This document shows, one piece after another, positions 1 to 43,213 of a DNA stretch of 43,213 nucleotides. The stretch lies in the NCBI GenBank assembly GCA_018397065.1, contig JAGTRI010000010.1, positions 1 to 43,213 on the forward strand, given 5' to 3'. Position 1 is the first letter of the stretch. The number at the start of each line of letters is the position of its first letter. Below the pieces are notes generated by a model. It was not told where the DNA came from and did not search any database. It saw nothing but the letters and a program-made list of their open reading frames with translations. The stretch comes from Candidatus Bathyarchaeota archaeon. Its GTDB lineage: Archaea > Thermoproteota > Bathyarchaeia > Bathyarchaeales > DTEX01. The position numbers and the translations under genes are program-made.

Positions 1-555
1 TTGTTTATTGGAATTAAGTTGGCGCTTCAGACAACAAATATTGTAATGCTTTTCCTCAGCATACTATTCGGAGCCATAATCGGTGGAGCCATAGATGTGC
101 AAAGCCGACTTGAAAGGCTATGTGACCTTCTTAAGGCCAAAATTAGATCGAAAGACGAAAAGTTCACCGAGGGCATGTTAACTGCTTTTTTGATATTCTG
201 CGTTGGCCCCATGACTATAATAGGCTCCGTTCAGGACGGGTTGAGCGGAGACTCTTCAGTTCTTGTTGCAAAGTCTATTCTTGATGGGTTTGTTTCGGTT
301 TCACTGGCTTCAACATTGGGAATAGGGGTTCTCTTTTCGACAATACCCCTCTTTATCTTTCAAGGCACAATAACGTTGCTGGCGTCGTACTTGTACGCTT
401 TCTTCACTGACAATGTCGTTGTCGAACTTAGCGCGGTGGGCGGAATACTGCTTCTCGGACTGGGAATAAAGTTGCTTGAAATAAAGAACATTGACGTAGC
501 AAACTTGTTGCCTTCGCTATTAATAGTGCCACTAGCCATCAGCATATTACAATGA
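1..555 (+). CDS. DUF554 family membrane protein, 5' truncated
   Basis: Multi-spanning membrane protein of the DUF554 (YdfK-like) family, of unknown function. The visible part opens with a segment rich in I, L, F and G (FLSILFGAIIGGAID) followed by a short charged stretch. Further hydrophobic segments follow, and the family-typical FCVGPMTIIGSVQDG motif sits at about residues 66-80. Family members are usually about 220-240 residues and begin some 40 residues earlier, so the TTG at base 1 is probably internal and the gene starts outside the window. The stop at 553-555 lies 26 nt before the ogg start, so the two may be co-transcribed. The family assignment is from recognised motifs. No transport substrate can be inferred. 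Confidence 0.85.
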   Translation: MFIGIKLALQTTNIVMLFLSILFGAIIGGAIDVQSRLERLCDLLKAKIRSKDEKFTEGMLTAFLIFCVGPMTIIGSVQDGLSGDSSVLVAKSILDGFVSVSLASTLGIGVLFSTIPLFIFQGTITLLASYLYAFFTDNVVVELSAVGGILLLGLGIKLLEIKNIDVANLLPSLLIVPLAISILQ

Positions 556-581
556 CTAAGAAAACTTAACAAGGTGAAAAT

Positions 582-1229
582 GTGCAAAATACGCTGGTTT
601 CTGCCAAAAAACTGCTAGAAGAAATCGAGATGCTCAAGAAAAGTAGCATAAAAAAGGTCGTTGAAACACGGATAAAACAGTTTGAAGAGATGAGAAACAA
701 ATCTGGCAGTGAACTATTCAAGGAACTGGCGTACTGCATTCTATGTGCGAACTTCAACGCGGAACGCAGCATGAACATTCAAAAAGCAATAGATGATGGC
801 TTTCTATGCTGGTCTGAAAAAAGGCTGTCGCAAGAATTGAAAGCTTTAGGGCATCGTTTTCCAAACACTAGGGCCAAATACATCGTTGAGGCCAGAAAAT
901 ACGTGGATAATTTAGAATCAATAATTTCTTCATCCAATAATAAACAGGAACTAAGAGAATGGTTAGCTGCAGAAATTAAAGGCATTGGAATAAAGGAGGC
1001 TAGTCACTTTCTTAGAAACGTAGGTTTTTCAGATTTCGCCATCATCGATTTTCACATAATAAATGTGCTAGTAAAACATAGACTGATTGAAGAGCCTCGT
1101 ACTCTTACAAAGAAAAGGTATCTTGAAATTGAGGAAATGCTGAAGCGCATCGCAGAAAAAGCAGGCCTCAACCTTGCTGAACTTGACCTTTATCTCTGGT
1201 TTATTGAAACGGGCAAAATACTAAAGTAA
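582..1229 (+). CDS. ogg: 8-oxoguanine DNA glycosylase/AP lyase, Ogg2 family
   Basis: Bifunctional base-excision repair enzyme that removes 8-oxoguanine and cuts the abasic site. The 215-residue length is typical of the archaeal Ogg2 family, which lacks the N-terminal domain of eukaryotic OGG1. A helix-hairpin-helix-GPD core is visible: the hairpin KGIGIKEA at about residues 133-140 carries the expected Schiff-base lysine K138, and the activating aspartate is D156 in AIIDFHI. Their spacing of 18 residues matches the Methanocaldococcus enzyme as I recall it. The C terminus ends in a lysine (GKILK), as in family members that recognise the base with the C-terminal residue. The GTG start at 582 follows AAGGTGA at 571-577. 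An ATG at 580 is out of frame and stops after 11 codons. Confidence 0.93.
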   Translation: MQNTLVSAKKLLEEIEMLKKSSIKKVVETRIKQFEEMRNKSGSELFKELAYCILCANFNAERSMNIQKAIDDGFLCWSEKRLSQELKALGHRFPNTRAKYIVEARKYVDNLESIISSSNNKQELREWLAAEIKGIGIKEASHFLRNVGFSDFAIIDFHIINVLVKHRLIEEPRTLTKKRYLEIEEMLKRIAEKAGLNLAELDLYLWFIETGKILK

Positions 1230-1292
1230 CCGTAGTTAAGCTTTAGTTTTATTTTTCGCCAAATCATACTATAATTGTTAGAAGGTGATTCG

Positions 1293-1721
1293 ATGAAGAA
1301 TTTCAGCAGAGAGAATTCTGTTTCAACCCACAAAAGAATGGAAATACTTAACGTAACAAATGTTGTCGCCAAGGCTGTAAAGGAAAGTGGAATAACGAAT
1401 GGGCTGGTTCATGTTTGGGTTCCTCATGCAACAGCAGCGATCGCTTTGAACGAGCATGATTCAGATCTTTGGGACGACATCTTAGAATCTTTTAGTCAAT
1501 TAGTTCCCATCGAAGGAAAATATCGCCACAACGCCAAGTACAGTTGGACAGAAAGTGAACAAAATGCCCATGCGCATATTTTGAACTGCCTGATCAAGCC
1601 TCACGTAACTATACCTCTTGAGAATGGGGGAATGCAGCTTGGAACTTGGCAATCCATCCTCCTTATAGAGATGGATGGACCACGAACAAGACATATAAGA
1701 GTTCAAGTGATGGGCGAATAA
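1293..1721 (+). CDS. YjbQ family protein (UPF0047, secondary thiamine-phosphate synthase-like)
   Basis: Small single-domain protein of the YjbQ/UPF0047 family (142 residues). Bacterial members have been reported to carry weak thiamine-phosphate synthase activity, but the physiological role is not settled. Family hallmarks are visible: HVWVPHATAAIALNE near the N terminus, then a histidine-containing stretch (NAHAHILNCLIKPHVTIPLENG), and near the end GTWQSILLIEMDGPRTR. I chose ATG 1293 over the longer TTG at 1275 because GAAGGTGATT at 1281-1290 is a good ribosome-binding site for it, and the extra N-terminal residues are not family-like. It stands alone and converges on thyA. Confidence 0.9.
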   Translation: MKNFSRENSVSTHKRMEILNVTNVVAKAVKESGITNGLVHVWVPHATAAIALNEHDSDLWDDILESFSQLVPIEGKYRHNAKYSWTESEQNAHAHILNCLIKPHVTIPLENGGMQLGTWQSILLIEMDGPRTRHIRVQVMGE

Positions 1722-1732
1722 GTACTCAGTAT

Positions 1733-2422
1733 TTAGTGAGACCGCCTTTCAATTACGCGTTTAAAATGTACCACATCACTATAGGTTTTTTCATAGATGT
1801 GGGCGCTATTTGTAAAGTCTAAGTATGGGCCAACCTTTACTTTTAGGTGTTCAGCAACCATTTTTTGAAGTTCGGTAAGTGCAAGCATGTTCATGTGCAT
1901 GGCTCTGAATATGTCTCGGCTTCGCCAAGTTGTGTGAAAAACAAGTTTCATGTCTCTTATTGTACACCAAACTCTTTGCAAACAAGGAGGAGAGTCCACG
2001 TTCACGTCCTTTTCTGGATCCCACGTTATTGCCTGTGCTCTTCTCGAAAAACTTGCCTGTTGTAGCTTGCTTATTATATACTCAATTTGGTTGATTGCTT
2101 TGGGCGGGTAACAGAACAATCTCTCATGATAAGTATAGTGTATTTTGCCCTCCTTAACTGCGTTGTCAAGTGTTCCTCGAAGAACCTCATCATAGTATTT
2201 CCAAAGTGATTCTCTTATGGCAACAAGCAAATCGCCTCTGTGTATTCTAGGCTCAGCGAAAGGCTCCTCAACAACCACGAGGAGACCTAAAAGTTCCTTC
2301 GACATTTCGCCATACTCAGTTGGAACGTTTGCTCCCTTGTTCCAACATTCTAAAACAGCCTTTTCCCATGCTTCCGAAACTGTTCTAGCTTTGATAGTTA
2401 CGCCAATGTGTCCCTCAACCAT
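1733..2422 (-). CDS. thyA: thymidylate synthase, methanogen/archaeal type
   Basis: Makes dTMP from dUMP. The family is the archaeal ThyA type, for which a pterin C1 donor of the methanopterin class is presumed. Motifs seen: the nucleophile loop DSPPCLQRVWC with catalytic C147, the phosphate-binding RSRD at 167-170, and the C-terminal D-F-T-N-S-A-H-I-Y signature at 202-210 corresponding to the D-x-H-x-Y motif of classical synthases. The 229-residue length is shorter than bacterial ThyA (about 264). No thyX is seen in the window. Start ATG 2422 has a good upstream element (see 2426-2438), and it is transcribed divergently from hsp20. dCMP hydroxymethylase is a related alternative, but the order of motifs favours ThyA. 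Confidence 0.9.
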   Translation of the reverse strand: MVEGHIGVTIKARTVSEAWEKAVLECWNKGANVPTEYGEMSKELLGLLVVVEEPFAEPRIHRGDLLVAIRESLWKYYDEVLRGTLDNAVKEGKIHYTYHERLFCYPPKAINQIEYIISKLQQASFSRRAQAITWDPEKDVNVDSPPCLQRVWCTIRDMKLVFHTTWRSRDIFRAMHMNMLALTELQKMVAEHLKVKVGPYLDFTNSAHIYEKTYSDVVHFKRVIERRSH

Positions 2423-2425
2423 TGT

Positions 2426-2438
2426 GGATCACTGATCC
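2426..2438 (-). promoter_or_regulatory. thyA extended Shine-Dalgarno within a perfect inverted repeat
   Basis: Read on the minus strand, GGATCAGTGATCC lies 3 nt before the thyA ATG. Its right half, GTGATCC, matches the extended archaeal anti-16S complement (GGAGGTGATCC). The left half can pair with the right half (GGAT with ATCC, 5-nt loop), which could mask the site. The palindrome and the match are seen. Any regulatory effect is inference. Confidence 0.45.
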
Positions 2439-2500
2439 TTTCCTAATGATTGAACGATTACACATAAATCGTTTTGGCCAGTTTTCTGAAATTCGATACG

Positions 2501-2511
2501 TTTTTAAATTA
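2501..2511 (+). promoter_or_regulatory. TATA box of hsp20
   Basis: TTTTTAAATTA is a strong archaeal TATA element. Its centre is about 25 nt upstream of base 2531, so the predicted transcript would begin at or very near the TTG at 2530 and be practically leaderless. A heat-shock regulator site is not recognisable. Confidence 0.6.
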
Positions 2512-2529
2512 TGGATTCTAAGCTGATGT

Positions 2530-3141
2530 TTGGCGATATGTTTGTCAGAAGACGAAGAAGATAGATGGATTAGACGAAGAAGATGGCCATTCTTCAGAGG
2601 TTTTTTCCCTGACGATTTTGACGATGTCTTTAGGCAAATGGACGAAATGATACAAAAAGAGTTTGAAGAACTGACAAAAAAGGTCCCTAGAAACCTAATT
2701 CGCGAAAGAACCTTGCCCGACGGCTCCAAAGTTAATGAGTGGGGACCCTTCGTTTACGGATACAGTGTAACGATTGGGCCAAATGGAAAACCTCAAATTA
2801 GGGAATTTGGCAATGTTAAGCCTGAAGCTAAATTTGGAAAACCCCAATTGAACATTAGGGAAGAAAGAGAACCCCTAGTTGACATTATACCTACAGACGG
2901 GGAAATTCGGGTCATAGCGGAGCTTCCGGGAGTCGAAAAGAAAGATATTAAGCTTCATGGAACAGAGAGAAGTTTAACAATATCAGTTGATGTCCCTCAA
3001 CGGAAATACTACAAGGAAATAGAGCTTCCCTCAAAGGTTGACCCGAAAAATGCCCGTTCGTCCTACAGGAATGGAGTTTTAGAGGTTATAATGAAAAAGA
3101 CAGAAGAAAAACATGAAGGACACCCTATACAAATCGAATAG
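2530..3141 (+). CDS. hsp20: small heat-shock protein, Hsp20/alpha-crystallin family
   Basis: ATP-independent holdase chaperone of the cytoplasm. The alpha-crystallin domain covers about residues 112-192, from REEREPLVDIIPTDGEIRVIAELPG to NGVLEVIMKK (the conserved GVL motif). The last residues contain the I-x-I oligomerisation motif (IQI). The N-terminal 110 residues are long for the family and include a G/P/N-rich segment (GPFVYGYSVTIGPNGKPQIREFG) seen in other archaeal members. No in-frame ATG exists before residue 38: TTG 2530 and TTG 2542 are the only reasonable starts. An out-of-frame ATG at 2538 reads M-F-V-R5 and stops after eight codons. A 13-bp direct repeat (2550-2562 and 2572-2584) suggests the start region was altered (see findings). 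Confidence 0.92.
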   Translation: MAICLSEDEEDRWIRRRRWPFFRGFFPDDFDDVFRQMDEMIQKEFEELTKKVPRNLIRERTLPDGSKVNEWGPFVYGYSVTIGPNGKPQIREFGNVKPEAKFGKPQLNIREEREPLVDIIPTDGEIRVIAELPGVEKKDIKLHGTERSLTISVDVPQRKYYKEIELPSKVDPKNARSSYRNGVLEVIMKKTEEKHEGHPIQIE

Positions 3142-3235
3142 AAGACTAAAGAATCTTAATGTACTGTTAATTCTATAAATACATTTCATGAGCTCAAAAT
3201 TTTTTGCAGGTTTGTTTCAAACATTTTTCCTTATG

Positions 3236-4980
3236 TTACCGCGTGATTGGAAGAGTAATTTGAACAGTCGTTCCTTTTCCTTCCTTACTTTCTTTTGCAA
3301 TTTTGCCTCCATGCGCCTCAACAATGCGTTTGCTTATTGCAACACCAAGCCCAATTCCCTTCGCCTTTGTAGTAAAGAAGGGGTTACCTACATTCTCAAC
3401 AATATCCGCTGCCATACCAATACCTGAATCCGAAAACTCAAATTCAACGTTTTGATCCTTTTCTTTGCTATTTACAGTTATTTTTCCACCATTCGGCATT
3501 GCTTCAATGGCGTTCTTGATGATGTTTGCGAAAACTCTTTTCATTTTTTCAGAATCAACCTTAATTTTAGGGTTATCTTGAGTCAGATTTATTAATTGAA
3601 CGCTTTTCGGAATTTCGATTTCTGACAACGTTTCCTGCAAAATAAGTTTTGGTGTGGTTTCTTCAAGCTTAAGAAGCATTACTTTTGAATAATCTAAAAG
3701 CTCATTAACTATTTTATCCGCATATTTGACACTTTTTTCAATGATTTCAAGAGTCTCAATCGATTTTTTATTCAATTTTCCTTCCAATCTTTGCCTTAGA
3801 AGGTAAGTAGCCCCTATTATGGTCATTAATGGATTTCTGAGGTCATGTCCGACCATTGTTGCAGCTTGGCCAACAATTGCAAGCCGTTCAAGTTTAGCTT
3901 GCTCTAACTGCTTTGTGCTCTCATTGATCTCTTGTTGCATATGTTCGATTGATTCAAGCATATTGTTTATTTCAGCAGCAACGGCAGAAACTTCGTCATT
4001 ACCTTTCATGTTTATTCGTGCTGAGATTTCGCCTTTTTTAGCAATATTAGTCACCTCCATACTTAATCTTTTTAATGGAGATAATATGGATCTCTCAAAG
4101 ACAATGGCACTTGATACTACAAAAACAAAATTTATCGCAAAAATATAGTAACAAAACATGTTTATGACGTTAAGCCCATGATTGTATATTTCTCTTTAAA
4201 GCTCTACCTTCAATAGAAGAATTGGTTGTCCAAAAATGTCTCTTATCAATGTGTAACCTGCAACAATCTTAGAGTCTAAGGGTTGAACAAAAAATGGATC
4301 TTCTTCAGAAATGTGAGATAATGCTGTTTGAAAATCCTCAGGTAAAGTTGAATCATCCAGTCTTTTCATCATTATTGAAAGATGTGTTTGCTGAGCAAGA
4401 CGTGTAATTTGCGTTGAGTCATAATATCGCCCAATAATCAAGGTTCCTTGAATTGGTCCTTCATCATAACTGGTTAAAATGGGTCTAGAAACTATAAGCA
4501 TAGGATCTTCAGAAGTAAGAATTAACCCCTTTACACCATTTGTTTCGTTACTAGCATTTAGAATGGTGCCATTTACATTAATTTTTTCCAGAATGCTGTT
4601 AGGTATAGGTTCCTCGGTCATTGTGTGCAGATCGAAGGCTTTGCCGTACAAAGTTTCCCGCGGCGTTAAAAAACAACATAAGGTTAAGTTTCGAATTGAT
4701 AAAAGTCTCATCCACAAGATTAGTTTGAATATAATTTGGATTTGCATTTTGAACAAAATTATAGGTGTCATCCCAACTTGCCCAGTCATGAAAAAATGTC
4801 GAAATTCTCAGCATCATCAAAAATAGCGCTAAGAACTCTTTTAATATTTTTAGCTGTTATTCCGGTTTCCAAATCAATAAAACCATTAAGCAAAATATTA
4901 TAGGAGACATAAAAGAAAATAACTATGGAAAGAATGCCTGCTATTCCACCTATAAGAAATGCTTTAACGTATAGTTTGAT
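3236..4980 (-). pseudogene. CHASE4-HAMP-histidine kinase, decayed
   Basis: Remains of a membrane sensor histidine kinase spread over three frames. From the 5' end: SD AAGGAGGG (4994-4987), then ATC where ATG is expected (4980), a first membrane segment (VKAFLIGGIAGILSIVIFF), and a frame shift at a T-run near 4795. A CHASE4 sensor follows, with HDWASWDDTYNF. A second frame shift lies near 4645, between FFNAAGNF and YGKAFDLHT. An in-frame TAA at 4198-4196 stands directly before REIYNHG, where homologues read through into the second membrane helix. The downstream half is intact: HAMP, H-box VGHDLRNPL, N-box NIIKNAIEAM, G1 DSGIGM, F/G2 region PFFTTKAKGIGLG. No response regulator lies nearby. Independent restart at 4159 giving a HAMP-kinase of 307 residues is possible. 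Confidence 0.85.
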
Positions 4981-5315
4981 ATTTTTCCCTCCTTAAATCG
5001 TCCTAAAACATGAATTTCTGTACGCGAGCAATAGAAACCACTTGTTTTTGACAGCGCATAGGACGAGTTTGTGTGGAGAGTCAACTATCAATTGGTTTAA
5101 CCGGCTATTTGTTTTAGATCTTGTTTCTATAATTTTTCAAGCGCAATATTCATGAAAAACACATAAATAATAAAACTATTATGAATGGATAATCCATGTT
5201 TCTTTATTACCAAAAACGTCTTCAGTTCTAAGTACTACACAACAGATTAACTCAGCACAAAATCTTAATGTTCACCTCGGAAAAATTCCTCTGAAAAAGA
5301 CATGTTTAATAAAAC
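4981..5315. other. intergenic region between the kinase pseudogene and nreA
   Basis: About 335 bp, AT-rich, with no convincing gene or RNA. It carries the divergent promoters. A perfect 13-bp palindrome (ATGGATAATCCAT) sits at 5185-5197, and a TATA-like TTTAATAAA at about 5305 would place a transcription start near 5330. Confidence 0.5.
5185..5197. promoter_or_regulatory. perfect inverted repeat ATGGAT-A-ATCCAT
   Basis: A 6+1+6 perfect palindrome in an AT-rich promoter region, about 120 nt upstream of nreA. It may be a regulator site. The loop is too short for a useful RNA hairpin. No protein can be assigned. Confidence 0.3.
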
Positions 5316-6716
5316 TTGTTCACTATATACTTATTAATTCCAAGTGAAGAAAATTTGCCATCCCTAAACAAAAGACTCATTAAGAAAGTGAAAAGGCAAG
5401 TTCCATGGGTAGAACACATTATAAACAACGAGAAAACTGCTGGAGACCTTAATGTCGACTCATCAGCCCTTAAAATTCAAACACATGAAGGAAGCCTTTG
5501 CATCATTTGCCGAGGAAACAGAATGCTATGCGGGAAGTCCCGTTGCTCAGCTATTCTAAAACTGTACTCCCTTTTGAAAACTGAAAAAATTGTTAACTCA
5601 GAAAGATTGGTTGGTTCTTCTCCCCCTGGAGTTTTCATTGGCCGCATGGGTTATCCGCACGTTTATGCTGGTCCTTTGGTTCCTCCGGTTCTTGGCGACA
5701 CATCGGTATACGATGCTCCTGAACAGTGGCTTGGGAAAACGGTTGACGAAATTATCGGATTTAGGACAAACCTTGTTCGGGCGAAATTTCGAGTTAATGT
5801 TACAAAGCCCTTTCAAAATCAAAATTTTGTAGAAAAAACTCTTGAGATTACGATGGCAAAAGAACCAGTTGAAACTGAAGTTGTCTTCAAAAATAAGCCT
5901 TCAGGTAATCTACTGCTGGACGGGGAAGTTCAACCTATGGGACCGTCAGCGGTAGTGCGGAACATGGAAATTGAGACAGCTAAATTTGATTCTAAAATTG
6001 AAAAGGCCTATGGAGATGGTGACTTAAGAGCTGAAGAGGCAGTCATGCAACTTTTCAAAAACGGGGTGTCTGTTTCAAAGATTCAACGTGCCTTCAGTGT
6101 TGGAGCTTTCGGGCTTAAAAACCAGAGACGAATAGTTCCAACAAGATGGAGCATAACAGCTGTGGACTCCGCAATATCAAGAGACTTGATTGATGAGCAG
6201 GTTAAAGGAAAACCAATTATTAATGAGTACATGATCTACGAGTTCAACTATCTTGGTAACAGATTTCTGGTGTTGCTGACTCCATCCAGCTGGAGATACG
6301 AGTGGATAGAGGCATGGTATCCAGGCACAGTGTGGAACCCTAAAAGCCAAAACATAGCCATGGGTGCAGACTGGGAAGGATATCACGGTCGAAAAACTTA
6401 CGCCTCAATCGGAGGCTGCTACTACGCTGTTCGGCTAGCTGTAGCTGAGTTTTTGTCTAAAATTGGAAGACAAGCTGGCGTCATAGCTATGCGGGAAATT
6501 TATCCAAGCTTCATCGTGCCTTTAGGCGTGTGGATTAACCGCGAAAGCGTAAGGGAGGCTTTCAAAAATGAACCAAGCAATTACAGCAGCCTTAAGGATG
6601 CTTTAGACCACGTTAGATCAAGGTTTGCAGTCAGCCTAGACAATTGGATTCAGACAAGCACACTTCTTAAAGACTTTTTGTATCAGGAAAGATTAACGAA
6701 GTATTTGAGAAAATAA
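5316..6716 (+). CDS. nreA: archaeal DNA repair protein, Nre family
   Basis: Member of the archaeal Nre (UPF0095) family. It is implicated in DNA-damage tolerance, and haloarchaeal work links it to PCNA. Visible: an N-terminal zinc site C62-x2-C65-x6-C72-x4-C77 in CIICRGNRMLCGKSRC, followed by the highly conserved PPGVFIGRMGYPHVYAGPLVPP. The rest is the long family-specific domain with the YPSFIVPLGVWINR region. The last residues, QERLTKYL, resemble the PCNA-interacting peptide expected at this end, though the two aromatic positions are only half filled. The start is uncertain: TTG 5316, TTG 5355 and GTG 5388 are in frame and no ATG precedes residue 70. Many relatives begin close to the zinc site, so the first 25-60 residues may not be translated. 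Confidence 0.9.
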   Translation: MFTIYLLIPSEENLPSLNKRLIKKVKRQVPWVEHIINNEKTAGDLNVDSSALKIQTHEGSLCIICRGNRMLCGKSRCSAILKLYSLLKTEKIVNSERLVGSSPPGVFIGRMGYPHVYAGPLVPPVLGDTSVYDAPEQWLGKTVDEIIGFRTNLVRAKFRVNVTKPFQNQNFVEKTLEITMAKEPVETEVVFKNKPSGNLLLDGEVQPMGPSAVVRNMEIETAKFDSKIEKAYGDGDLRAEEAVMQLFKNGVSVSKIQRAFSVGAFGLKNQRRIVPTRWSITAVDSAISRDLIDEQVKGKPIINEYMIYEFNYLGNRFLVLLTPSSWRYEWIEAWYPGTVWNPKSQNIAMGADWEGYHGRKTYASIGGCYYAVRLAVAEFLSKIGRQAGVIAMREIYPSFIVPLGVWINRESVREAFKNEPSNYSSLKDALDHVRSRFAVSLDNWIQTSTLLKDFLYQERLTKYLRK

Positions 6717-6778
6717 ATCTCCATAAGGCTGAAAGAGAAAAAAGGTTGTTTGATAGTTTGCTTCATGTGTTTTGATTT

Positions 6779-8011
6779 TCAGATTTTGGCTATTCCCTTC
6801 AGCAGCTCCTTCATCAACACTTCAGAGGCGTTTTTTCCTTCCTTTTCCTTTATTTTATGTGCATATTTCTTGAATTCTTCAAGTGTAACGGGTTTTCTTC
6901 CTTTTTTCTGAGATAGGTAGGCTGACTGTACAACAGCTGTGGTTTCCGTCCCAATTTTTTCATCACATACAGGTTTGACGTTATTCAGCACACAGTTGCA
7001 CATGTTCCTAATTTCGCCGGCGAACCCCTGAGTCCAAGATATCCTGCCCAAATTAATTTCTCTTTTCGCTCCAAACGCGTCTGTTATTTCAAGTATCGTC
7101 TCTCCTTCTTTATATGTTGGTTTTATAGTACCGTTGGTTCCAATAATAATTGTGTCTAAAGAGTCGCGATGGCTCCACGAGCCTTCCACATGCGCTGTCG
7201 ACCATTTTCCTTCACTATCCTCGAACCGTATCAAGATGTGAGCGTCGTCCTCCACTTCGAAAGGTTTGAACATACCTTGAAGAATCCTCGTCTTCATCCT
7301 TATACAGATGCCATATGGGTCAGCTGCCTTCACGATCGTTGGGTTCTTGTTGAATCCGCTTAGGTACCAAGACGTAGTTATTGCATGAACACCATTATCT
7401 AAAAGTGCACCGCCCCCTGCAATGTCAGGGTTCCAAAACCAAGAAGCCCATTCTGGCCCTCCGTGTGCTGTGGCAACGAAGACCAATTGGTTTTCACCTA
7501 TGGCTCCACTTTCTATAATCTTCTTTGCATTGTACCAGAAGGGATCATATAACCAGTTTTCGTTGTGCTGATAGAGTTTTCCACTTTTCTCAACAGCCTC
7601 AGCGACATCAAGGCATTCCAAGTATGTTCGAGCCATCGGTTTTTCACACATAACATTAACGCCTTGGTTCAATGCTGCGATCGCGGTCAAGCTGTGATAT
7701 TTGGTTGGTGTACAGATGTCGATTAAATCAAGTTCTTCTTTTGACATCATCTCTGAAATGTCTGAGTAAATTTTGAGATTTTCAGCGTCTTCTCTCAGTT
7801 GCATAGCTCGCTCAGCATTTCCGCTTTCTTCAGCCTTCTGCGCCCTTTCTAAGTAAAGATCTTTAGTTTTTCTTTCGGCTGAGACTAAAACATCTTTGGA
7901 AACATCACATAGGCTGACAAGATGCGCCTCGTAAATGTCTGGATAAGCAGGAAGGTGAGCACCTTGAAAGATGCCGCCTGAACCTACAACTCCCACTTTA
8001 ACTCTTTTCAT
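6779..8011 (-). CDS. Gfo/Idh/MocA family oxidoreductase
   Basis: NAD(P)-dependent sugar or cyclitol dehydrogenase, substrate unknown. The N-terminal Rossmann fold is shown by VGVVGSGGIFQGAHLPAY. The conserved EKP motif (CEKPMA) is followed by HNENWLYDPFWYNAKKI, and the C-terminal substrate domain contains GGGALLDNGVHAI with the active-site histidine region. From ATG 8011 the protein has 410 residues. A TTG at 8047 would add 12 residues, but TGTGAC just before 8011 and the immediate start of the Rossmann strand favour 8011. It stands alone, converging on nreA. A second family member of the same length lies at 23846-25078, and the two may share a theme of modified-sugar oxidation. Confidence 0.88.
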   Translation of the reverse strand: MKRVKVGVVGSGGIFQGAHLPAYPDIYEAHLVSLCDVSKDVLVSAERKTKDLYLERAQKAEESGNAERAMQLREDAENLKIYSDISEMMSKEELDLIDICTPTKYHSLTAIAALNQGVNVMCEKPMARTYLECLDVAEAVEKSGKLYQHNENWLYDPFWYNAKKIIESGAIGENQLVFVATAHGGPEWASWFWNPDIAGGGALLDNGVHAITTSWYLSGFNKNPTIVKAADPYGICIRMKTRILQGMFKPFEVEDDAHILIRFEDSEGKWSTAHVEGSWSHRDSLDTIIIGTNGTIKPTYKEGETILEITDAFGAKREINLGRISWTQGFAGEIRNMCNCVLNNVKPVCDEKIGTETTAVVQSAYLSQKKGRKPVTLEEFKKYAHKIKEKEGKNASEVLMKELLKGIAKI

Positions 8012-8083
8012 TTTCGTCACATCCAAATCATATCGTATTTCTTTCAATACCTACAGTGGTATTAAGCTTTCTCGTAACCAAAA

Positions 8084-8096
8084 GTATGAAACATAC
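8084..8096. promoter_or_regulatory. inverted repeat GTATG-AAA-CATAC
   Basis: Perfect 5+3+5 inverted repeat between the divergent oxidoreductase and ABC ATPase genes, about 45 nt upstream of the ATPase TATA box. It resembles a small repressor site. The PadR encoded 3 kb away is one candidate, but the core differs from the padR palindrome. Confidence 0.3.
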
Positions 8097-8137
8097 CAAA
8101 AGTTGTAGAAGAGACTCTTGAGAGGTTTAAAGAGTAG

Positions 8138-8147
8138 TTTTATAAGG
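8138..8147 (+). promoter_or_regulatory. TATA box of the first ABC ATPase
   Basis: TTTTATAAGG with its centre near 8142 predicts transcription from about 8168. That is just before the GGAGG at 8178-8182, which in turn points to a translation start near 8189-8192 rather than at ATG 8242. Confidence 0.55.
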
Positions 8148-8190
8148 TAGTTTTTGATTATTACTTTTATTCCAATCGGAGGAATGGCTT

Positions 8191-8910
8191 ATCAGCTTCG
8201 AGTATGTTGTTGAAACTGAAGACCTTGCAAAGTATTACCAGATGGGGCCTGTTACTGTTAAGGCGCTTGATGGCGTCAACATCAGGATAAAACGCGGAGA
8301 ATACATCTCTATTATGGGTCCTTCGGGGTCTGGGAAGACGACTCTCTTCAACATGGTTGGCGGGATTGACAGACCAACACGTGGAAGAGTCTTCATTGAC
8401 GGTGTTGACATAGCGAAGCTTGACGCTTATGAACTTGCTTGGCTTCGATGTCGAAAGATTGGTTATATTTTTCAAACTTTCAACCTTATTCCGGTCCTAA
8501 CAGCTATGGAAAACGTAACACTTCCGATGATATTCGCTGGGGTTGACACTGACGAGAGATTAAGGAGAGGCCGCGAGATTCTTGAAAATGTCGGTTTAGG
8601 AGAAAGATTGAACCATAAACCTGCTGAGTTGAGTGGTGGTCAGCAGCAACGTGTTGCCATAGCGAGAGCCTTAGCTAATAATCCTGTAATTGTGCTTGCA
8701 GATGAGCCGACCGGAAATCTTGACCTCCACACGGGGCTTGAGATTATCACTTTGCTGAGGGAAATGAACAAGGAGAAAGGTGTTACGATAATCGCTGCTA
8801 CTCACGACTTAAAGATGATTGATGTTAGCGACCGAATTGTATACCTTCGAGACGGTCTTGTTGATAGATATGAAACAAGAGCCGAAGTGTACGTTAGGGC
8901 AACTGAATAA
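8191..8910 (+). CDS. ABC transporter ATP-binding protein, MacB/LolD type
   Basis: ATPase of a MacB/LolD-type exporter or lipoprotein-release system. Walker A is GPSGSGKTT, the Q-loop region is YIFQTFNLIPVL, the signature is LSGGQQQR, Walker B is VLADEPTGNLD, and the H-loop is ATHDLK. The first canonical start, ATG 8242, would delete the first beta strand (EYVVETEDLAKYYQMG). That strand is clearly coded in frame upstream, and the frame stays open back to 8158 without ATG, GTG or TTG. An ATC at 8191 lies 8 nt after GGAGG, the ideal position. An ATG at 8184 is out of frame by one base. So the start is either ATC or a one-base indel. It converges on a short permease gene. Confidence 0.88.
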   Translation: MSFEYVVETEDLAKYYQMGPVTVKALDGVNIRIKRGEYISIMGPSGSGKTTLFNMVGGIDRPTRGRVFIDGVDIAKLDAYELAWLRCRKIGYIFQTFNLIPVLTAMENVTLPMIFAGVDTDERLRRGREILENVGLGERLNHKPAELSGGQQQRVAIARALANNPVIVLADEPTGNLDLHTGLEIITLLREMNKEKGVTIIAATHDLKMIDVSDRIVYLRDGLVDRYETRAEVYVRATE

Positions 8911-8991
8911 TAGAAAAAACAAAGTTTTCTTATAATTTCTCGAAAAAATATCTGAATCGTTTCTCGCCCTTTTTGTTGTCCATTCTTTCTG

Positions 8992-9642
8992 TTATACTTC
9001 GTACCTTAATGCTTCAGCTGGATTAAGTCTGGCAGCATAAACAGCAGGATAGGCTGCTGCAGCTACACTAAGAAGTGAAGCTACGCCTATGCCTTCGCCA
9101 ATGTAAGTTAAGTAAGTTACGAAGTTGGATGCGTTCAATATTCGGTCAACATATTGCGGCTGATTAATCATGTAGATGACCGTTGTGGCACCCCAGCCTG
9201 CGCATGCTCCGATTACTCCACCTAATACGCCAAGCAACAATGCCTCTATCAGGAAAATTTGGAGTACGTTTGTGTCTGTTGCTCCCAAGCACTTGATGGT
9301 TCCAATTTCCTTATACCTTTCTGTGACTGACATAAGCATCGAATTTACTATTCCCACTCCACAAACGAGAAGGGCAATAATGGCCATCCATGTCTGGTAT
9401 TGAGGTGGTGGAGTCTGATCGATGAGAGGAAGAATTATGCCCATCGTCATTATTGCAACCATGAAGGCAATGCCTAAAAGAACAGAGAACGCCGTGATAA
9501 GAGCCCTTGTAAACCTTTTTCTGATACTCTCTAGAGAAAAACGGAATGCCTCGCTGATTGGAAATTTTATTGACCCTATTTTTATATCTGCTGCGTTCTG
9601 TGGTTTAAGTTCCATTTTTGACCCTTTTTTCTTTGGACTCAT
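8992..9642 (-). CDS. minimal FtsX/MacB-type ABC permease lacking the extracytoplasmic domain
   Basis: Membrane partner of the neighbouring ATPases. The amphipathic N-terminal helix (EAFRFSLESIRKRFTRALIT) and TM1 (about 46-72) are followed almost at once by TM2 (84-104), TM3 (126-157) and TM4 (177-204). Conserved FtsX features are present: VTERYKEIGTIKCLGATD after TM2 and the ending YPAVYAARLNPAEALRYEV. Standard MacB-type permeases have a 200-residue or longer extracytoplasmic domain between TM1 and TM2. Here only about ten residues (IDQTPPPQYQT) remain, giving 216 residues instead of about 400. The frame is clean, so this is a designed-down protein or a tidy in-frame deletion. Start ATG 9642 follows GAGGGA. 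Confidence 0.85.
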   Translation of the reverse strand: MSPKKKGSKMELKPQNAADIKIGSIKFPISEAFRFSLESIRKRFTRALITAFSVLLGIAFMVAIMTMGIILPLIDQTPPPQYQTWMAIIALLVCGVGIVNSMLMSVTERYKEIGTIKCLGATDTNVLQIFLIEALLLGVLGGVIGACAGWGATTVIYMINQPQYVDRILNASNFVTYLTYIGEGIGVASLLSVAAAAYPAVYAARLNPAEALRYEV

Positions 9643-9959
9643 CTTTTTCCCTCAGACACATGTTTCATAGTAGATATTACCTTTTAAAGATTTTCCATAA
9701 ATAGCCAAAAAAAGTTTTTTCATAACAGAATTCTGAAAGCAAATAATTATCCAAAAATTCTTTTTTTAAGTCAATTTTTAAATAGATTTTTTAACCAGAC
9801 ATCAACGTTCATGATCTTTTATGAACCTCGATGATAATATTCTCGACAAAAACAAATGACTGAAACAAAATATTTTAATAATTTTCAACAATTTATCAAA
9901 TGGCCTATAGAGATCAATGAAATTTTTATTTTTTAGCAGCAGAAATGAATTCAACAGAA
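9643..9959. other. AT-rich intergenic region upstream of the mini-permease
   Basis: About 317 bp without a gene I can support. It carries a minus-strand TATA box (TCTTTAAAAG, 9690-9681) placed about 20 nt ahead of the expected permease transcript start. A 6-bp stem with an 8-nt loop (GTTCAT 9807-9812, ATGAAC 9821-9826) is also present. The permease therefore probably has its own promoter rather than being read with the genes at 9960-11043. Confidence 0.5.
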
Positions 9960-10298
9960 TTAGGTGGTTGCAGGTTTTTGTAGTCCAAGTCTTGTCCAGT
10001 CAACTTTTTTTGCTATCATCTTTAAGTGGTTTTTCAGCTTGGCTTCAGCCTCGTCAGCTCCTAACCGTCCAGAGTTCCAAGTGACGAAAGGAGGATAAAA
10101 GGAAGCTTCTTTGAACTTGGCTTTTCCTTCTTGTAGTTCGAATTTGATGTATCCCAGTTCTCTTAGATAACAGGAATCATTTGGGCAGAGAATGTCTATT
10201 TCCTGCAATTCGTGTTTTAAATACAGTACCTTGTATTCTTCTGGATTTTCTATTACTCTGCCGCATGGGCATTGTATACTTTCAATTTCTTCTCCCAT
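9960..10298 (-). CDS. small four-cysteine protein linked to the ABC ATPase
   Basis: I do not recognise a named family. The 112-residue product has two cysteine pairs, CPC (about 11-13) and CPNDSC (about 39-44), compatible with a zinc ribbon-like site. A charged helical segment follows (GADEAEAKLKNHLKMIAKKVDW). There is no signal peptide or membrane segment, so it is probably cytoplasmic. I chose ATG 10298 because the purine-rich GGCGAGTG just upstream can serve as its ribosome-binding site. The longer reading from 10322 overlaps the end of the ATPase gene. The close coupling suggests a role with the transporter, for example as a sensor or assembly factor, but this is inference from position only. 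Confidence 0.6.
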   Translation of the reverse strand: MGEEIESIQCPCGRVIENPEEYKVLYLKHELQEIDILCPNDSCYLRELGYIKFELQEGKAKFKEASFYPPFVTWNSGRLGADEAEAKLKNHLKMIAKKVDWTRLGLQKPATT

Positions 10299-10311
10299 AT
10301 ACTTCACTCGC

Positions 10312-11043
10312 CTATGTTTCAAACTCCTCTGCAGATAAAACTAATCCTCTTCTTTTTTCGATGTTCTCCACGGTTCCATCTCGAAGGAACACTACTCTGT
10401 CACTGATGTCAATCATTTTCAAGTCATGCGTAGCGCAGATGATTGTGGTGCCACGTTCAGCCTTTAGTCGGTAAAGAAGTTGAACAATTGCGAAACCAGT
10501 GTTTAAGTCAAGGTTTCCAGTTGGTTCATCCGCAAGAATAATTGCCGGATTGTTAGCCAAAGATCTTGCTATGGCAACACGTTGCTGCTGACCACCACTC
10601 AACTCTGTTGGTCTGTGATCAAGTCGGTCTCCTAATCCAACAAGGGTTAATAGTTCTGCAGCTCTTTGTTGTCTTTCAGCTTTTGGCACGCCTAAAAATG
10701 TCATAGGTAAAGCTACATTTTCTCTTGCTGTTAGGACAGGAATAAGGTTGAAAGTTTGAAAAATATAACCAATCTTTTGGCATCGCAGCCAAGCCATAGC
10801 TTTTGAAGGAATTTTTGAAAGATCTACCCCGTCTATAAAAATGTCGCCTTTTGTAGGTCTATCTATTCCGCCTATCATGTTGAAAAGCGTAGTCTTCCCA
10901 GACCCCGAAGGACCCATTACTGAAAGGTATTCTCCGTGTGGAATTTCGAGATTTATTCCTTGCAGTGCATGAACTTCTTCTCCCTTAAGATGATAGACTT
11001 TATGGACATCTACGACTTTGACAGCAGCGACTGCTTCTTCCAT
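10312..11043 (-). CDS. ABC transporter ATP-binding protein, MacB/LolD type
   Basis: Second ATPase of the cluster, 243 residues, closely similar to the one at 8191-8910. Shared stretches include the Walker A region (SVMGPSGSGKTTLFNM), LRCQKIGYIFQTFNLIPVLTA, the signature LSGGQQQR, LADEPTGNLDL, and ATHDLKMIDISDRVVFLRDGTV. Start ATG 11043 follows GAGGTG at about 11058-11053. Upstream lies a TATA-like ATTATATAAAT at about 11100. It is read together with the four-cysteine protein and sits downstream of padR, so drug- or lipid-responsive control is plausible. Two nearly duplicate ATPases beside one permease suggest a local duplication in which one permease copy was lost or moved. Confidence 0.92.
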   Translation of the reverse strand: MEEAVAAVKVVDVHKVYHLKGEEVHALQGINLEIPHGEYLSVMGPSGSGKTTLFNMIGGIDRPTKGDIFIDGVDLSKIPSKAMAWLRCQKIGYIFQTFNLIPVLTARENVALPMTFLGVPKAERQQRAAELLTLVGLGDRLDHRPTELSGGQQQRVAIARSLANNPAIILADEPTGNLDLNTGFAIVQLLYRLKAERGTTIICATHDLKMIDISDRVVFLRDGTVENIEKRRGLVLSAEEFET

Positions 11044-11140
11044 TATTGATTACACCTCTAGGCTTTAATCATTAATCGCTCGAGGGTATTTATATAATTG
11101 TTGCTAAAATAAGTCTTTCTAGTAGTTTAATCGAGAGAAA

Positions 11141-11500
11141 TTAGGAGAAAGAGAAAACATTGTTAAAAATGCATTTTACAATTCCTTCGATGTTCGGGTA
11201 CATTGCTTGTGTTGTTTCTACTATCTCGATGCCTCTCGATGTGATACTGTAGATTCTCTTTCTGCCGTTCCATCCCCCTTTAACGAGGTCTTCTCTCTCA
11301 AGAGCATAAAGTAATGAGTATACGGAACCTGAACTGGGAAGATAGTTAAACTTATCGAAGATAGACGTGATCACATCGTACCCACTCATTGGGGCTTTTC
11401 TTAGCTCTGAAAGGATTAGGATATCCATAAAATTTTTCAGGGTTCTTTTCTGCAGTTGCTGAAGGATGTTCCTTCTTTCAGGATGAACGACCTCAAGCAT
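11141..11500 (-). CDS. PadR family transcriptional regulator
   Basis: Winged-helix repressor of 119 residues. The core motifs are LKNFMDILILSELRKAPMSGYDVI, then the wing and dimer elements SSGSVYSLLYALEREDLV and KRIYSITSRGIEIVE, typical of PadR. Start ATG 11500 (MLEVVHPERR) is preferred over ATG 11524. The TATA region at about 11533-11541 would place the transcript start near 11510, and ATG 11524 lies inside the operator palindrome. It is transcribed towards the ABC ATPase genes and probably controls them and itself, as PadR proteins often do for efflux genes. Confidence 0.88.
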   Translation of the reverse strand: MLEVVHPERRNILQQLQKRTLKNFMDILILSELRKAPMSGYDVITSIFDKFNYLPSSGSVYSLLYALEREDLVKGGWNGRKRIYSITSRGIEIVETTQAMYPNIEGIVKCIFNNVFSFS

Positions 11501-11522
11501 ATTTTTCCACAAATATCTATTC

Positions 11523-11534
11523 ATGTATATACAT
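11523..11534. promoter_or_regulatory. putative PadR operator ATGTATATACAT
   Basis: Perfect 12-bp palindrome overlapping the TATA region of padR. Its ATGT...ACAT half-sites are the kind PadR-family proteins recognise, although the classical spacing is longer (ATGT-N8-ACAT). The position suits autorepression. The palindrome is seen directly and the binding partner is inferred. Confidence 0.55.
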
Positions 11535-11541
11535 ATATAAA

Positions 11542-11934
11542 TTTTTCCATCAAAATTACATCAAGACAAAACAAAAAGATGATACATGTAACAGCCCAGC
11601 CTCGTAATTTTCGAAAATAAACGCTTTCCACAAATAATCACATATAAAAGAAAATCAAAATCACCTACAATATGCAAGGACAAATTGGAACAACATCAAT
11701 CCGTCAAAAATCTTTGACACATCAGTGATTCCACAATGATTCCGCGGAGCCTATATAAGAAAAAAATTCAGCGATTCCACGGAGCTGCAAAAAATCGCGT
11801 TAAAACCTGATATTTGAAGAATTATCCATAATAAGCTAAGCCATAAATTGAGATTTATGTGAAGAAGTTCGTTGAACGAAAGCCTATTTTATCTAAAGAA
11901 CGAAAGTTCCTATCTTTTCAGCCTCTTTCGAATA
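11542..11934. other. intergenic region between padR and radB
   Basis: About 390 bp with no supported gene. It holds AT-rich sequence, a short family of GATTCC-type direct repeats (11727-11785), a duplicated GAACGAAAG (about 11875 and 11899), and the radB promoter at its right end. Confidence 0.45.
11727..11785. repeat. short direct repeats GATTCCRCGGAGC
   Basis: Two 13-bp copies differing at one base (11738-11750 with CCGCGG, and 11773-11785) start exactly 35 bp apart. A truncated third copy (GATTCCAC, 11727-11734) precedes them. The set lies in the padR-radB intergenic space. Too few and too short for CRISPR. It may be a tandem protein-binding site or slippage remnant. Confidence 0.5.
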
Positions 11935-11944
11935 AAAATATAAA
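11935..11944 (+). promoter_or_regulatory. TATA box of radB
   Basis: AAAATATAAA centred near 11940 predicts a transcript start close to 11966. That is 5 nt before GTG 11971, so the mRNA is nearly leaderless. This supports the GTG rather than the upstream TTG at 11947. Confidence 0.55.
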
Positions 11945-11970
11945 CTTTGTACGCTTTTTCTCTTATTGTA

Positions 11971-12672
11971 GTGAAAGTCTTGAGACATTGGATACCAACA
12001 GGAAGCAGTCTACTCGACCAAGCTTTAGGCGGTGGGCTGCCGCCACAGGAAGCATGCCTTTTATATGGACAGGCAGAAACAGGTAAATCCACTTTAGCAG
12101 TTCAGTGTGCAGTAAATTGTGCGCGGTTAGGCCTAAAGACTCTCTATGTTGATTCAGATGGAACTTTTACGCCAGAAAGACTCTATCAGATTGCATCTCA
12201 AGACTTCAAAGATGTATCTGATTTCATTATCATCAGTAAACCTTCTACATTTTCAGAGCAAATTACGTTTTTTGATAAATTGGAACAATTCATAAACAGT
12301 AGATTCGGCTTAATAGTCGTTGACACGATTACATCCCTTTACAGTTCAGAAATAATGAACAAAAAGGAAATGTTCAACCTGAACCGTGAACTAAATCGGC
12401 AAGTCGCCATATTAGTGGAAATAGCCAAAAGGTTTGACCTGTCTATTTTACTTATAAGCCAAGTTAGAAACGCATTTTCCGAAACTGAAACTGTTCCCGT
12501 AGCGACAAGGGTTCTTAAGTTTTGGTGCAACTCAATCGTAAGTTTATCTCGTGTTGGACCGAAAAACCTCGTCAAGACTTCAGTGGAGAAAGCTGGCGGA
12601 AGAGAAACAAAAATAAACTTTTATTTAGTCATTAAAGAAGATGGCCTACGTGACTATCAACCATTGATTTAA
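11971..12672 (+). CDS. radB: DNA repair and recombination protein RadB
   Basis: Archaeal RadA paralogue (233 residues) with only the RecA-like ATPase core, thought to help RadA in recombination. The N-terminal sequence WIPTGSSLLDQALGGGLP is the classic RecA/RadB opening. Walker A is GQAETGKST (about 33-41), Walker B is LIVVDTI, and the L1/L2 side contains LLISQVRNAF. There is no N-terminal DNA-binding domain, as expected for RadB. GTG 11971 is preferred from the promoter position; TTG 11947 would add eight residues. The HAD phosphatase gene follows after 22 nt. Confidence 0.92.
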   Translation: MKVLRHWIPTGSSLLDQALGGGLPPQEACLLYGQAETGKSTLAVQCAVNCARLGLKTLYVDSDGTFTPERLYQIASQDFKDVSDFIIISKPSTFSEQITFFDKLEQFINSRFGLIVVDTITSLYSSEIMNKKEMFNLNRELNRQVAILVEIAKRFDLSILLISQVRNAFSETETVPVATRVLKFWCNSIVSLSRVGPKNLVKTSVEKAGGRETKINFYLVIKEDGLRDYQPLI

Positions 12673-12694
12673 GCGATCAGTGAAGTGAACTTAG

Positions 12695-13366
12695 ATGTAT
12701 GAAGCTGTTATTTTTGACTGGGATGGAACTCTAGCTGATACTTTACCCGTGGTTGTTTCGGTTTTTCAAAAGGTCCTTCGAGATATCGGCTGTCAAGTAA
12801 GCGACGAGTTTCTTGTGAAACGCATCGGTATAGGCGCACGAAACATGTTTAGAGACGCTTTAAGGTCAAACGGCATTCTGTTTAATGAAACAACAATTGA
12901 CGAACTTATGGAAAAAAAGACAAAAATACAGATCAAAATACTTGACCAAATTCAACTATTTTCTGGTGCCACTGAGCTGCTTGAGATGTTGCGTCCGAAA
13001 TTGAAACTATCTCTTGCAACAATGAGCAACAGAAACATCATAGACAGGATGCTCAAAATAAAAGGGCTTACTGGTTATTTTGATTACATCATAACGGCAG
13101 ATGAAGTGTCGAAGCCGAAACCTGACCCAGAAGTCTTCCTTACATGCGCCTCGAAGATTGGATGTCCGCCTGAAAAATGTTTGGTTATTGAAGACTCAAT
13201 TTTCGGTATCGTCGCCGCAAAGAAGGCAAACATGAGTTGCATCGCCATACCATCTGGTGCATACTCAAAGGATGACCTTAAAAAAGAAAAACCTGATCTC
13301 ATCGTTAATTCTCTAGCTGAAAAAGAAAGAATATTAGATTTCATCTTCTCAGATTCAAAACTATAA
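12695..13366 (+). CDS. HAD-superfamily phosphatase, phosphoglycolate phosphatase-like
   Basis: Haloacid dehalogenase-type hydrolase of 223 residues. Motif I is FDWDGTLADT with nucleophile D8 and acid D10. Motif II lies in LSLATMSNRN, the motif III lysine in SKPKPDPEVF, and motif IV in VIEDSIFGIVAAKKA. The alpha-helical cap lies between motifs I and II (type C1 cap), as in Gph and beta-phosphoglucomutase-like enzymes. The substrate cannot be read from sequence; phosphoglycolate or a small sugar phosphate are the usual options. It follows radB by 22 nt and precedes the radical-SAM-like gene by 12 nt, so the three are probably one transcript. Confidence 0.88.
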   Translation: MYEAVIFDWDGTLADTLPVVVSVFQKVLRDIGCQVSDEFLVKRIGIGARNMFRDALRSNGILFNETTIDELMEKKTKIQIKILDQIQLFSGATELLEMLRPKLKLSLATMSNRNIIDRMLKIKGLTGYFDYIITADEVSKPKPDPEVFLTCASKIGCPPEKCLVIEDSIFGIVAAKKANMSCIAIPSGAYSKDDLKKEKPDLIVNSLAEKERILDFIFSDSKL

Positions 13367-13378
13367 CGAGGAAAACCT

Positions 13379-14032
13379 ATGGACACTTGGAACCCTATCA
13401 CCGGCTGCTTATACAACTGCGTTTACTGCTGGGCAAGAAACTACGCTAAAAAATTAGCAGCCATGGGAATCGAGCCTTACAAGACCTACGGGTTTAAACC
13501 CACTCTTGCTGAGTGGCGTCTAAAGCAAAAAATTCCGAAGGGCAAATTCATTTTTGTTTCTGATATGGGCGAGATGTGGGGCAGCTGGGTTCCTAAGGAA
13601 TGGATAACGAAAGTCATGAATGTCCTAGTTACGAAGCCAAAAACGGATTTCCTGTTCTTAACAAAAAATCCGGGCAGATACAGCGAATTTCTGGACATGT
13701 TCACTGATAACATGCTGCTTGGTGCGACTATTGAGACAAATAGAACAAACAAGCTTTCAATGGCCCCATCTTACGAAACGAGGTACAATGCAATGAAGAA
13801 CTTGAACTGGAAACATAAGGCAATTGTTATTGAGCCAATTTTGGATTTTGACCCAGAATTCGTTGATTGGATAAAAGACATTAATCCTGAACTTCTGTAC
13901 GTAGGTTATGACAACTACAACAATAAGTTACCTGAACCGACTCTTGATAAGACCCGAGCTTTGATTGACGAGTTGAGGCGAACAATGCAGGTTGAGGCTC
14001 GAAATCTGCGAAAGGCATGGTTCGAGACATAG
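13379..14032 (+). CDS. DUF5131/Gp37-Gp68-like radical SAM family protein
   Basis: Resembles the DUF5131 (phage Gp37/Gp68) family, which shares the radical-SAM barrel. The signature TWNPITGCLYNCVYCWAR contains the C10-x3-C14-x2-C17 cluster motif, and the barrel strands KFIFVSDMGEMWGSWVP and DFLFLTKNPGRY follow. The late motif IVIEPILDFD matches the family. No function is established for archaeal members. At 217 residues it starts almost at the signature, slightly short at the N terminus compared with what I recall of relatives, but a ribosome-binding-like CGAGG precedes ATG 13379. It converges on the tautomerase gene with a single base between stops. Confidence 0.85.
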   Translation: MDTWNPITGCLYNCVYCWARNYAKKLAAMGIEPYKTYGFKPTLAEWRLKQKIPKGKFIFVSDMGEMWGSWVPKEWITKVMNVLVTKPKTDFLFLTKNPGRYSEFLDMFTDNMLLGATIETNRTNKLSMAPSYETRYNAMKNLNWKHKAIVIEPILDFDPEFVDWIKDINPELLYVGYDNYNNKLPEPTLDKTRALIDELRRTMQVEARNLRKAWFET

Positions 14033-14033
14033 C

Positions 14034-14222
14034 TTATGATGTCATTTTAGACGCTTGAGTTCCACCTAAGCCCCAATTTGTCTTAGGCACATCATGTACA
14101 ATAATATTTAAGTGTTTAGGATCTACACCGATTTCTTCAAAGACTTTAGAAATACCTTTAATGATCTTCTCTTTTTGTTCAGGCGTTCTTCCTTCCCACA
14201 TTTCAACAATCACAACAGGCAA
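14034..14222 (-). CDS. 4-oxalocrotonate tautomerase family protein
   Basis: Small tautomerase that uses an N-terminal proline as catalytic base and acts as an oligomer. From TTG 14222 the product is M-P-V-V-I-V-E-M-W-E-G-R-T, 62 residues, which exposes Pro1 once Met is removed. An ATG at 14228 would add M-V in front and bury the proline. The GGCGGTGA at 14236-14229 is 6 nt from the TTG but only touches the ATG, so TTG 14222 is the real start. The substrate is unknown. The homologue Arg near position 11-12 (R12) and the VPKTNWGLGG end are present. Confidence 0.88.
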   Translation of the reverse strand: MPVVIVEMWEGRTPEQKEKIIKGISKVFEEIGVDPKHLNIIVHDVPKTNWGLGGTQASKMTS

Positions 14223-14317
14223 CACCATTCACCGCCTAAAATGAGAATAAGATGGTCTATTATGCCTTTTGGTGTACTGCATAAGCTTATTTAATGCTTA
14301 GCTTAAGAGAAAAACAA

Positions 14318-14327
14318 AATATAAAGA
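14318..14327 (+). promoter_or_regulatory. TATA box of carS, leaderless transcript
   Basis: AAATATAAAG lies about 25 nt before ATG 14347, so the transcript should begin at the start codon. No Shine-Dalgarno is visible, consistent with leaderless translation. Confidence 0.55.
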
Positions 14328-14346
14328 GTTAAATGAGACTTGCAAG

Positions 14347-14868
14347 ATGAACTTGAATGAAATTGCGCTCCAAATATTTTATGCCTTATACTACATTTTT
14401 CCAGCCTACTGTGCTAACGGAGCGCCCGTGCTGTTTGGAGGGGGCAAACCAATTGATGGCGGAAGAAAATTTCGAGATGGAAAACCTATCTTTGGCTCTC
14501 ATAAAACAGTCCGCGGTTTTATCTCAGGTATTATAATCGGAACTTTCGTTGGATGGATTCAAGAAACCTACGGACTAAGCGTTGGTCTCCCACAAGGAAG
14601 CATGATTCTCGGGTTCATCATGTCTCTCGGAGCTTTGATAGGCGACCTATTTGGTTCCTTCATAAAACGTCGGATGAACCTTGAGCCGGGAGCACACTTA
14701 CCTTTATCTGACCAGCTAGATTTTGTTTTAGCTGCGTTGCTTTTTAGCCTTCCAGTTCAGCCGCCAAGCCTAATGTATGCTCTAATTATCATAGTTTTAA
14801 CAGCTCCAATCCACTATCTGGTCAACATCATGGCATATCTTTTAAAGATAAAAAAGACCCCGTGGTAG
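14347..14868 (+). CDS. carS: CDP-archaeol synthase
   Basis: Integral membrane enzyme that activates digeranylgeranylglyceryl phosphate with CTP, giving CDP-archaeol for archaeal phospholipids. At 173 residues it is typical for CarS. The family block ANGAPVLFGGGKPIDGGRKFRDGKPIFGSHKT is intact (about residues 21-58), followed by TVRGFISGIIIGTFVG. The C-terminal catalytic stretch (SLGALIGDLFGSFIKRRMNLEPGAHLPLSDQLDFV) carries the CDP-alcohol-cytidylyltransferase-like acidic residues. About five membrane helices are predicted by eye. This gene is one of the strongest signs that the DNA is archaeal. Confidence 0.95.
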   Translation: MNLNEIALQIFYALYYIFPAYCANGAPVLFGGGKPIDGGRKFRDGKPIFGSHKTVRGFISGIIIGTFVGWIQETYGLSVGLPQGSMILGFIMSLGALIGDLFGSFIKRRMNLEPGAHLPLSDQLDFVLAALLFSLPVQPPSLMYALIIIVLTAPIHYLVNIMAYLLKIKKTPW

Positions 14869-14895
14869 AACAAAAAACCTTTAGCTGAAAACGGT

Positions 14896-16896
14896 TTAAA
14901 CTAGTTTCTTAACTGCATCTACGATTCTCTCTTTGCTTGGAATAGCAGCTTCTTCTAGAACTGGGCTCATAGGTATCGGCACGTCCTCTCCTGCAACTCT
15001 TAGAACTGGAGCGTCAAGATAGTCAAAGGCTTTTTCCATTATTTGCGCTGAGATTTCGGCTCCTACACCACACGTACGGTATCCTTCGTACACAACGACT
15101 GCTCTGCTTGTCTTTTTCACTGAGTTAATTATAGCCTCAATGTCAAGAGGTTTCAGTGTTCGCGGATCAACCACTTCTGCGCTTATCCCTTCCTTAGCCA
15201 GTTCTTCAGCAGCTTCTAATGCCAAGTGAACCATTCTTGAATAAGCAACAATAGTGACGTCTGATCCTTCTCTTTTTATGTCAGCAACTCCAAGTGGAAC
15301 TGTGTATTCTTGTTCAGGAACTTCGCCTTCCACGCCGTAAAGCATCTTGTGTTCAATGAACATGACAGGGTTGTCGTCCCTTATGCAAGTCTTCAATAAT
15401 CCTTTAGCATCAAATGGGGTTGAAGGCATTACAACAAATATTCCTGGAATATGTTGGTACCAAGCCTCAAGGCTTTGGGAATGGTGCTCAGCTATTCCTC
15501 TGCCTGCGCCTCCTTGGGTTCTATAGACTACTGGCACAATAGATTTTCCGCCGAACATGTATCTATTCTTAGCAGCAATGTTGATTATCTGGTCTGTAGC
15601 GATTGTTGAGAAATCAATGTACATAATTTCTGCTACAGGTCTAGTCCCAGTCATAGCTGCTCCTGCTGCTGCACCTGCAATGGCAATCTCTGAAATCGGC
15701 GTGTCCCTCACTCGTTCCTCTCCGAACTCTTTGTATAGTCCTCTGGTCACTTGGTAGGCTCCGCCATAAATTGCGATGTCTTCACCTATGAGGAATACTC
15801 TTTCGTCTCTAATCATTTCTTCACGTAAGGCCTCATTCAAAGCTTGAACGTATCTGATTTTTTTTAGTTTTATTCCTCTTTTCTTAGCTTCAGCAAGGTT
15901 TTTAATAGATGTCTTTGGGTCAATATAGAGGTCTGTGTAAAGACCGTCAAAAAGAGATTCAACTGGAGGATAGGGGCTGTTAAGAGCAAACTTTTCCGCC
16001 TCGTCAACTTCTTGCGCAACCGATTCCTCAAGTTCCTGAATTTGTTGTTGTGTTATTATTCCATTTTCAACAAGCATCTTCTCAAAATTTATAATGGGAT
16101 CTTTTGCTCTCCACAGCTGTTCTTCCTCTTTTGTTCGATAGACCTTAGGGTCACTTCTTGAATGACCATGAAACCTGTATGTTTTACATTCGATAAAGCT
16201 TGGACCCTCTCCTCTTCGGGCTCTATTAACGGCTTCAAGAACTTTATCCTTTACATCAAGTACATCCATTCCGTTTGCTATAATGCCCGGAATGTTGTAA
16301 CCCTTCGCTCTTTCAGAAATGTCTGTAAACGGAAAAGCCCTGTTCACAGCGACAGACATACCATAAAGGTTGTTTTCACAGACATATACAACTGGCAGGT
16401 TCCAAATTGCTGCTAGGTTTACAGACTCGTGAAAAGCACCGGTATTTACTGCGCCATCACCAAAGAAACAAAGAACAACCTGGTCGGTTTTTCTCAATTT
16501 TATTGATAACCCCGCGCCTGTCGCAACAGGAATATTTGAGCCAACAATCCCCGTTGCGCCTAGGTTTCCTGATCTAACGTCGGCAATGTGCATTGAGCCC
16601 CCTCTGCCTTTGCAGTAGCCTGTTTCTTTTCCGCACAGTTCAGCGAGCATAAGTTTTAGGTCGCCGCCTTTTGCGATGCAGTGGCCGTGACCTCGATGGG
16701 TGCTAGTTATGTAATCGTCAGCTCTGATGGCTGCTATTGCGCCAACTGCAACGGCTTCTTCGCCAATATAGACATGTGAGGCTCCTTTTACGATGTCTCG
16801 GCTGAGTAAGTCCCAAACTTTTTCTTCAAAATATCTTATTTGAAGCATCTTTTTGAGGTAGCCAACGAGATTCTCTGGCGTTTCTTTTTCAAACAT
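14896..16896 (-). CDS. 2-oxoacid dehydrogenase E1, alpha and beta subunits fused
   Basis: Thiamine-diphosphate-dependent E1 of the pyruvate/branched-chain/acetoin dehydrogenase type, 666 residues. The alpha half (about 1-335) has HRGHGHCIAKGGD and the TPP motif GDGAVNTG...ENN (146-176). It also carries the phosphorylation-loop-like RFHGHSRSDP (241-250). The beta half (about 346-666) has GEDIAIYGG, EIMYIDF, TQGGAG, AEHHSQSLEAWYQHIPG and the C-terminal VAGEDVPIP. In most organisms these are two proteins. Here the linker (IDPKTSIKNLAEAKKRGIKLKK) is clean and in frame. No E2, E3 or lipoylation gene is in the window, so the partner complex and the true substrate (pyruvate, acetoin or branched 2-oxoacids) are open. 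Confidence 0.92.
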   Translation of the reverse strand: MFEKETPENLVGYLKKMLQIRYFEEKVWDLLSRDIVKGASHVYIGEEAVAVGAIAAIRADDYITSTHRGHGHCIAKGGDLKLMLAELCGKETGYCKGRGGSMHIADVRSGNLGATGIVGSNIPVATGAGLSIKLRKTDQVVLCFFGDGAVNTGAFHESVNLAAIWNLPVVYVCENNLYGMSVAVNRAFPFTDISERAKGYNIPGIIANGMDVLDVKDKVLEAVNRARRGEGPSFIECKTYRFHGHSRSDPKVYRTKEEEQLWRAKDPIINFEKMLVENGIITQQQIQELEESVAQEVDEAEKFALNSPYPPVESLFDGLYTDLYIDPKTSIKNLAEAKKRGIKLKKIRYVQALNEALREEMIRDERVFLIGEDIAIYGGAYQVTRGLYKEFGEERVRDTPISEIAIAGAAAGAAMTGTRPVAEIMYIDFSTIATDQIINIAAKNRYMFGGKSIVPVVYRTQGGAGRGIAEHHSQSLEAWYQHIPGIFVVMPSTPFDAKGLLKTCIRDDNPVMFIEHKMLYGVEGEVPEQEYTVPLGVADIKREGSDVTIVAYSRMVHLALEAAEELAKEGISAEVVDPRTLKPLDIEAIINSVKKTSRAVVVYEGYRTCGVGAEISAQIMEKAFDYLDAPVLRVAGEDVPIPMSPVLEEAAIPSKERIVDAVKKLV

Positions 16897-17064
16897 AATT
16901 ATTCAACCTGCAGATACCAATAATTAACGTGTTCATTAGTGTATTCCATATATTTTCTTTACTTGCGTTATTCGAAATGTCATCTGTGTATTCCTATATT
17001 ATGTCTAGTGGACAACAAAATTAAAAGGTAATGATGCTACTGTAATTATGAATCGAGTTTTTCG

Positions 17065-18159
17065 TTATGATACACCAGCAATCCATTCATCAAGTTTCTT
17101 TCTTGCCTCTTCATCGGCTATTTGTATCGGCGGATGCTTCATGAAGTATGCTGATGCGTACGTTAGGGCGCCTCCTATTTTTCGATCCATAGCTAGCTTT
17201 GCGCATCTTAGTGCGTCAATAGATACTCCACCTGAATTTGCTTTGTCGTTAACTTCAAGCCGCAACTCCATATTAAATGGAATGTTGGCGAACATTCTTC
17301 CTTCTATTCGGATAAAGGCCAATTTTGTGTTTCCTAAAAACGGAATGAAGTCGCTTGGACCAATATAGATGTCCTTATCTTGAAGTTTTGAATTTTCAGG
17401 AAGCAAACTGCGGACAGCCTCAGTTTTTGAGATTTTCTTGCTTGTCAGTCTTTCTCTTTCAAGCATGTTGGCGAAGTCTGTGTTTCCGCCTACGTTGATC
17501 TGGTAGGTTCTATCAATTACTGCTCCTCTGTCAACGCATAGCTTAGTCAACGTTCGATGCGTAATAGTTGAACCAATTTGAGCTTTAATGTCGTCACCAA
17601 CTATCGGCAAGTTCTTTTCAACGAATCTTTTCTCCCATCTTTTGTTTGAGGCGATGAAAACAGGAATACAATTTACAAAAGCGCAGCCTGCCTCTAAAGA
17701 GACATCTGCCCAAAATTCAGTTGCTTTTTGGCTTCCTACAGGCAAATAGTTGAGCAGCACTTCTGTGTCTGTCCTTTTTATTTCGTCCAAGGCCTCTTTT
17801 CTTAATTCCGCGGATGATTTTTTCTGTTTAATTGGGTTAATCATGCTTGCAACGTAGACGCCTACGCCGTCTAGAATAGGAGCTTCTTTCACAACTGTGT
17901 CGCCGCACGTCGAAACGCTGTCAACCCATCGGACATAATTTGGGTCTGCGTAGATTGCTTCGCTTAATGGTTTACCAACTTTGTCAATTGCCACGTCAAA
18001 GGCACTTGTGAACCTTATGTCTTCTATTCCATATCCTCCGATGGTTTCATGCATTAAGCCTATTTTTTCAGTTTTGTTCCTTTTGTAATATTCTATTCCT
18101 TGAACGAGTCCAGCAAAACAGTTTCCTACTCCTATGACGCCGACGTTAATTTTTCCCAT
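17065..18159 (-). CDS. ino1: myo-inositol-1-phosphate synthase
   Basis: Converts glucose 6-phosphate to inositol 1-phosphate with bound NAD, supplying inositol for archaeal phospholipids and solutes. From ATG 18159 the 364-residue product begins with the NAD fold (INVGVIGVGNCFAGLVQGIEYY). It continues through DGVGVYVASMINPI, NYLPVGSQKA, GDDIKAQIGSTITHRTL and the catalytic-region NVGGNTDF. Its length matches the short archaeal and actinobacterial form. An ATG at 18165 adds two residues. The reading frame stays open 81 codons further, but those overlap the divergent promoter and regulator. AAGGTG lies 9 nt before 18159. It is divergent from a PadR-type regulator. Confidence 0.94.
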   Translation of the reverse strand: MGKINVGVIGVGNCFAGLVQGIEYYKRNKTEKIGLMHETIGGYGIEDIRFTSAFDVAIDKVGKPLSEAIYADPNYVRWVDSVSTCGDTVVKEAPILDGVGVYVASMINPIKQKKSSAELRKEALDEIKRTDTEVLLNYLPVGSQKATEFWADVSLEAGCAFVNCIPVFIASNKRWEKRFVEKNLPIVGDDIKAQIGSTITHRTLTKLCVDRGAVIDRTYQINVGGNTDFANMLERERLTSKKISKTEAVRSLLPENSKLQDKDIYIGPSDFIPFLGNTKLAFIRIEGRMFANIPFNMELRLEVNDKANSGGVSIDALRCAKLAMDRKIGGALTYASAYFMKHPPIQIADEEARKKLDEWIAGVS

Positions 18160-18194
18160 GAACATATACACCTTTTTACTTTCTAGCAACTGTT

Positions 18195-18234
18195 TTATCA
18201 TATCATGGAACATATAAAGTTTTATATTATCATA
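18195..18234. promoter_or_regulatory. overlapping divergent ino1/padR promoters with paired TTATCATA sites
   Basis: Between ino1 and the regulator the element TTATCATA occurs twice in the same direction (18195-18202 and 18227-18234). The copies are 32 bp apart, about three helical turns, and flank a minus-strand TATA (CTTTATATG, 18219-18211) and a plus-strand TATTAT element. GAACATATA is also repeated (about 18160 and 18208). The arrangement would let one regulator control both genes. Confidence 0.45.
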
Positions 18235-18247
18235 GAATAGTAGAAGT

Positions 18248-18553
18248 ATGGTTAAAGAACCTGTAGAAAGGTTGAAAGAAAAAGTCCTTAAAGAAAATTT
18301 GTGGGTTTTTTTGTTCAAAATTCTTGCAAAAAACGACGAGTACGCATATGAATTAAGAAAAAAGATAAACCAGGAATTTGGGTTTTGGGCTGGTAGGGTC
18401 ACTGGATACAGAGTGCTTTATTTGCTTGAAAAAAACGGATATGTTGACTCATACCTTAACGGAAGACGCAAATATTATCGGCTTTCAGATAAGGGAAGGG
18501 AGCAGCTCCAGAAAGCCAAAATCTTTTTGAAAAAAATTTCTGAGTCACTTTAG
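18248..18553 (+). CDS. PadR-type winged helix regulator
   Basis: 101-residue DNA-binding protein. The winged helix runs through NLWVFLFKILAKNDEYAYELRKKI, the recognition part is RVTGYRVLYLLEKNGYVDSY, and the wing is GRRKYYRLSDKGREQL. The sequence is basic and has no ligand domain. ATG 18248 lies at about the predicted transcript start, so the mRNA may be leaderless. Because it is divergent from ino1 over a shared promoter, inositol phosphate synthesis is its most likely target. This is inferred from position. Confidence 0.82.
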   Translation: MVKEPVERLKEKVLKENLWVFLFKILAKNDEYAYELRKKINQEFGFWAGRVTGYRVLYLLEKNGYVDSYLNGRRKYYRLSDKGREQLQKAKIFLKKISESL

Positions 18554-18630
18554 CTTATCATTATCTTCAAAAGTTACGATAAAAGGATTTTTATTGTCAT
18601 GCCAATTTTCTATATTTTGAGGATACTTTA

Positions 18631-19476
18631 ATGAAAAAGGTAAAGGGAAGACCAAATCCGATCGATGGAAAAGTAACAGTAGTTGTTGGTGGGGCAAGTG
18701 GAATAGGCAAAGGCATAGCTTTGAACTTTGCATTGAATAATGCTTATGTTGCAGTTTTGGACATAGCCCGAGACGCTGGGGAAAAACTGGTTTCAGAGAT
18801 CAACAAGTCTTTTGGTAAAGAACGAGCCAAGTTCATTTACTGCGATGTTTCTGTTGAGGAGACGATAAAGGATGCTTTCAGAGAAGTTGTTCACGTTTTT
18901 AGCGGGATCGATGTGCTCATTTATAGCGTAGGAATTGTTAAAGCAGGAAGTGTTAAAGACTATAGCCTTGAAGACTTTGAGTTAGTAACCAAAATAAACT
19001 ATACAGGATACTTTCTTTGCGTAAAATACGCTGCGAGCATCATGGCTGAACAACACAGACGTGATCCTTCGCGAATAATGGACATAATTCAGATTAATTC
19101 AAAATCAGGTCTTCAAGGAAGCGAGAGAAACTTTGCGTATTCAGGAAGCAAGTTTGGAGGCATTGGCCTAACACAAAGCTTCGCGCTTGAACTTTGGAAA
19201 GACGGCATAAAAGTCAATGCTGTATGCCCAGGTAACGTTTTTGACAGTCCACTATGGTCTGATGCGAAAAACGGCTTATTTGTGCAGTATCTAAAGGCTG
19301 GAAAGGTTCCTGGGGCTAAAACTGTTGAGGATGTTAGAAGGTATTATGAGTCTAAGGTTCCTATGGGCAGAGGATGCACTGTTGAGGATATTCTGTGCAC
19401 TGTGTATTATTTGATCGAGCAAAAATATGAAACAGGGCAGGCTATTCTTGTTGCTGGTGGACAAATAATGAGGTAA
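18631..19476 (+). CDS. SDR family oxidoreductase, sorbitol-6-phosphate dehydrogenase-like
   Basis: Short-chain dehydrogenase of 281 residues. The cofactor loop is GGASGIGKG (20-28), and D44 after the second strand suggests NAD preference. The catalytic residues are in INSKSG (156-160) and Y170-x3-K174. Several stretches follow the SrlD (sorbitol-6-phosphate 2-dehydrogenase) pattern: IYSVGIVKAG replaces the usual NNAG, and there are QINSKSG, GLTQSFALEL, GNVFDSPLW, YYESKVPMGRGC and TGQAILVAGGQIM. A polyol- or sugar-phosphate substrate is therefore likely, which fits the inositol and sugar genes around it. The exact substrate is inference. Confidence 0.88.
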   Translation: MKKVKGRPNPIDGKVTVVVGGASGIGKGIALNFALNNAYVAVLDIARDAGEKLVSEINKSFGKERAKFIYCDVSVEETIKDAFREVVHVFSGIDVLIYSVGIVKAGSVKDYSLEDFELVTKINYTGYFLCVKYAASIMAEQHRRDPSRIMDIIQINSKSGLQGSERNFAYSGSKFGGIGLTQSFALELWKDGIKVNAVCPGNVFDSPLWSDAKNGLFVQYLKAGKVPGAKTVEDVRRYYESKVPMGRGCTVEDILCTVYYLIEQKYETGQAILVAGGQIMR

Positions 19477-19548
19477 CCCCTCCTTTAACCGTGGCATAGG
19501 GAAGTAAATGATAAATTCTAATCAAAGAAAGAATATAACGGGTGAAGA

Positions 19549-20193
19549 ATGTTGGCTATATTGATAAGATGGTTGGGGCATGCAAGTTTTCAAGTAAAGA
19601 GTAATGGAAAAAACATCTACATTGACCCATACGAGGGAACATATGCCGAGAAAGCTGATTTAGTTCTTGTCACACACTCGCATTTCGACCACTGTGACCC
19701 ATCAAAAATCGAGAAAGTGCGAAAGGATGACACATTAATCATGGCGCCATCTGACTGCACCTCAAAGATTAAAGGAAAAATCAAGTCGCTTAAGCCGGGA
19801 GAAAAGACAACTGTTGGAGATATCACGGTGGAGGCTGTGCATGCGTATAACTATAAGCGTTTCAGGTCTCCAGGCAACCCGTTTCATCCTAAAGGCTTAG
19901 GCGTTGGTTACATTATTAGAATCGGTGATAAGACGATTTACCATGCTGGGGACACCGACTTTATTCCAGAGATGAAAGAACTAAGGAATATCAACCTAGC
20001 TCTTCTTCCAACTGGAGGAACCTATACCATGGATAACCATGAAGCTGCTGAAGCAGCTTTGGCTATGAATCCGCAAATTGTGATTCCAATGCACCGTTGG
20101 ACAACGAATCCTGAAGAGTTTAGGAAAGAGGTTGAAAGCCGATCCGCAATCAAAGTTGTGGTACCTGGGCTTGGAGAAGATTATAGGCTGTAA
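19549..20193 (+). CDS. UlaG-like metallo-beta-lactamase-fold hydrolase
   Basis: Metal-dependent hydrolase of 214 residues. The metal motif THSHFDHCD (H43, H45, D47, H48) is complete. Further ligands lie in VHAYNYKRF, IYHAGDTDF (histidine and aspartate) and IPMHRWTTNPEEF. This family (COG2220) includes L-ascorbate-6-phosphate lactonase and many uncharacterised phosphodiesterase-like proteins. ATG 19549 is used. GGTGA ends only 3 nt before it, so TTG 19552 or TTG 19561 (IRWLGHASF, the usual family opening) could be the true start. It lies in the same direction as the upstream SDR, 72 nt away. Confidence 0.88.
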   Translation: MLAILIRWLGHASFQVKSNGKNIYIDPYEGTYAEKADLVLVTHSHFDHCDPSKIEKVRKDDTLIMAPSDCTSKIKGKIKSLKPGEKTTVGDITVEAVHAYNYKRFRSPGNPFHPKGLGVGYIIRIGDKTIYHAGDTDFIPEMKELRNINLALLPTGGTYTMDNHEAAEAALAMNPQIVIPMHRWTTNPEEFRKEVESRSAIKVVVPGLGEDYRL

Positions 20194-20257
20194 CAAAGCT
20201 GTAGAAACAAATCGTTTTTTGTCTAACGCTATTTTGATGGGCTCTTCATAGTTTTCA

Positions 20258-21361
20258 TTAGGGTTCAGACGTTTTTTCAATTACTTCGGCGACTATTTTT
20301 TCTCCTTTTTCTCCTTTTTCTCTGAGAGTCTTAGCGGCGAGTTCTTTATCGATTTTCTTAGGTTCTTTTCCAAATAGTTTCTGGAAATTTTGGGCGTAGA
20401 TCTTACTCAAAGCTTGTTTTGGCAGTTTCAGACCTATGAACGGTTTTTCGTATCTTGTTAGAAGCTTGTCTGCTGTTGATGGAGTGTAGAATTCCTCGTC
20501 TGATTCCAGAAAGTTTCTGATAAGCCATATTCTGTCAAGTGCTTCTTGAAGCGTCTGCCAGGTTGCAATGTCTGTTCCAAAAAAGATTTGGTCTTGATAT
20601 TTTATAAAGAAGGTTCTCCAGTCGTCTCTGCGAAGCGAAATATTGTACATTAGCTCTATGCCAAGAGATAAATCGAATCCAACATTTTTATAGTTAGACA
20701 GGAAATCCTCGGCTTTCTCAAGGTTTGCTGAAATGAAATAGAAGTGGCAGAGAACCACTTTAAGGTTTGGGTGGTCATCGAGGACGTTCTCCATTTCCTT
20801 GTAAAGTTCTTTCTTTCTCGGGTAGTCGTCAAGGTAGTAAACCCATCCCTTATGTTTCGCCCATTCTGGAGCCATTTTTTCGTCCCAGAACTCTTCTGGA
20901 TCAGCAACATGGCAAAGCACTGGAAAATTGAGTGCTTCACATGCGTCCCAGAAACCTCGATAATAGTTGCTGTCTAAGGGTGTATGTTTGCTTCTGGGAA
21001 CAGGTTTATTTCCCATTTCTCCTATTCCTTCGAAGCCGAGATTCTTCAGTGTGGCAATATACTTCGCCCAGTTTACGTTCGGTAAAGAATCTGTTTCGCC
21101 TGACCAAGGCACATATCCACCTACGTAAAATAGGTCTGGATAATAAGCTTTCAAACAGAGCCCAACATCGCCCCCGGTGACATACATTCCGCTTAGTCTT
21201 CCTCTTCTTAGTATCTTCACATAATCTTGGCAAGCTCTGTCTAAGTCACTAATTCTCAATTTTCCCTCTCTAGTTTCTTGAATTCGGAAGTGGGCATGGC
21301 AATCAATTACAGGTGCATCAACAAAATCTTCGATTCTCATTTTCATCATGTCCGTTTCCAT
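20258..21361 (-). CDS. amidohydrolase family protein (Amidohydro_2-like)
   Basis: Metal-dependent TIM-barrel hydrolase or decarboxylase of 367 residues. The first metal pair is DCHAHF (H22, H24). Later elements are LCHVADPEEF, VVLCHFYF and the catalytic FGTDIATW. The tail KIYAQNFQKLFGKEPK is the family end, followed by about 30 charged residues. It is the last gene of a minus-strand run with PIG-L deacetylase, ROK kinase and Gfo/Idh/MocA genes (121 nt after the PIG-L stop), so it probably serves the same pathway. Lactone or amide opening of a sugar derivative is a reasonable guess only. Confidence 0.87.
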   Translation of the reverse strand: METDMMKMRIEDFVDAPVIDCHAHFRIQETREGKLRISDLDRACQDYVKILRRGRLSGMYVTGGDVGLCLKAYYPDLFYVGGYVPWSGETDSLPNVNWAKYIATLKNLGFEGIGEMGNKPVPRSKHTPLDSNYYRGFWDACEALNFPVLCHVADPEEFWDEKMAPEWAKHKGWVYYLDDYPRKKELYKEMENVLDDHPNLKVVLCHFYFISANLEKAEDFLSNYKNVGFDLSLGIELMYNISLRRDDWRTFFIKYQDQIFFGTDIATWQTLQEALDRIWLIRNFLESDEEFYTPSTADKLLTRYEKPFIGLKLPKQALSKIYAQNFQKLFGKEPKKIDKELAAKTLREKGEKGEKIVAEVIEKTSEP

Positions 21362-21482
21362 AATTGTCTCTTTAAATTTTCATTTCCAATTCAGACTGCA
21401 TAGATTTATGTACACGTGCAGTGATAGTTGCCTTCTTGATTTACTCATGGCCTTTCTGTATTTTCCATTCACGTCGACCTGT

Positions 21483-22331
21483 CTACAGTACCTTCCTTAT
21501 TCTTGCTGATACTTCTTGGCTAAATCTATCGATGTAACTAGAAACGTACTCTATTATGTCAATTTGCGGGTTCTTGATTAGAGGCGTAAGATCCATTGCA
21601 TAGATCATTGCTGTTGCAATATCTGTACCATGACTCTCGTAGTACGTAGCATTGGCTCTTCTTCTGCCGACTGTGGCAAGATCATATCTCTTTCCACCTG
21701 ACACTTGGGAGTCAAAGACGCTAACTAAAGCAACTGATAGGTTCTCATGGTCGCTAACATCGAACACAACCTTGTCTAAATCAATCATCCAATCTAAGTC
21801 TCTCCAAACCTCGCAGCCGTAGACTTTCTGTGGATGTTTGTCCTTAGGTAGTTCTCTTAATGCTTGAATGGTTCTGACAGCCACTCCAACGTGTGTGTCA
21901 TGCTTGTCTGCAAGGTTATGAGTATATATGTATGACGGCCTTGTTGCAGCAATCAATTTTTTTAGATCCTCTTTTACACCGTGGTCGTTTGGATTCTTCA
22001 CAACTGAGCTTGGGTAATCCAGCAGTACTATGGCGCTGTATTCACCTAGCACAGCGGCTTTTTTTTGTTCCGCCTTTCTTATTTTTCGCATTTCCTCGTC
22101 GGTATATGATGCGTATATGCCATCTCTTGGGCTACCAGCTCCGTCAGTGACAACCACGCCGAAAAACCCCTTTTCCTTCTTCCTAAAGCATTCTAGAATT
22201 CCGTGGTACGCCATTATCTCAAGATCGTCGGGGTGCGCGCCTATACCCATGTGTGTTGTTCTTGCTAACGCTTCTTCAACAGATTTGCCGTCTGGAACAT
22301 AAAACTCTGCAGTGTTTCGACCAAACTTCAT
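21483..22331 (-). CDS. PIG-L/LmbE family deacetylase
   Basis: Zinc-dependent de-N-acetylase family protein of 282 residues, acting on N-acetylglucosamine-type conjugates in known members. The metal motif AHPDDLE (H33-P-D-D) is intact, followed by VTDGAGSPRDGIYASYTDEEMRKIRKAEQ and LLDYPSS. The third metal ligand is in DKHDTHVGVAVRTI. ATG 22331 has AAGGTGG 9 nt upstream and starts 16 nt after the ROK stop, so the two genes are clearly co-transcribed. No signal peptide is seen, so the substrate is cytoplasmic. Confidence 0.92.
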   Translation of the reverse strand: MKFGRNTAEFYVPDGKSVEEALARTTHMGIGAHPDDLEIMAYHGILECFRKKEKGFFGVVVTDGAGSPRDGIYASYTDEEMRKIRKAEQKKAAVLGEYSAIVLLDYPSSVVKNPNDHGVKEDLKKLIAATRPSYIYTHNLADKHDTHVGVAVRTIQALRELPKDKHPQKVYGCEVWRDLDWMIDLDKVVFDVSDHENLSVALVSVFDSQVSGGKRYDLATVGRRRANATYYESHGTDIATAMIYAMDLTPLIKNPQIDIIEYVSSYIDRFSQEVSARIRKVL

Positions 22332-22347
22332 ATTAGAATTTCCACCT

Positions 22348-23778
22348 TCAGTTTATAGATGGGAGACTTGCTGCTGCGATGGCTTGGCCAACTCTCCTGT
22401 TTGATTCGTCGGGAAGATGAATTTGTATTCGAGCTGCTAGTTCTGGGAACTCGGCTTTTAAGACTTCTTCTGCCTTTTCAATAATTATGTGTCCTCCTTC
22501 ACCTGACGTGACACGCCCCATAAGGAGGACATGTTTGATGTCATAGAAGTCTGCGTAGTACGCGATGCCATAGCCCATATAGCACCCGATTGTCTCGAAA
22601 ATTTTTCTTGCACCTGTGTTTCCTTTAGATAAAAGTGTCTGCACGTACTTCAGTTTTTCTGCTGATGTCTGCTTCTCGTCAAGAGCAATTCCGGCTTTAG
22701 GTGCAAGCCTAACAACAGCTTCTTGAGAGAAATATTGTGCACCACATCCACGGTCGCCAGACCATTCATCAATGGGGGCATTTGGGCTGAAGTCGACTGG
22801 CACGAAGGCAAGTTCGTTAAGCCATCCAGTAACGTTGCCTTGGTCATTTATGTATCCTCCGGCTTCGCTTGAACCTAGAGCGATACCTAGGATCTTAGTA
22901 TCATTAAGGCTCATTGCGCCAGCTAATGCTGCGACATCGCCGTCATGAATGACAACTAAAGGTATGTCTCCCCACGCCTTTTTAATTTCTAGAAACAAAT
23001 TTACAACTTTCTTCTCGAACACATCTCGGGGAACCCCTCTGAAGAGCGAGGCAACTCTGACGAGGTTGTCTATGTAGATCCCTGCTGCGCTTATGCCAAT
23101 GGCGTCAACCTTTGGCATGTAGGAGGCCGCCTTGCGTAACGCGGCCATTATCTCGTTATAGTGGTAGTCTGGATCGCTCTGCGCCTTCGGATTCCATATT
23201 ACTTCTTCGCTGAAGACTACTTGGCCATTGACGACTGCTGCGACTTTTCTATCGCTTGCGCCGGCATCAAAGCCGATTCGGCATCCGTCCAAGTGTCTTC
23301 CCAATCGTATTTCTCCCTCTCTTGGTTGTGGAAGGTCTTTAAAGTTCACCGTTTCAACTGAGAATGGTTTTCCATAGACGCCTCCCATGAACTCCGCGTC
23401 GAAGGCGCGTTTTCCTCTTGGCGAGTACTCGTTTTTGATGTATTGACCGATGCTTTTTGGTCCACCGATTGTTATTTTCCATCCGCCTTTTATCCAAAGA
23501 AGGGTCTTGACGAGACGTTCGACATAGTATTGGTTGGTCTTAAGCGTATTGGGGTGTTCTGAGAAAACGAATGTTTGAAAGACCGAGGTCATGCCGTCGT
23601 TGCGTTCAATTGCGATACCTAATGGCTCTGCTTTTCCAGACGCATGGACTGCTCTTAGGAATTTGTGGTTGAAAAGCACAGACGGCCGGAAGCCCTGATC
23701 GAGGGGAGGTTCCACTTTGGGTTTAATCAGCTTAATTTGAGGACACAACGCTTTTTCAAGCTCCTTGGTGTGTATCAA
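22348..23778 (-). CDS. ROK family sugar kinase-like protein with N-terminal extension
   Basis: 476-residue protein whose C-terminal 310 residues are an ASKHA/ROK-type kinase. The phosphate loop region is GCRIGFDAGASDRKVAAVV (about 165-183), then AIGISAAGIYIDN, VIHDGDVAALAGAM with the general base in the aspartate pair, and GIALGSSEAGGYI. The CxCGxxGCxE zinc site of classical ROK proteins is absent (DRGCGAQYFSQE stands there). The first 160 residues have no recognised domain and are unusual for ROK enzymes of about 300 residues. The TTG start is the only in-frame one near the upstream gene. It is operonic with PIG-L and Gfo/Idh/MocA genes, so an amino-sugar kinase role is inferred. Confidence 0.82.
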   Translation of the reverse strand: MIHTKELEKALCPQIKLIKPKVEPPLDQGFRPSVLFNHKFLRAVHASGKAEPLGIAIERNDGMTSVFQTFVFSEHPNTLKTNQYYVERLVKTLLWIKGGWKITIGGPKSIGQYIKNEYSPRGKRAFDAEFMGGVYGKPFSVETVNFKDLPQPREGEIRLGRHLDGCRIGFDAGASDRKVAAVVNGQVVFSEEVIWNPKAQSDPDYHYNEIMAALRKAASYMPKVDAIGISAAGIYIDNLVRVASLFRGVPRDVFEKKVVNLFLEIKKAWGDIPLVVIHDGDVAALAGAMSLNDTKILGIALGSSEAGGYINDQGNVTGWLNELAFVPVDFSPNAPIDEWSGDRGCGAQYFSQEAVVRLAPKAGIALDEKQTSAEKLKYVQTLLSKGNTGARKIFETIGCYMGYGIAYYADFYDIKHVLLMGRVTSGEGGHIIIEKAEEVLKAEFPELAARIQIHLPDESNRRVGQAIAAASLPSIN

Positions 23779-23845
23779 ATATGTAACTGCCTATATTTTA
23801 GTGATTCTTGAGGCTTCATTTTGTTCAGCCTACTTCCTGTTCAAT

Positions 23846-25078
23846 CTAGATTCCGTGATGCTTGTTTATTTCTTCTTCGTACTGGCTTATTTTGCCTGAT
23901 TCTACGTCGTCAACTTTTACGGATTTTCGGGCGATTGACGACTCAATTAGCGCATATGCAGCTGCTAGGTCGCGCAGTCCTTCCTTTCCGCTTGTCTCCA
24001 TTTCTCTTCGTTCTTTTATGGCTTTTAGGAACTCAAGGGTTTCAAGAGCCATCGCGTCCTTTATGCCGAGTGGGAAAAACCTTTCCTTGGTTTCTTTTTT
24101 CGCTTGTTTTTCGAAAAGCTTGGTTATGTCCTCTTTTGTTCCGTCGTCTAATATGAGAGTGTTACCTTTTATGCATCCCTTTGTTCCATAGATTATTCTG
24201 GGTATTGCGAATGCTTCTCCATGTCCTCCCCAAGAGAAAAAGTGTTGTCCTACCGCCCCGTTCTTATATTTTAGTAAGCCGAAAAATGAGTCGTCAACGT
24301 CGCTTTCAATTTTTTCAATTATTTTTCCCGCTTCGTTTTTTGTAAATCTTTCTTTTTCTAGAATTTCAGTTGAGCTTAACACTTCGTCGATTTCGCCGCA
24401 TGTGTACCGTAGGAAGTCTAGCAGGTGAACTCCCACGTCTATTGTTGCTCCGCCTCCAGCAAGCATCTTTTTATGTCTCCATCCAGTTTCAGCTACTATT
24501 TTGTTTGGAGACCAGTAGCCTCCTATTGAGCCGCTGAGGGTGACTTGTACGTTGCCGATGTAACCTTGCTCGATTATCCATTTTGTTATTCTCACATCTT
24601 CGTAGTATCTTAGGTTCTCGGCGACGCCAAGTACGACGCCTTGTTTTTCAGCTGCTTCGACCATTTTGCGTGCTGCCTTTACGGTTAGGGCGAAGGGTTT
24701 CTCAACTAAGACGTGCTTTCCAGCTTCTATGCATTTTAGTGCTATTTCGTGGTGTGAGAAGACAGAGGTGTAGATTTCAACGGCATCTATGTTGGATTTT
24801 CGGAGCATTTCTTTATAATCACTGTAGGCTTCGACGTCTACGTCTTTTTGAAAGTCTGAAATGTAGATTGGGGGCCTGTTCATCGGATCTCCTGGAGGGC
24901 CAACGGGCTTGATTGGTGGAATTCCTTCTTTGGGGCTTAGGAACCTTTTTGCGTCTTCGATTTTTCGTGCTGATAGCGCTGTGATTCTGGCGTCTATGCC
25001 TTTTTCAATTAAGGCCTTGTATCCGTATAAGTGAGCGGGCATAATGTGGCCGCAGCCGATCAGTCCTACTTTTATCAT
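23846..25078 (-). CDS. Gfo/Idh/MocA family oxidoreductase
   Basis: Dehydrogenase of 410 residues. The Rossmann opening is MIKVGLIGCGHIMPAHLYGY, the EKP motif is VLVEKPFAL, then AENLRYYEDVRITKWIIEQG and GGGATIDVGVHLLDFLRY with the catalytic-site histidine. A loop rich in proline (GIPPIKPVGPPGDPMNRPPIY, about 55-75) is inserted after the third strand. Start ATG 25078 follows GAGAGGACTT, and the upstream ATG at 25093 is less suited. A minus-strand TATA at 25140-25131 gives it its own promoter. It is the first of four tightly spaced genes (with ROK, PIG-L, amidohydrolase). Confidence 0.9.
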   Translation of the reverse strand: MIKVGLIGCGHIMPAHLYGYKALIEKGIDARITALSARKIEDAKRFLSPKEGIPPIKPVGPPGDPMNRPPIYISDFQKDVDVEAYSDYKEMLRKSNIDAVEIYTSVFSHHEIALKCIEAGKHVLVEKPFALTVKAARKMVEAAEKQGVVLGVAENLRYYEDVRITKWIIEQGYIGNVQVTLSGSIGGYWSPNKIVAETGWRHKKMLAGGGATIDVGVHLLDFLRYTCGEIDEVLSSTEILEKERFTKNEAGKIIEKIESDVDDSFFGLLKYKNGAVGQHFFSWGGHGEAFAIPRIIYGTKGCIKGNTLILDDGTKEDITKLFEKQAKKETKERFFPLGIKDAMALETLEFLKAIKERREMETSGKEGLRDLAAAYALIESSIARKSVKVDDVESGKISQYEEEINKHHGI

Positions 25079-25130
25079 ATTAAGTCCTCTCATGAAAGGT
25101 TTTTTTGTATATGAATTATTCAGTTTTCTT

Positions 25131-25140
25131 TTTTATAAGT
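25131..25140 (-). promoter_or_regulatory. TATA box of the Gfo/Idh/MocA-ROK-PIG-L cluster
   Basis: ACTTATAAAA on the minus strand predicts a start near 25110 and a leader of about 30 nt with a Shine-Dalgarno. A second, stronger-looking TATA (CTATATATAAC, about 25267-25257) lies further upstream in the T/G-rich stretch. Confidence 0.5.
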
Positions 25141-25311
25141 TAACATTGGTTGCTTCTACTTCGGCATTATGTTTGTGTATTCTGGGTTTTGCAGTTTTGT
25201 CAAAGTTTTAGCGGTAGGGTCTCTTTTTGTGTGCATGTTGTTGAGGGGGAGGGGGGTTATATATAGTCTGGTCATCTTTTTTGGCCATTTTTGTGTTTTT
25301 TGGGTTATTTT

Positions 25312-26487
25312 TTATTCATATTTTCCGTATTGTTTGACTATTTTGTATGCGTAGTTGAGGTTTTCAGCTGGGGTGTTTGGGGCTACGTTGTTTCCTTCTC
25401 CGAACACAAATTTTTTCCCCAAGGTTACTTTGGATCTTATTATTTTCAGGGTTTCTTGTTTGATTTTTTGTTTTGGTCCTTCGTACAGTGTGGCTATGTG
25501 CAGGTTGCCTCTTATGATTACGTCTTCTCCTAGAATTTCTCGGGCTTTTTCGAGGTTCAGCGGAAAGCCTGTGTCAAGCCACCTTATGTGAAGTTCGTCT
25601 CTTAGTGTTTCGAGGTGCTGCTCCACTGCTCCGCAAAGGTGGATTCCGGGTCTTCCGATGCAGAAGGTTTCGACGATTTTTTTGTGAAGTGGAAGGACGA
25701 ATCTTGCGTATGCCTTCGGTGACAGGAGCTGTATGCAGTCGTCTGCGAAGCCGAAGCCTTTGTATGGGAAGCTGATGCCAATAAATTTGTGCCAAGCCTT
25801 CATTCTTTCAATCAATGCGTCTGTTACGAACCACAGAAAGTCCTGTGTAAACTCTGGGTCTTTGTAGAGGTGCCTCAGGATTTCTCCGCCTGTGATGTTA
25901 ACCGCGATTGTGAAGGGCCCATCTGTCCCCGTTGGCGTGCCTATGTTTCCAAGAGGCGCCCCTTTGAAGGTGAAGCCTTCGCTTCTTTTTTCCACAAAGT
26001 GTTCGTAGAACCTTTTCGCTTTAGCCATTAATCCTCCAAACGGGTCTGGAATTCCTTGAGCAACGAAGTTTTTCATTTCTTCTTTGGTTTTGAGAAAGGG
26101 TTTGACGTCTGGCACGTTCTTTTCCGTGAAGAGAATTGGTGCTCCAAGCCAGGCTGACTCGTAGACGTTTTGGAAGTGGACGCTTATGTCCCATTTTTTT
26201 GGAGTTCCCATCTCCCAATCGCACCAGACATTATGTCTCCGCCAATGCTCGAATTCAAGCTCAGCTCTAAGCATGACGTCTGGGTTTTCGAAGCATTCTT
26301 TGAAGGTGATGCCTGAAACGTTCAGAGATTGATTAAGAACAAACATTTTGTAGCTCATAGACCACTGGACGGGAATTCTACTTGGCTTTCCATCTTCTAG
26401 GTCTTTCCAGAGCTTCGCCACTTCCGCGTTGTGCTCTTCAAAATCCACGTTGCCTTTGCTTTGAGGATCCTTAGCCGATTTTTTCAT
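25312..26487 (-). CDS. uroporphyrinogen decarboxylase-family protein (MtaA/CmuA-like)
   Basis: 391-residue TIM-barrel protein of the URO-D superfamily. In archaea these are more often corrinoid or coenzyme-M methyltransferases than haem enzymes. The zinc-ligand motif HxC is present as GIHLCGAVEQH, followed by IRGNLHIATLYEGP and the C-terminal FGEGNNVAPNTPAENL. The arginine-rich porphyrin-binding N terminus of HemE is missing. It is preceded by an operator-like inverted repeat (26531-26550) and lies between a winged helix regulator and the sugar cluster, so it may act on a methylated sugar or other methylated substrate. ATG 26487 follows GGAG. No corrinoid protein is present in the window. Confidence 0.85.
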   Translation of the reverse strand: MKKSAKDPQSKGNVDFEEHNAEVAKLWKDLEDGKPSRIPVQWSMSYKMFVLNQSLNVSGITFKECFENPDVMLRAELEFEHWRRHNVWCDWEMGTPKKWDISVHFQNVYESAWLGAPILFTEKNVPDVKPFLKTKEEMKNFVAQGIPDPFGGLMAKAKRFYEHFVEKRSEGFTFKGAPLGNIGTPTGTDGPFTIAVNITGGEILRHLYKDPEFTQDFLWFVTDALIERMKAWHKFIGISFPYKGFGFADDCIQLLSPKAYARFVLPLHKKIVETFCIGRPGIHLCGAVEQHLETLRDELHIRWLDTGFPLNLEKAREILGEDVIIRGNLHIATLYEGPKQKIKQETLKIIRSKVTLGKKFVFGEGNNVAPNTPAENLNYAYKIVKQYGKYE

Positions 26488-26530
26488 TGAACTTGTCTCC
26501 GTTCTTGTTTGATGCCTAATATGTGTGTGA

Positions 26531-26550
26531 ACAGTTAGCTTGACAACTGT
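26531..26550. promoter_or_regulatory. operator-like inverted repeat ACAGTT-N8-AACTGT
   Basis: Perfect 6-bp arms with an 8-bp spacer, 44-63 nt before the URO-D-like start. The minus-strand TATA-like CATATACAG overlaps its distal edge (26556-26548), so a bound protein would block transcription. The winged helix protein encoded at 26668-26928 is the obvious candidate. Confidence 0.5.
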
Positions 26551-26667
26551 ATATGGGCTTTTGCCTTAAAATGCTTGTTTCGAATATCTTCAACAGAAAG
26601 TGTTAATAAAAAAGGGGGGGCAAGCATTCTTCGGCTAATACAATGTGCTAAGCTTGGCTGTTTTCGG

Positions 26668-26928
26668 CTACTTGATTTCGATAAGTTCCATGGCTTCGTT
26701 AAAGTAGTTAAGGACGTTCATACCTTTCTCGGTGATTCTGTAAATAACATGCGTTCCCTGCTTTTCCAGCGTAATAAGGTTCTGCTCCATCATGGCGTCG
26801 AGAACCTGCATCAGAGGCTTCCAAGAGAGGTTAGTCCTGTACATGATGCGGGTAGGCTTGTGCACTTCCTTCCTTATGGCTTGCAGCACGTCGAGGTAGA
26901 TTTCAATCCGTGACCGTTTGGAGCTCAC
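26668..26928 (-). CDS. winged helix DNA-binding protein, HTH_45/COG3432 type
   Basis: 86-residue archaeal regulator starting M-S-S-K-R-S-R-I-E-I-Y, the usual opening of the COG3432 (Sso10a-like) family. The winged helix runs through LDVLQAIRKEVHKPTRIMYRTNLSW, PLMQVLDAMMEQNLI and THVIYRITEKGMNVL, ending in a helix likely to dimerise. Start GTG 26928 is 6 nt after AGGTG; the GTG at 26937 lies inside that ribosome-binding site. The next gene downstream, the URO-D-like one, is 180 nt away with an inverted repeat on its promoter. No signal domain is seen. Confidence 0.87.
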   Translation of the reverse strand: MSSKRSRIEIYLDVLQAIRKEVHKPTRIMYRTNLSWKPLMQVLDAMMEQNLITLEKQGTHVIYRITEKGMNVLNYFNEAMELIEIK

Positions 26929-27106
26929 CCTAAACACCTAGCAGATACCAATAACTAAAATACATAAAAGACAATGTGCGTAGCTCAACCACACACAAAA
27001 CAAACAGCAATATAGTCTCCAAAATGCTTAGACATATTTTTGGTTAAATTTAGAGGCGTTGTTGCCTTTTCTCTGTTCAACATCAGATTACGAAGGAATG
27101 AAAACT

Positions 27107-27116
27107 TCTATAAGGT
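27107..27116 (+). promoter_or_regulatory. TATA box of the nuclease-methyltransferase pair
   Basis: TTCTATAAGG centred near 27112 predicts a transcript start near 27138. AGGTG at 27138-27142 then lies 11 nt before ATG 27154. No operator-like repeat is apparent. Confidence 0.45.
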
Positions 27117-27153
27117 ATTTTTACGTTTTAGAATTGTAGGTGTAATGTTTTAG

Positions 27154-27759
27154 ATGAGCATAAGGGAAGAAAATCTGAATGTAATGTTGTCTGAGCTTTT
27201 AACAGAGAAGGGGCTTAAGGCTTTAGGAGAAGTTATTATAAGGAAAAGGAAGGGGCGGTTTGAGCCTGATGTCTTGATAGAGCTTAATGGTGTTCGTATA
27301 GTTATAGAGGGAAAAAAGGCTGGCTTATGGAATGAGTTGGTTGAGATTTGCCAGAACAGGTTGGATAATAACGTTTGCGACTTATGCATGATGGTTGAGT
27401 ACGTTGATTGTAAAGTTAGTACTCTTTCTCCTAATCAAGCTGACATAAAGGATGCTCTTCTTCGAGGTAGATTTAACGTTGGCTTTTTATCATACATTGA
27501 TAGGGCTGGTCTAGACAAGTGGACTGGTGTCGCATCTAAGCCAGAGCAATACATGGATGTTGGTTTTGATGACCTATTGACCTATTTGATGAGCGTCTAC
27601 AGCAGGGTGGTCAGCACGGATATCATAAATCCTGTCATAAAAAAGATGAATGAAGTTTTGACCGATTTTTCGACTAAACTATCCTCTACGGTTAACATTG
27701 AGCGTCTGAAAGACGTGTTAGAGTTGAAAGAAACAGGGGAAGAGGAAGATGGGGAGTAA
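27154..27759 (+). CDS. PD-(D/E)XK nuclease-like protein, partner of an adenine methyltransferase
   Basis: 201-residue protein with a restriction-nuclease-like active site: P38-D39 in RFEPDVLIELNG, then the E52-x-K54 of VIEGKK after a hydrophobic strand (VRIV). The N-terminal helix carries E6/E14, which could supply the remaining acidic ligand. The C-terminal half is helical (DLLTYLMSVYSRVVSTDIINPVIKKMNEVLTDF) and may contact the methyltransferase. The stop overlaps the next gene by 11 nt, showing translational coupling. A named family is not recognised. It has no helicase or DNA-binding domain of its own, so specificity must come from the partner. The active-site reading is by eye. Confidence 0.72.
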   Translation: MSIREENLNVMLSELLTEKGLKALGEVIIRKRKGRFEPDVLIELNGVRIVIEGKKAGLWNELVEICQNRLDNNVCDLCMMVEYVDCKVSTLSPNQADIKDALLRGRFNVGFLSYIDRAGLDKWTGVASKPEQYMDVGFDDLLTYLMSVYSRVVSTDIINPVIKKMNEVLTDFSTKLSSTVNIERLKDVLELKETGEEEDGE

Positions 27760-30013
27760 GGAAGATACTCATAAGTTAATTTCAACTGCTGGTCTTTTAC
27801 TCGTTGATGCTTTGGTTTTTCATGAGATTATTGCTGCCCTTCATAAAAAGGTGCCCACGCTTTCGATGTTGTTAAGCTCTTCGAATCTTAAGAAGGAGCT
27901 GGAAAATTCTTGGCAGTATATAATTGACGAAATTAACTACGAACCTGTTTTGGATATAACTTTGAGTATTATTAGGAACATCCCTGCTAGTCCTGTGGTG
28001 GATGAACAGCTTAGATTGCTTGGGAATCTAGCATACGACATAGCTTCTTCAAAAGTTTTGTTGAAGCATGATTTGTTTGGCCGAATTTATCACAGGCTAC
28101 TCTTGGGAAACCTTGTAAAGTATCATGCAACTTATTATACGTCGATACCTGCTGCTCGGTTATTAGCCAGACTTTTGATAAATCTTCCTTCAAGTTTGGA
28201 TGCTGAGAAGGTTCCACCTGTTTATGGAGATGAGCCTTTTCGGGTTGTTGATTTTGCATGCGGGTCTGGTACGCTTCTTTCAGCTGTATACAAGGAGTTG
28301 GATGCTAAACACAGGATTGAAAGTGAACAAGTTAGGGTAGATGACTTACACAGGTATTTGATTGAGGAGGGGATCTGGGGATTCGATGTGCTTCATCACG
28401 CTATCCACTTGGCAGCAACCGTCTTGTCTCTTCATAACCCTATTCCGGTTAAGGCTTCAAGGCTGTTTGCCCTAAGGTTGGGTGAATCTAAGTATTTAGG
28501 CAGCGTTAACTTTTTGGATTCGCCAAACATTGGGCAGGGTATGTTGCTTACAGGAGCGGTGAGGGCGGAGGGTGAATCTGTAAGTGTCTCTCGGCGAGAA
28601 GCCCAGACAATTGCTCTTCCTAACTTTCATGTTTGCATAATGAATCCTCCGTTTACGAGGAGTGTTGGCGGAAATCTTTTGTTTGGTTCGTTGCCTAAAA
28701 AAGACCGAGCTTCACTTCAAAGGACGCTTGGGCAACTACTTAGAGAAAAGGGGCTTTCTGGCATAGGTCAAGCTGGCCTTGGAGCGGTTTTTGTTTTTGT
28801 TGCTGACAAGTATCTTGTGAATAATGGCAGAATGGGGCTTGTTTTGCCCAGAGCAGTTTTATCTGGTGTTTCTTGGCAGAAAGTCCGGGACAAGCTCTTA
28901 AAAGATTATCATGTTGAGTACATAATTACTAGCTATGAGGTTAACAACCAGTGGAATTTTAGCGAGAACACTGACCTAAGCGAGGTTCTTCTTGTCGCAA
29001 GAAAGATATGCAATGATGATTCTCGGTATACGTTTTTTGTTAATTTGTGGAAGAAGCCTTCAAACGAGTTGGAATCCATTTATCTGGGTACTCAGCTTAA
29101 ACAGCTTTATGGCAGCGCTAAGCTTTATGACGTAGAAAACTCGAATGCTTCTCCATATCATCTGAAGCTACATGGAAAGAAGATTGGTGAAGTCTATTCC
29201 GCAAAACTTACAGAAAACAACTTCGGCGTCTTCAACATTTTTTCTCAGATGGAACTTAACAGGGTAATGCTCTTTCTCAGAAAAGGCATAGTGTATCTTC
29301 CAGATAAGGGAATCGTCGGAAACATACGTCTATCAACACTATCAAAACTAAAAGCTGAAATCGGACCAGATGTGAGACAGGTTCATGCAACCTTTAGGGT
29401 TAGCAACACTGCAGCTGGCTCTATTTATAAAGCATTTTGGGGCTACGATTCAAGCATAACCAAAACAATCTTACAATCGCCAAATGCATATTTGGAACCT
29501 AAGAATGCCGGGCAAGCACGTGAACTGTGGAATAAACGCGGGAGACTATTGATAGTGGAAAGAGCTTGGTTAAGCACTTACACCGTGTTGGCGACATACT
29601 TAGATGAAGAAGTCCTGTCTAATGTTTGGTGGCCGGTCAAGGTTGACGAGGAAACCGCAAAGGTCTTAGTGATTTGGCTTAACTCGACTTTCGGTATTTT
29701 ATTGTTATTGTCAATTGCAGAAGTAACTCGAGGACCTTGGGTAAAGTTCAAAAAGGATCATCTTTGGGATATGCCCATATTGGATGTTAATAGAATAGGG
29801 CGAAAAGCGTTTAACAAGCTTCTAGGCTTATATGACGAGGAATTTCGTGGAAAAAGGGTTTACGAACTGCCTTTGAAAGCTCTTCCTAAAGAGTTTGCCG
29901 AACCATTTGCGAGAAAAATCATTGATGACAAAATTTGCAACGCTTTAGGCTTTGAGTTCAAATTAGATGCACTTTACGAGCTACTCTCAAAAGAACCAAT
30001 GCTGACCGGATAA
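27749..30013 (+). CDS. N6-adenine DNA methyltransferase of type I/IIG style
   Basis: 754-residue SAM-dependent DNA methyltransferase. The N-terminal helical region (about 1-160) ends in the pre-motif GRIYHRLLLGNLVKYHATYYTS. Motif I is VVDFACGSGTL (167-177) and motif IV is CIMNPPFTRS (296-305), giving the order of gamma-class N6-adenine enzymes. Later come FVFVADKYLVNNGRMGLVLPRAVL and a C-terminal domain (about 480-754) with SPNAYLEPKNAG and NSTFGILLLLSIAEVTRGPWVKF. This domain is probably the target-recognition part, as in type IIG enzymes. No separate HsdS-like subunit and no HsdR helicase flanks it. It starts at ATG 27749 after a purine-rich stretch inside the nuclease gene. Confidence 0.88.
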   Translation: MGSKEDTHKLISTAGLLLVDALVFHEIIAALHKKVPTLSMLLSSSNLKKELENSWQYIIDEINYEPVLDITLSIIRNIPASPVVDEQLRLLGNLAYDIASSKVLLKHDLFGRIYHRLLLGNLVKYHATYYTSIPAARLLARLLINLPSSLDAEKVPPVYGDEPFRVVDFACGSGTLLSAVYKELDAKHRIESEQVRVDDLHRYLIEEGIWGFDVLHHAIHLAATVLSLHNPIPVKASRLFALRLGESKYLGSVNFLDSPNIGQGMLLTGAVRAEGESVSVSRREAQTIALPNFHVCIMNPPFTRSVGGNLLFGSLPKKDRASLQRTLGQLLREKGLSGIGQAGLGAVFVFVADKYLVNNGRMGLVLPRAVLSGVSWQKVRDKLLKDYHVEYIITSYEVNNQWNFSENTDLSEVLLVARKICNDDSRYTFFVNLWKKPSNELESIYLGTQLKQLYGSAKLYDVENSNASPYHLKLHGKKIGEVYSAKLTENNFGVFNIFSQMELNRVMLFLRKGIVYLPDKGIVGNIRLSTLSKLKAEIGPDVRQVHATFRVSNTAAGSIYKAFWGYDSSITKTILQSPNAYLEPKNAGQARELWNKRGRLLIVERAWLSTYTVLATYLDEEVLSNVWWPVKVDEETAKVLVIWLNSTFGILLLLSIAEVTRGPWVKFKKDHLWDMPILDVNRIGRKAFNKLLGLYDEEFRGKRVYELPLKALPKEFAEPFARKIIDDKICNALGFEFKLDALYELLSKEPMLTG

Positions 30014-30160
30014 TGCCCTTTCTACCTAGCAAAAACTTCGTTTCAAATGGATATTTGGAAAACAAAAAACGAACTAATGAATTTTCTTTAGCCAAAAAAA
30101 GAAATACCACGAAATCAAATATACTTTGCTTGATACAACAAACATGGAGCAAGATGAGAA

Positions 30161-30688
30161 ATGGAGTTTTTTGATGTTGTTCGGACTCGTCGCAGTGTGC
30201 GTTCGTACAAGCCTGACGTGGTTCCTGAGGAGGTTTTGAACCGTGTTTTGGAGGCTGTCCGCGTTGCGCCTAGTGGAAGTAACCGTCAGCCTTGGCGGTT
30301 CATAATAGTCAAGGACGAGGCTGTTAAGCAAAGGCTTGTTCCAGCTTGCGGAGGCCAAAGGTGGCTGGCTGAGGCTCCGGTTGTCGTTGTGGCTTGCGGA
30401 AAAGTTTTCGACTATAACCGAGGAGGCTATATGGGCGAACACAGCATGCTAGTGGATGTAAGCATCGCGATGACGCATTTGATTCTAGCAGCTAGAAACG
30501 AGGGGCTTGGCACATGCTGGATAGGCATGTTCGACAACAACGAGGTCAAAAAGATACTAGGCATCCCTGAAGGCTGGAACGTCGTCGGATTGACGCCGCT
30601 CGGCTACCCGAAAGCTGGAGAAAAAGCCTTCACTGAGCCCGGTCCGCGAAACAAGCTTTCCGAAATCGTCTCAACCGACAGGTTCTAG
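30161..30688 (+). CDS. nitroreductase family flavoprotein
   Basis: FMN-dependent NAD(P)H oxidoreductase of 175 residues. The opening RTRRSVRSYKPD is the conserved FMN-phosphate-binding region, then APSGSNRQPWRFIIV and the C-terminal part LGTCWIGMF and VGLTPLGYP. Members reduce nitroaromatics, flavins or enones; the natural substrate is not predictable. It begins a plus-strand group (with the CoA-binding and CYTH genes) after a 147-bp gap following the methyltransferase. The base composition changes here to a visibly more GC-rich style. Confidence 0.92.
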   Translation: MEFFDVVRTRRSVRSYKPDVVPEEVLNRVLEAVRVAPSGSNRQPWRFIIVKDEAVKQRLVPACGGQRWLAEAPVVVVACGKVFDYNRGGYMGEHSMLVDVSIAMTHLILAARNEGLGTCWIGMFDNNEVKKILGIPEGWNVVGLTPLGYPKAGEKAFTEPGPRNKLSEIVSTDRF

Positions 30689-30739
30689 CTTTACTCGCTG
30701 TTAGAAAAGGGGAAGGGAAAAGCCATCAGTCTGGAACTT

Positions 30740-31132
30740 ATGCGCCGCATGGTAGACGAGAAGAATGTCGTCGCCGTGGCTGGAGCCAACGAGAACACGG
30801 AAAAATACGGTCACATAGTCTACAGAGACCTCAAACAGGCAGGATACAAGGTTTACCCCGTTAACCCGAACACGGAAAAGGTTCTAGGAGACAAGTGTTA
30901 CCCAAACCTCAGGTCGCTGCCGCAGAAGCCTGACGTAGTCAACCTCGTTGTCCCCCCAAAAGTCACAGAACAAATCGTGCAAGAATGCAGCCAACTCGGC
31001 ATAACAATGGTTTGGATGCAGCCAGGAAGCGAATCGGAGAAAGCCGTAGAATTCTGCCACAAAAACGGCATCCACGTAATCCACGGCGAATGCATCATGG
31101 TTCAAAGAAGGCGGCTAAAGCAGCAAACGTGA
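30740..31132 (+). CDS. CoA-binding domain protein (YccU-like)
   Basis: Small Rossmann-fold protein of 130 residues of the CoA_binding_2 family. VVAVAGANENTEKYGHIVYRDLKQAGYKVYPVNPN is the classic opening. DVVNLVVPPKVT and IHVIHGECIMVQ complete the fold. The usual role is CoA binding, but the cellular function of the stand-alone protein is unknown. The predicted start ATG 30740 follows the nitroreductase stop by 51 nt. The CYTH gene comes 15 nt downstream, so the three are likely co-transcribed. Confidence 0.92.
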   Translation: MRRMVDEKNVVAVAGANENTEKYGHIVYRDLKQAGYKVYPVNPNTEKVLGDKCYPNLRSLPQKPDVVNLVVPPKVTEQIVQECSQLGITMVWMQPGSESEKAVEFCHKNGIHVIHGECIMVQRRRLKQQT

Positions 31133-31147
31133 AAGAGAAAGAAGGAC

Positions 31148-31708
31148 ATGCTGAACCATAAGCCGATAGAGACAACGATTGTGGAGCTCAAAGCCAAAGT
31201 AGACAGCCTTCAACCGTTTAAGGAAAAACTTAGGTCATTAGGCGCCGAGTACGTTGGAACCTTCCGACAAATCGACACCTACTTCGAGGTTCCGCAGGGA
31301 AGACTGAAGATCAGAGAAACCGAAGGCAAGAACGAGGCGCTTCTTGTCTACTACGAGAGACCAGACATCCAAGACATCAAGCAAAGCCAAGTTTTCCTCA
31401 CCGAACTTCCGAAGCCCCAGTTCACGAAGCAATTCCTCAAAAAGGCGTTACGCACAAAAACCGTCGTCGACAAGCAGCGGGCGATCTACCGTCTTGAAGG
31501 CACACAGATACACCTCGACGAAGTCCAAGGCCTCGGAACCTACGTCGAATTCGAGAAACCCGCAGAAAACACGCCTGAAGACACAAAAAAGGCACACATA
31601 GACCTAGAAAAACTCATGAGAACACTAGGCTTAAAAGCAGATAACCTCCAGAAAGGCAGCTACAGCGACCTATTGCTGCAACAAACAACAAAAAGAAAAG
31701 CCACGTAA
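31148..31708 (+). CDS. CYTH domain protein, class IV adenylate cyclase-like (CyaB)
   Basis: 186-residue protein of the CyaB-type CYTH superfamily, which bind long polyphosphorylated or triphosphate substrates. The N-terminal strand is T-I-V-E-L-K-A-K-V: the canonical ExExK motif reads I11-x-E13-x-K15, so the first glutamate is lost. Other family residues are present (DTYFEVPQGRLKIRE, AIYRLEGTQIHLDEVQGLGTYVEFEK, LKADNLQKGSYSDLL). Adenylate cyclase activity is therefore uncertain, and thiamine-triphosphatase-like or binding roles are possible. It is the third gene of the nitroreductase group. Confidence 0.86.
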   Translation: MLNHKPIETTIVELKAKVDSLQPFKEKLRSLGAEYVGTFRQIDTYFEVPQGRLKIRETEGKNEALLVYYERPDIQDIKQSQVFLTELPKPQFTKQFLKKALRTKTVVDKQRAIYRLEGTQIHLDEVQGLGTYVEFEKPAENTPEDTKKAHIDLEKLMRTLGLKADNLQKGSYSDLLLQQTTKRKAT

Positions 31709-31740
31709 CGCAATAGAAAAGAAAAAGAGGATGCTTAAGC

Positions 31741-32250
31741 CTACTGTTTCAGCAACTTCAAAGTTTCTCGGCAAAAGTCAGGCAGGTCAGCTGGAACCCT
31801 CGAGGTTACCAAGTTTCCGTCAACCACCACAGAGCGGTCTTCCCAATTTGCGCCCGCGTTCTTCAGGTCTGTGGCAACCGCAGCGTAGCTTGTAACCTTT
31901 TTCCCTCGGACAACGTCGGCTTCGATAAGCATCTGAGGGCCGTGACAGATTGCGGCGACAACCTTGCCTTTTGCAACGGCGTCCCTAACAAGGTTGACAA
32001 GAGGCTTCTTTGTCCTCATCCTGTCTGGAGCCCGGCCTCCTGGAATTATAACTGCCTCGTACTCGTCGATTTTCACGTTTTCAGCCGCCAAGTCCGCCGC
32101 CAAACTGTAACCGTGGTCGCCAACGTACGTTTCCTTAGCCTTCGACCCGACGAGGTCAACCTTGAAGCCTGCCTCCTGAAGCCTATAGTAAGGAACGAGA
32201 AGCTCTGCCTCTTGAAAACCGTTGTCGATAAGAACCAAGGCTTTCTTCAC
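31741..32250 (-). CDS. DJ-1/PfpI family protein
   Basis: 169-residue protein of the PfpI/DJ-1 superfamily. The conserved acidic region NGFQEAELLVPYYRL is followed by AVIIPGGRAPDRMR and the nucleophile elbow AAICHGPQML containing the catalytic cysteine-histidine pair. Further family motifs are KKVTSYAAVATDLKNAGANWEDRSVVVDGNLVTSR. Known activities in the family include glyoxalase/deglycase-like and protease-like reactions. GTG 32250 is the family-like start (VKKALVLID); the ATG at 32268 would add six hydrophobic residues. It converges on the CYTH gene, and its start faces trxB. Confidence 0.9.
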   Translation of the reverse strand: MKKALVLIDNGFQEAELLVPYYRLQEAGFKVDLVGSKAKETYVGDHGYSLAADLAAENVKIDEYEAVIIPGGRAPDRMRTKKPLVNLVRDAVAKGKVVAAICHGPQMLIEADVVRGKKVTSYAAVATDLKNAGANWEDRSVVVDGNLVTSRVPADLPDFCRETLKLLKQ

Positions 32251-32352
32251 AAACACCACCAACAACATAACAGCACACGGCCAAAATTAAACGTTCCGAA
32301 AGACAAACCCTATAGACAAGACCTAAAAACTCATTAACCAAAGAAACCAATA

Positions 32353-32363
32353 AACATTTAAGG
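32353..32363 (+). promoter_or_regulatory. TATA box of trxB
   Basis: AACATTTAAGG centred near 32358 predicts transcription from about 32384, four bases before ATG 32388. The mRNA is therefore near-leaderless. Confidence 0.45.
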
Positions 32364-32387
32364 AAAGACTTTGGAAGGCAACCAGCC

Positions 32388-33302
32388 ATGTACGACGTCA
32401 TCGTAATTGGCTCAGGCCCAGCAGGCTTAACCGCAGCCATCTACACAAGCAGGGCGAAACTAAAAACCCTAGTCGCAGCAGGCGTAACGTGGGGCGGACA
32501 GCTCATGCTTACAAAGGAGGTGGAAAACTTTCCAGGATTCAAAGACGGCATCCTAGGACCCGACCTCATGGAAAACATGCTTAAGCAGGCGGAAAAGTTC
32601 GGAGCGGAAATCCTGTTCGAAGAAGTTTCAGAGGTTGACTTTTCAACCAAGCCCTTCAAGGTAAAGGCAGGCGACAACGTTTACGAGGCACGCTCAATCA
32701 TCATAGCCACAGGCGCCTCACCGAAGTGGCTGGGCCTTGAAAGCGAAAAAAGGCTGACAGGCAGAGGAATCTCGGTCTGCGCTACGTGTGACGCAGCCTT
32801 CTTCAAAGATAAGATGACCGCGGTCATAGGGGGAGGAGACACGGCCATACAGGACGCCATAGAACTTTCCAGATTCGCAAGCCAAGTGTTCGTCATCCAC
32901 CGCAGAGACCAACTGCGAGCCTCAAGGATTCTTCAGGAGCGAGCTTTCAACAACCCGAAGATCAAATTTGTCTGGAACAGCACAGTTCAGGAAATCCTAG
33001 GCCAAGACAAGGTTGAAGGCATAAAGCTTAGGAGAACAGACACGGGCGCCGAGTCTATATTGAGGTGCGAAGCTGTGTTCCTTGCCATCGGCCACGAGCC
33101 GAACACGCAGATTTTCAGGGGAAAACTGGAACTTGACGAGAAAGGATACATAGTTGTCAAGAATGAGACCCGAACAAGCGTAGAAGGAGTCTTCGCAGCA
33201 GGTGACGTACAAGACCCCCGTTACAAACAGGCCATAACCGCAGCAGCCGCAGGATGCAAAGCAGCCCTAGACGCACAAAGGTACCTTGAAGAAAACTCGT
33301 AA
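32388..33302 (+). CDS. trxB: thioredoxin reductase (NAD(P)H-dependent flavoprotein)
   Basis: Redox enzyme of 304 residues that uses FAD and a CxxC disulphide to reduce thioredoxin or a similar protein. The FAD motif is GSGPAGLTAAIYTSRA, the redox centre is CATCDAAF, the pyridine nucleotide site is IGGGDTAIQDA, and the C-terminal FAD motif is GVFAAGDVQDPRYKQ. All four are intact, so activity is expected. No thioredoxin gene is next to it. It precedes a 243-bp gap with a possible small minus-strand ORF. Confidence 0.95.
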   Translation: MYDVIVIGSGPAGLTAAIYTSRAKLKTLVAAGVTWGGQLMLTKEVENFPGFKDGILGPDLMENMLKQAEKFGAEILFEEVSEVDFSTKPFKVKAGDNVYEARSIIIATGASPKWLGLESEKRLTGRGISVCATCDAAFFKDKMTAVIGGGDTAIQDAIELSRFASQVFVIHRRDQLRASRILQERAFNNPKIKFVWNSTVQEILGQDKVEGIKLRRTDTGAESILRCEAVFLAIGHEPNTQIFRGKLELDEKGYIVVKNETRTSVEGVFAAGDVQDPRYKQAITAAAAGCKAALDAQRYLEENS

Positions 33303-33344
33303 AAATACATCCGGAAAACTGGCTGTTTTTGCAGCGTCTTTAGA

Positions 33345-33461
33345 TTATGCTGCGGTTACGCATCTTTTCTTCTTCCAACGTTGTAAAGTCTTTTGGTGGT
33401 TAACGATTTCTGGTTCAGGTTTCTTATGGAGCTTCTCGTATAAGCCTTCATTCATCTTCAT
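33345..33461 (-). CDS. possible small protein of 38 residues
   Basis: Small ORF in the otherwise empty 33303-33545 gap. The product is basic and highly charged, with M-K-M-N-E-G-L-Y-E-K-L-H-K-K-P-E-P-E near the N terminus and Q-R-W-K-K-K-R near the end. The codon pattern looks protein-like, but no family is recognised. No convincing ribosome-binding site or TATA element is seen in front. It could also be the remnant of a degraded gene. This is a tentative call. Confidence 0.28.
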   Translation of the reverse strand: MKMNEGLYEKLHKKPEPEIVNHQKTLQRWKKKRCVTAA

Positions 33462-33545
33462 CAAATAACCAAACTGTACAAAACATCTTTTGGATAAGAT
33501 ATTTCTCGTGGAAAGCTTAAATTTGTTGCTGTTGATGGGATATTT

Positions 33546-34724
33546 ATGCCGAGATATTCAGACGTGCTGGACAAGGTTCCCAAGTACCCATTTGCCCGCG
33601 TGAGTCAGCTCTCAAGGGAGGTCCAAGAAAGAGACAAAATTGATGTGGTGAACATCAGAATAGGCATACCTGATAGAGAGGCTCCAGAAACCATTAAGAG
33701 GCTTGTGTCGAAGTACGTTCTCGCAAAAAACTCAACCTTCGGCTATCCCTGCGATGTGCATCCTGAAAGAGGAATCCCTGAGCTTGTCGAAGCCATTATT
33801 ACGCACTACCGCGAGAGACACGGGGTAGACCTGAAACCCGAAAATATAGCAGTCACAAGCTGGACAAAAGAAGCCCTTCACAACATTGCTAGACTATTTG
33901 GGAAAGGAAACGGCGTTGTACCAGTTCCCGTTTACCCCGCTTACGTTGCTGGAATTCTGCTTTCAGGCCACAAACCTAGAACCGTTCCTTCGTTTGAGGA
34001 AACAAACTGGCTTCCAAACATGACATTTACAAAAAACGACGCCTTCTTCTATTTCTGCGACCCAAACAACCCGACTGGAGCTGTTGCGGACCGCGGTTAT
34101 TACGATAACCTTTTATGTGAAATGGTGAAGCACGATGTTGGCGGCATTTTCGACAAGGCCTATAAGGACTACGTCTTCGACGACAACGTGAAGCCTGTCT
34201 CGATAACTGAGTTTCCTGAAATGTTGGATTACGGATTTGAGGTTGTTTCTTTTTCGAAGCACTGCAACTTTGTAGGCATAGGGCTTGGGTGGATAGTCAG
34301 CAGCAAACAAAACATAGACAGGTGGCTTAAACTGTCAAGCCAGTACAGCCAAGGCGTAGCATGGTACGTGCAAAAGGCAGGTGTGGAAGCCTTGACAAAC
34401 CCTGAGGTAAAAAACGAAATCCGCGCGTACATGGAAGAGGTTAAACAGAGAAAAGACACTTTTGTTCAAGGCCTAAACAAGATAGGATTCAAATGCAAGC
34501 CGCCTAAGGCAACTCCCTACTTGTTTCCAAGAATTCCCGAGGTGTTCGGAGACGACGATGAACGTTTCGCATTGAAGGTTCTCTTAGAAAAAGCACATGT
34601 TGCGGTTATGCCAGGCTCGTATTTTGGAGAGTCTGGTAAAGGCTATGTTCGAGCCACGTTGTTCCAGCCGAAATCCGTGATTGAGGAAGCCCTCCGAAGA
34701 ATAATTGAAATTAGAAACTGGTGA
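33546..34724 (+). CDS. PLP-dependent aminotransferase, class I/II
   Basis: Fold-type I aminotransferase of 392 residues, in the group that includes LL-diaminopimelate and aspartate/aromatic aminotransferases. The PLP lysine is K238 in SFSKHCNFVGIGLGW. The phosphate and ring contacts appear in CDPNNPTGAVADR and the GIFDKAYKDYVFD region, and the C-terminal arginine is in GKGYVRATLFQP. Small-side features (FGYPCDVHPERGIPELVEAI) match the LL-DAP-AT/alanine-type lineage. The substrate is not certain. It stands by itself ahead of the TPR gene, 50 nt upstream. Confidence 0.9.
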   Translation: MPRYSDVLDKVPKYPFARVSQLSREVQERDKIDVVNIRIGIPDREAPETIKRLVSKYVLAKNSTFGYPCDVHPERGIPELVEAIITHYRERHGVDLKPENIAVTSWTKEALHNIARLFGKGNGVVPVPVYPAYVAGILLSGHKPRTVPSFEETNWLPNMTFTKNDAFFYFCDPNNPTGAVADRGYYDNLLCEMVKHDVGGIFDKAYKDYVFDDNVKPVSITEFPEMLDYGFEVVSFSKHCNFVGIGLGWIVSSKQNIDRWLKLSSQYSQGVAWYVQKAGVEALTNPEVKNEIRAYMEEVKQRKDTFVQGLNKIGFKCKPPKATPYLFPRIPEVFGDDDERFALKVLLEKAHVAVMPGSYFGESGKGYVRATLFQPKSVIEEALRRIIEIRNW

Positions 34725-34774
34725 AGTTTTGCAGTTTGTTTTTTAACAAGAAAAACAAATTGGGAAGAGTGTAA

Positions 34775-35638
34775 ATGAGCCGAACAAGGTTTAACGAGCA
34801 CCTTGAATGGATAAGAGAAGCTGAAAATGCAATTGAAAAAGGCAATTTTGAGTCGGCTGCCCGCTTTTTTCAATATGTAAGCACATACTACGGCATGGTG
34901 AACGATGAACCAAACCGGAAAAAATTCGCGGTTAAAACTGGAGAGTCCTACCTCAGCGCGGGCGAAGCGTGTTTAGCTCAAAATGAACTGTTTAAGGCAA
35001 CAACATTTTATGTGAAGGCATCAAGCTTCTTCAACGAAGGCGGAGATGAAGAGAAAAAGAAAGTTTGTGAACTCAAAATTCTGCAGTGCCAGAAAAATTT
35101 GACCAGAGAAGGAATGGAGACCGATATTGATGACATTAGGGAGCTGAAGGCAATTGGAGACTACTTTGCAGACAAAGGCGAATTAGCAAGCAGCCTTGCC
35201 TTCTATCAAACAGCAGCAGATAAAGCTAGAAAACAGGAAAAGACCGCTCTTGCTGCTGGATTGTATAGGAACATTGGAGACTGTTTCAAAGCCCTTAAAG
35301 ATTTTGAGGCTGCTGCAGAAAGATACGCAACAGCTGGCGACCTTTTTCTTTTGTGTGGTAACTATTTTGAGGCGGCACGGCACTTTTGCGAGTCAGGCTT
35401 CTTCTTTATTCGTGTTGGGAAACATCAAAAAGCGTCCATTGTAGCAGCAAAAGCCAGTCTCGCTTGCAACACGGAGGGAATTGACGTTATTTTGGACGAC
35501 CTAAGCGAGGTATGTAAGCTGCTCAGCCAAAAATCTCTGGATGAAGCTAAGGAACGGTGGAGCAAGATAAGAATTAAGTTTAAAAGAAGCTACATCGAAC
35601 TCGTAGACTCCTGCTTTGAGTCGATGACAAAACAATAG
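34775..35638 (+). CDS. TPR protein resembling alpha-SNAP
   Basis: 287-residue helical repeat protein. Repeats of about 35-40 residues are built on A-x-x-F/Y, A-G-D and G-N-x-x-E-A-A: KGNFESAARFFQ, AGEACLAQNELFKATTFYVKASSFF, IGDYFADKGELASSLAFYQTAADKA, IGDCFKALKDFEAAAERYATAGDLF, GNYFEAARHFCESGFFFIRVGKHQKAS. The pattern, and the long helical ending (SLDEAKERWSKIRIKFKRSYIELV), recall eukaryotic alpha-SNAP and related archaeal TPR proteins. No signal peptide or membrane helix is present. A protein-protein scaffold role is likely. Relationship to true SNAP needs a profile search. Confidence 0.78.
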   Translation: MSRTRFNEHLEWIREAENAIEKGNFESAARFFQYVSTYYGMVNDEPNRKKFAVKTGESYLSAGEACLAQNELFKATTFYVKASSFFNEGGDEEKKKVCELKILQCQKNLTREGMETDIDDIRELKAIGDYFADKGELASSLAFYQTAADKARKQEKTALAAGLYRNIGDCFKALKDFEAAAERYATAGDLFLLCGNYFEAARHFCESGFFFIRVGKHQKASIVAAKASLACNTEGIDVILDDLSEVCKLLSQKSLDEAKERWSKIRIKFKRSYIELVDSCFESMTKQ

Positions 35639-35690
35639 GCACCGAAAAACATAAAGCCTTGAATAAATAAAAGAAATCTAAAGTTTTTGT

Positions 35691-36521
35691 CTAGTACCGT
35701 TCGAGGAAGACTCTGCCCCGTTTCAACGAGTTGATAACATCTTTTCCCGTTTCGTCCTCAAGAGCGTACCAGCCGTCATAGCCAATTGCCCTTAATGTTG
35801 CGATATATTCGTCCCATGGAACTAAGCCTTCTCCAACCGTGGCTTTATGCGTTTCCGGATTATGGTCCTTCGCGTGAGTGTGAACAATCCACGGAGCCAA
35901 AATCTTGACGCCTTCGACAACCCCATGCCTAAGCATGTTAGCGGGGTCGTAATTCACCTTAAGCGCCTCTGAGCCTACGTCCTCAATGAAGCTGCGAAGC
36001 GTCTCAGCCTTTTCCTGTCCTGTCTCGATGCAGAAGATTCCGCCAACCTCTTCACCGTAACGGGCAATCTCCAAGCACGATTTTCTCATCGTCTTATAGG
36101 CAGGATCAGACTTGTCAACTAGAATCTCACCTGGATGTGTAGTGACAATCGGCGAACCGAAATCAGCTGCAAGCTTAAGGCTCTTCTTCGTCTTTTCAAC
36201 CCGTTCTCTTAAGCCTCGAGGGTCGCCAAGCGCAGAACCTGGCCAACCATGACCAGGATCAATGGGCCCCACGAGCTGGGCGCAAAAACCACTAATCTCA
36301 AGCCCGTACGAGTTAACGAGCTCCTTTATTTCAGTTCTCATTTTTCCAACGCATCTATCTGGGTCCAGGACACATGGGTTGTTTGGACCGTAGTCGACGC
36401 ACCACAACTGCACCGACTTTACTCCTATCTCGACAGCTGTGGCCAGTTGCTGCTTAAGATGCCCTAAAGTTTCGGTTAGTCCAAGTGACCATATGGCTAA
36501 TCCAATTTTCAGTTTCCCCAT
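35691..36521 (-). CDS. sugar phosphate isomerase/epimerase, TIM barrel
   Basis: 276-residue member of the xylose-isomerase-like/AP-endonuclease-2 fold. The strand-end metal ligands are visible as PIVTTHPGEI, FCIETGQE, KVNYDPANMLRHG, IVHTHAKDHNPET, and the last glutamate in WYALEDETG. Homologues act as sugar epimerases, inosose dehydratases or hydroxypyruvate isomerases. Start ATG 36521 (MGKLKIGLAIWSLG) follows GGTGA at 36531-36527, and the TTG at 36533 would overlap it. Next to the URO-D-like gene at 36674, which is on the same strand, it may share its promoter. Confidence 0.88.
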   Translation of the reverse strand: MGKLKIGLAIWSLGLTETLGHLKQQLATAVEIGVKSVQLWCVDYGPNNPCVLDPDRCVGKMRTEIKELVNSYGLEISGFCAQLVGPIDPGHGWPGSALGDPRGLRERVEKTKKSLKLAADFGSPIVTTHPGEILVDKSDPAYKTMRKSCLEIARYGEEVGGIFCIETGQEKAETLRSFIEDVGSEALKVNYDPANMLRHGVVEGVKILAPWIVHTHAKDHNPETHKATVGEGLVPWDEYIATLRAIGYDGWYALEDETGKDVINSLKRGRVFLERY

Positions 36522-36673
36522 CATCTTCACCAACTAACGATTGCCATAATATCCCTTTCAGGATTTATCTCTTTTTCATCTTGGTTAACCGCATCCAAAA
36601 AAGAAGAAGACCTTGATTGTTCCTTCCCAACGAGAAGGATAAGAATCATTTTTATGACGCCTCAATCCATATT

Positions 36674-37822
36674 TTAACCTAATTTCGGCTTATGAAATTT
36701 GTGATGTTGCCCATATTTCAAGCCGCAGTCAATGTAGTGCAAAATATTTTGTTGAATTTTTCTCTTTAAAGGAGTTGTAATCGGCATCGCAGTTGGGCAA
36801 AGAACAAAGCCTCCAGAATATGCTGCTTGACTGATTGCCTTCTTAACCTGGTTTTCTATGTCCTTTTTACTTCCAACTTCAAAAAGTCTCTCCTCAATGT
36901 TTCCTATAAGCACTGTTTCGGCTCCAAGAATCCTTCTAGCTTCATCAAGCTCTACATCCCCATCTGGAGGAGGCTCCAAAGGATCAACCGCGTCAACGCC
37001 GAGATCCTTAATCGCAGGCAAAACTTTTTTCACCTTACCGTGCGAATGAAGCCTCGCGTAGCCACCGTGTTTGTGAAGCAAGTTAACAAGGTCCAGATCG
37101 TAGAAATTCACAAGTTTATCAAACTCCTTTGGATGCAGATAAGGAGGAGTCGCGTATTCAGGACCGCAAATACGGTACAGTGTAACTGCACCACTTTTGA
37201 GAAGATGTTCAAGGTAGTTACGTATCCGCTCATGAAAGAAGTCCATAAGCTCAAACACAAGAGGCTTGTTGCGCAAATAGACATTTAGAAACCTTGACAA
37301 GCCAAATAGCTCAACAGTTAAACAAAGCGCATCTGGAATGTCGCCCATCAAAATCCCAGCCTCCCCTAACAAACGATTGAGCCTAAAAAACGAGTCTATA
37401 CTTGGACGCCATGGCTCATAGGGCAGAGACAAAATCTTTCTGGCATCATCCTCACTTTCGCAGAACGGCTTAATAGTCCAAGACGTGTGTATGCCCTTAT
37501 CTTGTCTAGCAAGAGTTGAAACAACGCCCTTAGGTGTCGTTACCTCGGTTCTCGTATAAGTTGAGCTCTTTTCGTGCCAAGTTTCAGTTTTGATGCTGTC
37601 TTTGTCGACCAAGCTGTAAAAAAGCACGGGTTTATCATCCGAAGGTGCCCAAAAAAACATTTTATCCGTTTTTCCTTCCGCATACTTTAAGATGGCAACG
37701 TACTCTGGATGTTCGTGTATCCAGCTTTCGTAGAACCCATCGAACTCGTAAAGAGAAATGGGAACCCTGTCTGGAGTTTCGCCTCGAAGAACCATCATGA
37801 GACGCTCTCGACTGCTAGGCAA
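36674..37822 (-). CDS. uroporphyrinogen decarboxylase-family protein, altered zinc motif
   Basis: 382-residue URO-D superfamily protein. It opens with the family element SSRERLMMVLRGETPDRVPISLYEFD and ends with FVLCPTAMPITTPLK and the helix ILHYIDCGLKYG. The usual HxC zinc-ligand stretch reads ARLHSHGKVKKVLPAIKDLG, so the cysteine is replaced by histidine. This makes a classical coenzyme-M or corrinoid methyltransfer role uncertain. The TTG at 37822 follows GGAG. It is on the same strand as the sugar isomerase 153 nt downstream. A demethylation of sugar or aromatic substrates is possible, but no partner genes prove it. Confidence 0.82.
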   Translation of the reverse strand: MPSSRERLMMVLRGETPDRVPISLYEFDGFYESWIHEHPEYVAILKYAEGKTDKMFFWAPSDDKPVLFYSLVDKDSIKTETWHEKSSTYTRTEVTTPKGVVSTLARQDKGIHTSWTIKPFCESEDDARKILSLPYEPWRPSIDSFFRLNRLLGEAGILMGDIPDALCLTVELFGLSRFLNVYLRNKPLVFELMDFFHERIRNYLEHLLKSGAVTLYRICGPEYATPPYLHPKEFDKLVNFYDLDLVNLLHKHGGYARLHSHGKVKKVLPAIKDLGVDAVDPLEPPPDGDVELDEARRILGAETVLIGNIEERLFEVGSKKDIENQVKKAISQAAYSGGFVLCPTAMPITTPLKRKIQQNILHYIDCGLKYGQHHKFHKPKLG

Positions 37823-38011
37823 TTTCCAGTCAGCTCCAACTTGTGAATTGTCTTAAACGTTCAAATAACATTAATTTGTATATAAAAAAACCTCAACAAT
37901 AGAATATTGAAGCCCATGCAATTATTGCGGAAAACAGGTTTATCAATCAACTCGTTAAAGTTTGAATTAAAAGAAAAAGGATTAAACCAGAAGCGACATG
38001 ATATGTAATCA

Positions 38012-40402
38012 ATGAAAAGAACAAACCTTGTAAGACGGTCCAAAAAAATCATCCACACATTTCTCGTCATGCTATTAGTTTCGTTAGCCTTTCGCCTACC
38101 CATACCAACATGTGGCTCAAGCGGGAACATACTCATCAACGCAACGACGTTTCCAAGCCCAGATGTCATAATCCAAATAGGACAGAACATGAGCCTATAC
38201 TTTGGCCATGTAACATGGTCAGGCGCCCAAATCAAGCTTTACCTTAGCAAAGACGGTTACTCGTCTATTTCCAGCCAAACAGACATAAGATTTGGGCCGA
38301 CGTTTGACATCATAAAAATAATGGGCAACACAATTGACGCAACGTCGTATCCTGGATTCACGGTGGGAAAGAACTGGATTAACGGAACCTTGCCTAAAAC
38401 TCTTGAGGTTTGGGGAGGACAATGTTTTGTGAAAGCTCTAGATGGCTCTTCAGCCGCCGTAGCAGTGACAGACAAGTCCTTCACAATATTAGCCATACTG
38501 GAAGTTGCTCCAAGCTACGGGCCTGGAAAAACAACTGTGGAACTCAGGGGTTACTCTTTACCCTCAAACGATTATGCCAATCTGAGTTACAACGCGGGAA
38601 ACGGGTGGAAACCTCTCGCCAATTTTGTTCAAGCTAATGAAAACGGTCGATTATCGTATTTCACTTCAGCGCCAGACGTGGCTGAGGTACAGTCTGAGGG
38701 AATAACTGCAGAGTCTTTTTCAAAAGTAACTTTTAAAATGACTGTTAACAGCACAGGTCAAATTACCAATGGCACTTTCAACGAGTACCGAAGAGGCGTA
38801 AAACAGGTGTATTCTCCGGACTCAAAAAACCTAACAATCTCAGAGGGTCGCCTTATTGGAAACAACACGGATTTGGCGTTTTATAATTTCTTTGTCAGAG
38901 TGAAAGGAGATCTCACCATTGTCGGACAATGGTTTAACCCAGGAACAGTTACGGTTCTGTGGGACAACACGACACTTATGGGCTCCGTAACAGCTGACAC
39001 TAACGGCTTCTTTACAGCTTCAGTTGTTGTGCCAATCACGACTGAGGGCAACCATACCGTCACTATTCGAGACTCAGCAGTTAGATTCGTACTTAGAGTG
39101 CTTTGCCTATCACTTTCGGACACGATTCCGCCAGTTGCCGACGCAGGCCCAGACTTAACAGTAAACGAAGACACAACCATGGTTTTTGACGGCTCAGGTT
39201 CATCAGACAACAAGGGCATAGTCAGCTACGTTTGGACCTTCACCGACGTCGTTCAAAAAAAGCTGGTCGGGGTGTCCCCGGAATATGTTTTTGAGAATCC
39301 CGGAATTTACTATGTCTGGCTTAATGTTACCGACCTTGGTGGAAACTGGAACACAGATGAGCTTGTAATCACGGTGCTTGACGTAACAAAACCCGTGCCA
39401 AAAGTCGAGCTCAACCAAATTGTAAACGAGGACACAATTGTCACGCTTGACGGATCCAAATCAACAGACAACGTAGGCGTGACGTCCTACACTTGGACAA
39501 TTTTTGAAGACACAACTATAGTCCTTATTGGATCAACTGTTGAACACAATTTCTCAAAACCCGGCGTCTACACCATTATGCTGAACGTAACTGACGCAGC
39601 TGGCAACTGGGGAGCCGATGTACTTAACATAAAAGTCTTAGACATAACTAATCCTGTGGCTGAAGCTGGCTCCTACCAATCCGTAGTCGAAGGCGCCGAA
39701 GTGAGATTTTATGCTGGTATGTCACGCGACAATGTTGGAATCGTCTCCTACAATTGGGACTTTGGAGACGGAACAAACAGCTCAGGCGTGGCAGTTAGCC
39801 ACGTGTATTCTGCCCCTGGAGAATACGTTGTTGTCTTAACAGTTTTTGACAAAGCTGGCAATAGAGCAGTGGACTCAACAGTAGTCACCGTACTAAGGGA
39901 CACAGACAGAGACTCGACACCTGACATACTTGACGACGACGATGACGGAGACGGAATGCCGGATGAATGGGAACTACGTTTCAGGCTAAATCCAACTGAA
40001 CCGTCCGACGCACACATGGACATGGATGGAGATGGATTAACTAACCTGCAAGAGTTTCTAGGCAACACAAACCCAAACGATTTCTTTTCGCCATTAACAG
40101 CTTGGATTATAGGTGTAACGCTTGTTCCAATAATTGCAGTTATTGCCGCAATCTATATTGTCAGCCGAACAGCCAAAGTCAGCAAAGAAGAATATGTTGA
40201 AAAAGAGGTCGCAAAGTTCCTGCAGCAGTTCCCCGACATACAAGAACTGAACCCTGGGTACTACATCTGGAAACTTGCTGAAATCAGGCAGGAGGCTGAA
40301 AAACAATACGAGGAACTCACAACAACAGGATACATCATAACTACAAGAACATCAATAAGAAAACGCCTAGCAAAAGCACTAAAAAAGAAGCAGCAAAAAT
40401 AA
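38012..40402 (+). CDS. cell-surface protein with PKD domains and calcium repeats, C-terminal anchor
   Basis: 796-residue secreted protein. The N terminus (MKRTNLVRRSKKIIHTFLVMLLVSLAF) is a basic signal peptide. Residues about 40-370 form a beta-rich region without a recognised family. Three PKD domains follow (about 373-462, 463-548, 549-628), the third with the classic YNWDFGDGT and VSHVYSAPGEYVV. Then comes an acidic calcium-repeat stretch (about 629-690), with thrombospondin-3-like DTDRDSTPD, DGDGMPDEWE and DMDGDGLTN. A membrane helix (about 699-719) is followed by a charged cytoplasmic tail of 77 residues ending in lysines. The tail with helices (EVAKFLQQFPDIQEL) is long for a mere anchor. 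No catalytic domain is visible; adhesion or S-layer attachment is the likely role. Confidence 0.88.
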   Translation: MKRTNLVRRSKKIIHTFLVMLLVSLAFRLPIPTCGSSGNILINATTFPSPDVIIQIGQNMSLYFGHVTWSGAQIKLYLSKDGYSSISSQTDIRFGPTFDIIKIMGNTIDATSYPGFTVGKNWINGTLPKTLEVWGGQCFVKALDGSSAAVAVTDKSFTILAILEVAPSYGPGKTTVELRGYSLPSNDYANLSYNAGNGWKPLANFVQANENGRLSYFTSAPDVAEVQSEGITAESFSKVTFKMTVNSTGQITNGTFNEYRRGVKQVYSPDSKNLTISEGRLIGNNTDLAFYNFFVRVKGDLTIVGQWFNPGTVTVLWDNTTLMGSVTADTNGFFTASVVVPITTEGNHTVTIRDSAVRFVLRVLCLSLSDTIPPVADAGPDLTVNEDTTMVFDGSGSSDNKGIVSYVWTFTDVVQKKLVGVSPEYVFENPGIYYVWLNVTDLGGNWNTDELVITVLDVTKPVPKVELNQIVNEDTIVTLDGSKSTDNVGVTSYTWTIFEDTTIVLIGSTVEHNFSKPGVYTIMLNVTDAAGNWGADVLNIKVLDITNPVAEAGSYQSVVEGAEVRFYAGMSRDNVGIVSYNWDFGDGTNSSGVAVSHVYSAPGEYVVVLTVFDKAGNRAVDSTVVTVLRDTDRDSTPDILDDDDDGDGMPDEWELRFRLNPTEPSDAHMDMDGDGLTNLQEFLGNTNPNDFFSPLTAWIIGVTLVPIIAVIAAIYIVSRTAKVSKEEYVEKEVAKFLQQFPDIQELNPGYYIWKLAEIRQEAEKQYEELTTTGYIITTRTSIRKRLAKALKKKQQK

Positions 40403-40443
40403 CTGTAAATTATAAGATTTCGCATCCACTATCCTGTATTTTT

Positions 40444-41484
40444 CTAAATACCATGTAGGCAAAATTCATCTAAAGCCTCGCATAGAGCCTTAATATTTTC
40501 AAAAGGAACATCGTCTGTAATCCAGCCCCAAACCATTAATCCTCCCTCTGGCAAAGAAAGAGTTTCAACTGTTTCTTTCACGTGTCTTTTAACATCTTCA
40601 GGACTGCAAAAAGGAAACATTTGCCTATCTAAATCTATGTCAATACACAGTCTTCCTTTGTAATATTTCTCTATGCCTTTCAGCGTGTTTGCTCGAATTT
40701 GGGGATTGTGGACAGAAACTCCGCATTCAATCAGGTCATCAACTATGTCTAGAAGACGACCATCAGATGAAAAATAAACATGTGCTCCAGCATTCCTGCA
40801 AGTCATGAAAATCTCTTTGAACATAGGTTTAATATACTTTCGGAACTTCGCTGGGCTGATCATTAGACCATTTTGTGTTCCCATATCACTATGAAAACTT
40901 ATTATGTCAACCCCAATTTCAAGCCACTTCTTCACAAGTTTCATCTCATAATCTAAAAGCATGTTTATCAATCTTGACAAATTGGGATTGTCAGTGACGA
41001 TGTCGACCATAAGATTCTCGAAACCCCTCAGAAAGTATAGACGGTCAAAGAGGCGTTCTCCATCCCCACCGACTAGTAGACCCTGCTTTCTTCGTTGCTC
41101 AACATCTTCCCTTATTTTTTCCCAGTCCCTTTCTCCTCTTTCAGTTTTTGTTAAAAAATCTGGTGGTTGATAGGTTTCAAATTTTTTCCAATCTGCCAGT
41201 GGATGTTCCACTATCTGCCCTTCGTACCCATCCTTAACATTGTACCAAAGGCATCCCCAGTTATCACGGAAATACTCGCCTTCCCTGTAGACAGGAGGAA
41301 AATTGTTGCCGAGTCTACGCAGTTCATCAGCATTCTTAAACAATATGGGATATCGGGAAAAGAGTTTATCTAGTTTTTCGCGATGCCTTTTCCAAGCAGC
41401 GTAAGATATGTATACTCGGCATGGGATCCATTCAGGATATCGAAACTCCACGGCCCTAAGATAGTTTTCTCGTTCTGTTACCAC
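40444..41484 (-). CDS. uroporphyrinogen decarboxylase-family protein, zinc motif lost
   Basis: 346-residue URO-D superfamily protein. It starts at GTG 41484 with TERENYLRAVEFRYPEWIPCRVYIS, and has the barrel elements GGDGERLFDRLYFLRGFENLM and DIISFHSDMGTQNGLMISPAKFRKYIKP. At the zinc-ligand position it reads HVYFSSDGRLLDIVDDLI, so both usual metal ligands of the HxC motif are gone. Its substrate must differ from that of methyltransferase paralogues. It is divergent from the dihydroorotate-dehydrogenase-like gene over 156 bp, an arrangement that hints at a joint pathway. Confidence 0.85.
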   Translation of the reverse strand: MVTERENYLRAVEFRYPEWIPCRVYISYAAWKRHREKLDKLFSRYPILFKNADELRRLGNNFPPVYREGEYFRDNWGCLWYNVKDGYEGQIVEHPLADWKKFETYQPPDFLTKTERGERDWEKIREDVEQRRKQGLLVGGDGERLFDRLYFLRGFENLMVDIVTDNPNLSRLINMLLDYEMKLVKKWLEIGVDIISFHSDMGTQNGLMISPAKFRKYIKPMFKEIFMTCRNAGAHVYFSSDGRLLDIVDDLIECGVSVHNPQIRANTLKGIEKYYKGRLCIDIDLDRQMFPFCSPEDVKRHVKETVETLSLPEGGLMVWGWITDDVPFENIKALCEALDEFCLHGI

Positions 41485-41640
41485 ACTGGTTCCTCGCAGG
41501 CAAATAGCAAATTAGTCCGTATTAAACATTTCAAGATACGATTTACCAAAAAATCAAGTCTTTTCACATTATTTATCATACTGAATTGTTGTTGGCAGAA
41601 GACCCCTTTACACATACATTTTCAGAAAAGAAAAACATTT

Positions 41641-42765
41641 ATGGTCGGGAACCGCTTGTCTCTTCGGGAGCAAATTATGAGAGCATGGTTGAAGCAGATT
41701 GAAAAAGATTTCATCAATGATGGAATGGACAAAGTTAATAAATCTTTAGATAAGAATTTTGGAATTACCCTTTTATCGACCTATTTAGATTTTGAGCTAA
41801 AAAGTCCGATCATTGTGGCTCCAGGTCCTTTGTCTCAAACCACCTCCCAAATAGTAAGAGCTGCAACTTCTGGCTTTGGAGGAATGGTGCTTAAATCTGT
41901 TGTCGGTGAAGACAAATATGGCAATTCTTCCATGAAAATGCTTAGAACAAAACCAACGTTTGCTAGGTGGGTAAGTGACGACGAAGGAAACCCCGTATAT
42001 CACTGGAATGGTGGGCTTGATCAAAGGACGTTTACTGAATACCTAAAATTTGCTGAAAAATCCTTTAAGATAGGCGAAGAATTGAAGTTTGCCATTATAC
42101 CTTCCTTCTTGTGTCACTTGCCAAAAGACATTGAGAAAGAAGATTGGAAAGTGGAAGAGTGGGAATACACGGTTACAAAGCTGAGTGAAGCTGCCCTCCC
42201 TCTATATAAGGATCGTAAAATTACATTCGAAATCGATTTCTGCCCATTCTTAAAAAGAGAAAAACTTGCTGTTGACAAAAAAACAATTCTGCATTGGTAC
42301 AGGGAAACGCCGAAGTTGGTAAAGGAAAACTGTCCAAACTCCTATGTTGTTCCCAAAATTATGAATCTAGATTTTGGATTAGACTTCCAGATAGAAATGA
42401 TTAAAGCTGCAAAACAGGGCGGCGCTGACTGCGTCGTGATAGCAAACAGATTTTTCCGAAAATTTGTTGACCCAGATACAAAAGAGTCCTATTTCACCGC
42501 ACATGGTGGCAGAGAACTGCGAATCATAAATCAAGGCCAAATAGCGAAAGCAAAAGAAGCAGTTAACATCCCCATAAGCGCTACTGGCGGAACATACTCA
42601 GGGAAACACGTTTATGAGTACCTATCTTTAGGAGCTCAAAATGTTCAATTAGTGACTTACGTGATGAAATACGGTTTTGAGGAATCCTTCAAAAATATTA
42701 TGTTTAACATGCAAGATGGGCTCTTAGCTGCGCTTGTTATGTCAAAAATGGAGGAATCTAAGTGA
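41641..42765 (+). CDS. dihydroorotate dehydrogenase-like flavoprotein
   Basis: 374-residue FMN-type TIM barrel related to dihydroorotate and dihydropyrimidine dehydrogenases. Visible elements are the FMN strand KSPIIVAPGPLSQTTSQIVRAATSGFGGMVLKSV and, late in the barrel, ISATGGTYSGKHVYEYLSLGAQNVQLVTYVMKYG with the phosphate-binding glycine pair. The substrate-site motif normally written N-x-S-C-P-N is here I-D-F-C-P-F, losing both asparagines. The product is therefore probably not dihydroorotate. Start ATG 41641 is used; the frame is open much further upstream but overlaps the divergent gene. The stop overlaps the GTG of the next gene, so the two are translationally coupled. Confidence 0.85.
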   Translation: MVGNRLSLREQIMRAWLKQIEKDFINDGMDKVNKSLDKNFGITLLSTYLDFELKSPIIVAPGPLSQTTSQIVRAATSGFGGMVLKSVVGEDKYGNSSMKMLRTKPTFARWVSDDEGNPVYHWNGGLDQRTFTEYLKFAEKSFKIGEELKFAIIPSFLCHLPKDIEKEDWKVEEWEYTVTKLSEAALPLYKDRKITFEIDFCPFLKREKLAVDKKTILHWYRETPKLVKENCPNSYVVPKIMNLDFGLDFQIEMIKAAKQGGADCVVIANRFFRKFVDPDTKESYFTAHGGRELRIINQGQIAKAKEAVNIPISATGGTYSGKHVYEYLSLGAQNVQLVTYVMKYGFEESFKNIMFNMQDGLLAALVMSKMEESK

Positions 42766-43213
42766 CTGAATATGAAGTAGAAACAGGTCAAGCAAGCAAG
42801 AGACATGCGGCTTTAGTAACAGGATCAACTTCTGGAATAGGCTTTGCTATTGCCTTGGAACTTGCCAAAAACGGGTTTAACATTGCAATTAATGGTACCC
42901 GTGAAGAGGACAAGGTTAAGCCTATTTTAAGTGAAATCAAATGTGCAGGAGCAGAGGTTTTTTATGTTCGAGCTGACGTTTCAAGTTCCGAAGACCGAAG
43001 ACGCATTGTGGAAGAATTAAGAAATAGGTTTGGGCGAATCGATGTTTTAGTAAACAACGCTGGGATTGCGCCGAAAGAAAGAAGAGACCTGCTTGAAATC
43101 AGCGAGGAAAACTTTGATAGGGTTATCGAAGTAAATTTGAAAGGACCATTCTTCTTAACTCAGCTGATTTCAAAGTGGATGATAGAGCTAAAACAAAAAT
43201 TAGCTCAATATGA
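42762..43213 (+). CDS. SDR family oxidoreductase, 3' end outside the window
   Basis: N-terminal 150 residues of a short-chain dehydrogenase. The reading frame runs to the window edge without a stop. From GTG 42762 it reads V-T-E-Y-E-V-E-T-G and then AALVTGSTSGIGFAIALEL (cofactor loop TGxxxGIG), the DVSSSEDRRR acid-loop region, and VLVNNAGIAPKER with the NNAG motif. It ends just before the expected catalytic serine and YxxxK. GGAGG at 42750-42754 is 7 nt before GTG 42762, and the GTG overlaps the stop of the flavoprotein gene by 3 bases (coupling). It is probably a sugar- or keto-acid reductase of the FabG kind, with the substrate unknown. Confidence 0.88.
   Translation, partial: MTEYEVETGQASKRHAALVTGSTSGIGFAIALELAKNGFNIAINGTREEDKVKPILSEIKCAGAEVFYVRADVSSSEDRRRIVEELRNRFGRIDVLVNNAGIAPKERRDLLEISEENFDRVIEVNLKGPFFLTQLISKWMIELKQKLAQY

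Follow-up and report, generated by a model that had tools for sequence, protein, structure and literature searches.

What a 201-residue nuclease of no named family does beside an adenine methyltransferase, and whether the two proteins work as a single restriction enzyme, is the question raised by a locus in a 43,213-nucleotide stretch of DNA from a Candidatus Bathyarchaeota archaeon (the whole stretch is hereafter called the window). The host genome is represented by 1.2 Mb in 46 contigs (71.6% complete), and the nearest named relatives of the locus are themselves Candidatus Bathyarchaeota. We put the probability at about 0.85 that the pair is a two-subunit, type IIG-like restriction–modification system, in which target recognition would reside in the C terminus of the methyltransferase and a dissociable nuclease would cut unmethylated sites (complex, target and cleavage are what we infer). 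The features of the locus are listed in Table 1.

Table 1 Features of the nuclease–methyltransferase locus (positions in the window)
Feature	Position	Strand	Basis
Nuclease (R) subunit gene, PD-(D/E)XK core and C-terminal helices, 201 aa	27154..27759	+	ORF; AlphaFold2; Foldseek; hhalign
R4-E5-E6, N-terminal helix of the nuclease	27163..27171	+	E6 nearly invariant; residue 5 switches E/Q with residue 54
P38-D39, catalytic centre	27265..27270	+	D39 invariant in 77 sequences
E52-G53-K54, catalytic centre	27307..27315	+	E52 invariant; alignment of 77
Gene junction	27742..27759	+	Sequence; junctions of split relatives
Gamma-class N6-adenine methyltransferase with target-recognition C terminus (M~S subunit), 754 aa	27749..30013	+	Pfam; AlphaFold2; Foldseek
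N-terminal helical region, residues 1–120, proposed docking site	27749..28108	+	Secondary structure; fused alignment
Motif I, DFACGSGT (SAM binding)	28250..28273	+	Sequence
Motif IV, NPPF (adenine methylation)	28643..28654	+	Sequence
Likely target-recognition region, about residues 430–640, approximate boundaries	29036..29668	+	Windowed identity; fold match

Both open reading frames and their 11-nt overlap are as the preliminary description had them; the two frames differ, a Shine–Dalgarno-like GAGG (27742–27745) lies three bases upstream of the methyltransferase ATG (27749), and the stop codon of the nuclease gene occupies 27757–27759. In the proposed system, the two genes would be translationally coupled. 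Comparison between species shows purifying selection on both (pN approximately 0.15–0.2 versus pS approximately 0.7–0.86, with pS saturated in most pairs). Within the window, the locus is flanked by metabolic genes (among them URO-D-family, GFO/IDH/MocA oxidoreductase, nitroreductase and CoA-binding), and no HsdR- or HsdS-like or helicase–translocase neighbour of the kind that marks type I and type III systems was found there, in keeping with the earlier view that the unit has neither an HsdR helicase nor a separate HsdS subunit. Three URO-D-family (PF01208) proteins are encoded on the minus strand within 17 kb (25312–26487, 36674–37822 and 40444–41484) and are possibly corrinoid methyltransferase-type enzymes. 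An intergenic repeat of about 65–90 bp at 25222–25312, which contains GAGGGGGGTTATATATAG, has many further copies (76–90% identity), both in the remainder of this genome and in a sister species (G178).

The nuclease gave no significant match in Pfam, PADLOC, NCBIfam or PDB sequences, and just as the first reading of the locus had failed to recognise its family, no library searched here names it. Its AlphaFold2 model (77 sequences; pLDDT 87.8) has the secondary-structure order H-(H)-E-E-E-H-E, which is that of a PD-(D/E)XK core, and consists essentially of this catalytic core and C-terminal helices, with no obvious recognition insertion. The best PDB matches of the model in Foldseek were the archaeal resolvase ST1444 (9.4e-4, probability 1.00), Hjc/Hje and RecU-type enzymes; given that the TM-scores were modest (approximately 0.3–0.5), the search identifies the fold and not the function, and a PD-(D/E)XK fold is what had been predicted from the motif. 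A profile comparison (hhalign) with the N termini of five fused archaeal type IIG-like enzymes (960–1,020 aa) paired the two groups with a probability of 96.4 (E = 1.4e-9), the PD and E-x-K motifs falling in register. Loci L036, L037, L038, L039 and L040 encode a distinct set of fused type IIG-like enzymes from archaea (960–1,020 aa) with an N-terminal PD...E-x-K, and in L038 the E-x-K is replaced by SGK.

The residues to which the preliminary description had assigned the catalytic centre (P38-D39, E52 and K54) are all present, and the centre is not a product of chance because they recur in the 77 homologous nucleases: D39 and E52 are invariant, as are E26, G46, R69 and Y83, with P38 retained in 76 of the 77 and E6 in 75. 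The lysine is the part of that assignment that does not hold throughout, as residue 54 is K/R in 55 of the 77 homologues and E/D in the other 22. BamHI, too, has a glutamate where most such enzymes have lysine. The identity of residue 54 goes together with that of residue 5 (E5 with K/R54 in 54 rows, Q5 with E/D54 in 22), without exception in the 76 rows that have both. As the change from E5–K54 to Q5–E54 amounts to about four events on the tree, two of them on strongly supported branches, we regard this coupling as suggestive and not as statistically shown; no correlation was found between the switch and the split state described below.

The larger protein (METHYLTRANSFERASE; 754 aa) matches the Pfam families PF02384 (N6_Mtase, 1.7e-8) and PF07669 (Eco57I, 1.3e-5), and its AlphaFold2 model (pLDDT 88, pTM 0.89) has CamA (1.8e-16), BpuSI (2.6e-15) and M.BseCI (8.9e-14) as best PDB matches in Foldseek, with PglX/BrxX also among them. 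The motifs that had led to its being called a gamma-type N6-adenine methyltransferase are in place (FACGSGT at residues 169–175, NPPF at residues 299–302), Pfam and fold agree with that assignment, and the order of motif I, NPPF and C-terminal region is that of the gamma class. Over approximately 680 columns, the C-terminal half is matched to enzymes that bear target-recognition domains (TRDs). Sequence identity along the protein, calculated in windows, peaks in the catalytic stretches and drops at about residues 430–640, which are not hypervariable; such a drop is what would be expected of a recognition region; together with the fold similarity to CamA, BpuSI and M.BseCI, this supports the suggestion that the C-terminal half may read the target. 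Residues 1–120 are proposed as a docking site because it is here that fused relatives join the nuclease to the methyltransferase.

Whether the two proteins belong together can be judged from their relatives. A scan with the methyltransferase alignment, using one genome per species, found 156 relatives, of which 80 were kept. A nuclease profile placed the nuclease immediately upstream of the methyltransferase, or fused to it in frame, at 76 of these 80 loci, and at the other four (L051, L064, L075 and L112) the contig ends before the nuclease position; the linkage is obligate, that is, the pair is conserved together wherever the contig is long enough. A nuclease is present at 77 loci of the genome and viral sets together; the split form accounts for 35 of them and the fused form for 42 (two of the 77, L057 and L122, are frame-disrupted). 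The fused relatives carry the same two modules in one chain of approximately 940–1,000 aa, which bears out the preliminary description of the pair as a type IIG enzyme split into two proteins. Of the two outcomes that this description had named as refuting it, a nuclease model lacking the PD-(D/E)XK fold and a pair not kept together in related genomes, neither was obtained. All homologous loci in archaea are split (Bathyarchaeota, Brockarchaeota, Nitrososphaerales, Njordarchaeota and Ca. Benthortus); Chloroflexi, Planctomycetes and Deltaproteobacteria have both forms, most Proteobacteria and Acidobacteria have the fused form, and fused forms also occur on two plasmids; a plasmid protein of Aminobacter is one such natural fusion. 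On one Chloroflexi contig (JACAEN010000040.1), two apparently identical split systems stand in opposite orientation (L058 and L059), representing either an inverted duplication or an assembly artefact.

Clustering of the neighbours of 89 loci revealed no third conserved gene, the next commonest family being an ABC ATPase (14 of 89), and we therefore reject membership of a larger multi-gene system. A defence island is rejected as well, given that PADLOC hits were scarce to a similar degree close to the system (9 families among 80 proteins) and at a distance from it (12 among 80). A role in defence against phages or plasmids is plausible, with neighbours that are not enriched in defence genes.

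The fused and split states have interchanged repeatedly. At least eight changes of state are required on the methyltransferase tree (six to nine in 200 bootstrap trees), and six independent pairs lie on strongly supported branches; the tree gives the changes of state without the direction of each. At nearly all split loci, the start codon of the methyltransferase overlaps or closely adjoins the nuclease stop, a 4-nt overlap being the commonest arrangement. The relative frame of the two genes varies, the three possible offsets accounting for 20, 12 and 3 loci. Given these varying frames and the proper starts at the stop, the split loci consist of separate genes and do not reflect one shared frameshift, and programmed frameshifting is rejected as the origin of the split.

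In its parts, the pair resembles the type IIG (IIC) enzymes BpuSI, Eco57I and MmeI, which likewise combine a PD-(D/E)XK module of approximately 200 aa with a gamma-class N6-methyltransferase and have no helicase; their C-terminal recognition region has a putative counterpart in the pair. It differs from them in that R is a separate gene in the window and in all archaeal relatives, whereas a single chain (the form of 42 of the 77 loci) is part of the definition of type IIG (PMC4081073; PMC3874165; PMC10609329), and the published table of type IIG organisations lists no form with a separate R (PMC3874165, Table 4). The most economical account of the window pair is a type IIG-like system with R as a subunit of its own; as the pair is not one chain, we file it as a split relative of type IIG and not as a member. 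TkoI and TkoII of Thermococcus kodakarensis are, by description, also archaeal nuclease–methyltransferases with PD-ExK, and have NPPY and one-strand methylation; unlike the window pair, they are single chains of 1,282 and 1,125 aa (PMC8172983). HVO_A0006 of Haloferax volcanii is described as an isolated fragment flanked by transposition genes, and not part of a conserved operon with a methyltransferase (PMC4389544); the nuclease had no match to it in a plasmid collection at E 0.01, from which the plasmid that carries it may be missing. More distant are enzymes annotated as type IIG in tailed viruses of Halorubrum, HRTV-10 among them, which have 25–27% identity over residues 4–429 of the methyltransferase, that is, with about half of it aligned. 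CamA of Clostridioides difficile and M.BseCI are similar to the methyltransferase in fold at 12–15% sequence identity, and differ from it in that the window methyltransferase has a linked nuclease partner. The pair most probably represents a restriction system of a known kind in two parts, a form that occurs in archaea, in bacteria and on at least one virus-like contig.

The origin of single-chain type IIG enzymes is an open question that such a family addresses. A survey of 2,261 genomes for fusions of adjacent nucleases and methyltransferases found a resemblance to two-gene systems in only 0.9% of such systems and called these fusions rare (PMC4176335), and separation has been proposed to proceed solely via duplication and loss (PMC6158711). 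The present family has interconverted at least eight times, which allows a direct comparison between its fused and split members as to whether joining nuclease and methyltransferase changes specificity, toxicity or transfer. A detachable nuclease whose specificity comes from a partner protein would also be of practical interest, and for the Bathyarchaeia the locus provides a concrete restriction system that lends itself to testing; a relative of the pair lies on a virus-like contig.

In the mechanism that we propose, the 754-aa subunit would use its C-terminal recognition region to bind one particular DNA site and methylate adenine (N6) on host DNA. The 201-aa PD-(D/E)XK subunit, in which no recognition region is evident, would form a physical complex with it by docking on its helical N terminus (as deduced from the fusions only) and cut near unmethylated sites, probably at a fixed distance. 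Type IIG enzymes show SAM-stimulated cleavage at a fixed distance from the site, and a requirement for SAM is presumed here too. As each complex has one active site, two complexes would be needed to cut both strands. Such a system may protect the host against viruses and plasmids.

Loci at which the nuclease has outlived its partner bear on how far the two can be uncoupled. In two genomes of one genus, the nuclease (L031 in G154, L033 in G155) is present without the methyltransferase (METHYLTRANSFERASE): compared with G111, approximately 3.09 kb has gone from the interval that separates the nuclease from a uracil-DNA-glycosylase-like gene (named from sequence inspection), and as the start of the methyltransferase gene (ATGAGTAAGAGGG) is still there at the junction, the loss looks like a deletion. 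Neither genome (84% and 80% complete) yielded a further member of this methyltransferase family. Between them, the nuclease has a pN of 0.030 and a pS of 0.160, and the last codons are frameshifted in G155; these values argue that it was constrained for at least part of the time since the two diverged, which hints at another use for the orphan, apart from this methyltransferase. That an intact nuclease survives argues for its being innocuous by itself, which is what dependence on the methyltransferase for targeting would predict. One may go further and envisage a class of the form R + gammaM~S, in which the nuclease is dissociable, possibly exchangeable, and either fused, split or, as in G154 and G155, kept by itself under selection (in this last case to act in trans with another methyltransferase), its active site toggling between E5–K54 and Q5–E54; we consider this wider scheme rather unlikely.

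The orphans also bear on an alternative reading, in which the locus is an ordinary two-gene type II system of the classical type IIP design whose nuclease recognises its target independently of the methyltransferase, as TaqI does beside M.TaqI. This would suit the two-gene layout, small nucleases can be sequence-specific, and HincII appears weakly among the Foldseek matches of the nuclease. However, an autonomous specific cutter should have been lethal once the methyltransferase was deleted, unless another methyltransferase protects the site; the model of the nuclease lacks an obvious recognition insertion, and the same domain forms the N terminus of a single chain in more than half of the loci, with the repeated interchange described above; we judge this reading improbable. 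Slightly less credible still, and very improbable in our view, is an epigenetic or methylation-responsive pair akin to BREX or MADS that would serve mainly to methylate, with a nuclease that acts as a regulator or cleaves modified DNA. The best PADLOC hit of the methyltransferase is indeed mad2 (1.2e-9), and its fold matches include PglX/BrxX and the orphan methyltransferase CamA, yet its bit scores fall far below the curated cut-offs (MADS2, 26.8 against 720; BREX-5, 19.1 against 900; BREX-1, 16.4 against 500), no MADS or BREX partner genes are conserved nearby, and every contig that extends far enough shows the nuclease linked to it. That the window copy is a decaying, non-functional remnant is scarcely credible, given that its genes are intact, have all motifs and are under purifying selection relative to other species, even though the sister-species copy is frameshifted and truncated and other relatives have lost the methyltransferase.

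A two-subunit restriction–modification system of the kind preferred here would be a patchily distributed one, as the nuclease occurs in 9 of 257 genomes of the class. In the sister species G178, a copy that is 95–96% identical over window positions 27068–29304 has no shared flanks in the stretch examined, whereas positions 24500–25293 have 83% identity to another G178 contig; a copy so similar in a different context makes transfer likely. Frameshifts and a truncation have disrupted the copy in G178. In G214 (L034), a shortened nuclease remains without a methyltransferase, and in G211 an isolated 167-aa frame (L041:4507-5007) with 58% identity to the last 106 residues of the methyltransferase is probably a remnant.

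A split pair is also carried by a virus-like contig (L123), the methyltransferase of which is 55% identical to that of the window; the nuclease had no match among phage records. The gene order of this contig (L123:4283-15092) is terminase large subunit, ABC-type ATPase, nuclease, methyltransferase and archaeal-type integrase. The genome that contains the window has further matches to DNA methyltransferase families (G000:C4:4668-5576, G000:C12:69237-69884, G000:C3:7402-8052 and G000:C7:22996-23811), and a 1,026-aa frame with an N6_Mtase domain on its contig C4 may encode another fused type IIG-like enzyme.
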